Assembly: GCA_030653435.1 (NCBI GenBank)
Contig: JAURZI010000111.1
Location: forward strand, 124,001-188,000
Origin: Methylovulum sp.
GTDB lineage: Bacteria > Pseudomonadota > Gammaproteobacteria > Methylococcales > Methylomonadaceae
Direction of reading: 5' to 3'
Length of the DNA stretch: 64,000 nt
The notes beneath the pieces were generated by a model that was not told where the DNA came from, ran no database searches, and saw only the letters and a list, made by a program, of their open reading frames with translations. This document shows, in pieces, positions 1-64,000 of this stretch (the stretch's first letter is position 1; each line of letters begins with the position of its first letter). The translations under genes and the position numbers were made by a program.

Positions 1-1103
1 GTCTGGTATTGCTGGGCGCCGACCGACACCGACCAGAATATGGTTGATGCCGCCAAATTGGTTATCACGCCAAAAAACACCACGCCAGGCAGTTTCAGGC
101 TTCTGCGCGTGAACAAAAACAAGCCCATTACGACAATGCTGAAAATTCCAGCGCCCGTGGCCCAATGCTCCCAGTTCGGCAAGGTCAATACATCGCCGTC
201 CATAGGGTACTTGGCGATGCGGTCGGCATTAAAGATGCCCCAATACGCGCCTGCCGAGCCTTCTATTGATTGTTTCCAAGGCTGGTCGAACGCTTCAACG
301 ATGTAATAAGTAACTTTTTCCTGGTCGGCTCGGTTTAAAAAATCACGTAATACTTTGGCCTGATTAGACACCGATGCTGTGGCATGTTTGGCGGGTTGAC
401 CATCGGATGGCCAACCGATTTCAGTGATGATAACGGGTTTGTTCGGATAAGCTTTCTGGACATCGTGATAACGGTCGAAAATGTAATCAACAGCATCTTC
501 CGCGGCAATCCCTTCCCAGTAAGGCAGGATATGCACGGCTATAAAATCGACTTCCTCCACCAGTTTGGGGTGTTTAAGCCATTCGGCCCAGGTTTCCGAG
601 GTGCTGACTGGCCGCCAATTGCGTTTCTTCACTTCGCGTATATATTCAATCAGCGCGGCTTCAGGAATATCATTACGCAACAGCACCTCGTTGCCGACCA
701 TGAGCCGGATAATTTTCGGATTATTCTGGCGACTGATGTCCAATAAGGTTTCAATTTCCTGGCGGTTCTTTTCCAGGTTGCCGTCAATCCATGCCCCCAA
801 GGTCACATTCAGGTTGTGCTTGGCAGCTATCTCCGGGATTTTATGTTGCCCTCTGAGCATGCTATAGGTTCGGATGGCATGGACTTTGTTTTCGAGGAGC
901 GCCAAATCCTTGTCAATATCCGCTTCATTGACGAAGATATTATCCCTGGGGTCATCCGTTTTACGGGTAGGGTCGTAAGTCAGCCCCATCGTGGTTTTTG
1001 TCCAGGTTTGTAATTGCAGCGGGTTGTTAACATAGCTCCAAATGCTGAAATTAATCATAACCAGCAATGCGAGTGCAATTAAAGTAGCTATCTTTGTTTT
1101 CAT
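1..1103 (-). CDS. GH17-type beta-glucan enzyme, probably GH17-glycosyltransferase fusion (3' end outside window)
   Basis: Translating the minus strand from the ATG at 1103 gives 367 open codons that run off the window start. An N-terminal signal/anchor segment (residues 4-24) is followed by a glycoside hydrolase family 17 domain. The two GH17 catalytic acids are visible: acid/base Glu139 in VGNEV and nucleophile Glu228 in ITEIGWPS. A hydrophobic segment starts near residue 327 where a simple hydrolase would end, so the gene probably continues into a membrane glycosyltransferase 2 domain, as in NdvB/NdvC-type beta-(1,3)/(1,6)-glucan synthases. That continuation is inference because the 3' part is not in the window. 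The role would be synthesis or remodelling of periplasmic or exported beta-glucan. It is divergent from an ABC exporter that could carry the product. Confidence 0.8.
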   Translation of the reverse strand, partial: MKTKIATLIALALLVMINFSIWSYVNNPLQLQTWTKTTMGLTYDPTRKTDDPRDNIFVNEADIDKDLALLENKVHAIRTYSMLRGQHKIPEIAAKHNLNVTLGAWIDGNLEKNRQEIETLLDISRQNNPKIIRLMVGNEVLLRNDIPEAALIEYIREVKKRNWRPVSTSETWAEWLKHPKLVEEVDFIAVHILPYWEGIAAEDAVDYIFDRYHDVQKAYPNKPVIITEIGWPSDGQPAKHATASVSNQAKVLRDFLNRADQEKVTYYIVEAFDQPWKQSIEGSAGAYWGIFNADRIAKYPMDGDVLTLPNWEHWATGAGIFSIVVMGLFLFTRRSLKLPGVVFFGVITNLAASTIFWSVSVGAQQYQ

Positions 1104-1213
1104 CAGGGTGCTCGAAAGTTTTCGCTTAATGCGAAGAAGTATTGGGTTTGTTGAGGATTTTATTAAGATTGTGCAGCCATCATGCGATGATTTTCACAGA
1201 AACATTAGAATAC

Positions 1214-1273
1214 GGCCAGCCCTTTATTTTACACGGGTTATAACACTAACAAGAAATTATTTAACAGCTGGCC
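1214..1273. repeat. inverted repeat GGCCAGC/GCTGGCC before the ABC exporter
   Basis: Perfect 7-base arms at 1214-1220 and 1267-1273 bracket an AT-rich 46-base loop in the divergent region between the GH17-type gene and the ABC exporter. This could be a paired operator half-site or chance. No other regulatory element was recognised between 1104 and 1295. Confidence 0.3.
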
Positions 1274-1295
1274 TGTGTTAAGATGCAGGCGCAGA

Positions 1296-3128
1296 ATGCT
1301 ACAATTACTCTTTAACAAAACATCTTCCCGTTCATCCGTGCAAACAAAACAGGCCGTCCCCGTTTATACCTGGAACACCATTTATAACATCGCGCTGGAA
1401 CACAAAAAGCAGCTGGTCTATTCGCATATCATTGCGATCCTGGCGACTGTCGCCAGTGTGCCGGTGCCCTTGCTGATGCCGCTGCTGGTCGATGAAGTCT
1501 TGCTGCATCAACCCGGCGCCGTCATCAATGCTTTGAACCGGGTCTTTCCCGTGGCCTGGCAACAGCCGATGTTTTATATCGGTGTCGTGCTGTTCGCCAG
1601 CCTAGTGTTGCGTATTGTCGCCATTGCCTTCAACATCATCCAGTCGCGCCAGTTTTCCTGTATCGCCAAAGATATTGTGTTCCGTTTCCGTAAGGACATG
1701 ATAGGCCATCTGCAAAACATTTCGATGGCTGAATACGAAAGCCTGGGCACAGGCACGGTGGTCACGCATCTGGTCACCGATCTCGATACGATTGACAATT
1801 TTATCGGCAACACCATCAGCAAGTTGCTGATCGCGGCGCTGACGATTGTCGGCACGGCGGCCATTTTGCTTTGGATGAACTGGCAGTTGGGCTTGTTTAT
1901 CCTGTTGCTGAATCCGGTCGTGATTTATTTTACCCGCGTGGTGGGCTCCAAAGTAAAACACCTTAAGTCTAAAGAAAACTCAGCTTATGAAGTCTTCCAA
2001 CAATCCTTGACCGAAACGCTGGAAGCCATACATCAGATTCGTGCCAGCAACCGCGAGCAGCATTATTGCCAGCAACTGGTCAGTTCGGCGCTGGCCGTTA
2101 AGGATACCGCCATTGCCTTTGCCTGGAAAAGCGATGCCGCCAGTCGGTTGAGCTTTCTGGTTTTTCTGTTTGGTTTCGATGTGTTCCGTGCCGGCGCGAT
2201 GCTGATGGTGTTTTACTCAGAGCTCAGCATCGGGCAAATGCTTGCGGTTTTTGGTTATCTGTGGTTCATGATGGCGCCGGTACAGGAAATCCTTAATATC
2301 CAATATGCTTTTTTTGCCGCCAAAGCCGCCCTCGCGCGTATTAACCGGCTTAATACCTTGCAACAAGAGCCGCAGTATCCGCATTTGGAGGACCCTTTCC
2401 TGGGCAAAAAAACGGTGGCCGTGCGCGTCAAAAATCTGCACTTCAGTTATGGCGAGGAAAGCATACTCAACGGCATCAACCTGCATATTAAAGCGGGCGA
2501 AAAAGTGGCTTTGGTCGGTGCCAGCGGCGGCGGCAAATCCACTTTGATTCAAACGCTGATCGGCCTGTACCCCAGTGATGAGGGGCAGATCTATTTTGAC
2601 GATGTCGCCATTGACCATATCGGTCTGGATGTTGTCAGGGAACATGTGGTCACCGTATTGCAACACCCGGTGCTTTTTAATGACACGATCCGCGCCAACC
2701 TGACTCTGGGCAAACCGCTTTCAGATACTTTGCTATGGCATGCCCTGGCGATTGCCCAGTTGGATGATGCTGTTAAAGATCTGGAGCTAGGCCTGGACAC
2801 CATCGTCGGCCGCCACGGCATGAGGCTGTCCGGCGGTCAGCGCCAACGCATGGCGATTGCCCGCATGGTCGCCGCCGACCCCAAAGTGGTTATCCTGGAC
2901 GAAGCGACATCGGCGTTGGACAGTGAAACCGAATATAAGCTACATCAAGCGTTAGGCGCGTTTTTAACTGGTCGCACCACCATTATTATCGCCCACCGCC
3001 TAAGCGCCGTTAAACAAGCGGATCATGTTTATGTGTTTGAAGAAGGCAAAATCTGCGAACAAGGGCGTCACGAAACATTAATCCAGCAAAACGGCCTTTA
3101 TGCCAAACTTTATGGTGAGTACCAATAA
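1296..3128 (+). CDS. ABC exporter, fused permease and ATPase (ABCB/MsbA-like)
   Basis: Homodimeric exporter half-transporter of about 610 residues: six-helix transmembrane domain in roughly the first 310 residues, then a nucleotide-binding domain. Walker A GASGGGKST lies near residue 408, followed by the Q-loop glutamine (VLQHP), signature LSGGQRQR, Walker B VVILDEATSALD and switch histidine in IIIAHRLS. All catalytic motifs are intact. A GTG seven codons upstream (1275) is an alternative start; neither has a clear Shine-Dalgarno, and I prefer the ATG. The substrate cannot be read from sequence. The divergent GH17-type glucan gene makes an NdvA-like glucan export role possible, while the MsbA-like architecture would also fit lipid export. 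The next gene, rnm, begins 3 bases after the stop and is probably cotranscribed. Confidence 0.9.
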   Translation: MLQLLFNKTSSRSSVQTKQAVPVYTWNTIYNIALEHKKQLVYSHIIAILATVASVPVPLLMPLLVDEVLLHQPGAVINALNRVFPVAWQQPMFYIGVVLFASLVLRIVAIAFNIIQSRQFSCIAKDIVFRFRKDMIGHLQNISMAEYESLGTGTVVTHLVTDLDTIDNFIGNTISKLLIAALTIVGTAAILLWMNWQLGLFILLLNPVVIYFTRVVGSKVKHLKSKENSAYEVFQQSLTETLEAIHQIRASNREQHYCQQLVSSALAVKDTAIAFAWKSDAASRLSFLVFLFGFDVFRAGAMLMVFYSELSIGQMLAVFGYLWFMMAPVQEILNIQYAFFAAKAALARINRLNTLQQEPQYPHLEDPFLGKKTVAVRVKNLHFSYGEESILNGINLHIKAGEKVALVGASGGGKSTLIQTLIGLYPSDEGQIYFDDVAIDHIGLDVVREHVVTVLQHPVLFNDTIRANLTLGKPLSDTLLWHALAIAQLDDAVKDLELGLDTIVGRHGMRLSGGQRQRMAIARMVAADPKVVILDEATSALDSETEYKLHQALGAFLTGRTTIIIAHRLSAVKQADHVYVFEEGKICEQGRHETLIQQNGLYAKLYGEYQ

Positions 3129-3131
3129 CAC

Positions 3132-3962
3132 ATGTTTGAACTATACGATTTGCACTGCCATTCGACCGCTTCCGACGGCGCATTGTCCCCGACTGAAGTC
3201 GTGCTGCGCGCACATCGGCATGGCGTCACGGCGTTGGCGTTGACCGACCATGACACGACCGCAGGGCTGGCCGAGGCGCAAGCCTGTGCGGCAACGAACG
3301 GTGTCAAGCTGATACCCGGCATAGAACTGTCCACCTTATGGCAAAACCAATGCTTTCATATTGTCGGTATAGGCATTGACCCGGAGTACCCGCCTCTCGC
3401 TGAAGCGACAGTTAACCTGCAAAATACACGCCTGGAGCGGGCGGAAAAAATTGCTGAAAAACTCGCCAAAAAACGCATACCCGGCGCTATGGACGCCGTA
3501 AAGAAAGTCGCAGGGGAGGGGATGATAACGCGCAGCCATTTCGCGCATTTTCTCGTCTCGCAACACCATGTTGACACCGAGCAGGAAGCTTTTGACCGTT
3601 ATCTGGCAAAAGGCAAGCCTGCTTATGTCGCTACGCCGTGGGCGGATATGACGCTGGCCGTCAGTTGGATCACCGAATCCGGAGGCATCGCGGTGTTGGC
3701 GCATCCGTTGCGCTACAAACTCAGTGCTAACTCGATGAAACGCCTGTTGACGGCATTTAAGACCGCTGGCGGCCAAGGCATAGAAGTCATTACCGGACGC
3801 ATTAATAATGACGAAATCAGCAGGGCGGCAACTCTTGCCGTGCGTTTTGAGCTGGCCGGTTCTACGGGTTCCGATTTCCATTGCCCGGACCAGTGGGTGG
3901 AGTTAGGCCGGCTTGCCCCCCTGCCTGTCCATGTCAAACCGGTATGGGAGTTGCTTAATTAG
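3132..3962 (+). CDS. rnm: PHP-domain exonuclease, RNase AM/TrpH family
   Basis: 276-residue PHP phosphoesterase. The four metal-binding PHP motifs are present: DLHCHSTASDG at the N-terminus, ALTDHDT, VLAHPLRYK in the second half and GSDFHCP near the C-terminus. Family knowledge: E. coli RNase AM (YciV/TrpH) is a 5'-3' exonuclease that matures 5' ends of rRNAs and degrades small nucleic acids with Mn2+. Length and motif order match the family. It starts 3 bases after the ABC exporter stop, so is likely in that transcript, with rraA following after 42 bases. The position next to rraA, another RNA-metabolism gene, is consistent with the assignment. Confidence 0.88.
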   Translation: MFELYDLHCHSTASDGALSPTEVVLRAHRHGVTALALTDHDTTAGLAEAQACAATNGVKLIPGIELSTLWQNQCFHIVGIGIDPEYPPLAEATVNLQNTRLERAEKIAEKLAKKRIPGAMDAVKKVAGEGMITRSHFAHFLVSQHHVDTEQEAFDRYLAKGKPAYVATPWADMTLAVSWITESGGIAVLAHPLRYKLSANSMKRLLTAFKTAGGQGIEVITGRINNDEISRAATLAVRFELAGSTGSDFHCPDQWVELGRLAPLPVHVKPVWELLN

Positions 3963-4004
3963 CATTACCCGCATTCCCCCCAACTCTCAGCCAGGATTGT
4001 TTGT

Positions 4005-4493
4005 ATGATAACGTTTACTACCGCCGATCTTTGCGATGCCCATTCAGCTGAAAATTACTTCCAGATTGCCGAGCCGCTGTTTAAATCTTATGGTGCCAAG
4101 CCTGTGTTTTGTGGGCGCATCACCACTTTGAAAACATTTGAAAGCGATGAACTGCTGGCCCAAACCCTGGCGGAAAAAGTCGATAACCGGGTATTGGTCG
4201 TCGATGGCGGCGGCTCGCACCACTGCGCGTTACTGGATGCGTCGCTGGCAAAAACAGCCGTAACAAACGGCTGGCAAGGCATTGTTATTTATGGCTGTGT
4301 CCGCGATGCCGCAATTCTGGAGCAACTGCCTCTAGGCATACAGGCACTGCATGCGTACCCGTTAAAAAGCCATAAAAAAGGCCACGGTGACCGCGATGCA
4401 TCAATCAGCTTTGCGGGCGTCAACTTTAAAAAAGATTATTATTTATATGCCGATGCTGATGGAATCGTCGTCTCGGCAACCCTATTGCGTTAA
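4005..4493 (+). CDS. rraA: RraA family protein (RNase E activity regulator / HMG aldolase-like)
   Basis: 162 residues, full length for RraA. Recognisable features are the FTTADLCDAH start, the VLVVDGGGS glycine-rich strand, and GIVIYGCVRD followed by the helix containing LEQLPLGIQALH. In enterobacteria RraA binds RNase E and inhibits mRNA decay; the same fold includes 4-hydroxy-4-methyl-2-oxoglutarate aldolases, which share the G-x20-R-D-type active site. The conserved Arg-Asp pair is present in CVRD, so aldolase activity cannot be excluded. It lies between rnm and ispH on the same strand with short gaps and may belong to one housekeeping run. Confidence 0.88.
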   Translation: MITFTTADLCDAHSAENYFQIAEPLFKSYGAKPVFCGRITTLKTFESDELLAQTLAEKVDNRVLVVDGGGSHHCALLDASLAKTAVTNGWQGIVIYGCVRDAAILEQLPLGIQALHAYPLKSHKKGHGDRDASISFAGVNFKKDYYLYADADGIVVSATLLR

Positions 4494-4529
4494 AATAACT
4501 TCACATTAACCTACTAAAGAACTCAAGAT

Positions 4530-5468
4530 ATGCAAATCGTACTCGCTAATCCTCGTGGCTTCTGTGCCGGTGTAGACCGCGCCATTGAAATTGTCGATCA
4601 GGCGCTCGAAACATTTGGTGCGCCTATTTATGTGCGTCATGAAGTCGTCCATAACCGCACCGTGGTCGACGGCCTAAAAGAAAAAGGCGCCATTTTTATT
4701 GAAGATCTGACCGATGTTCCGGTCGGCTCGCATTTGATTTTCAGCGCCCACGGCGTTTCCAAGCAAGTGCAGCAGGAAGCAAAAGAACGCAAATTGACCA
4801 TTTTCGACGCCACCTGCCCGTTGGTCACTAAAGTCCATTTGCAAGTCGCCAAACATGCTAAATCCGACCGCGAAGTCATCCTGATCGGTCATGCCGGGCA
4901 CCCTGAAGTGGAAGGTACCATGGGGCAGTATGAAAAATGCACTGAAAATGGTGGCATTTATCTGGTAGAAACCCCTGAAGACGTTAAGAATCTTAAAGTC
5001 AACAATCCCGATAATCTGGCTTATGTCACGCAAACGACATTGTCCATGACCGATACGCAGATCATGGTAGATGCCCTGCGCGCCCGTTTCACGTCTATTC
5101 AAGACCAGAAAAAAGATGACATTTGCTATGCGACCCAAAATCGCCAGGATGCTGTCCATGAATTGGCAAAAACGGCAGACACGATCCTGGTGGTGGGCTC
5201 GCCTAACAGTTCCAACTCCAACCGGTTGCGGGAAATCGCCGAGCAGTTGGGCAAACCTGCGTTCTTGATAGACACCGCCAACGATATGCAGCAAAGCTGG
5301 TTCGACGGCGTCAAGGTTGTTGGTGTCACTGCCGGGGCCTCCGCACCCGAAGTGCTGGTACAGGAGGTCATTAGCCGTTTAAAGGAATGGGGCGGTCAAG
5401 CCACGATTGAAATCCAGGGCATAGAAGAAAAAGTAGTGTTTTCCTTGCCTAAGGGTCTGAAAAAATAA
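4530..5468 (+). CDS. ispH: 4-hydroxy-3-methylbut-2-enyl diphosphate reductase (IspH)
   Basis: 312 residues, typical of IspH. It performs the last step of the MEP pathway, reducing HMBPP to IPP and DMAPP with a [4Fe-4S] cluster. Three cluster cysteines are visible: Cys12 in PRGFCAGV, one in [12 protein letters not shown] near residue 96 and one in [14 protein letters not shown] near residue 198. The catalytic glutamate region PEVEGT is also present. A methanotroph needs isoprenoids for hopanoids, carotenoids and quinones. Hsp15 follows 6 bases downstream. Confidence 0.96.
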
Positions 5469-5474
5469 GCCGCA

Positions 5475-5870
5475 GTGTCGACCGAACCCGAAACCGTTCG
5501 CCTAGATAAGTGGCTGTGGGCCGCGCGTTTTTTTAAAACGCGCAAACTGGCCACCGAAGCCATAGCTGGCGGCAAGGTCCACGTCAACAACCAACGCTCT
5601 AAGCCGGGCAAGGAAATCCGTTTGGGCACGGTACTCACTATCAGCAAGGAACTGTACCGCTGGGAAGTGACGGTCACCGCGCTTAGCAACCAGCGGCGCG
5701 GTGCCAAGGAAGCGGTGCTGCTTTATGAAGAGTCCCCGGAAAGTCACGCCAAACGTCAACAGCAAATCGCCCTGCAACGCGAGCAGCGGGAATTGTTTCC
5801 GCATAGCGGAATGGACTACAAACCTAATAAAAAAGAACGGCGTTTGATACATCGCTTTAAGCAAGGTTAA
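5475..5870 (+). CDS. hslR: Heat shock protein 15 (Hsp15), S4-domain ribosome rescue factor
   Basis: 131 residues with an N-terminal S4 RNA-binding domain (VRLDKWLWAARFFKTR through the KVHVNNQRSKPG loop) and a basic C-terminal helix ending KKERRLIHRFKQG. E. coli Hsp15 binds 50S subunits carrying stalled nascent peptidyl-tRNA. The start is GTG at 5475, 6 bases after the ispH stop; no ATG exists in the correct frame before the S4 domain. It is the last gene of a plus-strand run, and the convergent tusE ends 10 bases downstream. Confidence 0.9.
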   Translation: MSTEPETVRLDKWLWAARFFKTRKLATEAIAGGKVHVNNQRSKPGKEIRLGTVLTISKELYRWEVTVTALSNQRRGAKEAVLLYEESPESHAKRQQQIALQREQRELFPHSGMDYKPNKKERRLIHRFKQG

Positions 5871-5880
5871 GCGGGCTGTG

Positions 5881-6213
5881 TTACAAGCAGGTCGGCGGTT
5901 TCGGCAAACCCGCCAGTTTGCAGGCATATTTCAGCGGCCCATCGGGAAACAAACGATGCAAATAACGGCTGTTACCCTTGGCTTCGCCAAATTGTTTGGA
6001 CACAGCCTTAGTAAAGACTCTCGCATTCGGCAAATGCTTATAGCTCAAGTAATAAGCACGGATAAACAGGATAATTTCCCAATGCGCGTCGCTGAGCTGG
6101 ATATCGTTAAGTTCAGCCAACTGTGTTGCCACGGTTTCGTTCCAGTCCCCCCAATGGATTAAAAAACCTTGTTCGGTTAATGCCGGTAAGCGGCCAACCT
6201 CACTTATGTCCAC
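5881..6213 (-). CDS. tusE: TusE/DsrC-family sulfur carrier
   Basis: 110 residues. The C-terminal signature GPLKYACKLAGLPKPPTCL contains both DsrC-type cysteines, including the penultimate cysteine that carries the persulfide. TusE accepts sulfur from the TusBCD complex and passes it to MnmA for 2-thiolation of tRNA wobble uridine. The start is GTG at 6213, and the frame overlaps the tusB stop by 10 bases, so translation is probably coupled. DsrC proteins of dissimilatory sulfur oxidation look similar, but the linkage here to tusB favours the tRNA role. Confidence 0.88.
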   Translation of the reverse strand: MDISEVGRLPALTEQGFLIHWGDWNETVATQLAELNDIQLSDAHWEIILFIRAYYLSYKHLPNARVFTKAVSKQFGEAKGNSRYLHRLFPDGPLKYACKLAGLPKPPTCL

Positions 6214-6494
6214 GACTGGATCACCGGATTGTTGATTGTGACGTTGACCAAGCCATCGTAATCTATAATGGTGATGCCGCTGACCAGCTCATCGTCGGCT
6301 ATGCCTCTGGCTCCCAGGTCGGCGGCTAGGGCATAAAGTTGGCATTGGGTAAGTAATCCGGCCAGCTCATGGGCCAGTTTGCCGTTGCGTAATAAACCCA
6401 GCACAGAGTTCTCAAGAAAAACCACCTCATCGTCTGGACATATCCGCTGCAAAACTGCAAGCTCAACCGGCGACTTAAAAATAAGATGTAACAT
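6204..6494 (-). CDS. tusB: TusB/DsrH-family sulfur relay protein
   Basis: 96 residues with the DsrH fold signature: MLHLIFKSP start, the DDEVVFLENSV loop and the YALAADLGARGI segment. TusB is part of the TusBCD hexamer in tRNA 2-thiouridine synthesis. Its ATG overlaps the stop of the upstream gdx-like gene (TAATG) and its 3' end overlaps tusE. The usual partners tusC and tusD are not adjacent; the upstream gene is a transporter instead, so the complex is either split across loci or reduced. Confidence 0.82.
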   Translation of the reverse strand: MLHLIFKSPVELAVLQRICPDDEVVFLENSVLGLLRNGKLAHELAGLLTQCQLYALAADLGARGIADDELVSGITIIDYDGLVNVTINNPVIQSWT

Positions 6495-6814
6495 TATTGG
6501 GAATCCGTTAATTTAAGCCCGACAATGCCTGCAATGACTAATGAAATCGATAGCAAACGGTGCCAGTCGCCAGACTCTTTAAATAACACTATACCTGCTA
6601 TTGCCACACCGACAGCGCCCATACCTGTCCATACTGCATAAGCGGTCCCCAGCGGCAGGGATTTGATGGCCAATACCAACAAATAAAAACTGCCGCCGCC
6701 AAACACCAGGGTTGCCAAACTGGGCCAAAGCCGGGTAAAGCCCTCATTATATTTAAGGCTTAATGCAAACAAGATTTCTACCAATCCTGCAGAAAATAAA
6801 AACAACCACGCCAC
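6494..6814 (-). CDS. gdx: Small multidrug resistance family transporter, Gdx/SugE type (guanidinium exporter)
   Basis: 106 residues with four transmembrane helices. The conserved membrane Glu lies in helix 1 (SAGLVEILFAL) and the signature SLPLGTAYAVWTGMGAVG is typical of SugE/Gdx rather than EmrE. Proteins of this subtype export guanidinium with proton antiport. The start chosen is GTG at 6814: an AGGGGG Shine-Dalgarno sits just upstream and the resulting length equals SugE, whereas the longer reading from TTG at 6832 would pass through that ribosome site. The gene leads a three-gene overlapped set with tusB and tusE. No guanidine riboswitch was recognised upstream. Confidence 0.85.
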   Translation of the reverse strand: MAWLFLFSAGLVEILFALSLKYNEGFTRLWPSLATLVFGGGSFYLLVLAIKSLPLGTAYAVWTGMGAVGVAIAGIVLFKESGDWHRLLSISLVIAGIVGLKLTDSQ

Positions 6815-7323
6815 GCAACCCCCTATTAACAATAAATATATAATCTTTTCTTACTATCCGGCCTTGCGCTAAAGCTATGTGCTGTAGGGCCGGCCGAGCG
6901 CCATCAAGGGCTAGACAGACTGCCCAAGCCAGAGCAGGCAGGATAGTTAAAATTTCAATCTTACGGCAAAATAAGTAATATTTCTCAAAATCCTCGATAT
7001 TTTAACCGGCAACCGTTTTGCGCCCTTCTTTACGCCCTAGTTGTATGCTCACCCATTGTGCAAGAATCGTCCATAACCGATCTTGCCGACAGTGAAAATC
7101 CGAAGATGAAGCCTTGCTGATGGCGATTGGTGCGATAGGCTGGGTGCAGCGTCTTGCCTGTGATTTGCTGGCGTATCAGGCTGTGTAATGGTTTAATAAA
7201 AGTATGCCGCGCTGCATAGCTTAACGAGCAGGCTGAAGCTAAGTCCAAATCATCGCCTACAGGTCGCGGGCTGGGCAGACAGCTGCAACACAGGCATGCT
7301 TTTAACCTTACGGAGATAATCCA
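6815..7323. other. Intergenic region with an inverted repeat and a REP-like unit, no gene supported
   Basis: This 509-base gap separates the divergent gdx and DUF2934 genes. CCGGCC at 6858-6863 pairs with GGCCGG at 6888-6893 around a 24-base loop, and the right arm belongs to a motif at 6881-6916 (GTAGGGC...CCATCAAGGGCT) that recurs at 10753 and 55608. The rest, 6917-7323, shows no motif or codon pattern I can support; the open frame at 7030-7398 on the minus strand overlaps the DUF2934 gene and looks random. Confidence 0.4.
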
Positions 7324-7542
7324 ATGTCGAAACCCGCTGAAAAACTTTCGTCTGTCAATGCCAATCCCCACTGGACCACGGAACAGGAACATTATCAATG
7401 GATTGCCGAGTCGGCTTATTACAAAGCCTTAGCCAGGGGGTTTACACCTGTCCGCGATCAAGATGATTGGCTAGAGGCACAAAAAGAATATGAGGAGGCG
7501 ATGCTAAAGCAGAAAAAAAATGGCTTGGTGAGTTTGCGGTAA
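7324..7542 (+). CDS. Small DUF2934 domain protein
   Basis: 72 residues. The central WIAESAYYKALARGF and the DDWLEAQKEY segment match the DUF2934 pattern (IAExAYxxAExRGF...DWLxAExE). DUF2934 proteins are small, soluble, of unknown function and common in methylotrophs and environmental proteobacteria. A Shine-Dalgarno (ACGGAGA) lies 7 bases before the ATG. It appears to be a stand-alone gene, followed by a repeat remnant. Confidence 0.75.
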   Translation: MSKPAEKLSSVNANPHWTTEQEHYQWIAESAYYKALARGFTPVRDQDDWLEAQKEYEEAMLKQKKNGLVSLR

Positions 7543-7580
7543 ATTTGTAAATGTATAGGGGGGGCCGATTGTCCAGCACT

Positions 7581-7710
7581 GTAGGGCGCGCTGCGCGCGC
7601 TATCGGCGGCTCGGTACCGGAAAAGGCGCGCGCGGCACGCGCTACGTTTCGTGTGACGGTAGGCGTTGCCGGTTTCAAAACTTAGACGTTTTCTCGACCA
7701 GATGGGAGTA
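7581..7710. mobile_element. Truncated MITE copy (right part)
   Basis: Closely similar to the right two thirds of the intact element at 30541-30735: the GC-rich palindromic core, the GGTAGGCGTTGCCGGTTT stretch and the terminal AGATGGGAG followed by TA. The left terminal repeat is missing; similarity begins at GTAGGGCGCG. It lies between the DUF2934 gene and the 3' end of the P-type ATPase. Confidence 0.8.
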
Positions 7711-7790
7711 CATCAACATAGACGGATGTGGTAAAGCATTGGGCACATTTTTGTAGAATGGCTATGGCGGAGTATTTTATTTTTAATCAT

Positions 7791-10700
7791 TTAACGGTTG
7801 AGCCTCCTGAGTAGCGCTGCCACCAGTTTACGCAATTCCTCCAGCACCAGCACCGACAACGCCACGCCGCTGGCGATTAGCCAATCCGTAGCCGTCAGAT
7901 CGGTAGTGTGGAAGATATGCTGTGCGGGTGACCAATGAATGACCAGTATTTGCAACAGGATGACACCGAACAGCGCCAGCCAGAGCCATCTGTTGCTGAA
8001 GAAATGCCGGTTAAAACTGCTGCCTTTTTCGGTTCTGGCATTAAACACATTAACGACCTGAAATAACACGAAGGTCGTGAAAGCCATGGTGGTGGCGTGC
8101 GCCGCAATTATTCCGGCATGCACACCATCCTTGGCGCCGGTCTGCAAACTAAAATATAAAACGCCTAGGGTACCTGCCGCCATCGTCAGGCCGTAGCTGA
8201 ACAGGTTGCCGAAGCGCCGCAATGACAGTATGCGCGATTCGGGATCGCGCGGCGCTTCGTCCATCGCGCCGGTACGGCAAGGGTCGACGCCTAGTGACAT
8301 GGCAGGCGGGCCGTCCATGATGATGTTTATCCACAGCAGCTGCACAGCGGTGAACGGTACCGGCATGCCCAATAGCGGCGCGGCGGCCACGGTCAAAATG
8401 GCGCCGATATTGGTTGACAGCTGGAAGCGGACGAATTTGACCATGTTTTCGTATATACCCCGTCCTTGCATGATCGCTTTGGCTATGGTGGCAAAATTAT
8501 CGTCGGTCAAAATCATTGTTGCCGCTTCCTGGGCGACATCCGTGCCGGTGACGCCCATCGCTATGCCGATGTCGGCGCTTTTTAAGGCCGGTGCATCGTT
8601 AACGCCGTCACCTGTCATCGCGACTACATGGCCGTCCGCTTTCAGCGCGTTGACTATCCTGACTTTTTGTTCTGGAGCCGTGCGCGCGAACACGGCAATG
8701 GCGTTAATGCAGGCCGCCAGCGCATCATCGTCCAGCGCCGCCAATTCATGCCCTTCCAGCACATCGCCGGTCAAGCCCAGTTCCTGAGCAATCGCAAAAG
8801 CAGTGACTTTCTGGTCGCCGGTAATCATTTTGACAGCGATACCGGCCCGTTGGCACAGCTTGATGGCAGCGCGGGCTTCGGGTCTGGGCGGATCCATCAA
8901 GCCCACCAGCGCGACGAAGGCCAGTTCCTGTATATACTGGAACAAATCGCCATCCGCCGAAAACTCGGCACGCGTTAATGTGCGCGTGGCAACGCCGATA
9001 ACCCTCAGACCGGTGACGGCCATCGCCTCATTTTCCGCCAACAGCGCATCGGTATGGATGGCTTGCGGCAAGCCCTGACCATCGACCACTGTGTTGCACA
9101 GTTTGAGCAACACTTCCGGCGCTCCTTTGATGAATACGGTGACGATGTCGCTTTGTTCATGGCGATGAAATGTCGCCATGTATTTATGTGCGGCGTCAAA
9201 AGGGATTTCCGCAATACGAGGCAGTTGCGCGGCTGCTTGCGCCTTATCGGTACCGCCTTTGGCGGACAGCACCAGTAATGCGCCTTCCATCGGGTCGCCT
9301 ATCACGCGTTGTTCCTGTAACTGGCTGTTATTGCATAAGGCTAGCGGCAATAACAGGCCGCTCATATCAGCAGGCATTGTGTTACCGGTCGCGGGTAAAA
9401 TTTCACCGGCGCTGTTATAGCCTTCTCCGGTGACGCGGTAGCGCCGGCCTTGATAGAAAAGTGAGCGCACGGTCATTTGGTTGACGGTCAACGTGCCGGT
9501 TTTGTCGGTGCAGATTACCGTCGTGCAGCCTAGTGTTTCGACGGCGGCTAAACGTTTGACGATGGCGCGCTGCTTAGCCATGCGGTGCATGCCTAATGCC
9601 AAGGTTACCGTGACTACGGCCGGCAAGCCTTCGGGAATGGCCGCTACAGCGAGGGCGATAGCGGTGAATGCCGTTTCAATCAGCGGTTCACCACGCCACA
9701 ACGCACCGGCAAATAATAGCGCAACCACGAATAAGGCAATCATTGCCAAGCGTTTGCCCAAGCTATCCAGTTGACGCTGTAATGGCGTGATGCCGTCTTC
9801 TGCTAACGACAACAAGCCTGCCAGCCTGCCGATTTCAGTGGTCATGCCGGTCGCCGTCACCAGCATTTCCGCACGTCCCCGCGTGACGGCATTGTTCATA
9901 TACAGCATATTGCTGCGTTCGGCGATAGGTGTGGCTTCAAGCGTAAGCGCCCGCTCCTGCTTGGCAACAGGGGCCGATTCCCCAGTCAGCGAGGATTCAT
10001 CGGCTTCCAGAGCCTGTATGCTAAGGATGCGTCCATCGGCGGGTATTTTGTCGCCTGCTTCCAGTATCACGATGTCGCCGGGCACCAATTGTTCAGCGGG
10101 TATCACCAGGATAATGCCGTCACGGCGTACTTTGGCTTGTAGTGCGAGCATCTTTTTAAGCGCGGCCAGGGATTTTTCGGCTTGAAATTCCTGATAAAAC
10201 CCCAACAGCCCGTTGATGATGACGACTACGAGTATGACGATGCCATCTTTTATATCGCCAATCGCTGCGGCTAATAGGGCTGCGATTATTAGCACGACGA
10301 TCAGCAAGCTTTTGAACTGGGACAGCAACAATAGCCACGCGGAGCGCGGCGGTTTTTCGGTTAGGCGGTTAAAGCCGTCACGTTCCAGGCGCTCGGCGGC
10401 GGTTATCGCGCTCAAGCCCAGACTATCAGAGCCTTGTTCGGCGAGGGCCTGTTCCGCTGACAATAGATGCCACGCCGGAGCTTTACTGGCATCAGGCGAT
10501 GTGGCTGATTTTACCTGTGCCGGAGCCACGCTACGGCTGCCCAGCAGATATCCGGCAATCAGCCCCAACAAGAGCACTGCCAATAATGTTGCCAGCAGTA
10601 ATGCCGGGGGGGCTGAGCAAATCGTGTTAAAAAAATCGCTAGCGTGAGGCATTGCTTTGAGTCCCTGTTCAGTCGGAAGACATGACGTTATACCGCTCAT
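7791..10700 (-). CDS. P-type cation-transporting ATPase (P2/SERCA-like)
   Basis: 969 residues. Visible motifs are the actuator loop LTGESAP, the helix-4 ion site IPEGLPAVV, phosphorylated Asp in CTDKTGTLTVNQ near residue 400, the nucleotide-domain KGAPE and the hinge TGDGVNDAPALK. The PEGLPA motif and C-terminal domain with several helices fit P2-type Ca2+ or related cation pumps rather than heavy-metal pumps; the ion is not proven. An unusual feature is an additional hydrophobic segment at about residues 30-52, before the usual cation-ATPase N-terminal domain (WHLLSAEQALAEQG), separated by a flexible linker. The Met at residue 17 (10652) is an alternative start and keeps that extra segment. 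It is monocistronic by spacing. Confidence 0.92.
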   Translation of the reverse strand: MSGITSCLPTEQGLKAMPHASDFFNTICSAPPALLLATLLAVLLLGLIAGYLLGSRSVAPAQVKSATSPDASKAPAWHLLSAEQALAEQGSDSLGLSAITAAERLERDGFNRLTEKPPRSAWLLLLSQFKSLLIVVLIIAALLAAAIGDIKDGIVILVVVIINGLLGFYQEFQAEKSLAALKKMLALQAKVRRDGIILVIPAEQLVPGDIVILEAGDKIPADGRILSIQALEADESSLTGESAPVAKQERALTLEATPIAERSNMLYMNNAVTRGRAEMLVTATGMTTEIGRLAGLLSLAEDGITPLQRQLDSLGKRLAMIALFVVALLFAGALWRGEPLIETAFTAIALAVAAIPEGLPAVVTVTLALGMHRMAKQRAIVKRLAAVETLGCTTVICTDKTGTLTVNQMTVRSLFYQGRRYRVTGEGYNSAGEILPATGNTMPADMSGLLLPLALCNNSQLQEQRVIGDPMEGALLVLSAKGGTDKAQAAAQLPRIAEIPFDAAHKYMATFHRHEQSDIVTVFIKGAPEVLLKLCNTVVDGQGLPQAIHTDALLAENEAMAVTGLRVIGVATRTLTRAEFSADGDLFQYIQELAFVALVGLMDPPRPEARAAIKLCQRAGIAVKMITGDQKVTAFAIAQELGLTGDVLEGHELAALDDDALAACINAIAVFARTAPEQKVRIVNALKADGHVVAMTGDGVNDAPALKSADIGIAMGVTGTDVAQEAATMILTDDNFATIAKAIMQGRGIYENMVKFVRFQLSTNIGAILTVAAAPLLGMPVPFTAVQLLWINIIMDGPPAMSLGVDPCRTGAMDEAPRDPESRILSLRRFGNLFSYGLTMAAGTLGVLYFSLQTGAKDGVHAGIIAAHATTMAFTTFVLFQVVNVFNARTEKGSSFNRHFFSNRWLWLALFGVILLQILVIHWSPAQHIFHTTDLTATDWLIASGVALSVLVLEELRKLVAALLRRLNR

Positions 10701-11015
10701 TCTTCATTCAATTGGCGGCTATTGCAACCTAATTTGTAACTAAAATCACCTATGTAAGGTGTGCCGGCTGCACCATCAAAGGGCTGGACCACTATCCAGG
10801 CTGGATAACGCGCGCATGGCGCGGCAATTCATTCAAGTGGTTGAAATGCCATAGGCTGGTTTCTGGCCTTCACTCCGGGATAAAAAAATTCGTACTAAAC
10901 CTGCCAAGCCCGTCCTGTGGTTTAATAACGCTGTTTCGATGCACACGCCGGTAACCGGGTTGTGCGCTTGTGCTTAGGGGTCGGCAATGGTCGGCTGTTA
11001 CATTGGACTTATCAT
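10701..11015. other. Intergenic region with REP-like palindromic unit
   Basis: The gap lies between divergent ATPase and recJ genes. At 10753-10790 the motif GTAAGGTGTGCCGGCTGC continues into CACCATCAAAGGGCTGG, related to units at 6884 and 55608; it contains a near-palindrome GGTGTGCCGGCTGCACC and then CTGGACCACTATCCAG, which can fold as a second small hairpin. No promoter could be fixed with confidence. Confidence 0.45.
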
Positions 11016-12761
11016 ATGTATTATCAAGGTGTCAAAAAATCCATTATTCTCCGTCCCATCGGTAAAAAACGGCCCCAATTCGGCGACATTCATCCGTTAT
11101 TGGAGCGTATTTTTTTGGCGCGGGGGGTAAGTTCGGCAGCGGAATTAGATAGGGCGCTGGCAAAACTGCCGTCGCCGTGGCTGTTATCGGGTATGGAGCA
11201 GATGGTTGCGGAGTTGGTTACGGCGCTAGACCTGCAACTGCGGATTTCCGTAGTCGCTGATTTCGATGCCGACGGTGCAACCAGTTGTGCTGTTGCTATC
11301 AAAGGCTTGCAATTACTGGGGGCAAACCATGTGGATTTTGTTGTGCCCAACCGTTTTGAATACGGCTATGGGTTGACGCCGGAAATTGTTGAGCTTGTCA
11401 AATTGCAGCATCCCGACATCATTATTACCGTGGATAACGGCATCTCCAGCATAGAGGGTGTTAAGGTGGCCAAAGCGGCGGGCATTAAGGTCTTGGTGAC
11501 GGACCATCATTTGCCCGGGCTTGAGCTGCCTGCGGCTGACGCCATTGTTAACCCTAATCTGACCAATGACCCATTCCCCGGCAAAGCATTGGCCGGTGTC
11601 GGCGTGATGTTTTATGTGCTAATGGCGCTACGGAACCGGCTGCGGGAACAGGGTTGGTTTACGGCGCGCCAACAGCCGGAGCCTAATCTCGCGCAGTTGC
11701 TGGATTATGTGGCATTAGGTACGGTGGCCGATGTCGTGGCTTTCGACCAGATCAATCGGATCCTGGTGCATCAGGGTTTGCTGAGGATACGCACAGGACG
11801 CAGCCATCCAGGTGTGAGGGCACTGCTTGATGTGGCGGATAAAAATTCGCTGACGGTGACGCCGGCCGATCTGGGTTTTTCGTTGGGGCCACGGTTGAAT
11901 GCGGCAGGGCGTATGGATGATATGTCCCTGGGCATACAATGCCTGCTTACCGACGACCCCGTGCTGGCGAAAAACATTGCCGTCCAGCTGGATGAGCTGA
12001 ACAACGACAGACGTGAAATAGAAGGCCAAATGAAACATGAGGCGATGGCGTTATTGTCGGAAATGAAAGCGTTGGACGAACACCATTTGCCTGCCGGGGT
12101 TTGTCTGTATGACGCTAACTGGCATCAGGGCGTGGTTGGTATCCTGGCGTCACGCATCAAGGATAGGTTGCATAGGCCGGTTATCGCGTTTGCTCCAGCC
12201 GGTAAGGATCTGATAAAAGGGTCGGCGCGGTCTATTCCAGGTGTGCATATCCGCGATGTGTTAAGCGATATTGCCGCCGCGCATCCCAAAATACTGAGTA
12301 AATTTGGCGGGCATGCAATGGCCGCCGGTTTAAGCTTGACGATGCACGATTATCCGGCTTTTGCACTGATGTTTGACGAGATGGTCGGCAAGCGCCTGGC
12401 TGATGTTGATCTGGAGCAAAAAATATGGTCTGACGGCGAACTGGGCGAGCATGAAATGACCATTGCCGTCGCGGATTTATTGCAACAGGCGGCGACCTGG
12501 GGACAGGCATTTCCTGAGCCGGTTTTTCATGGGGTATTTGATGTGGTTCAAGCGCGTATCGTCGGGCAACGGCATCTTAAATTAGTGTTGCGTAACCCAG
12601 GCGGCGATTTGCTGATTGATGCGATAGCCTTTTTTGTCGATCATATTGAACAATGGTTGGGGCTACGGCAAATCGTTGCGGCTTACAAGCTGGATATCAA
12701 TGAATACAGGGGTAACCGCAGTGTGCAATTTATTTTGCAGTATCTGGAAAAAATAGTATGA
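11016..12761 (+). CDS. recJ: Single-stranded-DNA-specific exonuclease RecJ
   Basis: 581 residues from the ATG at 11016, matching the usual RecJ length; the frame stays open 18 codons further upstream but that part is not RecJ-like. RecJ degrades ssDNA 5'-3' in recombination and mismatch repair. DHH-family metal sites are present: DFDADGATS, the VTDHHLP motif that names the superfamily, and the DHHA1-type region ending SKFGGHAMAAGLSL. The C-terminal OB-type domain (GVFDVVQARIVGQRHLKL) is also present. Downstream lies a repeated terminator region shared with the convergent PpiC gene. Confidence 0.95.
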   Translation: MYYQGVKKSIILRPIGKKRPQFGDIHPLLERIFLARGVSSAAELDRALAKLPSPWLLSGMEQMVAELVTALDLQLRISVVADFDADGATSCAVAIKGLQLLGANHVDFVVPNRFEYGYGLTPEIVELVKLQHPDIIITVDNGISSIEGVKVAKAAGIKVLVTDHHLPGLELPAADAIVNPNLTNDPFPGKALAGVGVMFYVLMALRNRLREQGWFTARQQPEPNLAQLLDYVALGTVADVVAFDQINRILVHQGLLRIRTGRSHPGVRALLDVADKNSLTVTPADLGFSLGPRLNAAGRMDDMSLGIQCLLTDDPVLAKNIAVQLDELNNDRREIEGQMKHEAMALLSEMKALDEHHLPAGVCLYDANWHQGVVGILASRIKDRLHRPVIAFAPAGKDLIKGSARSIPGVHIRDVLSDIAAAHPKILSKFGGHAMAAGLSLTMHDYPAFALMFDEMVGKRLADVDLEQKIWSDGELGEHEMTIAVADLLQQAATWGQAFPEPVFHGVFDVVQARIVGQRHLKLVLRNPGGDLLIDAIAFFVDHIEQWLGLRQIVAAYKLDINEYRGNRSVQFILQYLEKIV

Positions 12762-12814
12762 AGGGGCGCATACCCTCTGAGGCACAAGTCAATCTTTAGA
12801 TCGTGTAAAAAAAT

Positions 12815-12930
12815 GCGGATAAATTCGTAGCCCGTATAAAAAAGGGCCGATAAATCCGTAGCCTATATAAAAAAAGGGCGGATAAATCCGTAGCCCATAT
12901 AAAAAAAGGGCGGATAAATCCGCCCTTTGT
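12815..12930. repeat. 31-32 base tandem repeat, about 3.6 copies, between convergent genes
   Basis: Units start at 12815, 12846, 12878 and 12910. Each has the form GCGGATAAATCCGTAGCCC then an A/T tract (ATATAAAAAAAGG). The last, incomplete unit reads GCGGATAAATCCGCCCTTTG and forms the perfect hairpin described in the next entry. The array appears to have arisen by duplication of the terminator arm; only the last copy regained both arms. Confidence 0.9.
12902..12927. terminator. Bidirectional intrinsic terminator between recJ and ppiC
   Basis: AAAGGGCGGAT and ATCCGCCCTTT are perfect complements around a 2-4 base loop. The A tract on the left gives a U tract for minus-strand transcripts of the PpiC operon, and the TTT on the right gives a short U run for recJ. 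Confidence 0.8.
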
Positions 12931-12956
12931 CACCGATACACTCGAAAAGTGTGCCG

Positions 12957-14063
12957 TTATTTTTTGGCTTCAGCCGGTTTTTTTGCTGCGTCAGCCGGCT
13001 TGTTTTCAGCGGCGGGTTTTGCCGCTGCTTCAGGTTTGCTTTCAGCAGCGGCATCTTTGTCTTCTGAAATATCTTCTTCGACAATGATTTTTTCTTCAAC
13101 GGTTTTGCCGTTGGCATCTTTCACTTCTTCAGTGACCACTTCTTCCGTAACGACTTTGCCTGCTTCAGCAGGTTTATCGCTGTCAGCTGCGGCTTTTGGC
13201 TTTTCATCAGTCAGTGGCACCAGGATTTCAACTTTAGCTTGTTTGCGTAAGTTTTCCAGCATGGTTTGCAGTTTTTTGCGTTGCAGGAAGGGGGTCAATT
13301 GCTCTTTTACGGCTTCCAGCGGAGGTGGTGTTTGTGCGCGTGAATCTTCCCTCAAAATAACATGCCAGCCAAACTGGGTTTGCACAGGCGCGCTGGTGTA
13401 TTTGCCTTTTTCCAGCGCGACTACGGCTTTAGAGAACGGCTCAACCATTTGGCTGGCGACAAACCAGCCTAAATCGCCGCCGCTTTGTGATTCTTTGGCA
13501 TCCAGGGAGTTTTTGTTTGCCAATTTGGCAAAATCAGCGCCTTTATCCAGTTCGGCGATGATTTTTTTAGCTTCTGCTTCGGTTTTTACCAAAATATGGC
13601 GGGCTTTGTATTCGGTCGCGTTAGCCCCGCCAACTTTGCTGTCATATTCGGCTTTGATTTCTGCATCAGTGACCGGATTGGTTTTCATGAAGTTTTGCAC
13701 ATCGGCTTGCGTCAGGATTGATTTTTTGGCATCTTCAATATTCGCCAGCACTTCCGGTGATTTGTCGAGTTGTTTTTGCACGGCATCCTGAACCAGCAGT
13801 TCACGTTGGATCAGTTCTTCGACTAATTTTTCTTTAGGGATAACTTGCCCTTGGCTACGCGCCGCAATTTCTTTTTCCAGATTGGCCAGCGTTTCCTTGG
13901 CGATATATTTGCCGTTAACGACGGCGATGGCATCCGCTTTGTTGACAACAGGCGCGGCAACAGGAGCTGCGGCATTATCAGCGGTTTTTTGGTCGCAACC
14001 GGCAGCCATTAAAGCGGTGCCGACAACAAGCAGGGGCATAAAAGATTTTTTCATGGTATTCAT
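12957..14063 (-). CDS. PpiC/SurA-like peptidyl-prolyl isomerase lipoprotein with charged C-terminal tail
   Basis: 368 residues. A lipoprotein signal peptide ends in LMAAGC, so the mature protein is probably anchored at the envelope. A SurA_N-like helical region (about 45-150) precedes a single parvulin domain (about 150-245: ARHILVKTEAEAKKI, SGGDLGWF, GWHVI). The last 100 residues are a low-complexity Ala/Lys/Glu/Pro tail, unusual for SurA or PrsA homologues and probably disordered. The role would be folding of exported proteins. It is the last gene of a run with bolA, yciI and yciB, 15 bases after bolA. An AGGA ribosome site supports the ATG at 14063. Confidence 0.87.
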   Translation of the reverse strand: MNTMKKSFMPLLVVGTALMAAGCDQKTADNAAAPVAAPVVNKADAIAVVNGKYIAKETLANLEKEIAARSQGQVIPKEKLVEELIQRELLVQDAVQKQLDKSPEVLANIEDAKKSILTQADVQNFMKTNPVTDAEIKAEYDSKVGGANATEYKARHILVKTEAEAKKIIAELDKGADFAKLANKNSLDAKESQSGGDLGWFVASQMVEPFSKAVVALEKGKYTSAPVQTQFGWHVILREDSRAQTPPPLEAVKEQLTPFLQRKKLQTMLENLRKQAKVEILVPLTDEKPKAAADSDKPAEAGKVVTEEVVTEEVKDANGKTVEEKIIVEEDISEDKDAAAESKPEAAAKPAAENKPADAAKKPAEAKK

Positions 14064-14078
14064 TAGCTAAGGTTTCCT

Positions 14079-14345
14079 TTAGTTTTTTTCAGAGGGTGAA
14101 AGGGCATTAATGCCTAAGGCATGAATCTGTTGTTTCATCAAGTCGCCCAGCGCTTGGTAAACCAGTTGATGGCGTTGGACGGATGATTTGCCTTCAAAAG
14201 CATCCGCGATGATGGTGACATGATAATGACCGCCGCCGCTACGTGCGCCGGCGTGCCCTGCATGTGCCGCGCTGCTGTCAATAATTTCCAGCAAATCTGG
14301 TTTAAAAGCATCGGTTAATGCGTTCTTGATTAATTCGGTTGTCAT
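14079..14345 (-). CDS. BolA family protein
   Basis: 88 residues. BolA-fold signature: the loop with [21 protein letters not shown], then HRLV-like [14 protein letters not shown] with the invariant histidine, and a C-terminal [10 protein letters not shown]. BolA proteins bind [2Fe-2S] clusters together with monothiol (CGFS) glutaredoxins; a CGFS glutaredoxin gene lies at the other end of this window, although the two are far apart. Its start overlaps the yciI stop (ATGA), so translation is coupled. Confidence 0.88.
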
Positions 14346-14644
14346 TGTGGGAATACTTTTTTAAAGGGTTTAACGGTGATTTTGGCATAAACGCCAGCAT
14401 CAATATAGGGGTCGGCGTCAGCCCATTGTTGGGCGGACGACAAATTATCGAATTCAGCGACAATCAGGCTACCGGTAAAACCGTCTGCACCGGGATTTTC
14501 GGCATCGAGTGCAGGGTGGGGGCCTGCCAACACAAGCTTTCCGGCGTTTTGTAATTCCTGTAGCCGGGCAATATGGGCGGGCCTTGCAGAGATTCGTTTG
14601 TCCAAACTATTCAGGGCATCTTCGCTGATAATGGCGTATAACAC
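14342..14644 (-). CDS. yciI: YciI family protein
   Basis: 100 residues with the YciI ferredoxin-like fold: [10 protein letters not shown] start, [11 protein letters not shown] containing the conserved His, [12 protein letters not shown] with the conserved Asp region, and [10 protein letters not shown]. YciI proteins are thought to use a His-Asp pair, with substrate unknown. The yciB-yciI-bolA order is conserved in many gammaproteobacteria, which supports the identity more than the function. Confidence 0.87.
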
Positions 14645-14645
14645 T

Positions 14646-15182
14646 CTATTCCTCCGTTTCGGGGACGTATTTATATAAAAAAATCATTTGTAAGACAATA
14701 AAAATAACCATCAGGGCTGGCACGCCAAAGGTTTTAAACGTCACCCAGTCGTCAGTTGAATAATTGTACATGACATACAGGTTGATAAACCCTACGCTGA
14801 TAAAGAAGCCGCCCCATAGCATGTTCAAGCGCCCCCATACTTCGGGGGGCAAGCTTATGCTGGATGACATCATGCGTTCGACAAACGGTTTTTTTCCAAT
14901 CACCTGGCTGCCCAGGAAGGCTACGCCAAACAACCATTCGATGATGGATAATTTCCATTTGATAAATTGTTCATCCTGCAAGTACAGCGTCGCCCCACCC
15001 ATAACTATTATGAGGCCTAGCGTAATCCATTGCATCGTTTCAACTTTACGGTGTTTAAACCAGTTATACGAGACCTGAATAATGGTGGCGACCATGACCA
15101 CTGCGGTTGCCACATAGATGTCGTAAAATTTATAGGCGATAAAAAATAAAACAATAGGGAAAAATTCGAAAAGTTGTTTCAT
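14646..15182 (-). CDS. yciB: Inner membrane septation protein A (YciB/IspZ)
   Basis: 178 residues with five transmembrane helices, beginning [18 protein letters not shown], the typical YciB start. Other family marks are the [12 protein letters not shown] helix and [13 protein letters not shown]. YciB affects septation and envelope biogenesis in enterobacteria through interaction with elongasome and divisome proteins. It is the first gene of the minus-strand run; yciI begins one base after its stop. Confidence 0.93.
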
Positions 15183-15205
15183 AGGGTCAGTTTAAGGGGA
15201 GGGGG

Positions 15206-15535
15206 TTAAGCGTAAGTGTCCACGCCTGTTATGAATGGGGTGCGCTGGGCTTGCAAGCTCTGGTTGAGTTCCTGGTGATAAGCATTAAGCGCGTTTAAAG
15301 TCCGTTTATCAGTGGGGATGTAGGCGTTGTTTGGGTTAGCGGAATCGAAATTTGAACCGGCGGCTTCCGAGATATTTAATACTTTATTCGCAGGATAGGC
15401 ACGCAGTAACGACTGGTTTTCTTTGCCGGCAGGGAGTTCGGTTTTTTCATTTTGTTGGGTATTGTTGCTTTTGCTAATGAGCTGCTGATTAAGCCGGGCA
15501 GGTGAAAAAGTCAACGAAGAACTATGAATTTTCAT
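15206..15535 (-). CDS. Hypothetical protein, 109 residues
   Basis: I do not recognise a family. The protein is polar, rich in Asn, Gln and Ser, has no signal peptide or membrane helix, and ends in FITGVDTYA. A helical stretch LNALNAYHQELNQSLQAQ precedes the C-terminus. It lies 23 bases upstream of yciB on the same strand, so it may be the first gene of that transcript. Codon use resembles the neighbours, and no overlapping better frame exists. Confidence 0.6.
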   Translation of the reverse strand: MKIHSSSLTFSPARLNQQLISKSNNTQQNEKTELPAGKENQSLLRAYPANKVLNISEAAGSNFDSANPNNAYIPTDKRTLNALNAYHQELNQSLQAQRTPFITGVDTYA

Positions 15536-15666
15536 ATTGTTACCTGTCAGGATTCACAAGGTTGTCGCGCAAACGCAGAGCGCGTATTGTAGAGTTATTA
15601 GCCACAAAAGTACATGGGGCGATATTCGCTTCTGATAGAATAACCTTTATTTGACAGGAAAAAACG

Positions 15667-15972
15667 ATGTCCAAACAGATACAAACCGAATTGGAGGCTG
15701 CGGTGTTCAGACGCTTGGTCAGCCATTTGCAACAACATACCGAGGCCCAGAATATCGATCTGATGATACTGGCGGATTTTTGCCGGAATTGTTTGGCGAA
15801 ATGGTATGTTGCCGCTGCGACAGAGCAGGGCGTTGCCATTGATTATGAGGCAGCCAGGGAGATGATTTATGGCATGCCCTACGGCGAATGGAAGGATAAA
15901 TACCAAACCGAGGCGACTGCCGAGCAATTAGCGGCTTATGCCCTGAAACAAGACGCCAGGCATGACGGCTGA
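15667..15972 (+). CDS. DUF1244 family protein
   Basis: 101 residues. The C-terminal half contains DFCRNCLAKWYVAAA and EMIYGMPYGEWKDKYQ, the hallmark motifs of DUF1244, small helical proteins of unknown function widespread in proteobacteria. The RNC region could bind metal, but that is not shown. An AGGAAA ribosome site precedes the ATG by 7 bases. It stands alone and converges with rlmJ. Confidence 0.88.
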   Translation: MSKQIQTELEAAVFRRLVSHLQQHTEAQNIDLMILADFCRNCLAKWYVAAATEQGVAIDYEAAREMIYGMPYGEWKDKYQTEATAEQLAAYALKQDARHDG

Positions 15973-15981
15973 CCGCTTGCA

Positions 15982-16833
15982 TTATGGGGCGGTTTCGTCG
16001 GCTAAGGTTTGTATCCGGTAAAAACCGGCTCCTTCGTCGCCTAAAACGTCTGCCAGCCAGGGTAAAACCCGCCGCATTTCAGCCGCCAGCGTCCACGGTG
16101 GGTTGACCACGATCACACCGCAAGCTGTCATGCCATGCCCATCAGAATCGGCTTGCAGGCCCAACTCGAACAGTTGCACGTCCTTCATGCCGCTTGTGCT
16201 TAACGCCCGTTCCAGCGCCAAATTGCGGTGGCGTTCGACCACCGGGTACCAAAGTGCGTAAGTGCCGGTAGCAAAGCGTTGGTTCATGTTGATTAACGTT
16301 TCTACGGCGCGCGTATAATCGCTTTTGATTTCATAGGATGGGTCGATGAGCACCAGTCCGCGGCGTTCCTTGGGCGGCAATAAGCCTAGTGCGTGTTTCA
16401 AGCCGTCGGCATGGAACACCGTGATGCGCTTGTCCTGTTTGACGATTTTGTTCAGCGCCTGCACTTCGGTGCTATGCAGTTCGCACAGCAACAGCCGGTC
16501 TTGTCGGCGCAGCAGCTGTTTGGCTAGCAGCGGCGAGCCCGGATAGCGGCTGAGCTGGGGCGTAGCATTAAACTGTTTGATGATGTTCAGATAGTCGGCG
16601 ACACTGTCCGGCAAGTCATCGCGTAACCATAATTTGCCGATGCCGTTGTCAAACTCGCGGTTTTTTAGCGCATAGCTGCCGTCCAGTGCATAGTCACCTG
16701 GTCCTGCATGCGTGTCTATACAGCAATAGGCCTTGTCTTTGCGGTTTAAGTGACCAAGGATTTGCGTCAAAATGAGATGCTTTAATACATCGGCAAAATT
16801 GCCCGCATGGAAGGCGTGTCGGTAACTCAGCAT
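15982..16833 (-). CDS. rlmJ: 23S rRNA (adenine2030-N6)-methyltransferase RlmJ
   Basis: 283 residues. It methylates A2030 of 23S rRNA with S-adenosylmethionine. Family features are the N-terminal LSYRHAFHAGNFADVLKH, the SAM motif region CIDTHAGPGDY, and the catalytic motif LIDPSYE (D/N-P-P-Y/F-like, here DPSYE). Length matches E. coli RlmJ (280). It is a single gene between convergent DUF1244 and the signalling operon on the same strand 37 bases upstream. Confidence 0.94.
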   Translation of the reverse strand: MLSYRHAFHAGNFADVLKHLILTQILGHLNRKDKAYCCIDTHAGPGDYALDGSYALKNREFDNGIGKLWLRDDLPDSVADYLNIIKQFNATPQLSRYPGSPLLAKQLLRRQDRLLLCELHSTEVQALNKIVKQDKRITVFHADGLKHALGLLPPKERRGLVLIDPSYEIKSDYTRAVETLINMNQRFATGTYALWYPVVERHRNLALERALSTSGMKDVQLFELGLQADSDGHGMTACGVIVVNPPWTLAAEMRRVLPWLADVLGDEGAGFYRIQTLADETAP

Positions 16834-16870
16834 GGGTGGATTTTATGATCGGCAGGCAACAGGATGGATA

Positions 16871-18151
16871 TTAACGGCTGAACCAACAGGTTTGGTTACG
16901 GCCTTTGGATTTGGCGGTATAAAGTGCGGAGTCCGCGTGATGCAGAGCGATTTCACTATTGGCGTTTGTTGCCGATAATGCGGCGACGCCGATGCTGACG
17001 GTATAACTTATCTGGCCTTTTGCATGCGGCAGTATGGCCGCGGCTACCTGCATCCGTAAGCGCTCGGCCATCGCCAGGGCATCGGTTCGATCGGCACCCG
17101 GCAGGATGATTGCAAACTCTTCGCCGCCCAAGCGTGCAGGCAAGTCAATGCTGCGTACGTTAGCCCTGATCAAATCGGCAAAATGGCGCAACACCTCATC
17201 CCCGGCAGCATGACCGTAGGTGTCATTGATACGCTTAAAGTGGTCCAAATCCAGCATCAGCAGCGCTATCGGCGCGCTGTCCAATCGGGCTAGCCGTGCC
17301 GTCTCCTGCTCCAAATGCTCCAAAAATACCCTGCGGTTGAACAGTCCGGTTAAAGAATCGGTGCGGGCCAGCCTTTGCAGCTCTTCCTCCATGCGTTTGC
17401 GTTCGGTAATATCTTCCTTAATGCCGATAAAATGATTGATTTCCCCGGCCTCATTGCGTACCGGGGAAATGCTCAGTTCTTCATGATAAAGCTCGCCATT
17501 CTTGCGTCTGTTGATGATTTCCCCGCGCCAGGTATCGCCTTTAAGGATGGTTTTCCACATGGCTTCGTAAAAACCTTGATCTTGTAAGCCTGATTTAATC
17601 AATTCAGCCGGTCGTTTGTTCAGCACGTCCTGCAAATCATAGCCACTCGATTTACAAAAGGACGGGTTGGCCCATTCGATATACCCTTCCTTGTCGGTTA
17701 TGACTATGCTATTGGCGGCGGCTTCCAATGCCGCCACCAATAACCGGTTATGGGCGTCCATTTCGACGCGTTGCATGGCATAGCGGATGGCGCGTATCAG
17801 GCTGTCCGGGCTGAACTCGCCTTTGACCAAATAATCGGCCGCGCCTGCTTCCAATGTATTCAGGGCAAATTCAGTGTCGTATTGCCCGGTCAAGACGATA
17901 ATCGCCACGCCACGGTTGGTTTTTTTTATCATACGCACCGTGTCCAGCCCTGAAGAGTCAGGCAATGACAAATCGAGCAACACCACATCAAAGGGCTGTT
18001 GCGCCAATTGTTGCTGTGCTTTGCTTAAGGTGTCTACGCAGATCACGTCAAAAGACGCACTGTGCGGCTGGCGTAAACCTATTTGCACCAGCCGTGCATC
18101 GCCTATTTCGTCTTCAACCAATAACACCCGGATTGATTTGAGCATATTCAT
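16871..18151 (-). CDS. Receiver-PAS-GGDEF diguanylate cyclase
   Basis: 426 residues from the ATG at 18151, whose ATGA overlaps the stop of the preceding receiver gene. Order: receiver domain (1-125, phospho-Asp in VVLLDLSLPDSSG), PAS/PAC (about 140-255), GGDEF (about 265-426). The active-site motif is RLGGEEF, competent for c-di-GMP synthesis, and an RSID motif five residues upstream is a canonical RxxD product-inhibition site. It is the output gene of the five-gene operon and would turn kinase signals into c-di-GMP. A reading from 18190 would add 13 residues inside the upstream gene and is not preferred. Confidence 0.93.
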   Translation of the reverse strand: MNMLKSIRVLLVEDEIGDARLVQIGLRQPHSASFDVICVDTLSKAQQQLAQQPFDVVLLDLSLPDSSGLDTVRMIKKTNRGVAIIVLTGQYDTEFALNTLEAGAADYLVKGEFSPDSLIRAIRYAMQRVEMDAHNRLLVAALEAAANSIVITDKEGYIEWANPSFCKSSGYDLQDVLNKRPAELIKSGLQDQGFYEAMWKTILKGDTWRGEIINRRKNGELYHEELSISPVRNEAGEINHFIGIKEDITERKRMEEELQRLARTDSLTGLFNRRVFLEHLEQETARLARLDSAPIALLMLDLDHFKRINDTYGHAAGDEVLRHFADLIRANVRSIDLPARLGGEEFAIILPGADRTDALAMAERLRMQVAAAILPHAKGQISYTVSIGVAALSATNANSEIALHHADSALYTAKSKGRNQTCWFSR

Positions 18152-18597
18152 GCCGTTTTCTCTTGCGGCAAACGCACTAGATCGAACCAATAATCGCCCA
18201 GCCTGGTGATGGCTGCTATCAGTTGGGTAATATCGATGGGTTTGGTGATGTAGCCGGCGGCGCCCAGGTCATAGGAGATGAAAATGTCGCGCTCTACATT
18301 CGATGTGCTCAGCACGACTACCGGAATGGTCTTGAAGGCTTTGTCCGCTTTAATGGCGGACAAAAATTCGTAACCGTTCATGCGAGGCATGTTGATGTCC
18401 AATAGGATCAGATCCGGACAAGGCGCATTGTCATATTCGCCGTTACGCCTTAGAAAGTCCAAACCTTCGATGCCACCTGCCACATGGCTCATGCGGGCGA
18501 GTATTTTGCTTTCCTTAAGCGCCAGTTTTACTAAATAAGCATCGGCAGGCTCATCTTCCAGTAATAAAATTTCAAAAGGTTTAGGCTGGGTAAGCAT
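18148..18597 (-). CDS. Single-domain response regulator, Rcp1-like
   Basis: 149 residues forming a stand-alone receiver domain. The acidic pocket is LLLEDEPAD, the phospho-Asp is in LILLDINMPRMNG, the Thr/Ser switch in VVLSTSN and the Lys in GYITKPID. The slightly long alpha-4 region is typical of Rcp1-type receivers that partner phytochrome-like kinases. The ATG overlaps the stop of the upstream kinase (TAATG) and the gene overlaps the diguanylate cyclase, so it probably shuttles phosphate between the kinases and the cyclase receiver. Confidence 0.93.
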   Translation of the reverse strand: MLTQPKPFEILLLEDEPADAYLVKLALKESKILARMSHVAGGIEGLDFLRRNGEYDNAPCPDLILLDINMPRMNGYEFLSAIKADKAFKTIPVVVLSTSNVERDIFISYDLGAAGYITKPIDITQLIAAITRLGDYWFDLVRLPQEKTA

Positions 18598-20906
18598 TAA
18601 CTGTCTCGTGTGTATTGGGGTAAATCGAATAATACGGTGAGGCCGCCGCCGGGTGTTTCTTGCAAACTTACTGAGCCGTTACAGCTTTCGACGATGCGTT
18701 TGACTATGGCCAGGCCGATACCGGTACTCCTGGGGTTGCTGCTTAGCTGCAAGCGTTCAAAGACACGAAAAACCCGTTCGCGGTAGGCTGGTGGAATGCC
18801 GGTGCCATTATCGGCAAAGCGGCAATATACTCTGCCTGCTTTTAACTCGCCACTGATACGTATTATGGGCGCCCTGTCTTGCCTGGCATAAAGCAAGGCA
18901 TTATCCGTCAGGATGCCCACAAGGCTGTGTAAACGCTGTTTGTCGATCTCGATTTTAGGCAATCCCTCAGCACAGTCAATGCTTGCCTTGTGTTCCTCTA
19001 TATATTGGCCGTAACGCGCTGTCACTTGATGCACTATATGTGTTAAATCAACGGCTTCAATCGGCCCGCCCGGTTCGCTAGCGACCAGGTAAAGATCAAT
19101 GTCACTGACTAAGGCCCGCTGCCGTATCGCGCTTTGTTCAAGGTAGTAAAGGCTTTGGGAAATGTCATCGTTCATTCCGGTTTCGTACAACTGCTGGCTG
19201 AGCTGTTGGGTAAAATTTAATATCCGTCGCGTCGGTTCTTGTAAATGGTGTGCGGCGATGACGGCAAACTGGTGTAGGGTGGCTTCGGCATGTTTAAGTT
19301 TGCTGATGTCCGTGCAAGAGCCGATATAACCGAGGAACACCCCTTGCTCATCAAACCGGGGGACGGCGCAATCAAGCAGCCAACGGTATTCGCCATCGTA
19401 GCGCCTCAACCGATATTCCATCTGGAAGGGTTGTCGCGCATCAAAACGGGTGGCGTAAACGGTCTGGCAAAGTCGGGCATCATCGGGATGCACATGTTCC
19501 ATCCAGCCGTTGCCTAATTCCTGTTCCAGGCGGCGTCCGGTGAAATCAAGCCAAACCTGATTAAACCAGTTGCATAGCTTGTCGGTACCGGACATCCAGA
19601 TCAATACCGGCGCGGCATTGGCAACGCTACGGAAGCGGGCTTCGGATTCTTGCAGCGCCGATTCAAAATGCTTGCGTTCGGTGATGTCCCGCGAGGAGGC
19701 GAACAATAAAGGTTCGCCGCCTATTTCAATACCACGCGCACTGATTTCTACATCGATAACCCGGTTGTCGGCCCTGCGGTGCCGGGTATTGAAAACAGCG
19801 GGTTGCCGGATTAATTGTTGGATTTTACTTAATAGCTGTTCCGGCGACCATTGCCTATCCCAATCTTTGATATTCAGCAACGTGCCTACCGGATAGCCCA
19901 ACATTTGATAAAAGGAATCGCTGGCTTCCAGCAACCGGCCTTGGGCATCGAGTACATGTAATCCATCGGTGGCGGTTTCGAGCAATAGCTGGTAGCGCTG
20001 TTTTTCTTTGGACAGGTTTTTTTCTATTTGTTTGCGTTCAGCGAGATACGTGGCTTGGGCCATGCCGACCAGCGCCAATATCACCGTATAAAACCATAAG
20101 TTAGTCAGACCGGTTTGGGCAATGTCGTCGGCAAAATAACCCACTCCGTGTATCGCGCCCAGTAAGGCTTGGCCTGCTATCATGACGATAACAAGTACAG
20201 TGCCGTGGATGCCCAGGTAAATAGCGGTAAACGTGACAAACAAAAACATCAGGAAGCCGCGGGCCAGTATACCGATAGCATCATGGAACCAGCCCAGGAA
20301 TACAATCTGCCCCATTAAAAAAGTCAATAGCAATGGCAGCGCCAGTTCGAGGATGCTTGTGTGCTTGGGCCAGTGATAAGGCGGTTGCCAAATTAACATT
20401 AGCGGCGTCAGCAATACGATACCCAGGGTGTCGCCCATCCACCAGCGGGTCGCGTCCAGAATAAATATGCCGGTCGGGGACGTGCCGGACAGCAGCAGCA
20501 CGGCGGCAACGAATACGGCGCCGATTATGCAGCCTATGCCGGCGCCCAAGACGATCAGGCGCAGATAATCCCGTAAGGAAATGATGTTTAAATTAAATGG
20601 CCTGCCGCGTGCCAGCAAGTAGTGGGCCAATAAGGCTTCCAGCGTACTGCCTACGGCAATGGGCAAAGCCACGGCAACGGGAAGTCCGGTTAGCGTGTTG
20701 TTCACGAATGCTCCTGCCAGCACCGCCCAGGCATAGCGTTTGCCGCCCAGCAGCAAGACCGCCAATGCCAGACCGCTGGGCGGCCAGACCACGTTCACGA
20801 CGCTGTAGGCGGCAAAAAAGCCCAGCGTCAGCTGGGCTAGCAGCAGGTAAAGGATAGCCACAGCGACTATTTTAAAGAGAGTCTGTGCAGTTTCCGTGGG
20901 CATCAT
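18597..20906 (-). CDS. MASE1-PAS-PAS histidine kinase
   Basis: 769 residues. The N-terminal 300 residues form a multi-helix MASE1 sensor (VVNVVWPPSGLALAVLLLGG). Two PAS domains follow (about 310-420 and 430-550), then a HisKA-type dimerisation helix and an HATPase_c domain with DNALLYA, DNGTGIP and STGIGLAIVKRI. At the phospho-acceptor site the usual SHDLQEP is AHHLQEP: the histidine is kept, but the acidic residue after it, normally the general base for autophosphorylation, is His. The start codon overlaps the stop of the upstream PBP-kinase. Confidence 0.92.
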   Translation of the reverse strand: MMPTETAQTLFKIVAVAILYLLLAQLTLGFFAAYSVVNVVWPPSGLALAVLLLGGKRYAWAVLAGAFVNNTLTGLPVAVALPIAVGSTLEALLAHYLLARGRPFNLNIISLRDYLRLIVLGAGIGCIIGAVFVAAVLLLSGTSPTGIFILDATRWWMGDTLGIVLLTPLMLIWQPPYHWPKHTSILELALPLLLTFLMGQIVFLGWFHDAIGILARGFLMFLFVTFTAIYLGIHGTVLVIVMIAGQALLGAIHGVGYFADDIAQTGLTNLWFYTVILALVGMAQATYLAERKQIEKNLSKEKQRYQLLLETATDGLHVLDAQGRLLEASDSFYQMLGYPVGTLLNIKDWDRQWSPEQLLSKIQQLIRQPAVFNTRHRRADNRVIDVEISARGIEIGGEPLLFASSRDITERKHFESALQESEARFRSVANAAPVLIWMSGTDKLCNWFNQVWLDFTGRRLEQELGNGWMEHVHPDDARLCQTVYATRFDARQPFQMEYRLRRYDGEYRWLLDCAVPRFDEQGVFLGYIGSCTDISKLKHAEATLHQFAVIAAHHLQEPTRRILNFTQQLSQQLYETGMNDDISQSLYYLEQSAIRQRALVSDIDLYLVASEPGGPIEAVDLTHIVHQVTARYGQYIEEHKASIDCAEGLPKIEIDKQRLHSLVGILTDNALLYARQDRAPIIRISGELKAGRVYCRFADNGTGIPPAYRERVFRVFERLQLSSNPRSTGIGLAIVKRIVESCNGSVSLQETPGGGLTVLFDLPQYTRDS

Positions 20907-23017
20907 GCTAGGTTTGTGATAACCGGGATTTCAAACCAAAAGCAACTACCCTGATTTTCCCCTAAGGATTCGACGCCTATTCGGCCGCCGTGATGCTCGA
21001 CAATTTTTCGGCACAGCGCGAGCCCCACACCCGTGCCTTCAAACCGGCTGCGCGTTTGCAGGCGCGAGAACACTTTAAACAACCGGTCAGTTTGGGCAGG
21101 ATCGATGCCTACGCCTTGGTCGCGCACGGTTACCCTAAACACTCCGGCTATCGTCGAGCCTTCGATGTCCACATGAGGAGCTACTCCTTCGGCATGATAT
21201 TTAACGGCATTACTAATCAGGTTTTGCAGTAAGCGGCTCAGCTCATCACGACTGGCCACCAGCTCCGGCCAATCCCCCGATACCTGCACACAGGCCCCGC
21301 TGGCGCTTATTTCCGGTTCCAGGAATGCCAATGCTTCAGCCAGCACCTCGCGGCTGGCAATACGCGCCATGGGCGCAGTGATGCGTCCGATCCGGGAGAA
21401 GTCCAGTAAGGACAGGATCATTTGGTCCATGCGTTTGGCGCCATCAATTGCAAACGCCAGGTATTGCCGGGTGTCGTCATCCAGTTGTGCCGCCAATGCC
21501 CGCTCAATCAACGACAGGTAACTACTCACCATGCGTAACGGCTGGCGCATATCGTGCGAGATGGCATAGGCGAATTGTTCCAGGTCGGCATTAGAACGAT
21601 GCAGTTCTGCTTCCACTTTTTTGTGCGGCGTGATGTCTGTGGAAATGCCGCATAAGGCGTAGATATGGCCGTGGCTGTCGCGCAAGGGCAGTTTTATGGA
21701 CAGATGGCTGTGTTGTTGGCCGGTTATCTTGAAGGTGTTGGTTTCGACGATTTCCAGGCGTTCGCCGTTTTCAAGGACACGGCGGTCATTGGCTTTGGTT
21801 TGCCCGGCGTTGTCGGCAGTAAAGAAATCGTCGGCTTCGTGCCCCACGATTGCCGATAACGGTGCGCCAAAAAGTTCGCAAAGCGCATGGTTGACAAACT
21901 GATAACGGTAATGGGTGTCTTTGATATAGATACAGGCGCCGAGATTGTCGAGTATGGCCGCTAATTTATTTTCGCCTTCCCTTGCGTGGTTTCTGGCCTG
22001 TCGCAACTGTCTGTTTTTCAGCAACAGCAGCAAGGCCAGCAATCCGATGACTACACCGGCTAGTGCCAGAATAGCGGCTTGGTAGCGGTAGCGCACGATA
22101 ATGTCCCGCCAGGTAAAGGTGGGGGCCGTATCAAAAGGGGGGAGGCGTAACGCCCTCAGCAAGTCTTCTACCGGTCCGTAATCGGCCGGGATGGTAAAGC
22201 CGTGATAGCCGAAGGCGCGGGCCAGCGGCCCCTCATGCTCAATCATCAGTAACAGGGCGGTGACTTGACGGGCGAGTTCTTCATCGACATTCGGCGTCGC
22301 AACGAATGGCCAGTTCGGGTAAAGCCGGGTGGACAATACATAAGGGAAGCTGGGCAGGTCTTGCCGGTTGAGAATTTTAAACTGGTTGAGCTTAAGTTTG
22401 CCGGCTTTGTCCATTGTTTCCAGGACACCGGTACGCACGAAACCCACATCGGCTTTTTTTTTCAGCACCGCATCAACGACGTTATCATGCGGCATTCCGG
22501 CTTCAAGCAGCCGGACATCATCATTCACCGCAATGCCTGCTTCTGCCAGTTGGTAAGCCTGGGCCTGATAGCCGCCTAAGGACGAGGTGCTGGGTGCCGC
22601 CAGTATTTTGTCTTTGAGATCCGCCAGCCGGTTAATATCGTTACGTTGCTTCAGGGTGAAAATCACACCGCCCAAGGCGTCCAATGGCTGCTGGTCCACC
22701 GAGTCCTGTAAGGTTGCCAACACGCCGGACAAGGCGTTTTTTTGCCGCAATTGCATGTAATGTCCAGGGTTGGTGAGGACGAAATCGAGCTCATGGCGCT
22801 GCAATTGGCTGTCCAACTCAACAAGATCCAATATCCGTATACTCAGTTGTTTGCCCGGTAGCGAGCGCGTCAAATATTCGGCTAACGGTTGCCAGCGGGC
22901 TTCCATAGCAATCTTGGGGTTGGTCGCCAGAATGCCTAAGGTCATGGTTCGCTGCTGGGAAAACCCCGGCGCCGACATCAGCATGTATCCTAAGGCTATC
23001 CATAACAAGCAACGCAT
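20903..23017 (-). CDS. Hybrid sensor: PhnD-like periplasmic domain fused to PAS histidine kinase
   Basis: 704 residues. Signal peptide (1-20), a PhnD/type-2 periplasmic binding domain to about residue 300 (MTLGILATNPKIA, DFVLTNPGHYMQLR, LGGYQAQAYQL, GFVRTGVLETM), a membrane helix near 315-335 (AILALAGVVIGLLALLLLL), a PAS domain, a HisKA helix with intact SHDMRQPLR, and HATPase_c with NLISNAVKYH, DQGVGID and GTGVGLALCRKI. The architecture reads an extracytoplasmic small molecule directly into autophosphorylation. The ligand is unknown; PhnD domains bind phosphonates or related anions in transporters. It starts 1 base after the binding-protein gene. Confidence 0.93.
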   Translation of the reverse strand: MRCLLWIALGYMLMSAPGFSQQRTMTLGILATNPKIAMEARWQPLAEYLTRSLPGKQLSIRILDLVELDSQLQRHELDFVLTNPGHYMQLRQKNALSGVLATLQDSVDQQPLDALGGVIFTLKQRNDINRLADLKDKILAAPSTSSLGGYQAQAYQLAEAGIAVNDDVRLLEAGMPHDNVVDAVLKKKADVGFVRTGVLETMDKAGKLKLNQFKILNRQDLPSFPYVLSTRLYPNWPFVATPNVDEELARQVTALLLMIEHEGPLARAFGYHGFTIPADYGPVEDLLRALRLPPFDTAPTFTWRDIIVRYRYQAAILALAGVVIGLLALLLLLKNRQLRQARNHAREGENKLAAILDNLGACIYIKDTHYRYQFVNHALCELFGAPLSAIVGHEADDFFTADNAGQTKANDRRVLENGERLEIVETNTFKITGQQHSHLSIKLPLRDSHGHIYALCGISTDITPHKKVEAELHRSNADLEQFAYAISHDMRQPLRMVSSYLSLIERALAAQLDDDTRQYLAFAIDGAKRMDQMILSLLDFSRIGRITAPMARIASREVLAEALAFLEPEISASGACVQVSGDWPELVASRDELSRLLQNLISNAVKYHAEGVAPHVDIEGSTIAGVFRVTVRDQGVGIDPAQTDRLFKVFSRLQTRSRFEGTGVGLALCRKIVEHHGGRIGVESLGENQGSCFWFEIPVITNLA

Positions 23018-23018
23018 C

Positions 23019-23987
23019 TTAATCCTCTTGCGGCAAATAATCGGCGCTGATCAGCTGGGCCAAGGCATCGCCACGGGCAATAAAATGCTCTTTGACCATT
23101 AGCGTCGAAAGTGTTTGGGCGACATTGAGCAACGGGCTATCCGAAGCAGCAAGCAATTTCCGGTTGGCGTACAGATCGGGCAGGTCTATGCCCCGGAACG
23201 TGTTTAATACCTGGTTGCCGGGGACCTGCAAGCGCTCCGCCATGCGGTAAGCGGCATCCAGAGGATTGCCGCGCAGGTGTTTCAAGGCGCGCAAATGCCC
23301 TGCCACTAACGCTTTAACGGCGGCCGGGTTGCTTTGTAAGGCATCCGTTCTGACCGCCAGCACATCGAAAATGGTGTTGGGCAGTTTCCTGCTGTCGAAC
23401 AGCAGACGGGCGTCTTGGTTGAGCAGCTTGCCGGCGACCGGCTCATAGGTGATCAAGGCATCCACTTTCCCGTCATGCCATGCGTCCAGATGGTCATTGA
23501 TATTAAGCGGCACCGGCAGCACGTCTGTTGGTTTGAGCTTCGCGGCGGCTAAGGTTTTAAACAGCATTAACGCGCCTAATGCCGATTGTTCAACGCCGAT
23601 GCGTTTGCCGACGAGCTTATTCAGGCTGTCGATGCCGGGTTTGCCCAACACCTGGTCGGCCCCGACCGACATATCGAAAACCAACACCACGGTCAAGGCT
23701 ATGCCTTGCGCCCTGGCGCGCAGCACTTCATCCAGTGTCAGCGCCGCGCCGTCTGCCTTGCCTTCCGTCAGGGCTTGCAAAGATGCCGTAGCGGACGTGG
23801 TTTCTTGCAGTATCAGGCCTTGCTGCGGCAGCCAGCCTTCGCGGCGGGCTAAAAACATCAGCTCATAACCCGGCCAAACATGGCTGGCTATCGTCAACGG
23901 CGGGGTCCGGCGAACATCGCAGCGGATGAGCGCAGGCAGCATGATGAGCATCAGCAGCAGGGCCAGATTGCGGTGCAGGGAAAACAT
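23019..23987 (-). CDS. Periplasmic substrate-binding protein, NMT1/SsuA-TauA type
   Basis: 322 residues. N-terminal hydrophobic export segment followed by an NMT1-like binding fold: SHVWPGYELMFLARREGW, the ATASLQALTEGKADGAALTLDE stretch split across two strands, GKRIGVEQSALGALM, and VDALITYEPVAGKLL. Such proteins normally feed ABC importers for sulfonates, nitrate or pyrimidine precursors, but no permease or ATPase gene is nearby. Being first in an operon of sensor kinases, it is better explained as a ligand-presenting sensor partner. The signal peptide ends LIRC, a poor lipobox, so lipidation is uncertain. Confidence 0.88.
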   Translation of the reverse strand: MFSLHRNLALLLMLIMLPALIRCDVRRTPPLTIASHVWPGYELMFLARREGWLPQQGLILQETTSATASLQALTEGKADGAALTLDEVLRARAQGIALTVVLVFDMSVGADQVLGKPGIDSLNKLVGKRIGVEQSALGALMLFKTLAAAKLKPTDVLPVPLNINDHLDAWHDGKVDALITYEPVAGKLLNQDARLLFDSRKLPNTIFDVLAVRTDALQSNPAAVKALVAGHLRALKHLRGNPLDAAYRMAERLQVPGNQVLNTFRGIDLPDLYANRKLLAASDSPLLNVAQTLSTLMVKEHFIARGDALAQLISADYLPQED

Positions 23988-24032
23988 CAGATGGGCCTTT
24001 TGGGCAAAAGTAGGTATAGCATCGGCGATGCG

Positions 24033-24827
24033 TCAGAACATTTTGCTGAATATGGTCATGCCGATTTCAAACGCGATCAGCCCGATAATGATTAATTCCA
24101 ATATGGATGAATGCCGGTGTTTTTGTTCGTCCGCCAACATTTCAAATAATTCGTGGATAGTTTCCAGTTTCTTCGACAGCACTCCGGTGCGGGGAGCCAC
24201 TTCAAGATATTTGGCGGCAATGCTGTAAAAGGTTTCGTATTCGGGATATTCCCAAAAAAAATCCGGGGTATCCAGTAAATCGTAATTCAGGATAATGTCG
24301 CTTTTGGTTAAAAACAGTTGTCCACGGATTTTGGCAATTTTATGGCGGCTTAGTTTGATGCTGCCGTTTTCTGCCAATGATTTCGGGATATAGCGCGTAT
24401 TATTGATCGTACTTATCGCATTGGTTTCAAACGACGCCAGTTTTATCGACTGCGCCATAGCTTGTGACAACGAAAACATCAGGATAGGATCAGAAGACTC
24501 AATTTCAATATGGTCTTCGATAATGCGCGTGCCGGCGCAATCCAGCGCGAAAGTGAAATGGTCCTCTTCTATAATGTCTAACGGGTTTTCTGCATGCTGC
24601 AATAGCAACTGGCGCAATTTGGCTTGCTGTTCGGCACTGACATTCCACAGCACAACGGCTCCGTAAGCAAACACGACTGACCAGGAATGGTCATCTTCTA
24701 TGAGTAGTGAGCCTTTAATAATCCGTATCAGTGTTGAATCGGAAATTAAGTTTGCCAGTGCGCTAATGTCAAAACCTTGGGCAAGGCAGTAGGCGGTGCA
24801 GTGCATGGTTTTATGGTTTTCCGACAT
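24033..24827 (-). CDS. RMD1/DUF155 family protein with C-terminal membrane anchor
   Basis: 264 residues. Family marks are the AYGAVVLWNVS strand, IRGQLFLTKSDIILNYDLLDTPDFFW and the TIHELFEML helix; a C-terminal transmembrane segment (LELIIIGLIAFEIGMTIF) completes the RMD1/Sif2 layout. Eukaryotic relatives act in mitochondrial translation and meiotic division; bacterial function is not known. It stands alone, 45 bases downstream of the signalling operon's first gene border on the same strand, so it may be upstream in the same transcript, but the strong hairpin at 24851-24916 is before it, not after. Confidence 0.85.
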   Translation of the reverse strand: MSENHKTMHCTAYCLAQGFDISALANLISDSTLIRIIKGSLLIEDDHSWSVVFAYGAVVLWNVSAEQQAKLRQLLLQHAENPLDIIEEDHFTFALDCAGTRIIEDHIEIESSDPILMFSLSQAMAQSIKLASFETNAISTINNTRYIPKSLAENGSIKLSRHKIAKIRGQLFLTKSDIILNYDLLDTPDFFWEYPEYETFYSIAAKYLEVAPRTGVLSKKLETIHELFEMLADEQKHRHSSILELIIIGLIAFEIGMTIFSKMF

Positions 24828-24850
24828 GACGGGTCCTCACAGGCAACGGC

Positions 24851-24916
24851 GCAGGCCGGATCGCCCTCACACGCCCTGATGCACAAGGTATGGGGCGTAT
24901 AGGTGATCCGGCCTGC
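24851..24916. terminator. Long two-stage inverted repeat, possible terminator of the 24942-25355 gene
   Basis: GCAGGCCGGATC (24851-24862) pairs perfectly with GATCCGGCCTGC (24905-24916), and an inner pair ACGCCC/GGGCGT (24871-24876/24893-24898) extends the structure. It follows the stop of the minus-strand secreted-protein gene at 24942 and precedes the RMD1 start. No long U tract follows, so it may act as a partial terminator or an RNA-stabilising hairpin. Confidence 0.6.
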
Positions 24917-24941
24917 ATTCATAATGATTATAATTCAAGGG

Positions 24942-25355
24942 TCATCGGTCGGCTATTTTCAACAGCCAGCCGTTTTCAGCTTCACAGCGCGGGGATTTGG
25001 CACTGACTTTGATATTGATACGGGCTGCCGTGTTGACTAGGCTATCAGGTAATTTGCCTTTTACCAGATAATAAGGATCCTTGAATTCAGTAGTCAGTTC
25101 AACCGGTATGTTTTTTACCGTGGCGGAAATTTGTTCAGGTTTGTGGATGTTCAGCGCAATAAACGAAAATTCGGCGCCGGGCACTACGGTTTCAAGATGC
25201 GCGGGTTGAAATTTTGCCAGATGTGGTTTTACGCAGCTACTGGCGCTGCCTCCGCCGCCGCCAGCCCCACCGCCATGACCGCTATGATGTTCTGTAGCTT
25301 CGGCAACGCCGACGGAACATAGCGCGGCAAGCATAAGTGACATTATTTTTTTCAT
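24942..25355 (-). CDS. Hypothetical secreted protein with glycine-rich N-terminus
   Basis: 137 residues. A clear signal peptide ends near AEA-TEHH. The mature N-terminus is a His/Gly-rich stretch (HHSGHGGGAGGGGG), followed by a small beta-rich domain with two cysteines (SSCVKPHL and SPRCEAENG) that could form a disulfide. I do not recognise a family. The His-rich start could bind metal; this is inference. It is flanked by a strong hairpin downstream and a 164-base gap upstream (25356-25519) in which nothing was recognised. Confidence 0.7.
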   Translation of the reverse strand: MKKIMSLMLAALCSVGVAEATEHHSGHGGGAGGGGGSASSCVKPHLAKFQPAHLETVVPGAEFSFIALNIHKPEQISATVKNIPVELTTEFKDPYYLVKGKLPDSLVNTAARINIKVSAKSPRCEAENGWLLKIADR

Positions 25356-25519
25356 AGGTTTTTCCTCTCATTATTTTTATTATCATACGACGGCACGGTC
25401 ATGTTGCCATGTCGGCATGTAGCGTGCAACACCTTCATTTTATTGGCCTCAGTTCAGCGAATATATAGGCAGTGCCATCACTGCCAATTATAGTCCAGTG
25501 TGCGGGCCAAATTCTAAGC

Positions 25520-26320
25520 TTAACGCCGCTTGGGTTTACGCAATGGTTTAAACGGCAACACCAATAATGACCAAAAACCGAGTTCAGATGGGTTGCGAAA
25601 TGTTGGCAAACCAATAGGCATTATGGTTTGCGGCAGGCTGGGCTCTGCCTTATAGGTGCGGAACAGCCTATCCCAGCAGGATAGGGAAAAGCCGTAATTG
25701 CTGTCTGTTTCGGATGGTAGCGTGGAATGGTGAATCCGGTGCATGTCAGGCGTGACTATCAGCCGGCGCAGTTTGTTATCCAGCGCCGGTGACAGCTGGA
25801 TGTTGCTATGGTTAAACGTTGCCGCGCCATTAAGCATGATTTCAAAGATCATGACCGCCAGCGGATGGGCGCCGATGAGCGCAATGCACAGCACTTTGTA
25901 GGCCAGCGACAACAGGATTTCCAAAGGATGGAAACGGATTGCCGTAGTCGCGTCTATAGCCATGTCGGTATGATGGATTTGGTGTAAACGCCAAAGCACC
26001 GGCCATTTATGTGCGGCGATATGCTGACCGTAAATTGCTATATCGAGGCCTAGCAGCGTGATGATGATAGCCAGCCAGCCGGGTACGGCGAGCAGGTTAA
26101 GCAAGCCATAACCGTGTTCGGCGGCGGTTACGGCGCTTAATCCGGCAAGCCCGCCGACGCTGATACGCAAGATCAGCATATTGGTTGCTGCCAAGCCCAG
26201 GTTAACCGGCCAGCGTTGTTTCCGGCGGACAGGCATCAATCTTCTGGGGCTAAGGTACTCCCAGGCTATCATCAAGCTGAAAATGCCGAGTGCCGCAGTT
26301 AAGCGGATTAGGTTTTCCAT
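25520..26320 (-). CDS. Fatty acid hydroxylase/sterol desaturase superfamily membrane protein
   Basis: 266 residues, four to five membrane helices. Di-iron histidine boxes are intact: HIAAHKWPVLWRLHQIHHTD gives HxxxH and HxxHH, and FNHSN and HRIHHS give the later boxes. These enzymes oxidise lipid or sterol CH groups using O2. The substrate is unknown; type I methanotrophs make hopanoids and some make sterols, but this gene lies with a glycosyltransferase rather than a lipid cluster. The glycosyltransferase ends exactly one base before this gene begins, so the two are probably cotranscribed. Confidence 0.88.
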   Translation of the reverse strand: MENLIRLTAALGIFSLMIAWEYLSPRRLMPVRRKQRWPVNLGLAATNMLILRISVGGLAGLSAVTAAEHGYGLLNLLAVPGWLAIIITLLGLDIAIYGQHIAAHKWPVLWRLHQIHHTDMAIDATTAIRFHPLEILLSLAYKVLCIALIGAHPLAVMIFEIMLNGAATFNHSNIQLSPALDNKLRRLIVTPDMHRIHHSTLPSETDSNYGFSLSCWDRLFRTYKAEPSLPQTIMPIGLPTFRNPSELGFWSLLVLPFKPLRKPKRR

Positions 26321-26998
26321 CTATTTCCCCTTGTTATACAGTGCAGCCAAGGCATCGGGGTCGGCTCCCAGGAAATACCGCCAGCGCAAGCGCCACATTA
26401 ATACTATCGTTTGCCATACGCCGTGCCGTTCCCAGCGGCGACCCGAACTGCTGACTTTTGCATCCAGGCAAATCGGGCGGCTGAGTTTATTGAGCGTCTT
26501 GCACAGGGCGATATCTTCCATCAGGGCAATGTCGGGATATTGGCCGATGGCTGAAAAGACGGTATGGCTGACAAAGATCGCCTGGTCGCCTGTGGCTATG
26601 CCAGTGAGTCTGGAGCGCCGGTTCATCATAAATGCAATCACTTTCAACATGACCGGTTTGCCGCTTAAGTGAATGTCAAAATGTCCCCATTGCCCAGGGG
26701 AGCCTAGCTGTTGCCTTATTAAATGCAGGGCGTTGGGCGGCAGAGAGGTGTCTGCATGCAGGAAAAGCAGGACATCCCCGGTCGCCTGGTCGGCGCCTGC
26801 GTTCATTTGTCTGGCGCGCCCTGTTGCCGAGCACACTATTTTGTCGGCCAATGCGGCAGCCCGTTCTACAGTGTTATCGTCGCTGCCGCCATCGGCAACG
26901 ATAATCTCGGCGGTGCTGCGTAAGGGTTGTAAGGCCGATAAGCAGCGTTGGATGCCGTCCTCTTCATTCAGCGTCGGGATGATGATGGAGAATTTCAT
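26321..26998 (-). CDS. Family 2 glycosyltransferase, TIGR04283-type
   Basis: 225 residues. GT-A fold: KFSIIIPTLNEEDGI, IIVADGGSDDNT, QMNAGADQATGDVLLFLHADT (DxD-like HAD), and GDQAIFV. The short length, lack of membrane helices and the FLHADTSLP motif match the TIGR04283 subgroup (rSAM/selenodomain-associated, some linked to arsenosugar synthesis). The acceptor is unknown. It precedes a fatty-acid-hydroxylase-type gene with zero gap, so a lipid or small-molecule modification role is possible. Confidence 0.85.
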   Translation of the reverse strand: MKFSIIIPTLNEEDGIQRCLSALQPLRSTAEIIVADGGSDDNTVERAAALADKIVCSATGRARQMNAGADQATGDVLLFLHADTSLPPNALHLIRQQLGSPGQWGHFDIHLSGKPVMLKVIAFMMNRRSRLTGIATGDQAIFVSHTVFSAIGQYPDIALMEDIALCKTLNKLSRPICLDAKVSSSGRRWERHGVWQTIVLMWRLRWRYFLGADPDALAALYNKGK

Positions 26999-27071
26999 GG
27001 CAAATCAAGGCTCAAGCTAAGCGCGTCTGCAGCGCACGCCCTTGACTTTCGTCGGTAAACACCGGTTTTGC

Positions 27072-30000
27072 TCATAAAGGCTCAAACAAAGCCGTCAGGT
27101 CCTCGGCTGTCAGTTGCAATGCCGCTTCGCTTTCCCCGGTTTTATAGATGCCTTCCGCCAATGCCCTCTTTTTCTCCTGCATCGCGACAATTTTTTCTTC
27201 GACGGTGTTTTCAGTGATGAGCTTGTAGACAAACACCGGCTTGTCTTGACCGATACGGTGGGCGCGGTCGGCCGCCTGGCTTTCCGCCGCAGGATTCCAC
27301 CAGGGGTCATAAATAATCACAGTATCGGCTTCGGTTAGGTTTAAACCGACGCCGCCGGCTTTCAGGCTGATTAAAAAGACATTTACGGCGCCGCTTTTAA
27401 ACAGCTCGATTGCTTCGTCGCGCTTTTTGGTTTGCCCGGTCAGTTTGGTGTAGCTTATTTTGGCAGCGTCCAATTCCTTTTCTATCAGCGCGATCATGCG
27501 CGTAAACTGGGAGAATACGAGGATGCGGCGACCTTCTTCCAATTGTTCGGGCAGGATGTCCATCAGCAGATCGAGTTTGGCGGATTCTTTTACTTTTTGT
27601 GCTTCTTTCAGCGGCAAGGTACGGGGGTCGCAGCAAGTTTGGCGCAATTTCAATAAGGCATCGAGTATCGTGATATGGCTGCGTGACAGGCCTTTTTGGG
27701 CTATCGCATCGCGGACTTTTTGTTCCATGGTCAGGCGTATGCTTTCGTATAAAGCCGCCTGCTTGGGATACAGCGGTACGGAACGGATGATTTCGGTTTT
27801 GGGCGGCAGTTCGGTGGCCACGTCCTGCTTGGTGCGGCGTAGCATGAAAGGTGCTACCCGGTTCGACAGCCGGGCCCTTTGCTCGTGGTCGCCATGCAGC
27901 TCAATCGGTGTGCGGTAGCGTTTTTTGAAAGTTGCGTTGTCGCCAAGAAAGCCTGGCATCAGAAAATCAAATTGTGCCCAAAGTTCGCCCAGATGATTTT
28001 CCATCGGCGTGCCGGTCAGGCAGAGCCGGTGCCGGGATTTGATTTGGCGCACCAGTTGCGCGGCTTTGGACAGCGGGTTTTTAACGGTTTGGGCTTCGTC
28101 GAGGATCAGATAATAATAATCGCGTTCCAGCAACGCATCCTCATCCCTGGGTAGCAAAGGGTAGGTGGTCAGTATCAAATCGTAATTGTTGATCTTATCG
28201 AACAGTTGTTTGCGCTCGGCGCCTTGCAGCGTCAACACCCTTAGCTCCGGCGTAAAGCGTTCCGTTTCCCGCCGCCAGTTGCTCATCAAACTGGTCGGCG
28301 CAATGATAAGACAAGGCGAGGTCATGCGCCCGCTTTGTTTTTCCAGTAAAAGATGGCACAGCGTCTGTATGGTTTTGCCCAGTCCCATGTCGTCGGCGAG
28401 GATGCCGGCAAACTGGTATTCGCGCAGGAATTGCAACCAATTCAACCCATGCTGCTGATAGTGCCGCAGTTCTGCGTGGAAATTGCTTGGCAAGGCCACA
28501 TCCTGGATGCCGGAAAAGGATTTTAACTTGTGCCCCAGTTCCCGCAACGCCTTGCCGCCGGTCAGTGAAAACAGGCCATAGCTGTGTTCTTCCAGATCGG
28601 CAAGGCTGGCGACATTAAAACGCGATAATTTAAGCGTACCGTCTTTGCCCATGGTGCTGGCGTTGAACAATTCATACAACACATTAAGAAAAGGTTTCAG
28701 CTTGGCGCTGGGCAGGTTCAGGTAGGTATGGTCATGCAGCGGCAGGCTGAGGGTGTCCGGGAGGTTTTCAGGGTCGTAGTGTTCCAGTACCGGCATAATA
28801 AGCGGCAATAACGCATAAGACTTGCCGTTGATGTCTATGCTAAAGCGCATTTCAAACCAGTCATTCTGGTTTTCGTCGATCTCGGCATTCCAGTTTTGTG
28901 CGGTTTGGAAGTTGAGCCGGAAACTGTCGTCTATGTCGATAACCCAGCCCTGGTCTTTGAGTGCGGGCACACCATCGTGCAGAAAACTTCCCCAGCGCGT
29001 GGCGCTATCCAGGATGGATTTTTCACCGGGACTGTAAAATATCAGTTCCTGTAGGCCAACTTTTTCAGCGGGCATATACGAAAAGCCAAGTTCGCCCAGG
29101 GCATATATCGTCGCGCGTTCGCTTTCCACATCGCGTTGGACACGCAACAGTCCCTCTGCTGTTTTTACCGTGCTGTAGTCTTCAGGCACCATTGCAGAAA
29201 GCAGATGCCCGTCGTAATAAAAGCCTACCGCCATAAAATGACCGTACCGCTGAGTGTCGAGTTGCTTGCCGAATAACAGTAACCGGGGCACGGGCTGCTG
29301 CCCGTTGAGTTCGGTGATGGTGATTTTTTTCGGTGCCGGCAAAGGCAGTTCGGGATGTTCCAGTATCAGGCGCTGGCTGAACTCATCGGCATGTTCGGCG
29401 GGTATCAGCGGTGCCGCGAGTATTTTTTTCAATTGTTCGGCAGTGGGGCTGGGCGGCTTGAAAGCGCCTATTGTCGCCGTTTTGCTGTCTAGGTACTGTG
29501 GCGGGTCGGTAAACAGCAGGATCGTGGTCGGTTCAATCTGTATGCTAAGCGAAAAATCACCGTTGTCGGTTTGTTGCCAAACCAGCGGTAACTCCCGGTC
29601 ATCTCCTGCATGCAGCGGCGGATTTTCGCCATGCTGCCAATACATACGGCCCGTTTTCAACATCTTGCACAAAGCCAGATGACCGGTGGTACCGGCCAGC
29701 ACCGGAAAACCGGCGGAAGTGTTCAATGCTGTCAGCAGTTTTGCAATCTCCCCATCTTCGGGCTGTACATATCCCAGATAGGAATAACTGTAACGTAGAT
29801 TGTTTAAGGTCGTTTTTCTGCCTTTATTTAGGCCACCGGTTTTTTTTTCTTTCGTGATTAAAAAATCAACCACCAGATCATGCGGGTTTTTGCCGGGTTT
29901 AAGGATATAGGCGATAAATTCTTCATAACTATCCTGCGGGGGCTGGGCCGGTTCAGACAAGCTGGTCAGCCAGTCCAGGCAATTGGGTGCCGTAGCCGCT

Positions 30001-30317
30001 GGGGTCTGCGTACCGGCCTGATATTTAAGGCAAACTGCGGCAATATGCTTGCAGTTATAACCAACCGGACAGGAGCAATCACCGTCTATTTCTGCGGAAC
30101 TGTAATCGGGGCGCCAGACGATGCGGATATTTTGCTTGTACGGATTAATGGCGCTGCCTTTAACAGTTGCATTGAGCTGGACAAACAATGCGCCTTCGCT
30201 TTTAACAACAAGATCTATCACCATGCCTTTTTCAAAATAGTGCCTGCCCCGCTCATAAGCAGTGTCTTCACATTCATAACGTATATCGGAGCGCAGCAGT
30301 TTTTTAGAATTATTCAT
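27072..30317 (-). CDS. SWIM zinc finger - SNF2/HepA-type helicase
   Basis: 1081 residues. A SWIM zinc finger lies near residues 75-100 (CSCPVGYNCKHIAAVC: CxC...CxH), then a long bacterial SNF2-associated region, and a two-lobe SNF2 ATPase in the last 450 residues: motif I DDMGLGKTIQT, II LDEAQ, III LTGTPMEN, V SLKAGGVGLNLTEAD and VI DRAHRIGQ. Bacterial proteins of this layout are translocases linked to RNA polymerase recycling or DNA repair; some form parts of defence loci, but no nuclease or methylase gene adjoins this one. It appears monocistronic. Confidence 0.92.
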   Translation of the reverse strand: MNNSKKLLRSDIRYECEDTAYERGRHYFEKGMVIDLVVKSEGALFVQLNATVKGSAINPYKQNIRIVWRPDYSSAEIDGDCSCPVGYNCKHIAAVCLKYQAGTQTPAATAPNCLDWLTSLSEPAQPPQDSYEEFIAYILKPGKNPHDLVVDFLITKEKKTGGLNKGRKTTLNNLRYSYSYLGYVQPEDGEIAKLLTALNTSAGFPVLAGTTGHLALCKMLKTGRMYWQHGENPPLHAGDDRELPLVWQQTDNGDFSLSIQIEPTTILLFTDPPQYLDSKTATIGAFKPPSPTAEQLKKILAAPLIPAEHADEFSQRLILEHPELPLPAPKKITITELNGQQPVPRLLLFGKQLDTQRYGHFMAVGFYYDGHLLSAMVPEDYSTVKTAEGLLRVQRDVESERATIYALGELGFSYMPAEKVGLQELIFYSPGEKSILDSATRWGSFLHDGVPALKDQGWVIDIDDSFRLNFQTAQNWNAEIDENQNDWFEMRFSIDINGKSYALLPLIMPVLEHYDPENLPDTLSLPLHDHTYLNLPSAKLKPFLNVLYELFNASTMGKDGTLKLSRFNVASLADLEEHSYGLFSLTGGKALRELGHKLKSFSGIQDVALPSNFHAELRHYQQHGLNWLQFLREYQFAGILADDMGLGKTIQTLCHLLLEKQSGRMTSPCLIIAPTSLMSNWRRETERFTPELRVLTLQGAERKQLFDKINNYDLILTTYPLLPRDEDALLERDYYYLILDEAQTVKNPLSKAAQLVRQIKSRHRLCLTGTPMENHLGELWAQFDFLMPGFLGDNATFKKRYRTPIELHGDHEQRARLSNRVAPFMLRRTKQDVATELPPKTEIIRSVPLYPKQAALYESIRLTMEQKVRDAIAQKGLSRSHITILDALLKLRQTCCDPRTLPLKEAQKVKESAKLDLLMDILPEQLEEGRRILVFSQFTRMIALIEKELDAAKISYTKLTGQTKKRDEAIELFKSGAVNVFLISLKAGGVGLNLTEADTVIIYDPWWNPAAESQAADRAHRIGQDKPVFVYKLITENTVEEKIVAMQEKKRALAEGIYKTGESEAALQLTAEDLTALFEPL

Positions 30318-30540
30318 GGATGAGTGATTAATGCGAAAACAGACCTTCTATTGTATAACAAAATCAAACAGGCAATAGCTTGCCGCGCCTGCATTCAGCA
30401 ATTCTCATTATGGCACCCGGCGCCTAAAATAGCCGACCGATTCCCCATTGAAACCGATTTATGAGTGCTCCCTTTGGATTAAACGCGTTGACCTATAGTG
30501 ACAAATTCCGGCGGATAATTGATACATACCCTGTTGGACT

Positions 30541-30735
30541 TACTCCCATCTGAGTCAAAAAGCGTTGAAGTTTTTGCCAGAGGTCATTATTCAGCCTTTC
30601 CCATCGTAGGGCGCGCTGTGCGCGCCATCGGCGGCTCAGTACCGGAAAAGGCGCGCGCGGCGCGCCCTACGTTTCGTGTGAGGTAGGCGTTGCCGGTTTT
30701 AAAAACTTAGACGGTTTCTCGATCAGATGGGAGTA
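30541..30735. mobile_element. Intact MITE with terminal inverted repeats and TA flanks
   Basis: The element proper is about 191 bases (30543-30733). Its ends are perfect inverted repeats, TTACTCCCATCTGA at 30540-30553 and TCAGATGGGAGTAA at 30723-30736, including a TA on each side that fits a TA target duplication as made by IS630/Tc1-type transposases. The core carries a second perfect 12-base inverted repeat, CGTAGGGCGCGC (30605-30616) and GCGCGCCCTACG (30660-30671). It has no coding capacity. Partial copies lie at 7581-7710 and 57395-57529. Confidence 0.88.
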
Positions 30736-30957
30736 ATATTTTACCTGCTGACGTTCGAGTATAATCAGCGTGCGATGAGTGGCTCCATGCTCTGTCACCG
30801 AAAGCGAAATCTGCCTACTCTTCCACAAGGCCATGAAACTACCCTCCTGTTTGAACAAGACGTACTGGACGATAACCCGCAATTTCGTGCCAGCGGATTG
30901 GATGGATGACTGGGAAACGTCTATTGTCTGAGTCCCCGTTAGTTGATGTTGATCCAA
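30667..30957 (-). CDS. Doubtful small ORF whose C-terminus is MITE-encoded
   Basis: 96 codons. The first 75 residues (containing VIVQYVLFKQEGSF and RQISLSVTEHG) look plausibly protein-like but match no family I know; the last 20 or so residues are read from the right end of the MITE. If the gene was real, insertion replaced its natural C-terminus. It may equally be a chance frame. Confidence 0.25.
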   Translation of the reverse strand: MDQHQLTGTQTIDVSQSSIQSAGTKLRVIVQYVLFKQEGSFMALWKSRQISLSVTEHGATHRTLIILERQQVKYYSHLIEKPSKFLKPATPTSHET

Positions 30958-31055
30958 TGAAGTCGTCCAAACATGAGAAAGCTATGGGCTATATCCTTGT
31001 GGAAACTTATGGATAACTTGAAAATGATGGCTGTTAACCTAACCTGTAACCGACT

Positions 31056-31472
31056 ATGTCTGACCTAAATGACCCTAGGGTATTATTTGCTGCTGAACGC
31101 ACACTACTTGCATGGAACCGCACCAGCCTTACTTTTATGGCGTTCGGTTTCATGATCGAACGCTTTGGCCTGTTTGTGCATATGCTTTCGCCACAAAATG
31201 GCGGGACACTACAGAGAGGCTTCTCGTTCTGGATTGGCCTCGCTTTTATTGTCTTGGGTATATTGGCCGCTATCGTCGCCATTGCCCAGTACCGGACATT
31301 CCTCCGCACCCTTAAGCCCGTTGAAATACCGGAAGGCTACAAAACGAACCTAAGCGTACTGACGACCTTGGCTGTCGCCATTCTGGGGATCGCGCTGACA
31401 GTCCACTTGTTTATACTTTTTTATGGGCAAGCGGTATTACCCATCCTAAAAAATATGCCCCTCACAAATTGA
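31056..31472 (+). CDS. DUF202/YidH family inner membrane protein
   Basis: 138 residues with three transmembrane helices. The N-terminal AAERTLLAWNRTSLTFMAFGF is the DUF202 signature, with the conserved RTxLAWxRT core. Members are small membrane proteins of unknown function. The gene ends 28 bases before the convergent L,D-transpeptidase. No partner gene is evident. Confidence 0.88.
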   Translation: MSDLNDPRVLFAAERTLLAWNRTSLTFMAFGFMIERFGLFVHMLSPQNGGTLQRGFSFWIGLAFIVLGILAAIVAIAQYRTFLRTLKPVEIPEGYKTNLSVLTTLAVAILGIALTVHLFILFYGQAVLPILKNMPLTN

Positions 31473-31499
31473 ACAAAAAAGTTTTCCCCCGTAAAGGAT

Positions 31500-32495
31500 T
31501 TAGCCTTCACCCTCCACCCCATTTTGGGTGTTACTTTTTGGCAGTTCCGGCATCCTTTTAAAAAGTGCGACGGGACTCCCATCCAACACCTTAAGCGCCT
31601 GCCTTAGAACCTCCTGGTCAAATTCAGGCATGGTCTGGTTATTGGCTTTTTGAATAAGCCCCAAAGCCATCGCAACCCGTTGTTCCAAAGTGGTTTCTTC
31701 GCCTTCCAGATCGGGATGCGCTTCGATGTAGAAGGTATTGTCCAGCCAACCTACCTTAATAGGCTGTTTGACAATGTAGACAGGAGTCCCTACCGGCACC
31801 GACTGGTACAACTCCTCAATGTCTTCAGGATACATCCGGACGCAACCATGCGTGATTTGCATACCGATGCCATAAATCTTGTCAATGTCGGTGCCGTGTA
31901 TCAGATACCCGCCTGGAACAGCCAAATGCAACATGTAAGCCCCCAAAGGGTTATGCGGGCCTGGAGCGACAGTAGCAGGCAAAGGGTCGCCATTGGCGGC
32001 GTGTTCACGCCTTATTGACTCTGGCGGATGCCAGGCCGGATTTTTGACTTTGCGGACAATATGGGTTTTACCCAGCGGGGTTTTCCAATCTTGTCTGCCA
32101 ATGCCATGTGCATAGGAAATGACGTGTGGCGCTGCGCCTGTCTGGACTGGCGGATAATAATACAGCCGATATTCCGCAATATTTAAGGTGATGCCTTCCT
32201 TCGGCGTGTCGGGGAGGATACGTTTGTTGGCCAAGCGGACAATCTCATTTTTTTTAATATGCCAGCGATCAAGCTCAGGGTTCAGCCGGACAATTTCAGT
32301 TTGACCCAAGGCAAAACGCCGGGCAACATCCAATAAAGTCTCATTTTGTTCAACTCGGGTTAATGGCACATCATCCTGAAATTGGGTGATGACGTTATCA
32401 TGGCTGTTTTCTGGCAAGTCATAAGTCGTGGCACAGACATTACTGACCATGACGGACAATAAGACCGAAACAGCAAACACTTCTGGAATTTTCAT
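31500..32495 (-). CDS. LysM-containing L,D-transpeptidase (ErfK/YbiS family)
   Basis: 331 residues: signal peptide (1-22), a LysM-type peptidoglycan-binding region (about 45-95, LLDVARRFALGQTEIVRLNPEL), and a YkuD catalytic domain with HGTDIDKIYGIGMQITHGCVRM holding the catalytic His, Ser/Thr-His-Gly-Cys-Arg motif (THGCVR). The C-terminal 80 residues include the YbiS-like extension. It forms meso-DAP cross-links or anchors Braun-type lipoprotein to peptidoglycan in the periplasm. Monocistronic by spacing. Confidence 0.92.
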   Translation of the reverse strand: MKIPEVFAVSVLLSVMVSNVCATTYDLPENSHDNVITQFQDDVPLTRVEQNETLLDVARRFALGQTEIVRLNPELDRWHIKKNEIVRLANKRILPDTPKEGITLNIAEYRLYYYPPVQTGAAPHVISYAHGIGRQDWKTPLGKTHIVRKVKNPAWHPPESIRREHAANGDPLPATVAPGPHNPLGAYMLHLAVPGGYLIHGTDIDKIYGIGMQITHGCVRMYPEDIEELYQSVPVGTPVYIVKQPIKVGWLDNTFYIEAHPDLEGEETTLEQRVAMALGLIQKANNQTMPEFDQEVLRQALKVLDGSPVALFKRMPELPKSNTQNGVEGEG

Positions 32496-32604
32496 TACGG
32501 TCAGTTTCTCAGGAAAAATAAGGGGCCATCGACACCATTGGGTGTTTTTAAGCCGAAAATAAAAGCAAGGGGCTTGGCGGTTACAGCGTTGGAAAAATAG
32601 CCTA

Positions 32605-33336
32605 TCAAAACGGTTCTTTAAACGGCCTTAAATCCAGCTCATGCGTCCATGCGCTGGCATGTTGCTGATGGATAGCCCAATACGTTTGAGCGATGGCATC
32701 CAGTTGCAATAAACCGCCTTCGCCTTTGGTTTCAACGTAAGCCGGAAATTGCTTTCTGGCACGGTCACCGTCAAGCACACCGTCAATAATGGTATGGACG
32801 ACGTGGATGCCATGCGGGGAAAATTCCCTCGCCATGCCTTGCGCCAAGGCCCTTAAGCCCGCTTTGGCGGCAGCAAATGCCGTGAACGGTGGCCTGGCGC
32901 GCAATGAAGCGGTAGCCCCGGTGAAAATCAGTGAGCCCTGCTGTTGCGGCAACATCGTTTTGACGGCGGCCTGACCAAACAAAAATGCCGCCAGACAATT
33001 TTGTTGCCAGAGCGTGGTAAAGGTTTGGACATCCATGTCCAAAAAAGGTGAAGGGATATTGCTGTCCACATTGTAAACAGCAATATCCAGCACACCGCCC
33101 CGTCCTCTTATCACATCGAACAAGCGGGCGACATCCCCCTCAACCGTCGCATCGGTGATAACTGGAGTTGCTATACCATCGGCTTGCACAATGCTTTCAG
33201 TAACGGCGTGTAATTTGTCTTCACTGCGCCCGGCAATAAAAACATGCAAACCTTTGCCAGCGAAATATTTCGCCAACGCAGAGCCTAAGCCTTGTTCGGG
33301 CCCGACGCCAATGATAACGGCTGAGTTTTGGGTCAT
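32605..33336 (-). CDS. SDR-family protein lacking the catalytic tyrosine
   Basis: 243 residues, Rossmann fold with the nucleotide site GVGPEQGLGSALAKYF and HVFIAGRS. The active-site region reads FTGATASLRARPPFTAF followed by AAAKAG: the serine and lysine are present, but the usual YxxxK tyrosine is Phe. This substitution is a known trait of a subfamily annotated as SDR oxidoreductases (GATASLR...FAxAK), so it is not a mutation of this copy; the true reaction is unclear. It is third in the operon with a methyltransferase and a carbonic anhydrase and lies 6 bases after the latter. Confidence 0.88.
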   Translation of the reverse strand: MTQNSAVIIGVGPEQGLGSALAKYFAGKGLHVFIAGRSEDKLHAVTESIVQADGIATPVITDATVEGDVARLFDVIRGRGGVLDIAVYNVDSNIPSPFLDMDVQTFTTLWQQNCLAAFLFGQAAVKTMLPQQQGSLIFTGATASLRARPPFTAFAAAKAGLRALAQGMAREFSPHGIHVVHTIIDGVLDGDRARKQFPAYVETKGEGGLLQLDAIAQTYWAIHQQHASAWTHELDLRPFKEPF

Positions 33337-33342
33337 GGCGGC

Positions 33343-33915
33343 TTACTTCCCCGCCGCCGTGGCTTCCGGCACTTCAATCAATCTGCCGGATTTGACATCG
33401 TAAATATAGCCATAGACCGGAATGTCCGAAGGCACTAAGGGATGGGATTTGATACGCACGACATCTTCAAGGACGCTTTGCGCCTGGTCTTTGATAGTCA
33501 ACCAGCTGATGTGGTTGGCCTCGGCGGAACCTGGGCCTTCACCGCAATCATGCCAACCGTTTTCATCAATGGCGGCGGTTTTCAGGCTGGAAGCCAGCAA
33601 ACCGCGCATGATGTCGTCGGTAAACGTTTCCATGCCGCAATCGGTATGATGGACTACAAACCATTCCCGCGTGCCTAAAAGTTTGTAAGAAATGACCAAA
33701 GAACGGATCGCATCGTCGCTGGCCCGTCCTCCGGCGTTGCGGATGACATGGGCATCGCCTTCGGAAAGACCGGCATATTTTGCAGGGTCGAGACGGGCAT
33801 CCATACACGTCAGGATAGCAAAGCGGCGGCCTGGAGGCATAGGCAAATCACCTTTGTCAAAATTTGCCGCATAATCATGGTTCGCGCTTAAAACTTCATT
33901 TAATACCGTAGTCAT
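33343..33915 (-). CDS. Beta-class carbonic anhydrase
   Basis: 190 residues from the ATG at 33915, which has a GAGGAA ribosome site 8 bases upstream; the frame is open to 33981 but would then overlap the methyltransferase gene. Zinc ligands and dyad are visible: CMDARLD (Cys, Asp-Arg) and VVHHTDCGM (His, Cys). It interconverts CO2 and bicarbonate. In a methanotroph producing CO2 from formate oxidation, a regulated carbonic anhydrase could feed anaplerotic carboxylation. Second gene of the three-gene operon behind a sigma-54 promoter match. Confidence 0.92.
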
Positions 33916-33964
33916 TATTGTTTCCTCGTGTGGGTTAATAATCAGTGCTTTGACACGCTTGTTG

Positions 33965-34621
33965 TTATTTTTTTCTGCCAAACACTAAAGTGAAATTATT
34001 GGCGGGCATGTCGATTTGTTCTTTTAATTCCAGGTCGTGATCGGCTGCGGCTTTTTTCAAATCCGCAACATCTTTCAAACCCCATTCCGAAACGCCAGCT
34101 GAACTCAGTTTTTCATGAAATGCTTTATTGGAGTCGGTGGTAAATGCACCTTCGACTTGGAAAGGCCCATAAATCATCAAAATACCGTCATCATCCAATA
34201 AATTTGCCGCGCAACGCATCATGCCGTCGGCAATGGAAATAGGCGCGACTTGAAAGATATTGATGCAAAAAATTGCCGAAAACGAATTGGGTATTCCGGA
34301 ATTGAACCAGGTTTCCGGGTCAGTCAAATCCAGATGTGCCGGATCGGCGATGTTGTCATTGTTATGGTCTACCGTCAGTTTTTTGATGTTGTCAAACACC
34401 TCAATATCTTTATCGGTAGGATGAAAATGCAAGTGTCCGAAATGCGGGGCAAAAAAATTGATGTGCATTCCGCTGCCGCTGGCAAATTCCAAGACTCTGG
34501 CAGGGTTTTTCGGCAACTTTTCTTTCAAAACGCCTAATAACGGCTCCTTATTGCGGTTGCCGGCCCAAGCGACATATTCGCTTAAGGGATGGGGGTTTAG
34601 TGGTGGTTTATTGTCAGTCAT
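33965..34621 (-). CDS. DUF938 family SAM-dependent methyltransferase
   Basis: 218 residues. Class I methyltransferase motif I is [16 protein letters not shown], followed by the acidic FHPTDKD loop and a motif IV region ([14 protein letters not shown]), all in the DUF938 style. The substrate is not known. The start at 34621 is chosen because GAGGAG lies 6 bases upstream; the ATG at 34627 is too close to that site. It is the first gene of the operon continuing into carbonic anhydrase and SDR genes, with its promoter match at 34666-34680. Confidence 0.88.
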
Positions 34622-34665
34622 GATCATCTCCTCATTATTATTGTTGTTGTAGCAATTTTAAATAC

Positions 34666-34680
34666 GCAAGTGTTATACCA
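34666..34680 (-). promoter_or_regulatory. Sigma-54 (-24/-12) promoter match for the methyltransferase/carbonic anhydrase/SDR operon
   Basis: On the minus strand the sequence is TGGTATAACACTTGC, with GG and GC exactly 10 bases apart as in TGGCACG-N4-TTGC. Transcription would begin near 34654, about 33 bases before the ATG. The divergent gene encodes a GAFTGA-containing sigma-54 activator. A palindrome AGATATATCT (34692-34701) and a direct repeat TTGAAAT (34704 and 34718) lie where an activator could bind. Confidence 0.72.
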
Positions 34681-34787
34681 TCTTTTTTCACAGATATATC
34701 TATTTGAAATCAATGGCTTGAAATTTTCTATTGCCCATTTAGAGAAGACGTGCTTCAATCTATGAAAAAATAATTCACAAATTTCTT

Positions 34788-36347
34788 ATGAGCAGCCCAC
34801 CACTTTCTGATGTCACCCCCATTTTTTTCTTGCAAACCTTTATTCTGGAATTGATGCACGCCAGCGAACAACAAGGACAAAAGCACTGCGAGCAATTGAT
34901 TGAACATATCGCCAAAACCGCCGGCTGTTTTTTTGAACAAACCTACCGCGAAGACACTGGGCACAACGACCCGCTTGCCTATGACCGTTATATCGAACTC
35001 ATTCTCGGTTTGAAAAATAGCATTGGCGGCAAGTTTTCCCTGGCTTCCAGTACCCCCGACTGTATCACCGTCACCAACACCTGCTGCCCGTTTGGTGAAC
35101 AAGTGAGCAACTTTCCCGAACTGTGCCGGATGACCTCCAGTGTGTTTGGTGGCATTGCCGCGCGAAATTTTGGCTATGCCAAAGTTGAAATCAAGAAAAG
35201 CATCGCCCGCCATGACGGCGGTTGCGAAGTCTGTATCTACACCAATCGCGCGGCGGCTACAGGCCATCCGGGTATGGAATACACCGACACTACGCCAGTT
35301 AAAGTCACGCAAGATATGGATGATTTGCACTCGCGTATTGAGGCCAGTATGCAGCAACTCTGGCAGAAACAAAGCCCCAACACCGCGAAAAAAAAACCCT
35401 CGCCTGCGATCATTGCCAAATCGCCGACTATGCAGAAAATCCTGCAATCCATAGAAGTGATTGCGCCAACCTCGGCAACGGTGCTCATCCAAGGCCAAAC
35501 GGGAGTCGGTAAGGAACTGATCGCCAAGGCGATACACGCCATGAGCGGACGCTGCCAAAAACCCTTTATCGCCATCAATTGCGGAGCCATTCCTGAAAGC
35601 CTGATTGAAAGCGCATTGTTCGGCCATGAAAAAGGTGCGTTTACAGGCGCAATTGAAGTGCATCAAGGTTATTTTGAACGTGCCGAAGGCGGGACGTTGT
35701 TTCTCGATGAAGTGGATACCTTATCGCCAGCGGCACAAACCCGCTTGTTACGCGTGCTACAAGAAGGCGAATTGGAGCGGGTCGGCGGCAAACAGACCTT
35801 GCCTGTCGATTTACGCATCATTTCCGCGACCAACCAACAATTGGAAGAATTGGTCAGTCTAGGCAACTTCCGCAAAGATTTGTATTTCCGCCTCAATGTC
35901 ATCCGTTTAGGCATCCCTCCTCTGCGCGAACGCCCGGAAGATTTGCCCTTTTTAGTGCAACACATCATCCAAAGCCTGAACAAAAAACACAACAAACAAG
36001 TAGGAACGGTCAGCCGCGACGTCATGCAGAAAATCCGCAATTACACCTGGCCCGGCAATGTCCGCGAATTGGAGAATATATTGGAGCGCAGTATTTTATT
36101 TACCCAAGGCAAGGAAATGACGGTATTGGATATGGAGCTTCCCGACGCAAAATCTTGCCTTGAAAACTGGAAAGGCATCAAAGAGCAAGCCATCAGCAAC
36201 GTTGAGCGGGCATTCCTTGAAAACGCCTTAACACAGCATCAGGGCGATATAAAAAAAATCGCTGTTGACATGAATATAAGTACCCGTGCAGTTTACGGAA
36301 AACTGAAAAAATACAGCATCAAGTTAACTCATTACCGCGAAGGTTGA
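34788..36347 (+). CDS. Sigma-54-dependent transcriptional activator with Cys-rich sensory domain
   Basis: 519 residues. The N-terminal 190 residues form a sensory domain with a cysteine-rich core (NTCCPFGEQV, ELCRMT, GGCEVCIY) and AARNFGYAKVEI, resembling the MetOD1-type domain; metal, cluster or redox sensing is plausible but inferred. A central AAA+ domain has Walker A GQTGVGKE, the sigma-54-contacting loop GAFTGA, Walker B GTLFLDEVD and the WPGNVRELEN motif. A Fis-type helix-turn-helix ends the protein. It is divergent from the methyltransferase operon and probably activates it. Confidence 0.92.
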   Translation: MSSPPLSDVTPIFFLQTFILELMHASEQQGQKHCEQLIEHIAKTAGCFFEQTYREDTGHNDPLAYDRYIELILGLKNSIGGKFSLASSTPDCITVTNTCCPFGEQVSNFPELCRMTSSVFGGIAARNFGYAKVEIKKSIARHDGGCEVCIYTNRAAATGHPGMEYTDTTPVKVTQDMDDLHSRIEASMQQLWQKQSPNTAKKKPSPAIIAKSPTMQKILQSIEVIAPTSATVLIQGQTGVGKELIAKAIHAMSGRCQKPFIAINCGAIPESLIESALFGHEKGAFTGAIEVHQGYFERAEGGTLFLDEVDTLSPAAQTRLLRVLQEGELERVGGKQTLPVDLRIISATNQQLEELVSLGNFRKDLYFRLNVIRLGIPPLRERPEDLPFLVQHIIQSLNKKHNKQVGTVSRDVMQKIRNYTWPGNVRELENILERSILFTQGKEMTVLDMELPDAKSCLENWKGIKEQAISNVERAFLENALTQHQGDIKKIAVDMNISTRAVYGKLKKYSIKLTHYREG

Positions 36348-36765
36348 TGAGTCTGTTTTGGCATAATGAGTCCAAAAACAAACGGCTCTCAACGAAAACA
36401 GCGTTGACGGGATGATGCCGAAGATAAAACCCCACGCCAGACAGGAAAAAATCGGATCAGGCACGATCATCATCGAACCCGGCACCGCTGATGCCGTCAT
36501 CAAAAATATCGGGTTCAAGAGCGTTGCGCCCGCTTCGACTATTGCATCCGCCAAGCTGATCACTGGATTGTTCACGACTGTGCTAGGTGATGACCTGTAT
36601 TGCCACGAGCCGTTTTCCGGGCGTTACTGTCCAAAGGTTTTGAGCTTATCCTGGTTTTATAACCCGGAAAGCCCAATTGTTCGTCTTCCCACCCCCAAAA
36701 AACGTAAATAGGGTAGCTTGCGGTCATAATGAAAAGAGCTGTCCTGCATTAGTCGGAGCTCAGCC
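36348..36765. other. 418-base region with no supported gene
   Basis: Two overlapping antiparallel frames (plus 36412-36711, 99 codons; minus 36324-36575, 83 codons) are open, but neither has a recognisable motif or ribosome site; the minus frame also overlaps the activator stop. The region may contain a short lineage-specific gene or debris. Confidence 0.4.
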
Positions 36766-37206
36766 CTAATGCCTGCCACGGCGATGGTATTTATGATTGT
36801 GGGGCGCAGGGGGTAAGCCAATGTAAGGATTGATGAGCAGCGGCTGATTGACAATGACAGGGCGTTTTGCCGCTTCCGCCAATTCTTCTTGCGCTTTTGC
36901 ACTACGGTTTAGCGCATCAATGGCAGCTTGCCTGTCTGCCGCTTCTTGCCGCTCCTGTTCGGCCTTGCGTGTTGCGGCTTCTTTAGCGGCAAGCTCAGCT
37001 TGCCAGGTTTTTAATTTGGCTTCCGCTTCGGCAACCTTGGCGGGGTCTGGCTTTTGTATGGCTATGGCTTGTTGGTTGACAGCGCCGGCAGGGCAGGGCG
37101 CATTTTGATAAATGGTTTTTTGTCCCGGAATCTGGCATTTAACAACGTCGGCCTGGGCCGGAACAAGCGTTGCCGCCAAGCCTATCAAGATGATGTATTT
37201 CATCAC
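36766..37206 (-). CDS. DUF4124 domain secreted protein
   Basis: 146 residues. Signal peptide to about residue 19, then a DUF4124 domain (DVVKCQIPGQKTIYQNAPCPAG: the KC...YQ..PC pattern), then an alanine/glutamate-rich coiled coil (about 55-115), and a His/Pro-rich end. DUF4124 proteins are common periplasmic proteins of unknown function. It starts 9 bases after the stop of the next upstream secreted protein gene and is likely cotranscribed with it. Confidence 0.85.
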   Translation of the reverse strand: MMKYIILIGLAATLVPAQADVVKCQIPGQKTIYQNAPCPAGAVNQQAIAIQKPDPAKVAEAEAKLKTWQAELAAKEAATRKAEQERQEAADRQAAIDALNRSAKAQEELAEAAKRPVIVNQPLLINPYIGLPPAPHNHKYHRRGRH

Positions 37207-37215
37207 TTGCCTCTC

Positions 37216-38337
37216 TCATGGTTTAAGGCTGGAGCCTTTAGCCGTCGCCTGTTCTTGTTGTCCGGCAATCAAAATCCGCGCCAGCCTTCGTAATCCGTCG
37301 GACGAAATCTCAATGCCGAACGGTGCGCCTAGGGTTTCCAGTTGATAAATGATGTCGGTAGCCGCTATGAAGGTCATGTAGCGCAAGCTTTGGACTTCCG
37401 GCAACTGTTTTGCCAGCGTGTGCAATTGCGGTGCCAAGCGTTCCCATGTCGTCATAAAAAAGCTTCGTACCGGATCTTCACCCTTGGTGTCATGCTCTTT
37501 TAAGCCGGCCTGAAATGCGCTACGGGATTCCAGCAGGATTTCTGTCAGCGTGTCGCGTAGTTCCTGGGATTGCGTATCATCGGATGCCTGCTGTATAGCG
37601 TTGCTTAAAAAAGTGTCCCATTGCTGCCATGCCGCTTGCCATTGTTGTTGTTCTGCTGCGCTGAACGCCGGGCTAGGCTGTTGAGTCACGGCCTTAATAG
37701 GCGCATCGAAGCTGAGCAGGATGGCAACGCCGTCATCACCGGCGCTGGCGCTGCTGAACACCAGGCTGTCCAGCATAGCTTTAATGTCCGCCAGGTTTTC
37801 TTCAGGTAAAAACTGCGTTACCGTGCGCTCCATGTCGCCGCGCGATTCATGCAGGTCTATTTTGACAGCGGCAAGCTTGGGTTCGGCCACACGTTGGAGT
37901 AATTCCCGCAATTTATCAATCGCCAATTGACGGCCTTGCCGGTCGTAAGCGATAGCTTTAGTGACCGGTAAGCTCAAAATCTTGTGGTCGGCGCTTAGCG
38001 TCGGTTGTTGCCAGGTTTCCAAGATGCCGCCCCATTTCAAAACGGTAATACATTGTCCGCCAAACTGGGTTCCGAATTGTGCCTGGACATCGTTCAACAG
38101 CTGGATTTGGCCTTTTTGGCCGCTGATTTTAAGATTGGACAGCGTTAAAAAACTGCATCCATGCTTGTCGTTCCACAGTTCGGCAGATTGATTGGTCCCG
38201 GTATACAATTGTGTGGTGACGGCTTTTTTAATCAGGCTGTAATCAAGCCGCACCGGCAGTTCGAAGGTATTGGCCGTGCCGATTTTGGCTGTCATCATCA
38301 GTAGGCCAAAGGCCGCGACCGCGATATATTTTTTCAT
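37216..38337 (-). CDS. Hypothetical secreted protein, 373 residues
   Basis: A signal peptide (about 1-22, ending AKIGTA-NTF) precedes a mixed alpha/beta protein. I do not recognise the family. Notable stretches are ELPVRLDYSLIKKAV near the start, LQVRGRQ-like AYDRQGRQLAIDKLRELLQRV, and long helices in the C-terminal half. The general pattern, beginning with binding of two beta-strand arches around KWGGILETWQQP, recalls lipid-binding tubular proteins, but that is speculation. It precedes the DUF4124 gene by 9 bases. Confidence 0.7.
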   Translation of the reverse strand: MKKYIAVAAFGLLMMTAKIGTANTFELPVRLDYSLIKKAVTTQLYTGTNQSAELWNDKHGCSFLTLSNLKISGQKGQIQLLNDVQAQFGTQFGGQCITVLKWGGILETWQQPTLSADHKILSLPVTKAIAYDRQGRQLAIDKLRELLQRVAEPKLAAVKIDLHESRGDMERTVTQFLPEENLADIKAMLDSLVFSSASAGDDGVAILLSFDAPIKAVTQQPSPAFSAAEQQQWQAAWQQWDTFLSNAIQQASDDTQSQELRDTLTEILLESRSAFQAGLKEHDTKGEDPVRSFFMTTWERLAPQLHTLAKQLPEVQSLRYMTFIAATDIIYQLETLGAPFGIEISSDGLRRLARILIAGQQEQATAKGSSLKP

Positions 38338-38719
38338 GTATGGCTCCTGTGTAGGGCATGCCGGATGGCTTGCTCCGGCTGTATGGGCAGTAAATGCAGC
38401 TTATCATAGCACCGCACACTGTAGCGGTCTTGCATAGCGGCAGGAATGGGCAAAGCGGGGAACTGTTGCATAACAAAAGTGAATGTTGCTGAATAAACAG
38501 AACCCAAATAACCCGGAAAATTGCCGGGGCTCATTTGACAAGCCGGCTGTTTAAAACGCCTTTCAGGCTATGGCAACAAGAAACCTGTTAAGATGCCGGG
38601 CATTCGGACATCAGCAAGTAACGCGGGTAACAGGATATAGAGCTTGGGCGTTATTTCTGATGCTTGTTAAATTGTTTCATGCCAAAATATGCGCCATTTT
38701 ACGCACCAGTCGAGAAGTT
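38338..38719. other. 382-base intergenic region, no gene seen
   Basis: It separates divergent genes for a secreted protein and rimK. A short hairpin CCCGG-N7-CCGGG lies at 38512-38528. The rimK frame stays open through 38570 but the upstream part lacks RimK similarity and is treated as untranslated. Confidence 0.4.
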
Positions 38720-39652
38720 ATGAAAATTGCTATTTTATCGCGCAACCCCAGATTATATTCAACCACTCGGCTGGTTGAAGCAGCAGAAGCCCGAGGCCAT
38801 GAAGTACGGGTACTGGATGTGCTGCGATGTTATATGAACATTACTTCGCACAACCCCTCCATCCATTATCGGGGGGAAGATCTGACCGGATTCGATGCCG
38901 TTATCCCCCGCATAGGCGCTTCAGTCACTTTTTACGGGACCGCCGTATTAAGGCAGTTTGAAATGATGAACGTTCTTCCCCTAAACGAATCTGTCGCCAT
39001 ATCGCGCTCACGCGACAAATTACGCTCTACCCAATTGCTGGCAAGAAAAGGCATTGGTTTACCGGTGACCGGCTTCGCCAATAACCCTGACGATATTACC
39101 GACTTAATCGAGCAAGTCGGCGGCGCACCGCTGGTGATTAAATTACTGGAAGGCACGCAGGGAATAGGCGTGGTGTTGGCAGAAACCCATAATGCCGCCG
39201 AAAGTGTCATACAGGCATTTATGGGTCTGAAAGCCAATATCATGGTGCAGGAATTTATCAAAGAAGCGGGCGGCAGTGATATCCGCTGCTTTGTGGTTGG
39301 CGACAAAGTGGTTGCCGCCATGAAACGGCAAGGCGCAGACGGCGAGTTCCGTTCCAATTTACATCGCGGCGGCTCTGCCACGCTGATACGTTTGACGCCT
39401 GAAGAACGCTCCACGGCAGTGCGGGCGGCAAAAATAATGGGTCTGAATGTCTGCGGTGTTGATATGCTGCGCTCCAATCACGGCCCGGTTATTATGGAAG
39501 TCAACTCATCGCCGGGGTTAAGGGGCATAGAAGCCGCCAGCGGGAAAGATATAGCGGATATGATTATCCAATTTATTGAAAAGCGCTTTGAAACCCTGGA
39601 AACCGTTAAAGATAAATCGTCGTCCAAAACACGCACGCGCGGCAAAGGGTAG
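38720..39652 (+). CDS. rimK: RimK-type ATP-grasp glutamate ligase
   Basis: 310 residues from the ATG at 38720, which begins the conserved [10 protein letters not shown]; the 50 extra upstream codons are not RimK-like. RimK adds glutamates to the C-terminus of ribosomal protein S6. ATP-grasp features are [37 protein letters not shown], and the metal-binding [15 protein letters not shown]. The C-terminal 25 residues are a short basic tail ([12 protein letters not shown]) beyond the typical RimK end. Upstream GAGAAG can serve as ribosome site. Confidence 0.92.
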
Positions 39653-39933
39653 GCCGGTGTCTCGCAGTGTAATCTTAGGCGCCCCCATTTCATCGTTACT
39701 TAAAGCGCTGACAAGGCTAATGACCGGCTCTGGATGATAACCGCCAATGTTCCCTGCCGTCAGGATGATTTTTCAATCTACAGCCCCCCCTGCAAGCCTG
39801 GAATAGGGCAATCTGGCGTTAAAACGGGAATTGCGGGAGGGCATCCATTAAGCCCTGTAGCAAGATTGATTTTATGCAATAATGCCAGCCTTTTTCCTCG
39901 TAGAATTCCCACTACACCCCATCAGATAGAACC

Positions 39934-41952
39934 ATGCTAACTAGAAAAGTCCTCGTTACCAGTGCATTGCCTTATGCCAATGGCCCCATCCATTTGGGCC
40001 ATCTGGTTGAATATATTCAAACCGATATTTGGGTGCGCTTTCAAAAACAGCGCGGTGTGCGTTGCTATTATGTGTGCGCGGATGATACGCATGGCACGCC
40101 GATTATGCTCAGAGCAGATAGGGAAGGTATTACGCCGGAAGCATTGATTGAACGGATAGGTAAAGAGCATCTGGCCGATTTTATCGAATTCGGCGTGGCG
40201 TTCGACAATTATCACAGCACCCATTCCGAAGAAAACAAAGTCTTTTCGTCGTTGATCTACACGCGTTTGCGGGATGCCGGGCATATCAGTTCGCGCACAA
40301 TTACCCAGGCTTACGATCCAGTCAAGGAAATGTTCTTGCCGGATCGTTTTATCAAGGGCGAATGCCCCAAATGCGGTGCTAAAGATCAGTACGGCGATAG
40401 CTGTGAAGCTTGCGGCGCGACCTACTCGCCAACCGAACTCAAGAATGCGGTATCGGCGATTTCCGGTGAAAAACCGATAGAAAAAGAATCTGTGCATTAC
40501 TTTTTCAATCTGGCTGACTTTACCGATATGCTCACCGATTGGACGACCGCAGGGCATTTGCAGACCGAAGTCAGCAATAAGCTTGCCGAGTGGCTAGCCG
40601 GCGGCTTGCAGCAATGGGATATTTCCCGTGACGCACCGTATTTCGGTTTTGAAATTCCCGATGCACCGGGCAAGTATTTCTACGTTTGGCTGGATGCGCC
40701 GATCGGTTACATGGCGAGCTTTAAAAATTTGTGCGATAGAGAAGGCTTGGATTTTAACGAGTTCTGGGGGAAAGACAGCGATGCCGAGCTCTATCATTTT
40801 ATCGGCAAAGACATTATCTATTTCCATGCCTTATTCTGGCCGGCAATGCTGCATGGCGCACATTTGCGGACGCCCACCGCCATTTTCGCGCACGGTTTTT
40901 TGACGGTGAACGGCGAAAAAATGTCCAAATCGCGCGGCACCTTTATCACGGCAAGGACTTATCTGGAGCATCTGAACCCCGAATACCTGCGTTATTACTT
41001 CGCAGCCAAACTCGGCGCCGGTGTCGATGATATTGACCTTAATTTCGATGATTTCAGCCAACGCGTCAATTCCGATCTGGTCGGTAAAGTTGTTAATATC
41101 GCCAGCCGATGCAGCGGCTTTATCGCCAAACGCTTTTCCGGATTGTTGTCGGGGCATTGCGCCGAACCCGAATTGTTTGCGGCCTTCATTATCGCCAATG
41201 CCAGTGTTGCCGATTATTTCGAAACCCGCGAATTTGGCAAGGCGATGCGCGAGATCATGGCGTTGGCCGATAAGGCCAATCAGTACATCGATGAGAAAAA
41301 ACCGTGGCTGCTTGCGAAAGAAGAGGGCAAAGAGCAGGAGTTGCATGAAGTTTGCACGATGGGTATCAATCTGTTTCGCTTGTTGGCCGCTTATTTGAAG
41401 CCTGTGCTGCCGGTATTGGCGGGTGCTGCGGAAAGCTTTTTGAACATCGGCCCACAAGCCTGGGTTGCCGATATGCAGCCGTTGTTGAACCATCGGATTA
41501 ACGAATTCAAACCGTTAATGACCCGCGTTGACGCCGACAAAATTACGGCGATAGTCGAGGCTTCCAAGGAAAATCTGGAAAAAACCATCGATGGCCCCAG
41601 AGCAAAACAATTTGAGCCGATAGCCGATACGATAGATTTTAACGACTTCGCCAAGTTGGATTTACGTATCGCCAAAATTACCAAAGCCAGTCATGTTGAG
41701 GGTTCTGATAAATTGCTGCAATTAACCGTCGATATCGGCGATGAAACCCGTAACATTTTTTCCGGCATTAAATCTGCCTATCAACCGGAAGAGTTGGAGG
41801 GACGATTGACGTTAGTGATTGCCAATCTTGCGCCCAGAAAAATGCGTTTTGGCGTGTCGGAAGGCATGGTATTGGCCGCAGGGCCAGGGGAACAGGAGAT
41901 TTGGTTATTAAGTCCTGATGACGGTGCGGTGGCGGGGATGCGGGTTAAGTGA
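39934..41952 (+). CDS. metG: Methionyl-tRNA synthetase
   Basis: 672 residues. HIGH-type motif PIHLGHL at about 18-24, zinc knuckle [18 protein letters not shown] near 145-165, KMSKS at 329-333 (EKMSKSRG), anticodon-binding helical domain, and a C-terminal EMAP-like tRNA-binding domain ([21 protein letters not shown]) that gives dimeric MetRS1. All features are intact. The 281-base gap before it (39653-39933) holds no gene I can support. Confidence 0.97.
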
Positions 41953-42021
41953 GGCTTATTTGCGACCGGATAAATTATATTTCACACGGGCACAATACGG
42001 CTTTTACAAGCTTTCGTAGAA

Positions 42022-42087
42022 GGTACGCATCGCGTACCTTCTGCATTGATATTTATCATCATTCTATAAAGGTACGCGATGCGTACC
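42022..42087. repeat. Pair of REP-like palindromic units downstream of metG
   Basis: GGTACGCATCGCGTACC (42022-42038) and its exact reverse complement GGTACGCGATGCGTACC (42071-42087) are separated by 32 AT-rich bases. Each unit is itself nearly palindromic. The pair lies between the convergent metG and lipoprotein genes and could act as a bidirectional terminator or REP pair (BIME-like). Confidence 0.8.
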
Positions 42088-42196
42088 CTGCCTAAAAAAC
42101 CGAATTGTGACCGTTCAGAGTATACAGGTGGGCAGCCGTTTTGGGTTGAGGCGGCAACCTTATGAGGCCCGCATTCGGCAGCGGGCCATACCCGCT

Positions 42197-44050
42197 TTAG
42201 TGCAGCTTAGCCAAAAAATCGGGGGCAATCCGGCAGCCGCCAATTTCCGGGTGATCCAGCACATCTTGTTCAAAATCCCGGTAAGCAGGCAACTGAAATG
42301 CAATACGGTTGATTTTTCCGGCGGAAAATTCAAATTCCATCGCTCCGCCTTTGCTGCGCGGACTGCCTTGCTGCGTGGTAAACAATAAAATACCCGTATT
42401 GTTGCCCTGCTGACCAGGCAGCACGCGCGCGCAGCTCAGTTCGTCAACAGCCAGGCCAGAAAATACCCGCACCAGTTGTTGGGCGCTGACAATCAAGCCG
42501 GTTCCCGGAATAGGGGTAGGCGCCACGGGCTCTGCCACCACCGGCGTATTCTGCACGGCAACGGCTGGGGCCGCAGTCGGCGCTGGCTGCAATAATTTTT
42601 CCAGGCCGAAATCACCTAAATGATTTTGTAGCAATACCGTGCCATCGCCATTGCTTGCGGTGTTGAGCAAGGGAAATATCTGGTTTTCCATTTCTGTTTT
42701 GTTGGGGTTTTTAAGTACGGCAACCAATTGCCGCTCTATAGATTTTAGCGGCATAAAAAACTGTTCTTTTTTCTGGCTGGTATCGCCCATTTGCACCCAA
42801 TCAGCTTCGGTGTTGACAGGCAATCCCATGATTTTCATAACGGCGTAATCGTCAGCAGCAAGACAGTCGCCGAAACTTTTACTGCGATATTGTTGCAGGG
42901 TTTTCAGGCTAAGCTCATCACCCAGGACTTTTTGCGCGGGAATATTGTAGTTTTTCCAGTCGCTGTTATTGGCCAAAAAATAATAAATAAAGGCATTGCG
43001 GTCAAACTTATTGAACCCCAAGTCTTTCATGACGATTTTCAATTTCCGGCAATTGCTTTGTACGTCGTTGTAATTATTCCAGTCCGGTTTTAGCGTGGGT
43101 TTTTCAGGATGTTTTGACTGCTCGATGAGTTGTTGTAAATTAATGTCTCCAGTCGCCGATTTTACCGGCGAGTAACTGATTTCATTCAGCGATAGATCCC
43201 GCGCATCCGGTATGCCGTTCGCTTGCGTTTTAAGCAGCAAGGATGGGGTTATGCTGGGGTAAATCTTTAATTCACCCAGCGGTTTGGGATCGTCGCCCAT
43301 GATATTGATACCGCCTTCGGCAACCGCGTAGACCTTAAATACCGTTTCATTCAGCGTACCGCTTTTATCCGCATAACTGATCATTGCCGGTAGTGAATGG
43401 GATTCCGTGCTGTGGTTGGCTGACGGCGTTGCCTGGGGTTGAGAGTTGTTGCCCAACCATTGCCCGGCAAATTGCCCCATAACAGCAACGCCCATACCCA
43501 CTCCGGTAAACGCCAATAAGCTGCTGGCTGCCGTGGCTTTGCTGACTAGGCCTGAGACATCCACGTCGCTGTTCGCACTGGAATAAAAACTATAGTCAAC
43601 CTGGGTTTCTTTGCCTGAGTCCAGCCGCATCCACGGGGTCAGGTTCAACTTTTTGGCGTCGAACTTGAACGTGCATTGTCCTGTGGTCGCCTGATAAGAA
43701 AAACCGACCGCTTCGTTATTAAATTTAAGGCTGTTATTGCGGATATTGAAAATTAGCGCTGAAGACAAATCACTTTTGCCATAAGACGGTATCACGCTGT
43801 TGCAACCGCCAGTTGACGCATTGTCGCCCTTAAAATCAAACTCGGAAATGAGCCGTACATAATAATCGTCACCATCAATAGACTGGAAGCCTGGCAAGGC
43901 CTGAAAAGGATGGGCTTTGGTGGATTGCTCGGCCTGGGCGGCATCGGCAGCGGGGTAATTGATGGCGACTTGCCGGGTTGGGGTGCATCCCATAAACAGC
44001 GCACTGGTTAATAGGCTAAATTTAAAAATCAAACGGTAACAAATCGGCAT
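42197..44050 (-). CDS. Hypothetical lipoprotein, 617 residues
   Basis: The signal peptide ends in a lipobox, LFMGC, giving a lipidated cysteine at about residue 22. The mature protein has an N-terminal beta-rich part with paired cysteines (GGCNSVIP, GQCTFKF), a short hydrophobic glycine/alanine segment near 185-205 (FTGVGMGVAVMGQFAG), an alpha-helical middle part with KFDRNAFIYYFLAN, a Pro/Ala/Val linker near 505-525 and a C-terminal beta domain with two more cysteines. I recognise no family. It appears monocistronic and may be a large envelope protein specific to methanotrophs or relatives. Confidence 0.75.
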   Translation of the reverse strand: MPICYRLIFKFSLLTSALFMGCTPTRQVAINYPAADAAQAEQSTKAHPFQALPGFQSIDGDDYYVRLISEFDFKGDNASTGGCNSVIPSYGKSDLSSALIFNIRNNSLKFNNEAVGFSYQATTGQCTFKFDAKKLNLTPWMRLDSGKETQVDYSFYSSANSDVDVSGLVSKATAASSLLAFTGVGMGVAVMGQFAGQWLGNNSQPQATPSANHSTESHSLPAMISYADKSGTLNETVFKVYAVAEGGINIMGDDPKPLGELKIYPSITPSLLLKTQANGIPDARDLSLNEISYSPVKSATGDINLQQLIEQSKHPEKPTLKPDWNNYNDVQSNCRKLKIVMKDLGFNKFDRNAFIYYFLANNSDWKNYNIPAQKVLGDELSLKTLQQYRSKSFGDCLAADDYAVMKIMGLPVNTEADWVQMGDTSQKKEQFFMPLKSIERQLVAVLKNPNKTEMENQIFPLLNTASNGDGTVLLQNHLGDFGLEKLLQPAPTAAPAVAVQNTPVVAEPVAPTPIPGTGLIVSAQQLVRVFSGLAVDELSCARVLPGQQGNNTGILLFTTQQGSPRSKGGAMEFEFSAGKINRIAFQLPAYRDFEQDVLDHPEIGGCRIAPDFLAKLH

Positions 44051-44152
44051 GTCTTAAACCTTATGCCGTACGTTATACGGCGGCGAGCGAAAAAGATGAA
44101 AATCATAGAGTGTTGCCGCCCCCCCTGTCATGTTTTATTTTTATTTGACCGT

Positions 44153-44220
44153 CATTCATGTTAAGCAGATCAGCAATAGCCCGCAGCTTTTGCTTAATTA
44201 TCGGCAAGTTAACATGAATG
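44153..44220. repeat. Nested inverted repeat upstream of prfB
   Basis: CATTCATGTTAA (44153-44164) and TTAACATGAATG (44209-44220) are perfect 12-base complements; inside, TTAAGCA (44161-44167) pairs with TGCTTAA (44191-44197). The two stems share bases so they are alternatives. The element lies between divergent lipoprotein and prfB genes and could be an operator, attenuator or remnant of an insertion. Confidence 0.6.
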
Positions 44221-44305
44221 CGATAGGGTTATAGTTTATAATTGGTCACTTTTAGTTTTCATCAGCCCAGTTTGGTGTTGATATAGAAGGATGTAGGCCG
44301 CTGTT

Positions 44306-45404
44306 ATGCAAGAAATAAATCCGATCAAAAATAAAATAGCCGACCTTAAAAGCCGTGGCGACGCGCTTAGGAGGTATCTTTGACTTCGATGCCAAAAGCG
44401 AGCGCTTAGTTGAAGTATTGCGTGAGTTGGAAAATCCGAAAATATGGGATAACCCTGAACAGGCGCAAGCGCTAGGCAAAGAACGCGGACAACTGGAAAT
44501 CATCGTCAACACCATCCGTGAACTGGAGCAAGGGCTTACCGACGCCGAAGAATTATTGATGATGGCTGTTGAAGAAGCCGATGAAGAAACCATCGACATT
44601 GTGGTTGGCGATTTGGCGCATTTTGAGAAAAGAGTCGCAGACCTTGAGTTCAGGCGCATGTTTTCCGGTGAAATGGATGCCAGTAATGCCTTTTTGGACA
44701 TACAGGCCGGTTCCGGCGGCACCGAAGCTCAGGATTGGGCATCCATGATCGAGCGCATGTTTTTGCGCTGGGGGGAGCGCAAAGGCTTTAAAACCGAATT
44801 GATAGAAGAATCCGACGGCGATGTTGCGGGTATCAAAAGCGCGACGATACGCTTTGAAGGCGATTATGCGTTCGGTTGGCTGCGTACCGAAACCGGCGTA
44901 CACCGCTTGGTCAGAAAATCGCCGTTCGATTCCGGCAATCGCCGGCACACGTCATTTGCTTCGGTGTTTGTATCGCCGGAGATCGACGACGATATCGACA
45001 TAGATCTCAACCCTGCCGATATCCGCGTGGATGTCTATCGTGCCAGCGGAGCGGGCGGCCAGCATATCAATAAGACCGAATCCGCCGTGCGTATGACCCA
45101 TAATCCGACCGGCATCGTCGTGCAATGCCAAAGCGACCGCTCACAGCATAAAAACCGCGATACCGCGATGAAACAATTGAAAGCGAAATTATATGAGCTG
45201 GAAATGCGTAAACGCAGCGAAACCGCGCAAGCCTTGGAAGACACCAAATCCGATATAGGTTGGGGCAGTCAGATTCGCTCTTATGTGCTGGATCAATCAC
45301 GGATTAAGGATTTGCGTACCGGTGTGGAGACGGGTAATACCCAAGCAGTGCTGGATGGCGATTTGGATCCGTTTATTGAGGCGAGTTTGAAGAGTGGGTT
45401 GTAA
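44306..45404 (+). CDS. prfB: Peptide chain release factor 2, expressed by +1 programmed frameshift
   Basis: The first 25 codons run from ATG 44306 to TGA 44381, and the rest of RF2 continues in the +1 frame from 44382, giving about 366 residues. RF2 reads UGA and UAA. The recognition motif SPF ([14 protein letters not shown]), the GGQ loop ([12 protein letters not shown]) and the conserved helical N-terminal region are intact. The frame shift site (next entry) provides autoregulation: low RF2 stalls the ribosome at UGA and favours the shift. In many gammaproteobacteria prfB is followed directly by lysS; here an ATPase/DUF4276 pair and a PilZ gene intervene. Confidence 0.96.
44369..44384 (+). 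promoter_or_regulatory. Programmed +1 frameshift site of prfB
   Basis: Internal Shine-Dalgarno AGGAGG (44369-44374), one codon TAT, then slippery CTT followed by TGA C (44378-44384). The order and 3-base spacing match the classical RF2 shift AGGGGGTATCTTTGAC, with one base difference in the Shine-Dalgarno part that makes it closer to the anti-Shine-Dalgarno consensus. Confidence 0.97.
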
Positions 45405-45474
45405 AAGCGGCATTCGTTTGGTTTTTATTAAGAATTCGTTCACAGATTAATTATTGCCAGTTAATGTCACTATT

Positions 45475-46659
45475 ATGAAAATAGAAGCACTTCGTGTTAA
45501 AAACTTTAAAGCTTTTAAAGAGATTAAATTAACTAATCTACCTGCTATTTCTGTTTTTATCGGGGCAAACGGGACGGGTAAAACGACATTGTTTGATGTT
45601 TTCGGTTTTTTACGCGATGCCTTGCAGGATAATGTTCGCGTTGCTTTGCAAAAACGCGGCGGCTTTAAAGAGGTGATAACACGCGGTGAAACAGGTGCAA
45701 TTGAAATTGAAATTAAGTTTCGGGAATATGACGATAGGACGCATAGCCCTTTAGTCACTTATTCCTTGATTATTGAGTTGGATAATAACCAACCCGTAGT
45801 TAAGCGCGAAGTCCTTAAGTACAGGAGGGGCGCAAAAGGACAGCCTTGGCATTTTCTGGATTTTAAAAAAGGCTCAGGCATGGCGATAACCAATGAAAGC
45901 AGCTACGAAGATAAAGAGTCCAAAGAAACCAAAGAAGAACAAACCGTCGATTCGCCGGATATTCTGGCCTTAAAAGGCTTAGGTCAATTTCAACGTTTTA
46001 AAGCAGCGAATAGCTTCCGTAAGTTAATTGAAAGCTGGCATGTATCTGATTTTCATATTGGTGATGCGAGACCAAGTCAAGAAACGGGCTATGCCGAACA
46101 TCTTTCAACACGCGGCGAAAATATGGCGTTAGTCGCCCAGTTTATGTATGAGAATCATCGCCCAATCTTTAATGAAATTCTGGAAAAAATGGCCCAGAGA
46201 GTTCCGGGTGTTTCTAATGTGGAGGCGACTGATACCGAGGATGGACGAATTCTCCTAAGATTTCAGGACGGATCTTTTAAAGATCCTTTTATCGCCCGTT
46301 ATGTTTCAGACGGCACGATTAAAATGTTTGCTTATTTGCTATTGTTACATGACCCCAATCCGCATCCTTTATTGTGTGTAGAAGAACCGGAAAATCAACT
46401 GTATCCGAGTCTTTTTGGTGGCTTGGTAGAAGAATTTCGTGACTATGCAGACAAAGGCGGGCAAGTCATGATCTCCACGCACTCGCCCGATGTATTAAAT
46501 CATATCAAGCTCAGCGAGATTTTTTGTTTATCTAAAAAACAAGGTATTACTGTCATTGAAAGAGCGAGTGAAAATCCTTTGCTGGTTGATTTAATTAAAG
46601 AAGGTGATCTTCCAGGAGCCTTGTGGAAACAAGGATTATTTACAGGAATCAATCCTTAA
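45475..46659 (+). CDS. AAA-family (OLD/RecF-like) ATPase, candidate defence protein
   Basis: 394 residues from the ATG at 45475. An ABC/SMC-type ATPase: Walker A GANGTGKTT at residues 30-38, a signature-like VSDGTIKMFAYLLLL, Walker B LLCVEEPENQLYP near 299 and the switch STHSPDVLN. The middle part carries an insertion that is charged (EDKESKETKEEQ). It resembles AAA15/AAA21 ATPases that pair with TOPRIM or DUF4276/DUF4435 partners in phage-defence loci. Its stop overlaps the next start (TAATG), a strict two-gene unit. Base composition is visibly AT-richer than the neighbours, consistent with acquisition. Confidence 0.88.
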   Translation: MKIEALRVKNFKAFKEIKLTNLPAISVFIGANGTGKTTLFDVFGFLRDALQDNVRVALQKRGGFKEVITRGETGAIEIEIKFREYDDRTHSPLVTYSLIIELDNNQPVVKREVLKYRRGAKGQPWHFLDFKKGSGMAITNESSYEDKESKETKEEQTVDSPDILALKGLGQFQRFKAANSFRKLIESWHVSDFHIGDARPSQETGYAEHLSTRGENMALVAQFMYENHRPIFNEILEKMAQRVPGVSNVEATDTEDGRILLRFQDGSFKDPFIARYVSDGTIKMFAYLLLLHDPNPHPLLCVEEPENQLYPSLFGGLVEEFRDYADKGGQVMISTHSPDVLNHIKLSEIFCLSKKQGITVIERASENPLLVDLIKEGDLPGALWKQGLFTGINP

Positions 46660-47216
46660 TGAAAGAACTGGTTTTCTTGCTGGAAGAAGAGTCCATGAAA
46701 GCCTTACTTGATGTTCTATTGCCTCAAATTTTGCCAACTGACATCAGTTTTCTTTGCATTCCCCACGAAGGCAAACAAGACCTTGAAAAATCAATACCGC
46801 GCAAATTACGCGCTTGGAAAAAACCAAACACTGCTTTTGTTATCGTTCGTGATAAAGATGCAGCTGACTGCATTGAAGTTAAAAGACGCTTAGCCAATTT
46901 GTGTGAACAAGCAGGACGAGGCGATAGTCTGGTACGCATAGCCTGCCATGAATTGGAATCCTGGTTTTTAGGTGATTTAGCGGCTGTTGAACAAGCTTTC
47001 GGTATCAAAAAACTAGCAGCGCAACAACAAAAGAGCAAATATAAAGATCCAGATAAATTGCCGTATGCATCAGAAGAATTGGAAAAATTAGTCAAGGGCT
47101 ATCGTAAAACAAGTGGGGCTAAGAAGATTGCAGTTCACATGGCAATTCACCAAAACTATTCCCATAGCTTTAATTGTTTTATTAATGGCGTCAACATGTT
47201 GATTAAACCGGACTAG
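46659..47216 (+). CDS. DUF4276 family protein, probable TOPRIM-like effector
   Basis: 185 residues from the ATG at 46659 that overlaps the ATPase stop. The N-terminal LLEEESMKALL supplies acidic residues (Glu9-11), and FVIVRDKDAAD gives Asp65 and Asp67, an E...DxD layout like a TOPRIM metal site; HELESWFLGD and the C-terminal HMAIHQNYSHSFNCFINGV are DUF4276 hallmarks. Nuclease action is inferred from the fold-like pattern and from related two-gene systems (for example PARIS AriA-AriB, which pairs an ATPase with a DUF4435 TOPRIM protein). No experimental role is known to me for this exact pair. Confidence 0.82.
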   Translation: MKELVFLLEEESMKALLDVLLPQILPTDISFLCIPHEGKQDLEKSIPRKLRAWKKPNTAFVIVRDKDAADCIEVKRRLANLCEQAGRGDSLVRIACHELESWFLGDLAAVEQAFGIKKLAAQQQKSKYKDPDKLPYASEELEKLVKGYRKTSGAKKIAVHMAIHQNYSHSFNCFINGVNMLIKPD

Positions 47217-47327
47217 CCGTGCTTTTTGTTAGGTGATGTTTTAAATTCACTCTATAAAAACCATGACCATACTGTAGTTTTCATATTCGTACAGACGAGC
47301 AGATAAATCAACTTACAAACCAGGCTT

Positions 47328-47699
47328 ATGAAATTAAAAGAAAACACCGACAACCGCCATTTTCACCGCATTTTTTATAAAGCAGATGCACTATTAAGCC
47401 ATCAGGACAAAACATGGCCATGCGAGATAGTTGATGTGTCGTTAAAAGGCTGTCTGTTACGTTTTGAACAGCCTTGGCAAGAGGATGCCGAGCAGCTTTA
47501 CACCTTGGTGTTAACTTTATCAGAAGACACCCGGATAACGATGGAGCTGTCTGTTGCCCATGTTGTGGACAACACGGTAGGCTTTAAATGTGAGCATATT
47601 GAGCTTGAAAGCGCCTCGAATTTACGCCGGTTGGTGGAGCTTAATCTGGGCGACAGCGCTTTATTGGAGCGGGATTTGCTCGCGCTATGCGGGTTATGA
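47328..47699 (+). CDS. PilZ domain protein (c-di-GMP receptor)
   Basis: 123 residues, single PilZ domain. The c-di-GMP binding motifs are seen: Arg10 and Arg14 (NRHFHR, RxxxR) and DVSLKG at 36-41 (DxSxxG). Beyond the domain, a helical C-terminal part (SNLRRLVELNLGD) is typical of stand-alone PilZ proteins. It lies between the ATPase/DUF4276 pair and lysS, apparently with its own promoter, in a 111-base gap where none was identified. It could read c-di-GMP made by the cyclase at 16871-18151. Confidence 0.88.
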   Translation: MKLKENTDNRHFHRIFYKADALLSHQDKTWPCEIVDVSLKGCLLRFEQPWQEDAEQLYTLVLTLSEDTRITMELSVAHVVDNTVGFKCEHIELESASNLRRLVELNLGDSALLERDLLALCGL

Positions 47700-47814
47700 C
47701 GTTGCCCTGATTGTGCCCGAACAAACGGGCTTGCCCCTTTCAGGGAAGAGGCCGGGCAGCCTTTTTATCTTGCTTACGCATGAACCATTTTCACTTTTTA
47801 ACCATTAGCACACC

Positions 47815-49311
47815 ATGTCAGACTTACACCAAGACGAACAAGAACAAATCAAGCAACGCCGCAGCAAGCTTAGTGAACTGCGCGAACATAGCATCGCATT
47901 TCCCACCGATTTTCGCCGTGATTGTGTAGCAGGCGAATTGCTGGCGGAATATGGTGAAAAGTCTAAAGATGTATTGGAAGCCGAACCGTTACGGGTCAAG
48001 CTGGCCGGGCGTATCATGACCCGGCGCGTGATGGGCAAAGCCAGTTTTTGCCATATCCAGGATATGTCCGGCAAAATCCAGTTGTATGTAACCCGCGATG
48101 CGTTGCCGGAAGGGCTGTATAACGAGCAGTTTAAAAAATGGGATATCGGTGACATCATCGGGGCTGAAGGCGTGCTGTTTAAAACGCAGACCGATGAATT
48201 GAGTGTCAAGGTCGATAGCATCCGTCTGTTGACCAAAGCGCTACGCCCCTTGCCGGAAAAATTCCACGGCATTGCCGATCAGGAAATCAAATACAGACAA
48301 CGTTATCTGGATTTGATTATGAGTCAGGAGTCACGCAACACTTTTTTGATACGCTCAAAAATCGTCGCTTATATTCGCCAGTTTTTAATCGAGCGCCAAT
48401 TCCTGGAAGTAGAAACGCCGATGATGCAGGTGATACCGGGCGGGGCTACGGCACGGCCTTTTACCACACACCATAACGCGCTGGACATGGACATGTTTTT
48501 GCGTATCGCCCCGGAGCTGTATTTAAAACGTCTGGTGGTCGGAGGTTTTGAACGGGTGTTCGAAATCAACCGGAATTTCCGTAACGAAGGCTTATCGACC
48601 CGCCATAACCCGGAATTCACCATGCTGGAGTTTTATCAGGCCTATGCCGAATATCATGACTTGATGGACTTGACCGAGGCGATGTTGCGCGGTATTGCCG
48701 AAGAAGTCGTCGGCCAGACCGTAATCAGTTATCAAGGGGAACAATACGATTTCGGCAAACCGTTTGAGCGTATGACGGTGGTCGAATCGATTTTGCATTT
48801 CAACCCTGAATTGACGGCAGCAGACCTGGCTACGCGTACAGCGGCGGTCAAAGTTGCCGAAAACCTGCGACTTCCGGTCAAGGACGGTTACGGTCTCGGC
48901 AAGATTCAGATCGAAATCTTTGAAAAAACCGTCGAAAGCCGCTTGATGCAGCCGACCTTTATTACTGCTTATCCGGTGGAAGTGTCGCCGTTGGCGCGGC
49001 GCAACGATAAAGACTCGCATGTCACCGACCGTTTTGAATTCTTCGTCGGCGGGCGCGAAATCGCCAATGGCTTCACCGAATTGAATGATGCCGAAGATCA
49101 GGCGGCACGTTTCCAGAAACAGGTCGAAGAAAAAGAAGCCGGTGATGATGAAGCCATGCACTTTGATGCCGATTACATCACCGCGCTGGAACATGGCATG
49201 CCGCCGACAGCAGGCGAGGGTATCGGTATTGACCGCTTGGTGATGCTGTTTACCGATGCGCCGTCAATTCGCGATGTTTTATTATTTCCACACATGCGGC
49301 CCAAGCAGTAA
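47815..49311 (+). CDS. lysS: Lysyl-tRNA synthetase, class II
   Basis: 498 residues. N-terminal OB-fold anticodon-binding domain ([23 protein letters not shown]), then the class II core with motif 1 around [15 protein letters not shown], motif 2 [20 protein letters not shown] and motif 3 [15 protein letters not shown]. No anomaly. A perfect 8-base hairpin follows at 49378. Confidence 0.97.
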
Positions 49312-49377
49312 TGTATTGACACCGCCATTGCTTGCGCCCGGCGATAATTCGGGTAAACCGGCTGTACTCTTTCGACC

Positions 49378-49399
49378 ATCCCCGATAGCGTTCGGGGAT
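49378..49399. terminator. Hairpin between lysS and ftsH
   Basis: ATCCCCGA and TCGGGGAT enclose the loop TAGCGT. It is 66 bases after the lysS stop and 35 bases before the ftsH start. No U tract follows, so it is either a weak terminator or part of the ftsH leader. Confidence 0.5.
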
Positions 49400-49433
49400 A
49401 ATCAGTTACCATTGATATGAGAGGCATGACATT

Positions 49434-51377
49434 ATGGATAAGCAAAAAAACGCGGTTATTCAGTACATGGCTACAATAATAAGCGCTCTTTTCACGCATC
49501 TGAAACAGGCGCTGACGGCGGCTTACGGATATTTCCTGAAGCAAAAACCGGCGCTTGAACTCAATAAACCCCAAGATAACAACACCAGACTCTGGCGGAT
49601 CGCGTTATTTGTGCTGCTGCTAGTCGTCATCTTGTCGCTATTCAGCACAATGCGCGATATGCAGCGCGATGAAATTCCCTATAGCCAGTTCCTTAAAGCC
49701 GTCAAGTCTGCGAAAGTTGAGCAGGCCGTTGTCACGGAGCGTTATATTAGCGGTACCTTAAAATCTGAAACAGGTGATGGACAGGGCCGACATTTTATGA
49801 CAGTGCCGCTATGGCAACATGACCTTGCCGAGATGCTGCAAGAAAACAAAGTTGAATATGTCGTCAGAAGCGGGGAAAGCTGGCTAACCACCTTGTTGTT
49901 CAGCTGGGTTATCCCTATCCTGATTTTTGTGGCGATCTGGTCCTGGCTTATCCGCCGCACAGCCGGTATGCAACGCGGTTTTTTGAACTTGGGCAATAAG
50001 GCCCATATCCATCCGGATTCCCTGCCCAAGATCACTTTTGATGATGTAGCCGGTGCCGATAGTGCCAAACAGGAACTCAAGGAATCCATAGACTTTTTAA
50101 AAGCCCCGGAAAAAATCCAGAAATTGGGCGGGCATATGCCGAAAGGCGTGTTGTTGGTGGGCCCGCCCGGAACCGGTAAAACCTTGTTGGCACGCGCCGT
50201 CGCCGGTGAAGCCGGAGTACCGTTCTTTAATATCAGCGGTTCCGAATTTATTGAGCTTTTTGTTGGCGTCGGCGCGGCGCGGGTGCGCGAACTTTTTGAA
50301 CAGGCGCGCAATAAAGCCCCTTGTATCATTTTTATAGATGAACTGGATGCCATCGGCCGTTCTCGCGGCGGGCCGGTTATGATGGGCGGGCACGATGAGC
50401 GCGAACAAACCTTGAACCAGTTGCTGACTGAAATGGACGGATTTGACACGTCGGTCGGCGTGGTTGTCATGGCGGCGACCAACCGGCCTGAAATTCTCGA
50501 TAAGGCTTTGCTGAGAGCAGGTCGTTTTGACCGTCAGATTATTGTCGATAAACCGGACTTGCAGGATCGCATCGAGATTCTCAAATTGCACACCAAACCG
50601 ATGACCTTGGCGGACAATATCGATATAGCCGTTGTCGCCCGCCGCACACCGGGGCTGGTTGGCGCCGATCTTGCCAATATCGCCAATGAGGCGGCGATTA
50701 TAGCGACCCGCTTAAGCCACAATAAAATAGACATGGATGATTTTGAAGCGGCGATAGATCGGATATTGGCGGGCCCGGAAAAGAAAAACCGCGCATTAAA
50801 CCCCGAAGAAAAGCGCAGGGTTGCTTACCATGAGGCTGGTCACGCATTGGTTGCCGAGCATGTGCCGACCGGCCAGCCGGTGCATAAGATTTCTATCATT
50901 CCGCGCGGCGTGTCGACATTGGGCTTTACCTTGCAATTGCCGGTTGAAGAAAAGTTTTTATCGACGGAATATGAGCTGAAAGACCAGATAGCTATTTTAC
51001 TGGGGGGACGTGTTGCGGAAGACATGGCGTTGGGCAGTGTTTCAACCGGAGCACAGAATGATCTGGAAAAAGCCAGTGAAATTGCCCGCAATATGGTGTG
51101 CGTTCTGGGCATGAGCAAAAAAATGGGCGCCTTGACTTACGGTAAACGCCAACAGCTACAGTTTCTTGAAACCGAAGGGTCTGAATATCGTAATTATAGC
51201 GATACCACAGCCCGTCTTATTGATACTGAAGTCATGGCATTAATTGAAGAAGGCGAGACGCGCGCTCGTGACATTATTGCCGCGAACCGTCCGGAGCTGG
51301 AAAAACTGGCGCAAGTGCTTCAGGAAAAAGAAGTGCTTAGCCGGGATGAAATGGTGGCGTTATTTGCGGGCGAATAG
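49434..51377 (+). CDS. ftsH: ATP-dependent zinc metalloprotease FtsH, variant with long cytosolic N-terminus
   Basis: 647 residues. About 52 residues precede the first transmembrane helix ([18 protein letters not shown]), whereas classical FtsH begins with that helix; a periplasmic domain and second helix ([15 protein letters not shown]) follow. AAA module: Walker A GPPGTGKT at 243-250, Walker [15 protein letters not shown] region [18 protein letters not shown]. Zinc site HEAGH at 466-470. It degrades membrane and regulatory proteins. Placement with hsp20 and lon, and the N-terminal extension, suggest a second, stress-dedicated FtsH; the primary copy would be elsewhere. The stop codon lies inside a REP-like palindrome. 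Confidence 0.93.
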
Positions 51378-51444
51378 GGCGCGCCGCATGCACCTTTCTG
51401 GATGCTTAATTTTTAACTCTTTCTGGCGTGCGCGGCACGCCTAC
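51375..51444. repeat. REP-like imperfect palindrome overlapping the ftsH stop codon
   Basis: TAGGGCGCGCCGCATGCACC and, 30 bases later, GGCGTGCGCGGCACGCCTA form imperfect inverted arms related to the core of the MITE family. The first TAG is the ftsH stop. Confidence 0.65.
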
Positions 51445-51461
51445 AGCCACTTTGGAGCGCT

Positions 51462-51869
51462 ATGCCATCACGAGATCTTGAATCCTGGATGTGGGCGGAA
51501 GCCTGTGAAATGATAGATCGGGCCGACCGCCTGCATCGGCAGTTTTTCAGACCGGCTGTGCTATATGCCAGGCGACCGGCCTGGGAACCCCCTGTCGATG
51601 TATACGAAACCCAGGAGGACTACAAAATCATGGTCGCACTGCCCGGCGTTGCGCCTGAGCATATCAGCGTGATACTTGACGGCCCCTGTCTCATCATCGG
51701 CGGGCGGCGTCATTTGCCGGTTAGCCCAGATATAGCAATACGGCGTTTGGAAATTCCCTACGGGCGCTTTGAACGGAGTATCGAACTGCCGGCCGGAAGG
51801 TTTGAAATGGGTAGCCGTGAATTTGTGGACGGTTGTTTATTGATCACGTTGCGGAAAAGGGGAGCTTGA
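51462..51869 (+). CDS. Small heat shock protein, Hsp20/alpha-crystallin family
   Basis: 135 residues with an alpha-crystallin domain: PPVDVYETQEDYKIMVALPGV, IIGGRRHLP, and the final SREFVDGCLLITLRKR (G/D-x-L-x-I/L-x-L pattern). A short N-terminal arm (about 45 residues) precedes it. It holds unfolding proteins for refolding or proteolysis. The stop overlaps the lon start (TGATG), so chaperone and protease are translationally coupled. Confidence 0.92.
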   Translation: MPSRDLESWMWAEACEMIDRADRLHRQFFRPAVLYARRPAWEPPVDVYETQEDYKIMVALPGVAPEHISVILDGPCLIIGGRRHLPVSPDIAIRRLEIPYGRFERSIELPAGRFEMGSREFVDGCLLITLRKRGA

Positions 51870-54280
51870 TGCACATCAATGATATTAAAAAGCTGCTACC
51901 CGGATTTAGCGCGGACGCTACTGCTGAACCCATATCGGAGATTACGCAGGATACGCCGCCATCCTTCCCGCAGTTGCCGGATGACGCGCTGATTATTGTG
52001 CCAATGCGTGGCATCGTGCTGTTTCCGCAGATTGTTTTGCCGCTGGTCATCGGGCGCAACTCTTCCGTTATGGCCGTGCAGCAGGCGGTTCGCTCCGAGC
52101 AGCAGATTGGCCTGATTATGCAGCGGCATGATAGGGATAAAGAAGCGGAACCCGATGATCTGCATACGGTTGGCACGTCTGCCGATATATTGCGCTATAT
52201 TACCACCCCTGACGGTAGCCATCATATGGTTTGCCAAGGTGTGCGGCGCTTTCGCCTGAAGGCGTTTTTGCCCGGTTACCCTTTTCTGGTTGCCAGCGTG
52301 GAATACTATGAAGAGGCTGAGGTCGTCTCCAGGGATATTGATGCGCGGCTGATAACACTCAAGCAAAAAGCGCTAGAGGTGCTGGGTTTGACTCGTCAGG
52401 CGCCGGTAGAGCTGGTGGCGGCCGTACAATCGGTAGCGTCACCGGCAATGTTGGCAGATTTGATAGGTAGCTATCTGGTAGCCAAAGCCGATGACAAACA
52501 ACAAATATTGGCTTTGTTTGATATTCAGCAGCGTCTGGATAAAGTGCTGGAATTGCTCAATTACCGTATTGAAGTGTTAAAACTGTCTAACCAGATTAAT
52601 GAACAGACCCAGGAAACGATGGGGCAGCGGCAACGAGAGTTTGTGTTGCGTGAGCAAATGAAGGCCATCCAGAAAGAATTGGGCGAGGGCGAAGAAAACT
52701 CAGCCGAAATTGACGATATCAGCAAGGCCATAAGCGCCGCTAATATGCCTGAGGAAGTGGAAAAGCAGGCCCGTAAAGAACTGGGCCGCTTACAGCACAT
52801 GTCTGATGCCAGCGGCGAATATTCAATGGTACGTAGCTACCTTGACTGGCTGACTGAATTGCCGTGGGCTAAAGCGAGTGCCGGTGTAATCGACATTGCC
52901 AAGGCCAGGGATATCCTCAACGAAGACCATTACGGTCTGGATAAAATCAAGCAGCGCATTCTGGAGTTCCTGGCGGTACGCAAGTTGAACCCGAACGGCA
53001 AAAGCCCGATCCTTTGTTTCGTCGGCCCGCCAGGTGTAGGCAAAACGTCACTGGGACGTAGCATCGCCCGTGCGGCCGGGCGTGAATTTGTACGCGCCAG
53101 TTTGGGCGGCGTGCATGATGAAGCCGAGATTCGGGGGCATCGGCGTACCTACATTGGTGCGCTGCCGGGTAATATCATCCAATCCATACGCAAGGCCGGC
53201 ACCAATAATCCCGTGTTTATGCTCGATGAAATGGACAAACTGGGGGCGGGGTTTCAGGGCGACCCGTCATCGGCGTTGCTGGAAGTGCTGGATCCGGAGC
53301 AGAACTTCTCTTTCCGTGACAATTATCTCGGTGTCGCCTTCGACTTGAGCCATATCATGTTTATAGGTACCGCCAATGTGCTGGATAATATCCCGATACC
53401 GTTGCGCGACCGTATGGAAGTGATCGAATTGACGGGCTACACGCTGGATGAAAAAGCCCAGATTGCCAGGCGTTATCTGGTGGGCAGGCAACTGGAAGCC
53501 AATGGCCTGACGCCTGAGCAATGCGCAATTACCGACCAGGCGATACAAAGCATTATCCAGGACTATACCCGCGAAGCCGGGTGCCGGAATCTGGAACGGG
53601 AAATAGGTTCCGTATTCCGTCGTGTAGCGATGCGTATAGCTGAAGGGCAAGTCGCCAGAGAAGAGATCGACGCTGACGCCATCCCTACGATACTGGGACC
53701 TAAAAAATTTGATAGCGAAGTCGCGATGCGTACCAGCGAACCGGGCGTTGCGACAGGTCTGGCCTGGACGCCGGTGGGCGGCGATATTTTGTTTATCGAG
53801 GCCACCAAAGTTCCGGGCAACGGCAAACTGATTCTGACCGGTCAGCTCGGCGATGTCATGAAGGAAAGCGCGCAGGCGGCATTGAGTCTGGTGAAATCGC
53901 ATGCCGTTGCGCTAGGTTTAAACCAGGATATATTTGAAAAAAGCGATATTCATGTGCATGTGCCGGCCGGCGCTATCCCTAAAGACGGCCCCAGCGCCGG
54001 CGTAGCGATGTTTACGGCGCTTTATTCGGCATTTTCCGGACGCGTTGTGCAAAGCGATGTCGCGATGACCGGGGAAATAAGTTTGCGAGGTTTGGTGTTA
54101 CCGGTTGGCGGCATCAAGGAAAAAGTGATTGCCGCCGCCCGGGCCGGGATAAAAACCGTGTTGCTGCCGGCGCGTAACCGGCGTGATTTTGAAGAAATAC
54201 CGGAAGCAGTCAGAAACCAACTGACGTTTGTCTGGCTGGAAAAAGTCGATGAGGTTTTAAAACTTGCCATCGAACAGTGA
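51869..54280 (+). CDS. lon: ATP-dependent protease Lon
   Basis: 803 residues from the ATG at 51869, preceded by AAGGGGAGC. LON substrate-recognition domain (LPDDALIIVPMRGIVLFPQ), coiled coil, AAA+ with Walker A GPPGVGKT starting at residue 386 and Walker B PVFMLDEMDK, and a protease domain with catalytic Ser at about 709 (KDGPSAGVAMF) and Lys about 752 (VGGIKEKVIAA). A 50-residue N-terminal extension precedes the LON domain. Its tight coupling to Hsp20 marks it as possibly a second Lon for stress; a housekeeping lon usually follows clpX. Confidence 0.94.
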   Translation: MHINDIKKLLPGFSADATAEPISEITQDTPPSFPQLPDDALIIVPMRGIVLFPQIVLPLVIGRNSSVMAVQQAVRSEQQIGLIMQRHDRDKEAEPDDLHTVGTSADILRYITTPDGSHHMVCQGVRRFRLKAFLPGYPFLVASVEYYEEAEVVSRDIDARLITLKQKALEVLGLTRQAPVELVAAVQSVASPAMLADLIGSYLVAKADDKQQILALFDIQQRLDKVLELLNYRIEVLKLSNQINEQTQETMGQRQREFVLREQMKAIQKELGEGEENSAEIDDISKAISAANMPEEVEKQARKELGRLQHMSDASGEYSMVRSYLDWLTELPWAKASAGVIDIAKARDILNEDHYGLDKIKQRILEFLAVRKLNPNGKSPILCFVGPPGVGKTSLGRSIARAAGREFVRASLGGVHDEAEIRGHRRTYIGALPGNIIQSIRKAGTNNPVFMLDEMDKLGAGFQGDPSSALLEVLDPEQNFSFRDNYLGVAFDLSHIMFIGTANVLDNIPIPLRDRMEVIELTGYTLDEKAQIARRYLVGRQLEANGLTPEQCAITDQAIQSIIQDYTREAGCRNLEREIGSVFRRVAMRIAEGQVAREEIDADAIPTILGPKKFDSEVAMRTSEPGVATGLAWTPVGGDILFIEATKVPGNGKLILTGQLGDVMKESAQAALSLVKSHAVALGLNQDIFEKSDIHVHVPAGAIPKDGPSAGVAMFTALYSAFSGRVVQSDVAMTGEISLRGLVLPVGGIKEKVIAAARAGIKTVLLPARNRRDFEEIPEAVRNQLTFVWLEKVDEVLKLAIEQ

Positions 54281-54302
54281 ACGGGTAGCTATAGCCCCGT
54301 TC
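54279..54302. terminator. Short hairpin between convergent lon and hps-phi
   Basis: GAACGGG (54279-54285) and CCCGTTC (54296-54302) are perfect complements and share the 30-base convergent gap with the stops. U tracts are weak, so the assignment rests mainly on position. Confidence 0.55.
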
Positions 54303-54310
54303 TGTTGCCG

Positions 54311-55486
54311 CTACTCCAGATTAGCGTGCCTTGAGCGCATTTCTTCTTCGGCAATGCCTTTTTCGTGGATGACATGCGAAATAAAGGCTTCCAGGAAGAA
54401 CAGCGTGGACAGCTCAAAAACGGTGCCCATAGGCATGCCTTGCACCTTGCCGTATTGTTCGGGTAAACCGACCTGGAATACGGCATCCGCCATATCGCCT
54501 ATCGTTGACTTGTCTTTTGCCGTAATTAACAAAATATCCGCGCCCACGTCCCTGGCCCGTTTGGTGAAAGCAATCAGTTGCTCGGTCTCGCCCGATCCCG
54601 AAATAATAATCAGCAAATCGCCGCGTTTAATGCTGGGCGTAACAATTTCGCCGACTACGCTGACATCATAACCGCTGTGCATCAAGCGCATCGCGAAGAA
54701 TTTGCCGATCAGTCCTGAACGGCCGGCGCCGGAGACGAAAACACGGGCAGCCCTGTCCAGCATGCGGGTTAACCTCGCGGGGTGTGAATCTGCTGTTTCG
54801 CTTAGGATTGACGATATTTTATTGACGACCAACTGCTGGTGCGTCACTTTGCCGTCAGCCGCATCACGTATCATGCGCGCTGCGTCGGCAGGCGATGCGG
54901 CTCCATAAATGGCGGCGCCAACCACGATAATGTCAGCGCCTGACTCGACGACTTGTTTCACCGTCGATAGCTTGATACCGCCTGCCACCGATAATCTGAG
55001 CTTTAAGCCTAATGACGCGATAGCCGCCAAGTCGGCAAACGGCGTTTGTCCGGCAGCCTGGGCATCAAGCCCCGTGTGTACGCCGATAATATGCGCTCCC
55101 AGTTCAGCTGCTGCTTTTGCACAAGCCAGTTTGTCAGGCACATTGATCAAATCGATTTGCGCTTCCGCTTGGTGTGCCTTGGCGGCGTTAATAACACCGG
55201 CGATCGTAGCCATGCCCGAAACGCCCAGCACGGTACATATGTCCGCGCCCGCCGCATAGAAGGGTGTCGCTTCGTACTCGCCGGCATCCATGGTTTTCAG
55301 GTCGACTAAAATAAGCTTACTAGGGAATCTTGTCCGCAGTTCCTTTACCAGTTCAACCCCATTGTGTTTGATACACGGTGTGCCGATTTCGAAAATATCG
55401 ACATAAGGCGCCGTCTGCTCAGCAAGACTGATGGTTTGGTTGAAATCCAAAGAATCGAGTGCCAATTGTATTAATGGTCTAGCCAT
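54311..55486 (-). CDS. hps-phi: Fused 3-hexulose-6-phosphate synthase / 6-phospho-3-hexuloisomerase
   Basis: 391 residues. The N-terminal 210 residues are a hexulose-phosphate synthase (ALDSLDFNQTISLAEQ, LVDLKTMDAGEYE, GVHTGLDAQAAG, SVAGGIK), which joins formaldehyde to ribulose 5-phosphate. The C-terminal 180 residues are a SIS-fold hexuloisomerase (VFVSGAGRSGLIGKFFAMRL, LLIIISGSGETEQL, EQYGKVQGMPMGTVFE), which makes fructose 6-phosphate. Fusing both steps channels the product. It is diagnostic of ribulose monophosphate methylotrophy. A sigma-70-like promoter is seen at 55536-55564 and GGAG lies 9 bases before the start. Confidence 0.96.
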   Translation of the reverse strand: MARPLIQLALDSLDFNQTISLAEQTAPYVDIFEIGTPCIKHNGVELVKELRTRFPSKLILVDLKTMDAGEYEATPFYAAGADICTVLGVSGMATIAGVINAAKAHQAEAQIDLINVPDKLACAKAAAELGAHIIGVHTGLDAQAAGQTPFADLAAIASLGLKLRLSVAGGIKLSTVKQVVESGADIIVVGAAIYGAASPADAARMIRDAADGKVTHQQLVVNKISSILSETADSHPARLTRMLDRAARVFVSGAGRSGLIGKFFAMRLMHSGYDVSVVGEIVTPSIKRGDLLIIISGSGETEQLIAFTKRARDVGADILLITAKDKSTIGDMADAVFQVGLPEQYGKVQGMPMGTVFELSTLFFLEAFISHVIHEKGIAEEEMRSRHANLE

Positions 55487-55535
55487 GTTAAACGCTCCAC
55501 TTAATTATATTTATACAGTACATCCTCAGCACCGA

Positions 55536-55564
55536 ACTCTAAAACAGGACTGTGAAGATGTCAA
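55536..55564 (-). promoter_or_regulatory. Sigma-70-type promoter candidate of hps-phi
   Basis: On the minus strand, TTGACA (55564-55559), 17-base spacing, TAGAGT (55541-55536). The -35 is perfect and the -10 matches four of six. Start of the RNA would lie about 45 bases before the coding start. Confidence 0.55.
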
Positions 55565-55602
55565 TTTTCCAAGTCGGCGGGCGTTAATGACGCTGTCAAT
55601 TA

Positions 55603-55652
55603 GTTGCTGTAAGGCGCGTTGCACGCGTCATCAAAGGGTTGTCACAGGCAAC
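55603..55652. repeat. REP-like unit in the hps-phi/udg divergent gap
   Basis: The unit TGTAAGGCGCGTTGCACGCG continues into TCATCAAAGGGTTG, related to units at 6884 and 10753. Flanking GTTGCTGT and ACAGGCAAC form an imperfect outer stem. It fills most of the 303-base gap 55487-55789, in which no gene is supported. Confidence 0.6.
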
Positions 55653-55789
55653 GCTTCAGACCGCTTGGTAACAAGCGAACCGTTAGCAAAAGTTTTAATA
55701 AACGTATTTTTGTGGCATATTGGCAACGATGATGAAGCCTATGCGGGATTGGTTTTACGGCACGGTGATTTTATAAGCTTTGGGGTTAA

Positions 55790-56461
55790 ATGTTGGATAA
55801 TGTATTGCGGTTGAACTATCTGGAGGCTATGGGCATTGATGTTTGGATGTCCAGAATGCCGGTGCCAGCCGTTATCGATAGTGACTGTTTAGGAACGGCA
55901 GCGAACAACGGTTGGGATACATTACAAACTGAAGTTGCCGGCTGCACAAAATGTGGGTTGTGCGAAACGCGCACCCAAACCGTATTCGGTACAGGCAATA
56001 ATAAGGCCGACTGGTTGTTGATAGGTGAAGCGCCGGGGCAGCACGAGGATGAACAAGGCAAGCCGTTTGTCGGCAATGCGGGGCAGCTATTGACGGAAAT
56101 GCTACGCGCGATGGGATTGACCCGGGAAGAAGTCTTTATTACCAATATTATAAAGTGCCGCCCTCCGCGCAATCGCGACCCGCATGTTGATGAAGTGGAA
56201 AGCTGTTTTGATTATTTACAGCGGCAACTTGCGATCATACAACCCAAAATTATCCTCGCGGTAGGCCGTATTGCTGCCCAGACGTTATTAAACACCGACT
56301 TGCCTTTAGCCAAACTTAGGGGCAAAGTGCACACTTTAGATGATACGCCTCTTGTTGTCGTCTATCATCCGGCGTATTTGTTACGGTCTTTGGCAGAGAA
56401 GCGCAAAGCCTGGCAAGACCTGCAACTAGCGATGCAAACAATAAATAAGAGTGAATATTAA
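55790..56461 (+). CDS. udg: Family 4 uracil-DNA glycosylase
   Basis: 223 residues. Iron-sulfur family 4 features: CTKCGLCETRTQTVFGTGN supplies cluster cysteines, the active-site motif GEAPGQHEDEQGKPFVG with the catalytic acid, KCRPPRNRDP for further cluster binding, and VYHPAYLLR. It removes uracil from DNA. The family is common in thermophiles but also in many proteobacteria that lack or supplement UNG. The first 45 residues are a variable arm. rimI begins 3 bases after its stop. Confidence 0.92.
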   Translation: MLDNVLRLNYLEAMGIDVWMSRMPVPAVIDSDCLGTAANNGWDTLQTEVAGCTKCGLCETRTQTVFGTGNNKADWLLIGEAPGQHEDEQGKPFVGNAGQLLTEMLRAMGLTREEVFITNIIKCRPPRNRDPHVDEVESCFDYLQRQLAIIQPKIILAVGRIAAQTLLNTDLPLAKLRGKVHTLDDTPLVVVYHPAYLLRSLAEKRKAWQDLQLAMQTINKSEY

Positions 56462-56463
56462 TC

Positions 56464-57003
56464 ATGCGTGGATTGTTGGACCAAATAAAAAATTTCCTGA
56501 TTTATGATGCGGATAAAGAGTTTTATGCCAAAGTATTTCCTGATTCGGTATCAAGGAAAGACTTGATGCGCCTTAGAAGAATGACTGTTTCCGATTTGCC
56601 TGAAGTGTTAGCGATAGAAAGAAAAAATTACCAATTCCCTTGGGAAGAAGATATTTTCAAGGATTGCTTTAAAGCGGGCTACAGTTGCTGGGTCTGTGAA
56701 GAACTGGATAAAGTGCTGGGATATAGTTTGGTGTCTATCGCTGTCGGCGAAGCACATATCCTGAATATATCGGTAGACCCTGCCGAACAAAAGCAAGGTA
56801 TAGGCCGTAAAATGCTGGAAAATTTGCTTGAGGTAGCCAGAGGCAAAGCAGAAACCGTTTTTCTTGAAGTCAGGCCTTCCAACACGGGTGCGATTGCCTT
56901 ATACGAAGACATGGGTTTTAACGAAATAGGTATTAGAAAAGGCTATTATCCCGCCGAAAATGGTCGTGAAGATGCGATTATGCTGGCCTTGCAGTTGTTT
57001 TAA
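56464..57003 (+). CDS. rimI: Ribosomal protein S18-alanine N-acetyltransferase RimI, N-terminally extended
   Basis: 179 residues. GNAT fold from about residue 38: RRMTVSDLPEVLAIERKNYQFPW, NISVDPAEQKQGIGRKMLENLL as the acetyl-CoA loop, and FLEVRPSNTGAIALYEDMGF, all RimI-type. The first 37 residues (MRGLLDQIKNFLIYDADKEF start) are absent from E. coli RimI (148 residues). It acetylates the N-terminal alanine of S18, possibly other substrates. Cotranscribed with udg by spacing. Confidence 0.9.
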   Translation: MRGLLDQIKNFLIYDADKEFYAKVFPDSVSRKDLMRLRRMTVSDLPEVLAIERKNYQFPWEEDIFKDCFKAGYSCWVCEELDKVLGYSLVSIAVGEAHILNISVDPAEQKQGIGRKMLENLLEVARGKAETVFLEVRPSNTGAIALYEDMGFNEIGIRKGYYPAENGREDAIMLALQLF

Positions 57004-57105
57004 CAAGGTTTGATACAAAATCTTTCAACCCGTGCTTGTCATGTCCTAAATTACCGGTTGGCGATCTGGACGAGTTCAACGGCTTCATCGCTGATTAACT
57101 CAGCT

Positions 57106-57366
57106 TTACCAGCAAGTGGCCGCAGTGACGCCGGGGCCGTATGGCAAAATATCTTTAACCCCGGTATTAGTCAGCGTTAGCGTACCGCAATCGTCATTTG
57201 CCTGGGTTGTCCCCAACAGAGGATTAGCTGACAGCGTGAATGATGTCGCATTAACAGGAAAAAGCACAAGTTCATAATAAGCCGTGCCTGTTCTGGGTGT
57301 GGTAGGTAGTTCCAGTGTGAAACCCGATTCACTAGTGCCCTGTGTGGGTATCAAAATACACCAGGT
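57106..57366 (-). pseudogene. Type IV pilin C-terminal fragment
   Basis: The minus-strand frame ends DDCGTLTLTNTGVKD and finally VTAATCW, the CGTLTL...CW ending of PilE/PilA-like type IV pilins, and includes TAYYELVLFPVNATSFTLSANP. An in-frame stop lies just upstream (near 57366) and no pilin N-terminus with its GFTLIE leader occurs in the 600 bases beyond. A MITE end begins about 30 bases further at 57395, so the insertion probably removed the 5' half. Confidence 0.7.
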
Positions 57367-57394
57367 CTATCTGCTCTTGTTTCGCTTGCTCTAT

Positions 57395-57529
57395 TACTCC
57401 CATCTGAGTCAAAAAGCGTTGAAGTTTTTGCCAGAGGTCATTATTCAGCCTTTCCCATCGTAGGGCGCGCTGTGTGCGCCATCGGCGGTTCGGTACCGGA
57501 AAAGGCGCGCGCGGCGCGCCCTACGTTTC
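57395..57529. mobile_element. Truncated MITE copy (left part)
   Basis: Near-identical to the left part of the intact element at 30541: TA, CTCCCATCTGAGTC, the AGCGTTGAAGTTTTTGCCAG stretch, and the GC-rich palindromic core; similarity stops after CTACGTTTC. The right end is missing. Confidence 0.85.
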
Positions 57530-57581
57530 TAAATTCCTTATTTGGACGATGAACAGTTTTGGGTTGGGATATTTTTCAAGA

Positions 57582-57704
57582 TTATGATGGGGCAGAATAT
57601 CGAGCAGCCTTCCTCGCCGATGGCTCTATGAATACATCTTCAAAACAAACACCACAGGTGTTTTGAAGCGGTTTGTTTTTATGCTCGTCCCATTCAAAGT
57701 GCAT
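57582..57704 (-). pseudogene. BrnT-like (DUF497) toxin N-terminal fragment
   Basis: Forty codons from the ATG at 57704 read MHFEWDEHKNKP, then CGVCFEDVFIEP, matching the BrnT toxin start (FEWDxxKN...HGVSFEEA). The frame ends at a TAA after residue 40, and the rest of BrnT and a BrnA antitoxin are not seen, so it is a decayed remnant. Confidence 0.55.
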
Positions 57705-57791
57705 GCTTACGCCGTCTTTTTTTTGCGCCAAATATATCACACGCGCCGGTCAGGTACTGAATTCCTGCATCGGTCAAAGCAGAGATCACCT

Positions 57792-57807
57792 TGTCGGCTT
57801 TGCGACA
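57792..57807 (+). promoter_or_regulatory. NifA-type upstream activator site
   Basis: TGTCGGCTTTGCGACA fits TGT-N10-ACA exactly; with one more base on each side it is a perfect TTGTCG/CGACAA inverted repeat. Its centre is about 117 bases before the predicted transcription start of nifV, within the usual range for NifA sites. Confidence 0.75.
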
Positions 57808-57890
57808 ATTTCTCTTTCTCGCGCCGCATTGTCCTGTAGTCATCCCGCCAATCATCTCGTGTAAGCCGCTATTTCCGCCGCTTGATAAGT

Positions 57891-57905
57891 TGGCAAGTGT
57901 TTTGC
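57891..57905 (+). promoter_or_regulatory. Sigma-54 (-24/-12) promoter of the nifV operon
   Basis: TGGCAAGTGTTTTGC, followed by T, matches TGGCACG-N4-TTGCW with correct GG-N10-GC spacing. Transcription would start near 57917, about 29 bases before the nifV ATG. Confidence 0.85.
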
Positions 57906-57945
57906 TTTACATCTATCAACACTGTTTTGACTCCAGCACACGCCC

Positions 57946-59070
57946 ATGAAATCCCAAACCCGCCACATCATCATCGACGACACCACGCTCAGGGACGGCG
58001 AGCAATCTGCCGGCGTCGCCTTTTCGCTGGATGAAAAGCTGGCGATAGCGACGCAGCTTGCAGCATTGGGTGTGCCGGAACTGGAAATCGGTATCCCGGC
58101 GATGGGGGCGGTCGAGCGGGAAGAAATACAGGCCATTGCGGCATTGGGATTGCCGTCGAAACTGCTGGTCTGGTCGAGGATGCGCCGAGATGATTTGCAG
58201 ACCTGTTTGGGCTTGGATGTACATAAGGTGGATTTGTCTATTTCTGCATCCGACCAGCATATCCAGCACAAACTGAAGCAATCTCGTAGCTGGGTGCTGG
58301 ACACCATTAGCGCATTGGTGCAGGACGCCAAACAACTGGGTTTTGATGTCTGCGTGGGCATGGAAGATGCGTCGCGGGCGGATGTCGATTTTTTAATCCG
58401 CATGACCGAAACTGCACAACAGGCAGGCGCGTCCCGTATCCGCTTTGCCGATACCGTCGGCATCATGGAGCCATTCGGTGTGTTTGAGACCATTAAAAAA
58501 TTACGTGCAGCCACCGATCTGGAAATTGAAATGCACGCCCATGACGATTTGGGGCTGGCGACCGCTAACACCTTGGCGGCGGCATTAGCGGGGGCAACGC
58601 ATGTCAATACGACGGTTAACGGCCTCGGCGAGCGGGCGGGCAACGCGGCGTTGGAGGAGGTCGTGGTCGGTTTAAGGCAGTTATACGGCATCGAAACCGG
58701 CGTTGATTTATTCCATTTTTCCGGCTTGTCGGCACTGGTTGCGAATGCTTCCGGCGATGCGATAGGCAGCCGTAAGAGTTTAATCGGGAAGGATGTGTTC
58801 AGTCATGAGGCGGGTATCCATGTCGATGGTTTGCTGAAAGACGCGAATAATTACCAGGGTGTGGATCCGGCTATCGTCGGGCGCAGCCATCAGCTGGTCT
58901 TGGGCAAGCATTCCGGTACGCAGGGTGTCATCCATGCCTATCAACAACTGGGCATAACCGTCAGCCGGGGGCAGGCGCAAACCTTGTTGCTGCAAGTGAA
59001 GCAGTTTGTCAGCGCGACCAAAAAGCCGCCCAGCGCGTCAGACTTGAACCTTTTTCATCAAAATCTGTAG
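57946..59070 (+). CDS. nifV: Homocitrate synthase NifV
   Basis: 374 residues. DRE-TIM aldolase: [18 protein letters not shown] with the catalytic Arg-Asp-Gly-Glu, metal-binding [18 protein letters not shown], and [14 protein letters not shown], then [13 protein letters not shown]. It condenses acetyl-CoA with 2-oxoglutarate to homocitrate, the organic ligand of FeMo-cofactor. The gene heads the operon behind the sigma-54 promoter and NifA site. Length and adjacency to cysE and nifW-nifZ-nifM favour NifV over LeuA. Confidence 0.96.
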
Positions 59071-59082
59071 AGGAGATTGACC

Positions 59083-59226
59083 ATGAACGAACATAACGAA
59101 CCGCGCGAGCCTGAAGTTAACGACCGGATAGATCCGCCTTTGCAGGATGATGAGCGCTACCCTGGCTCGTTTTTCAGGATACCTGCACCACCGATACCCG
59201 GCAAGACAGGCTGGAGCCTGAGCTGA
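59083..59226 (+). CDS. Small nif-operon protein, 47 residues
   Basis: A strong ribosome site (GAGGAG) lies 7 bases before the ATG, and the TGA stop overlaps the cysE ATG, so this is very likely a translated gene. The protein is acidic at the N-terminus ([17 protein letters not shown]) and has a Pro/Gly-rich end with [17 protein letters not shown]. No membrane helix or family is recognised. Being between nifV and cysE, it should be co-induced with nitrogen fixation. Confidence 0.75.
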
Positions 59227-60011
59227 TGGTCATGGTGATGCCGGACAGCAAGTTTGCCAGTGTGAAGCTGGGTTTTTTTGCACAATGGCATGAGGATGTG
59301 CACTGCGTATTTGGACGCGACCCTGCCGCCCATAGTGTCATGGAAATATTGCTGACCTATTCCGGAGTCCATGCGGTATTGGTGCACCGAATCAGCCACC
59401 GTTTATGGAAAGCGAACTGGAAGCTGGCGGCACGGGTATTGGCCGCATTCGCCAAAATGTTCACTAGCGTCGAGATCCATCCGGGCGCAACGATAGGACG
59501 GCGCTTGTTTATTGACCACGCCTTGGGTGTCGTGATCGGGGAGACTGCCGAAATCGGCAACGACGTCACGCTTTATCATGGCGTCACGCTGGGAGGCACG
59601 ACCTGGAACAAGGAGAAACGCCATCCGACTTTAGGCAATAATGTTCTGGTCGGTTCCGGCGCGAAAATTCTGGGGGCCATCACATTAGGCAACAATGTCC
59701 GTGTAGGCGCCAATTCGGTGGTTATTAAAGATGTGCCGCATTGTTGTACGGTCGTGGGCATACCGGGGCGCATCATTCAGAGCAAGGGCGCCAAGATACA
59801 GAACAGGCACGGCATAGACCTCGACCATCATTTGATTCCGGATCCGGTGGGCAAGGCGATTTCCTGCCTGATGGAACGCATTGATGAGCTGGAAGCCAAG
59901 CAGACGCTGTTGCATAAAACCACCAGCGACGAAAACTGCAAGACTTGCGAGGCGGAAAGCATTTGTACCAGCCACCAGGACAGCCCGGTAAAAATGACGG
60001 TGGGGTTATAA
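59226..60011 (+). CDS. cysE: Serine O-acetyltransferase, nif-associated CysE
   Basis: 261 residues. Left-handed beta-helix acetyltransferase: [31 protein letters not shown] with the catalytic His region, and [18 protein letters not shown] hexapeptides. It makes O-acetylserine for cysteine, sulfur source for NifS-driven cluster assembly. The C-terminus has an additional Cys-containing tail ([14 protein letters not shown]), five cysteines or so beyond the hexapeptide domain region, not typical of EpsC/CysE, perhaps redox- or metal-responsive. Three closely spaced ATGs exist; the first overlaps the previous stop. Confidence 0.93.
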
Positions 60012-60536
60012 ATGGATCTCTTGGATTTTGAAGCCCAGGGCTTGTATTTTGAAGAAGCCGATGTTGCCGGCGTCAAGGAACTGATCGAAGCGGCTGCCGG
60101 CAGTTATGCGACGGGGGGTGCGGAACTGCCTTTGTTGCAGGCTTATTTTAAGGCGCCCGAATCGCTGAACGTCTTGGTGGCATTAAACCGGTTTTATTAT
60201 TACCAGCACCGTCTCGAAGATGCCTTGCATGCGACCGTCAAGGCGCTGGCCGTGATAAGACCGCTGGTGGATTTCCCCGAAGATTGGCGGGATTTGCAGC
60301 CCGGCCATCTCAGTACGGTGCCTGCCGTATTGCTGACGCAGGTGAGGTTGTATTTATTCACGTTAAAGGCCATCGGTTTTTTAAATATGCGCCTGAACAA
60401 TCTGGATGTCAGCCAGGCTATTTTTGAAAAACTGGTTGAGCTGGACAGCAGGGACAGAATAGGCGCACAGGGGTTATTGGAGTTGGTGCTCAAGCGTAAA
60501 ACAGATAACGAACTCATTGGAGCTTCATCATGTTGA
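60012..60536 (+). CDS. Nif-operon helical (TPR-like) protein of unknown function
   Basis: 174 residues, almost entirely helical. The repeats around LNVLVALNRFYYYQHRLEDALHA and FLNMRLNNLDVSQAIFEKLVELD have the alternating small/aromatic spacing of tetratricopeptide repeats. It starts directly after the cysE stop with no gap and overlaps the next small gene. A scaffold role in nitrogenase assembly is inferred from location only. I recognise no named nif family. Confidence 0.75.
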   Translation: MDLLDFEAQGLYFEEADVAGVKELIEAAAGSYATGGAELPLLQAYFKAPESLNVLVALNRFYYYQHRLEDALHATVKALAVIRPLVDFPEDWRDLQPGHLSTVPAVLLTQVRLYLFTLKAIGFLNMRLNNLDVSQAIFEKLVELDSRDRIGAQGLLELVLKRKTDNELIGASSC

Positions 60537-60640
60537 AAGAAAAACCCGGTTCCTTGTTAAGTGTTATGGCGTTGATAGTCTTTATTATGTTGGCTATCTA
60601 CCTGTTGACCCAGGACGCTGCTTTAGTCGGCCCCCTTTAA
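60530..60640 (+). CDS. Single-span membrane miniprotein of 36 residues in the nif operon
   Basis: ATG at 60530 has GGAG 8 bases upstream and overlaps the stop of the previous gene. The product has a basic start (MLKEKPGS), one hydrophobic helix (LLSVMALIVFIMLAIYLL) and a short TQDAALVGPL tail. No family is recognised. The nifW ribosome site follows the stop directly. It is too short for many gene finders. Confidence 0.7.
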   Translation: MLKEKPGSLLSVMALIVFIMLAIYLLTQDAALVGPL

Positions 60641-60657
60641 AGTTTACGGAGAATATC

Positions 60658-60972
60658 ATGAGTTTTGAAGTAGAAATGGAAGAACTGGAGTCTGCTGAAG
60701 ACTTTTTGCAATATTTTCAATTGCAATATGAGCAAAGTGTCGTGCATGTCAATCGTTTGCATATCTTGCAACGGTTCCATGATTATTTACAGCAAGCCGC
60801 AGACAGCATGCCGGATGAGCTGGCGGCAAAAAAAGCTGTGTACAGCCGGTTACTGATGCGGGCTTACCAGGATTTTGTCGAATCCGACGCGCAAACTGAA
60901 AAAGTCTTTAAGGTTTTCAGCATGGGCGAGCCACAAACGGCATTTGTTTCCTTAAGCGATATCAAAACATGA
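60658..60972 (+). CDS. nifW: Nitrogenase stabilizing/protective protein NifW
   Basis: 104 residues. NifW features: MEELESAEDFLQYF, the VNRLHILQRFHDYL helix and AYQDFVESDAQTEKVFKVF. NifW associates with the MoFe protein during maturation and protects it from oxygen. The start at 60658 is fixed by CGGAGA upstream; the frame extends further 5' but overlaps the miniprotein. The stop overlaps nifZ (ATGA). Confidence 0.93.
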   Translation: MSFEVEMEELESAEDFLQYFQLQYEQSVVHVNRLHILQRFHDYLQQAADSMPDELAAKKAVYSRLLMRAYQDFVESDAQTEKVFKVFSMGEPQTAFVSLSDIKT

Positions 60973-61448
60973 AACCCGAACGTTTTGATGAAGGCCGGTT
61001 TGAATACGGGGAAGCGGTGCGGGTCACCCGCAACGTCCGTAACGACGGCACTTATCCGGGCTTGGATGTCGGCCATTTGCTGATCCGGCGCGGCAGCGTC
61101 GGCAACGTCATTGAAGTGGGCACGTTTCTGCAGGACCAAGTGATTTTTACCGTACATTTCCTTAATCACGGGCGTATGGTTGGTTGTCGACTGGAAGAGT
61201 TGATTGGTGCCGATGAGCCGTGGAACCCCAGCCGCTTTGAATTCCGTGACCGCGTGGTTTGCACGATAGACTTGGCTGTGCAAGGTCAGGTTATCGTCGC
61301 CAAGGGCACGGAAGGCGAGATTTTTAAGGTGCTGAGGGACGATGCGTTGATCCAGTACCACGTTCTGTTCCAGGGGCGGATGCTGCAGCTTCCTGAAACC
61401 GCGCTAGCGCCAGCGCATCCTGAAACCTTTAATGAACCGGAGGTTTAA
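60969..61448 (+). CDS. nifZ: NifZ, P-cluster maturation protein
   Basis: 159 residues. Two NifZ-type beta repeats are visible: FEYGEAVRVTRNVRNDGTYPG with LLIRRGSVGNVIEVGTFLQ, and later FEFRDRVVCTIDLAVQGQ with GTEGEIFKVL. NifZ helps form the second P-cluster of the MoFe protein. Translation is coupled with nifW by ATGA overlap; nifM starts 3 bases after its stop. Confidence 0.93.
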   Translation: MKPERFDEGRFEYGEAVRVTRNVRNDGTYPGLDVGHLLIRRGSVGNVIEVGTFLQDQVIFTVHFLNHGRMVGCRLEELIGADEPWNPSRFEFRDRVVCTIDLAVQGQVIVAKGTEGEIFKVLRDDALIQYHVLFQGRMLQLPETALAPAHPETFNEPEV

Positions 61449-61450
61449 CC

Positions 61451-62326
61451 ATGACTGCGACCAACAACGCCGCCGGGCCGGAAGCCTATAATGTGTTAAG
61501 GGCGGCGTTAGCTTTATTTAAAAAATCTCCTAGCGAGCTTGCCGATGCCGAGTTGACGCAGGCGCAACGGCAGGCTGCCAATGAGTATATTATCGAGGGC
61601 AGGGTGCTTAATGCCAAGGAAGCCTCGGCGGTTGTCATTACCGACAAGGAAGTGCAGCGTGCTTATCAGGAGATCCGCGGGCGTTATGACGACGACGATG
61701 TTTTTTACGGCGAGTTGTACCGCAACCAGCTTGATGAAGATACTTTGCGTGCTGCCTTGTACCGGCAGTGCAAGGTGAATACCGTACTCGATCTTATTGG
61801 CAGCCGCGCGCCCGATCCCAGCGAGATAGAAATCGGCATTTATTACCATCTTCATCAGGAGCAGTTCATCAAGCCTGAATTGCGAGAAGCCGGCCATATT
61901 TTTATTAGCATTAACCCCGAATATCCAGAGAACACCAGAGCCATGGCAATGGCGCGTCTCGAGGAAATAGGCGTTAAATTGCAAAAAAAACCGCATAAAT
62001 TTGCCGATCTGGCGCTGAAACATTCTGAATGCCCTACTGCATTACAAGGCGGCGTGTTGGGTTTGGTGCCTCGCGGCAAGCTTTATCCCGAACTGGATGC
62101 TGTGTTGTTTAATATGAAAGCCGGTGAAATCAGTGGTATTGTCGAATCGGAAATAGGTTTTCATCTGGTTTTGTGTAAACAGATACAAAAACCTGAAACC
62201 CTGTCCCTACAAAAAGCGACGCCGAAAATTCGCCAGTTAATGAAAGAACGTTCCAGGCGGACGTGTCAACGCGCCTGGTTAGCCAGTTTGTCTAAAGAAG
62301 CCGAGGAAAGCGCAGATGAGTCATAA
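61451..62326 (+). CDS. nifM: NifM, peptidyl-prolyl isomerase for nitrogenase Fe protein
   Basis: 291 residues. An N-terminal helical domain ([20 protein letters not shown]) precedes a parvulin-type rotamase ([49 protein letters not shown]). NifM is needed for maturation of NifH to the active Fe protein. Its 3' end overlaps clpX by 11 bases. Confidence 0.94.
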
Positions 62327-63599
62327 AGAAATCAAACATTGTTCTTTTTGTGGCATAGACCAATCCGTGTCGGTGCCTTTAATTGCAGGCGCCGACGGTT
62401 ATATTTGCGGGGCTTGTGTGCAACTGGCCTATCAGGTGGTCACCAATTGGAGCAGGAAAAAAGAACTGTCGCAGATGCAGGGCGAATTGCCCAAGCCAGC
62501 CAAAATAAAGGCCTATCTGGATCAGTATGTGATAGGCCAGCATTTGGCTAAGGAAATTTTAGCCGTCGCCGTTTACAACCATTACAAGCGCCTCAAGCAT
62601 GAAAGCGGCGACGCCGGGCTAGGCGAATTTGACAAGGATGTCGAAATCGGCAAATCCAATATCTTGCTGATAGGCCCTTCCGGCACCGGCAAAACTTTGC
62701 TTGCCAGTACGTTAGCAAAGATAGTGGGGGTGCCATTTGTTGTCGCCGATGCGACTACGCTGACACAGGCGGGTTATGTCGGCGATGATGTCGAAAATAT
62801 TCTGGTACGTCTGCTGGATGTTGCAGAGGGCAATATTGCCAATGCCGAGTGGGGGATAGTCTATCTGGATGAAATTGACAAAATTGCCCGTAGTTCGGAA
62901 CAGCAAACGGGTACCCGTGATGTATCGGGGGAAGGGGTGCAACAGGCGTTATTGCGGCTGGTTGAAGGCTCCCATGTCAAATTACCGGCCAAAGGCCACC
63001 GCAACAAGGATGGCGGCGACACGATGATAGATACGCGCAATATCCTGTTTATCGCCGGTGGTTCGTTTCCTGGGCTGGAAAAACATGTCGAGAAGCGTTT
63101 GCAGCCGACCAATTCAGCTATCGGTTTTCATGCTGAAGTCAATCAAAACAGTGAAAAACCCAGTTTGGAAGCGATGCTCAATGCCACGCAGCCTGCCGAT
63201 TTGCGTAAATTCGGCCTGATTCCAGAGTTTATAGGGCGCTTCCCGGTGCTGGCTCCGCTGGAACCGCTGGATGTCGATGCGCTGATTCAGGTGCTGACGG
63301 AACCAAAAAATGCGCTGGTTAAACAATATCAGCAATTGTTCGCCTACGAAGGAGTGGAATTGACGTTTGAGCAGGATGCCCTGGTTGAAATCGCTAAAAA
63401 AGCCATAGAGCGGGAAACCGGTGCGCGTGGTTTACGCAGCATTATGGAACAGATCTTACGAAAAACGATGTTCGACATACCTTCTGTCGACGATGTCGAA
63501 CAATGCGTTATTGATGCCGATGTCATCAACGGGTCTGGAGCCATCAGATTGATCAAAAAAGACGATGACAGCATCAGGCAACAGGCCGGTCAGTCTTAA
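62316..63599 (+). CDS. clpX: Nif-associated ClpX ATPase
   Basis: 427 residues. Zinc-binding N-domain with four cysteines (CSFCG near 9-12, CGACV near 31-34), Walker A GPSGTGKT, pore loop GYVG (TQAGYVGDD), Walker [11 protein letters not shown], and an IGF loop (SAIGFHAEV) that should allow ClpP docking. The order nifM-clpX parallels Azotobacter nifM-clpX2, whose product limits NifB and NifEN levels. Housekeeping clpX genes normally follow clpP, absent here, so this is most likely a dedicated second copy. Confidence 0.93.
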
Positions 63600-63649
63600 T
63601 ACCCTCATGCAAGAATAGAACACGCCCATACAGATAACACGGAAACCCT

Positions 63650-64000
63650 ATGAAAACTGAAGACAAGATCCGCAACCAACTGGCAGCCAACCCCGTCATC
63701 ATTTATATGAAGGGTGTGCCCAGCAATCCGCAGTGTGGCTTCTCGGCCAAAGCTATCGGTATATTGAATACGACCAACACCGAATTTGCTTATGTCAATG
63801 TGCTGGAGGCGCCGTTTATACGTGAAAAACTGCCCAGCATTTCGCATTGGCCGACCTATCCGCAATTGTTCGTCAATGGCGAGTTGGTTGGTGGTTGCGA
63901 TATTATCGAAGAAATGTCCAATAATGGCAGTTTATTGCCGTTACTGGCTTCAGCTGTTAAGGTGCCGCCTGCGCCTGAAGCCGCCGCGCTTAGCGTTGGG
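63650..64000 (+). CDS. grxD: Monothiol glutaredoxin, GrxD/Grx5 type (3' end outside window)
   Basis: 117 codons are visible without a stop. A CGFS active site at residues 29-32 (NPQCGFSAKA), the glutathione-binding WPTYPQLFVNGELVGGCDII and the thioredoxin fold are clear. CGFS glutaredoxins carry and transfer [2Fe-2S] clusters. Placement behind nifM-clpX matches the nif-specific glutaredoxin of Azotobacter clusters. An extra Ala/Pro-rich segment after residue 105 goes beyond the usual 105-115 residue end, so a C-terminal extension or linker may exist. Confidence 0.92.
   Translation, partial: MKTEDKIRNQLAANPVIIYMKGVPSNPQCGFSAKAIGILNTTNTEFAYVNVLEAPFIREKLPSISHWPTYPQLFVNGELVGGCDIIEEMSNNGSLLPLLASAVKVPPAPEAAALSVG

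Follow-up and report, generated by a model that had tools for sequence, protein, structure and literature searches.

A periplasmic binding protein adjoins a four-gene signalling cassette with a predicted sensor phosphatase in a methane-oxidising bacterium

Results

The window analysed here is a stretch of 64,000 nucleotides from Methylovulum sp., a methane-oxidising bacterium that hosts five overlapping signalling genes, all on the minus strand within positions 16871-23987 and free of internal stops. Gene 1 (23019..23987) encodes a periplasmic binding protein (SBP) of the NMT1/SsuA fold (322 aa; Pfam NMT1, 1.1e-18), whose N-terminus by eye resembles a signal peptide. Gene 2 (20903..23017) encodes HK1, in which Pfam recognises a PhnD-like periplasmic domain (Phosphonate-bd, 1e-44), PAS, HisKA and HATPase_c. 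HK2, the product of gene 3 (18597..20906), has MASE1 (2.1e-28), two PAS domains, an atypical H-box and an ATPase domain (HATPase_c), and is a predicted phosphatase by motif conservation. Gene 4 (18148..18597) encodes a stand-alone Rcp1-like receiver of 149 aa (RR; Pfam Response_reg), and gene 5 (16871..18151) a receiver-PAS-GGDEF diguanylate cyclase of 426 aa (RRG; Response_reg, PAS and, at 3.1e-50, GGDEF). A TTG start of RRG at 18190 was rejected; ATG at 18151 is the most likely start, giving 426 aa and a 4-base overlap. The recomputed intergenic gaps (+1, −4, −1 and −4) and the Pfam domains confirm the overlapped five-gene set that an earlier note on this DNA had described.

No transporter gene adjoins the binding-protein gene in the window. 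An Rfam scan of positions 14000-27000 gave no match. Scans for promoters and terminators returned 12 and 10 hits compared with 8.4 (sd 3.2) and 11.8 (sd 3.4) in shuffled sequences, both within about one sd.

The PhnD-like domain of HK1 occupies residues 28-277, and a hydrophobic stretch lies at about 313-335 (by eye). The first 312 residues, modelled at pLDDT 89, matched PtxB, PhnD, XAC2383, ArrX and AioX in the PDB, and a phmmer search with the first 350 residues against PDB sequences was without match. Against the TtrS model NF040750, HK1 scored 187.4 bits, under the cut-off of 750, with residues 23-353 as the best stretch. In the alignment with E. coli PhnD, NSTSGF is opposite SSLGGY of HK1, and thus the STSG loop, which we take to be the ligand-binding site of PhnD, is replaced. 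For this reason the phosphonate-like ligand proposed earlier is not supported for the HK1 domain, a judgement we make less firmly than the one on gene 1 below. The H-box of HK1 (His488, SHDMRQPLR) is canonical HisKA and is retained in 12 of 12 aligned HK1 cores; we take the core to resemble that of Cph1.

The H-box of HK2 is abnormal and reads A-His553-His-Leu-Gln-Glu-Pro-Thr-Arg (AHHLQEP), a motif that the earlier note had missed. His at H+1, Glu at H+4 and Arg at H+7 occur in 16 of 16 cores, namely that of HK2 and those of 15 homologues selected for their similarity. A pattern requiring these same three residues found 22 HK2-type cores, which are not an independent count of them. The first Asn of the N-box is replaced by Ile, Leu or Val in all 21 readable HK2-type cores (one of the 22 was unreadable). 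Pfam HisKA did not match HK2 of the window, of G115 or of G155. The phospho-acceptor His is retained, and the ATP site looks intact, with DNG and STGIGL motifs. The cores of HK1 and HK2 are paralogous (27% identity).

HK2 matched a bacteriophytochrome in the PDB, which we take to be DrBphP. The alignment falls at SHHMQEPVR, and the bacteriophytochrome has His at the position of the first N-box Asn. The phytochrome photosensory input is absent from HK2, where the input is MASE1 and PAS. The top PDB match of the HK2 profile was 8f71, a canonical core. In a class search with this profile, five canonical cores (L238-L241, L245) scored 297-327 bits and the four HH-type cores it returned (L242-L244, L246) lower, at 242-295 bits with partial alignments; outside the family, the profile fails to part HH-type from canonical cores. 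According to the accessible parts of PMC8292422, His at H+1 is 'very rare', DrBphP with the same residues at H+1, H+4 and H+7 is a phosphatase without kinase activity, kinase activity was lost in Agp1 D529H, and DrBphP H533D did not regain it. Since H533D regained no kinase activity, the H+1 residue alone is not decisive. By analogy, we predict that HK2 is a DrBphP-type phosphatase. The 'two-kinase relay' of the earlier note is not supported, because HK2 bears the dedicated-phosphatase signature of DrBphP in both H-box and N-box.

RR matched RcpA (1k68), Rcp1 (1i3c) and the response regulator 6xvu, presumably DrRR. The phospho-Asp and its partner residues are retained in the receivers of both RR and RRG. 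In RRG, a complete receiver precedes the I-site (RSID, at 333) and the GGEEF motif (at 342), and these motifs are intact as first described.

HK1, HK2, an Rcp1-like receiver and a receiver-PAS-GGDEF protein recur together as a cassette in Methylococcales. Beside the 22 HK2-type cores, a canonical HK1 was found at 19, RR at 18 and RR-PAS-GGDEF at 16. The three without an adjoining canonical HK1 are in G508, G368 and G286 (the last at a contig edge), and G368 combines HK2 with RR and the cyclase. The inputs are swapped between cassettes: PhnD and MASE1 in the window, ETR1_N and CHASE in the Methylobacter-type relative G115. Among the genomes examined, the exact five-gene order occurs in the window, G051, G277 and G248 (cyclase cut by the contig end), and in G256 a contig end breaks off the run earlier still. 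The exact order, whose conservation had been put forward as a check, is therefore rare among these genomes, and both of its halves are common. PhnD cassettes without an adjoining binding protein occur in G082, G040, G112 and G145, and the g21 loci have PhnD-HK, SBP and RR with no HK2 nearby. Genome searches with the kinases as queries gave tallies of at least 17/237 and at least 8/274; these are lower bounds, because no more than 4 or 7 candidates were scored per genome and G051 is absent from them even though its HK2 matches at 3.9e-139. The same gene order is found again in other genomes, so the arrangement goes beyond chance. We conclude that the locus is the junction of two conserved modules, a binding-protein input and a four-gene output cassette.

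The AlphaFold2 model of gene 1 (pLDDT 91) has TauA (6ssy) as its closest PDB match. The signature of its clade is WPGYE / TLDE / D-x-S-x-G-A-D / GVE. We surveyed the neighbourhoods of 160 loci and kept 119; 16 shared the 140-residue core of another locus, 24 had no called SBP reading frame (16 SBP relatives with no permease match and eight own-genome or SsuA-type loci) and one had no room. Eighty contig loci, the best 80 of 365, are biased toward the TLDE motif because they were located with a DNA pattern covering that part of the gene, and 72 of 81 other match places were retrieved. In the 119 loci, a signalling gene was next in 100, with a gap of −4 in 55 of these, and upstream in five; 11 had none, and three had none together with a permease. 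At a profile score of at least 300, a signalling gene adjoins the binding-protein gene in 101 of 109 relatives (96 next, five upstream). Of the remaining eight, one (L099) is followed by a kinase gene farther down its gene run, L037, L039, L041 and L044 are orphans of the Methylotuvimicrobium type, and L079, L084 and L174 are neither.

We searched for permeases by tblastn with three permeases as queries, as a test based on reading frames was weak (it detected the permease of L108 and missed those of L107 and L109). None of the 110 signalling-clade loci had a permease homologue within 3 kb, and all five transporter-type controls (L105-L109) gave a match. On this result we reject a transporter reading of gene 1. 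The earlier claim of a binding protein without transporter partners thus extends from the window to its relatives, and the ABC permease that might have marked their conserved neighbourhood did not appear within that distance. In a quick tree built from sampled rows, in which long branches were flagged, the signalling clade stood apart from ABC-associated SBPs (SH-aLRT 91 and 92).

Gene 1 scored 105.2 with the SsuA/TauA model TIGR01728 (cut-off 163.5) and 68.2 with the urea-annotated TIGR03427 (cut-off 333.9), under the cut-off in both cases. It shares G40, T84, S107, G109, D111, P183 and D208 with TIGR03427, and its signature departs from TauA/SsuA at most positions. A TIGR03427-type protein gave only a weak nitrate-protein match among PDB sequences. 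As judged from sequence, gene 1 falls in a clade of signalling binding proteins, and its signature appears closer to the urea-annotated family than to sulfonate proteins. A sulfonate ligand was dropped as unsupported, and the sulfonate- or phosphonate-like anion suggested in the earlier note likewise finds no support for the free binding protein, given the departure from TauA/SsuA.

The sensor N-termini partnered with the binding protein were PhnD in 26 of 50 and HAMP in 21 of 50. GGDEF was present in 62 of the 100 next genes, and in 34 of these it is fused directly to a PhnD domain. The window's own genome also encodes a single NMT1-PAS-GGDEF chain. Because of these PhnD-GGDEF fusions, c-di-GMP is probably the output of the locus, as had been proposed. 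A recognised PhnD domain is absent from 38 of the 100 pairs; with the four PhnD cassettes that have no adjoining binding protein, this makes the two separable, and they may act jointly or apart. The signalling neighbours and absent permeases support a role for both import-type binding folds as inputs to signalling, and the earlier interpretation as a whole is partly supported.

Discussion

We consider it somewhat probable that the locus exerts antagonistic control, in which HK1 as a kinase with binding-protein/PhnD input is opposed by HK2 as a phosphatase with MASE1 input, with c-di-GMP as the output. The periplasmic NMT1-type protein, having lost its place in a transporter, would bind a small solute from outside and control HK1, either together with the PhnD-like domain or in parallel to it. 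As an active histidine kinase, HK1 would phosphorylate the Rcp1-like receiver, the RRG receiver or both, and HK2, under the control of its own MASE1/PAS sensors, would dephosphorylate the same receiver or receivers. The balance of HK1 and HK2 may then set cyclase activity and hence c-di-GMP.

It is unlikely, in our view, that two independent working kinases converge on both receivers, in a relay or in branches, with the H+1 His of HK2 tolerated. HK2 does retain the DNG and STGIGL motifs as well as its phospho-acceptor His, both receivers are intact, and canonical kinases, too, score well against the HK2 profile. However, HK2 has no first N-box Asn and, in three genomes, no HisKA match; moreover, the acidic H+1 residue is the general base in HisKA kinases, as far as the available text of PMC7005713 and PMC3904827 goes, and Agp1 D529H is inactive in that of PMC8292422. 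An HK2 that is catalytically weak and acts as scaffold or allosteric input, either in a heterodimer with HK1 or phosphorylated by it, would suit the tandem encoding in 19 of 22 and the paralogous cores. This, too, seems improbable, as G368 pairs HK2 with RR and the cyclase without HK1, and a mere scaffold would have no need of the H+4 Glu and H+7 Arg retained in 16 of 16 cores.

A plain scavenging or transport role for the binding protein, with nothing but the operon linking it to the signalling genes, appears very unlikely. Its NMT1 fold and top PDB match, TauA, would agree with such a role, as would the four Methylotuvimicrobium-type orphans, two of which have a same-strand gene for a TOBE-type ABC ATPase upstream. 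Against this stand the absence of permease homologues from the 110 clade loci compared with the five controls, and the sensor genes that come after the binding-protein gene, overlapping it or separated by a short gap, in Pseudomonadota and Thermodesulfobacteriota.

The literature covered, which leaves out most subscription journals, yielded no paper on precisely these five genes, and the earlier note likewise knew of no system with this set; its elements do resemble known systems. In XAC2383-XAC2382, a periplasmic PhnD-fold protein is reportedly paired with a diguanylate cyclase (2018 study, cited in PMC10380989; PDB 5ub3). The PhnD fold is a free protein there, whereas in the window it is fused to a kinase and accompanied by a second, NMT1-type protein. 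RR is Rcp1-like, as in Cph1-Rcp1 and the phytochrome receiver family, from which the inputs and the second kinase differ. RRG combines a receiver with GGDEF and an I-site like PleD-type cyclases and has a PAS domain in place of the second receiver of PleD. TtrS works with a transcriptional response regulator. In TtrS/ThsS sensor kinases, as in HK1, a histidine kinase carries a PhnD-like domain on the periplasmic side, as described in the accessible portions of PMC5408782 and PMC11293645, but HK1 falls under the NF040750 cut-off and the window adds a free binding protein. NspS-MbaA, in what is available of PMC9993111, likewise has an orphan periplasmic binding protein, an overlapping membrane-transducer gene and c-di-GMP output; the protein is of the polyamine PotD type and the transducer a direct GGDEF-EAL protein, whereas in the window the protein is of the NMT1 type and kinases and receivers intervene. 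With DrBphP-DrRR, as far as the accessible PMC8292422 text describes it, HK2 shares the H+1 His, H+4 Glu, H+7 Arg and the missing first N-box Asn, and RR resembles 6xvu. In contrast to that system, HK2-type inputs are MASE1 or CHASE plus PAS, not phytochrome, and the HK2 gene stands in a tandem array with genes for a canonical kinase and a c-di-GMP cyclase.

If antagonistic control is right, receiver phosphorylation and dephosphorylation, usually the task of one bifunctional kinase, would be divided between two sensors with independent inputs. More tentatively, and at slightly less than an even chance, Methylococcales may have a conserved split two-component cassette in which tandem kinase and phosphatase sensors with exchangeable inputs (for the kinase, either ETR1_N or PhnD together with the free binding protein; for the phosphatase, MASE1 or CHASE) compare two outside signals and report the outcome through c-di-GMP. 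On that view, dedicated sensor phosphatases would form a broader class to which DrBphP belongs. The cassettes, with constant cores and swapped inputs, would offer a natural set for testing receiver sharing by a kinase/phosphatase pair. If our reading of gene 1 is right, a widespread signalling clade of solute-sensing binding proteins would feed c-di-GMP signalling in many Proteobacteria, including methanotrophs.

A five-gene signalling locus

The source genome comprises 4.66 Mb in 161 contigs, with the window on contig C4. Five - strand genes (16871-23987), separated by recomputed gaps of +1, -4, -1 and -4 bases, encode an NMT1-type binding protein (SBP), the PhnD-PAS kinase HK1, the MASE1-PAS-PAS kinase HK2, a stand-alone receiver (RR) and the receiver-PAS-GGDEF cyclase RRG (start ATG 18151, - strand). 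Pfam bore out the domain architectures assigned to them in an earlier note, and the GGEEF motif and RSID I-site of RRG and the receiver residues are intact, as had been claimed for the cyclase motifs. A DUF155 gene lies 45 bases upstream of the run and an RlmJ gene downstream. Cys23 of the SBP (window 23921-23923) is preceded by LIR, not a standard lipobox; lipobox-like motifs occur near the N-terminus in 50 of the 111 related SBPs of the signalling clade.

The binding protein adjoins sensors and not permeases

SBP matches (E <= 1e-20) were found in 77 of 301 genomes sampled from the Methylococcales, source genome included, and in 27 of 50 genera. Other genomes than the source held 81 match places, and we retrieved the neighbourhoods of 60 and then of 12 weaker ones; in most, the next gene encoded a membrane sensor, often overlapping by 4 bases. 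Sensor N-termini (n=50, window included) contained Phosphonate-bd in 26 cases and HAMP in 21, and nine sensors scanned whole had GGDEF-EAL (6) or hybrid-kinase (3) outputs. A contig-database scan yielded 365 SBP relatives. The best 80 of these, which include gamma- and betaproteobacteria, Magnetococcales, Mariprofundus, Geobacteraceae, Desulfuromonas and one Candidatus Polarisedimenticolaceae record, mostly had a cyclase or kinase gene, of PhnD type or otherwise, after the SBP.

Both sets together gave 119 scorable distinct loci, with a signalling gene next to the SBP in 100, upstream in 5, none in 11, and none plus a permease in 3. Adjacency held in 101 of 109 loci with a profile score of at least 300. 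The 100 next-door genes contained PhnD in 62 cases, and their outputs were GGDEF-EAL (48), GGDEF alone (14), kinase (33) or partial (5). Four Methylotuvimicrobium-type loci (L037, L039, L041, L044) carry a signalling-clade SBP without adjoining sensor or permease.

The claim that the SBP lacks transporter partners held in relatives: tblastn with SsuC, TauC and the permease from locus L224 detected no permease within 3 kb in any of 110 loci scoring at least 300, in contrast to a permease beside the SBP in 5/5 transporter-type controls (L105-L109). At L038, L042 and L043 a permease lies about 8 kb off on the other strand. A quick tree of 69 sampled SBP rows grouped 39 signalling rows with 8 unpartnered ones and set this clade apart from one of 10 TIGR03427-like and 3 ABC-linked rows (SH-aLRT 91 and 92). 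Neither clade took in L101-L104, four weak sequences linked to sensors.

Ligand signatures of the two binding folds

All 111 rows of the signalling clade have T84, S107 and E133, and 109 or 110 of them have G40, E87, G109 and D111. For comparison we took six rows each from the sister group (L107-L109, L202-L204) and from TIGR03427. All 12 share G40, S107, G109, D111, P183 and D208, and 11 share T84; E133 is common to the signalling clade and sister rows only, being absent from the TIGR03427 rows, and the E87 position is Asp in 12/12. A transporter link was shown for the sister rows L107-L109, which adjoin ABC genes, and L204, with a permease 16 bases downstream (L224), and not for L202 or L203. 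Of the nine signature positions, both E. coli TauA and SsuA keep P183, one of the two keeps G40 and one D208; the D111 position is Glu in both, and the remainder are kept in neither. In the predicted model, several signature positions of gene 1 are located where strands end or helices begin, the places at which this fold binds ligands. The TIGR03427 annotation is urea-related, and we take this family to be linked to guanidine. Because the signature is shared with TIGR03427 and mostly missing from TauA and SsuA, we predict that the SBP binds a small amide or cationic compound and not a sulfonate; the sulfonate-like anion suggested earlier was not borne out, TauA and SsuA keeping so few signature positions.

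The model of the HK1 PhnD domain resembles PtxB, PhnD, XAC2383, ArrX and AioX, with SLGG in place of the E. coli PhnD loop STSG. Ligands of the PhnD fold are varied, with sterols bound by Methylococcaceae BstB (PMC10942540). The source genome also encodes a protein of 718 aa that combines STAS domains with a PhnD-like domain at its C-terminus (L094:4685-6841, contig C122).

HK2 resembles a phosphatase

The HK1 H-box reads SHDMRQPLR in 12/12 aligned cores. HK2 carries AHHL(Q/M)EP.RR in 16/16 cores chosen by similarity, a pattern search found 22 distinct cores with this motif, and the first N-box position had no Asn in 21/21 readable HK2-type cores. Judged by sequence, the H-box and N-box of HK2 are abnormal. 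Outside the HK2 family the distinction is less clean: when the class was searched with the HK2 profile, five canonical cores scored 297-327 bits, and the cores with His at H+1 that were recovered in addition to that of the window, four in number, scored 242-295 bits in partial alignments.

Among PDB sequences, the best match of the HK2 profile was the canonical kinase 8f71, followed by bacteriophytochrome entries, taken to be DrBphP, whose alignment runs over SHHMQEPVR and puts His at the N-box position. The phosphatase of DrBphP has already been described, and HK2 is likened to it here by shared H-box features. PMC8292422 describes DrBphP as a light-activated, ATP-dependent phosphatase devoid of kinase activity, for which Glu at H+4 is important and Arg at H+7 is subsidiary; it also reports that D529H abolishes kinase activity in Agp1, that H533D does not restore it in DrBphP, and that His at H+1 is very rare. 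We infer that the Asn missing from the HK2 N-box is the one meant there. The general base is described as the acid at H+1 (PMC7005713, PMC3904827). RR matched RcpA, Rcp1 and 6xvu.

A conserved cassette with exchangeable inputs

Conservation of the five-gene order, as envisaged in the earlier note, held in part: the complete order was seen in the window, in G051, in G277, where HK1 is in two frames, and in G248, whose cyclase is truncated by the end of the contig, but other cassettes of HK1, HK2, RR and RRG lack the SBP or swap inputs. In these three relatives and G256, where the contig end falls within HK1, a receiver-GGDEF gene (702-792 aa) lies directly upstream of the run, and those of G248 and G051 have EAL (L031 and L033 among loci L031-L034; L031:5757-8135). 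It occupies the place upstream of the SBP where the window has the DUF155 gene.

In G082, from the same genus, the four-gene cassette lacks the SBP. Methylobacter-type genomes (g3) retain all four genes but differ in the inputs: in G115, ethylene-receptor-like ETR1_N on HK1 and CHASE on HK2; in G131, ETR1_N in a scan of HK1; in G155, CHASE on HK2. ETR1_N on an HK1 core was recorded at the Methylobacter-type loci L218:10974-14054, whose neighbouring HK2 has CHASE, and L219:4375-7905. Core identity to the window proteins (window excluded) was 48-76% for HK1, 54-72% for RR and 49-64% for RRG.

The 22 loci with an HK2-type core were reached by searching with HK2 or the SBP, which is known to have missed some, and their counts are no census: canonical HK1 lies beside 19 (missing in G286, at a contig edge, G368 and G508), RR near 18 (missing in G259, G112, at a contig end, G508 and G008) and the cyclase near 16 (missing in G248, at a contig end, G259, G112, G541, G508 and G008). 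In G112 and G145 the order is reversed, HK2 preceding HK1. At L104 (G259), MASE1 is on a canonical HK1-like kinase, whose neighbours are a kinase of HH type, a second canonical kinase and a distant SBP (29%); inputs are shuffled further there.

Discussion

We propose that the PhnD domain and binding protein would inform HK1, which would phosphorylate, that MASE1 and PAS would inform HK2, which would dephosphorylate, and that the receivers would govern c-di-GMP production by RRG. PhnD cassettes without an adjacent binding protein occur in G082, which has three SBP matches elsewhere, in G040, without a match in the order-wide search (E <= 1e-20), and in G112 and G145, both taken as covered by that search and absent from its match list; 38 of 100 SBP pairs have no recognised PhnD domain. 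Since each of the two is thus also found on its own, the binding protein is best regarded as an additional input.

The source genome encodes 38 GGDEF domains, so the five-gene system would be one of many c-di-GMP inputs. Another, by its domains, is apparently a fusion of binding protein and cyclase in one chain (L091:1751-3757, contig C113; 668 aa, NMT1 + PAS + GGDEF). On contig C27, an ABC_sub_bind-type SBP gene (L097:6740-7717) shares 10 bases with the gene for a hybrid histidine kinase, which may likewise be controlled by a binding protein.

SBP control of kinases and of cyclases/phosphodiesterases has been described (PMC9602780, PMC11113362), including NspS-MbaA (PMC9993111), and PhnD-like kinases are known, with 838 in UniProt (PMC5408782) and TtrS as a described example (PMC11293645). 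The literature searched yielded no paper joining PhnD or NMT1 with GGDEF. The ETR1_N and CHASE inputs raise the question of ethylene- or cytokinin-like signals in methanotrophs, which is worth attention.
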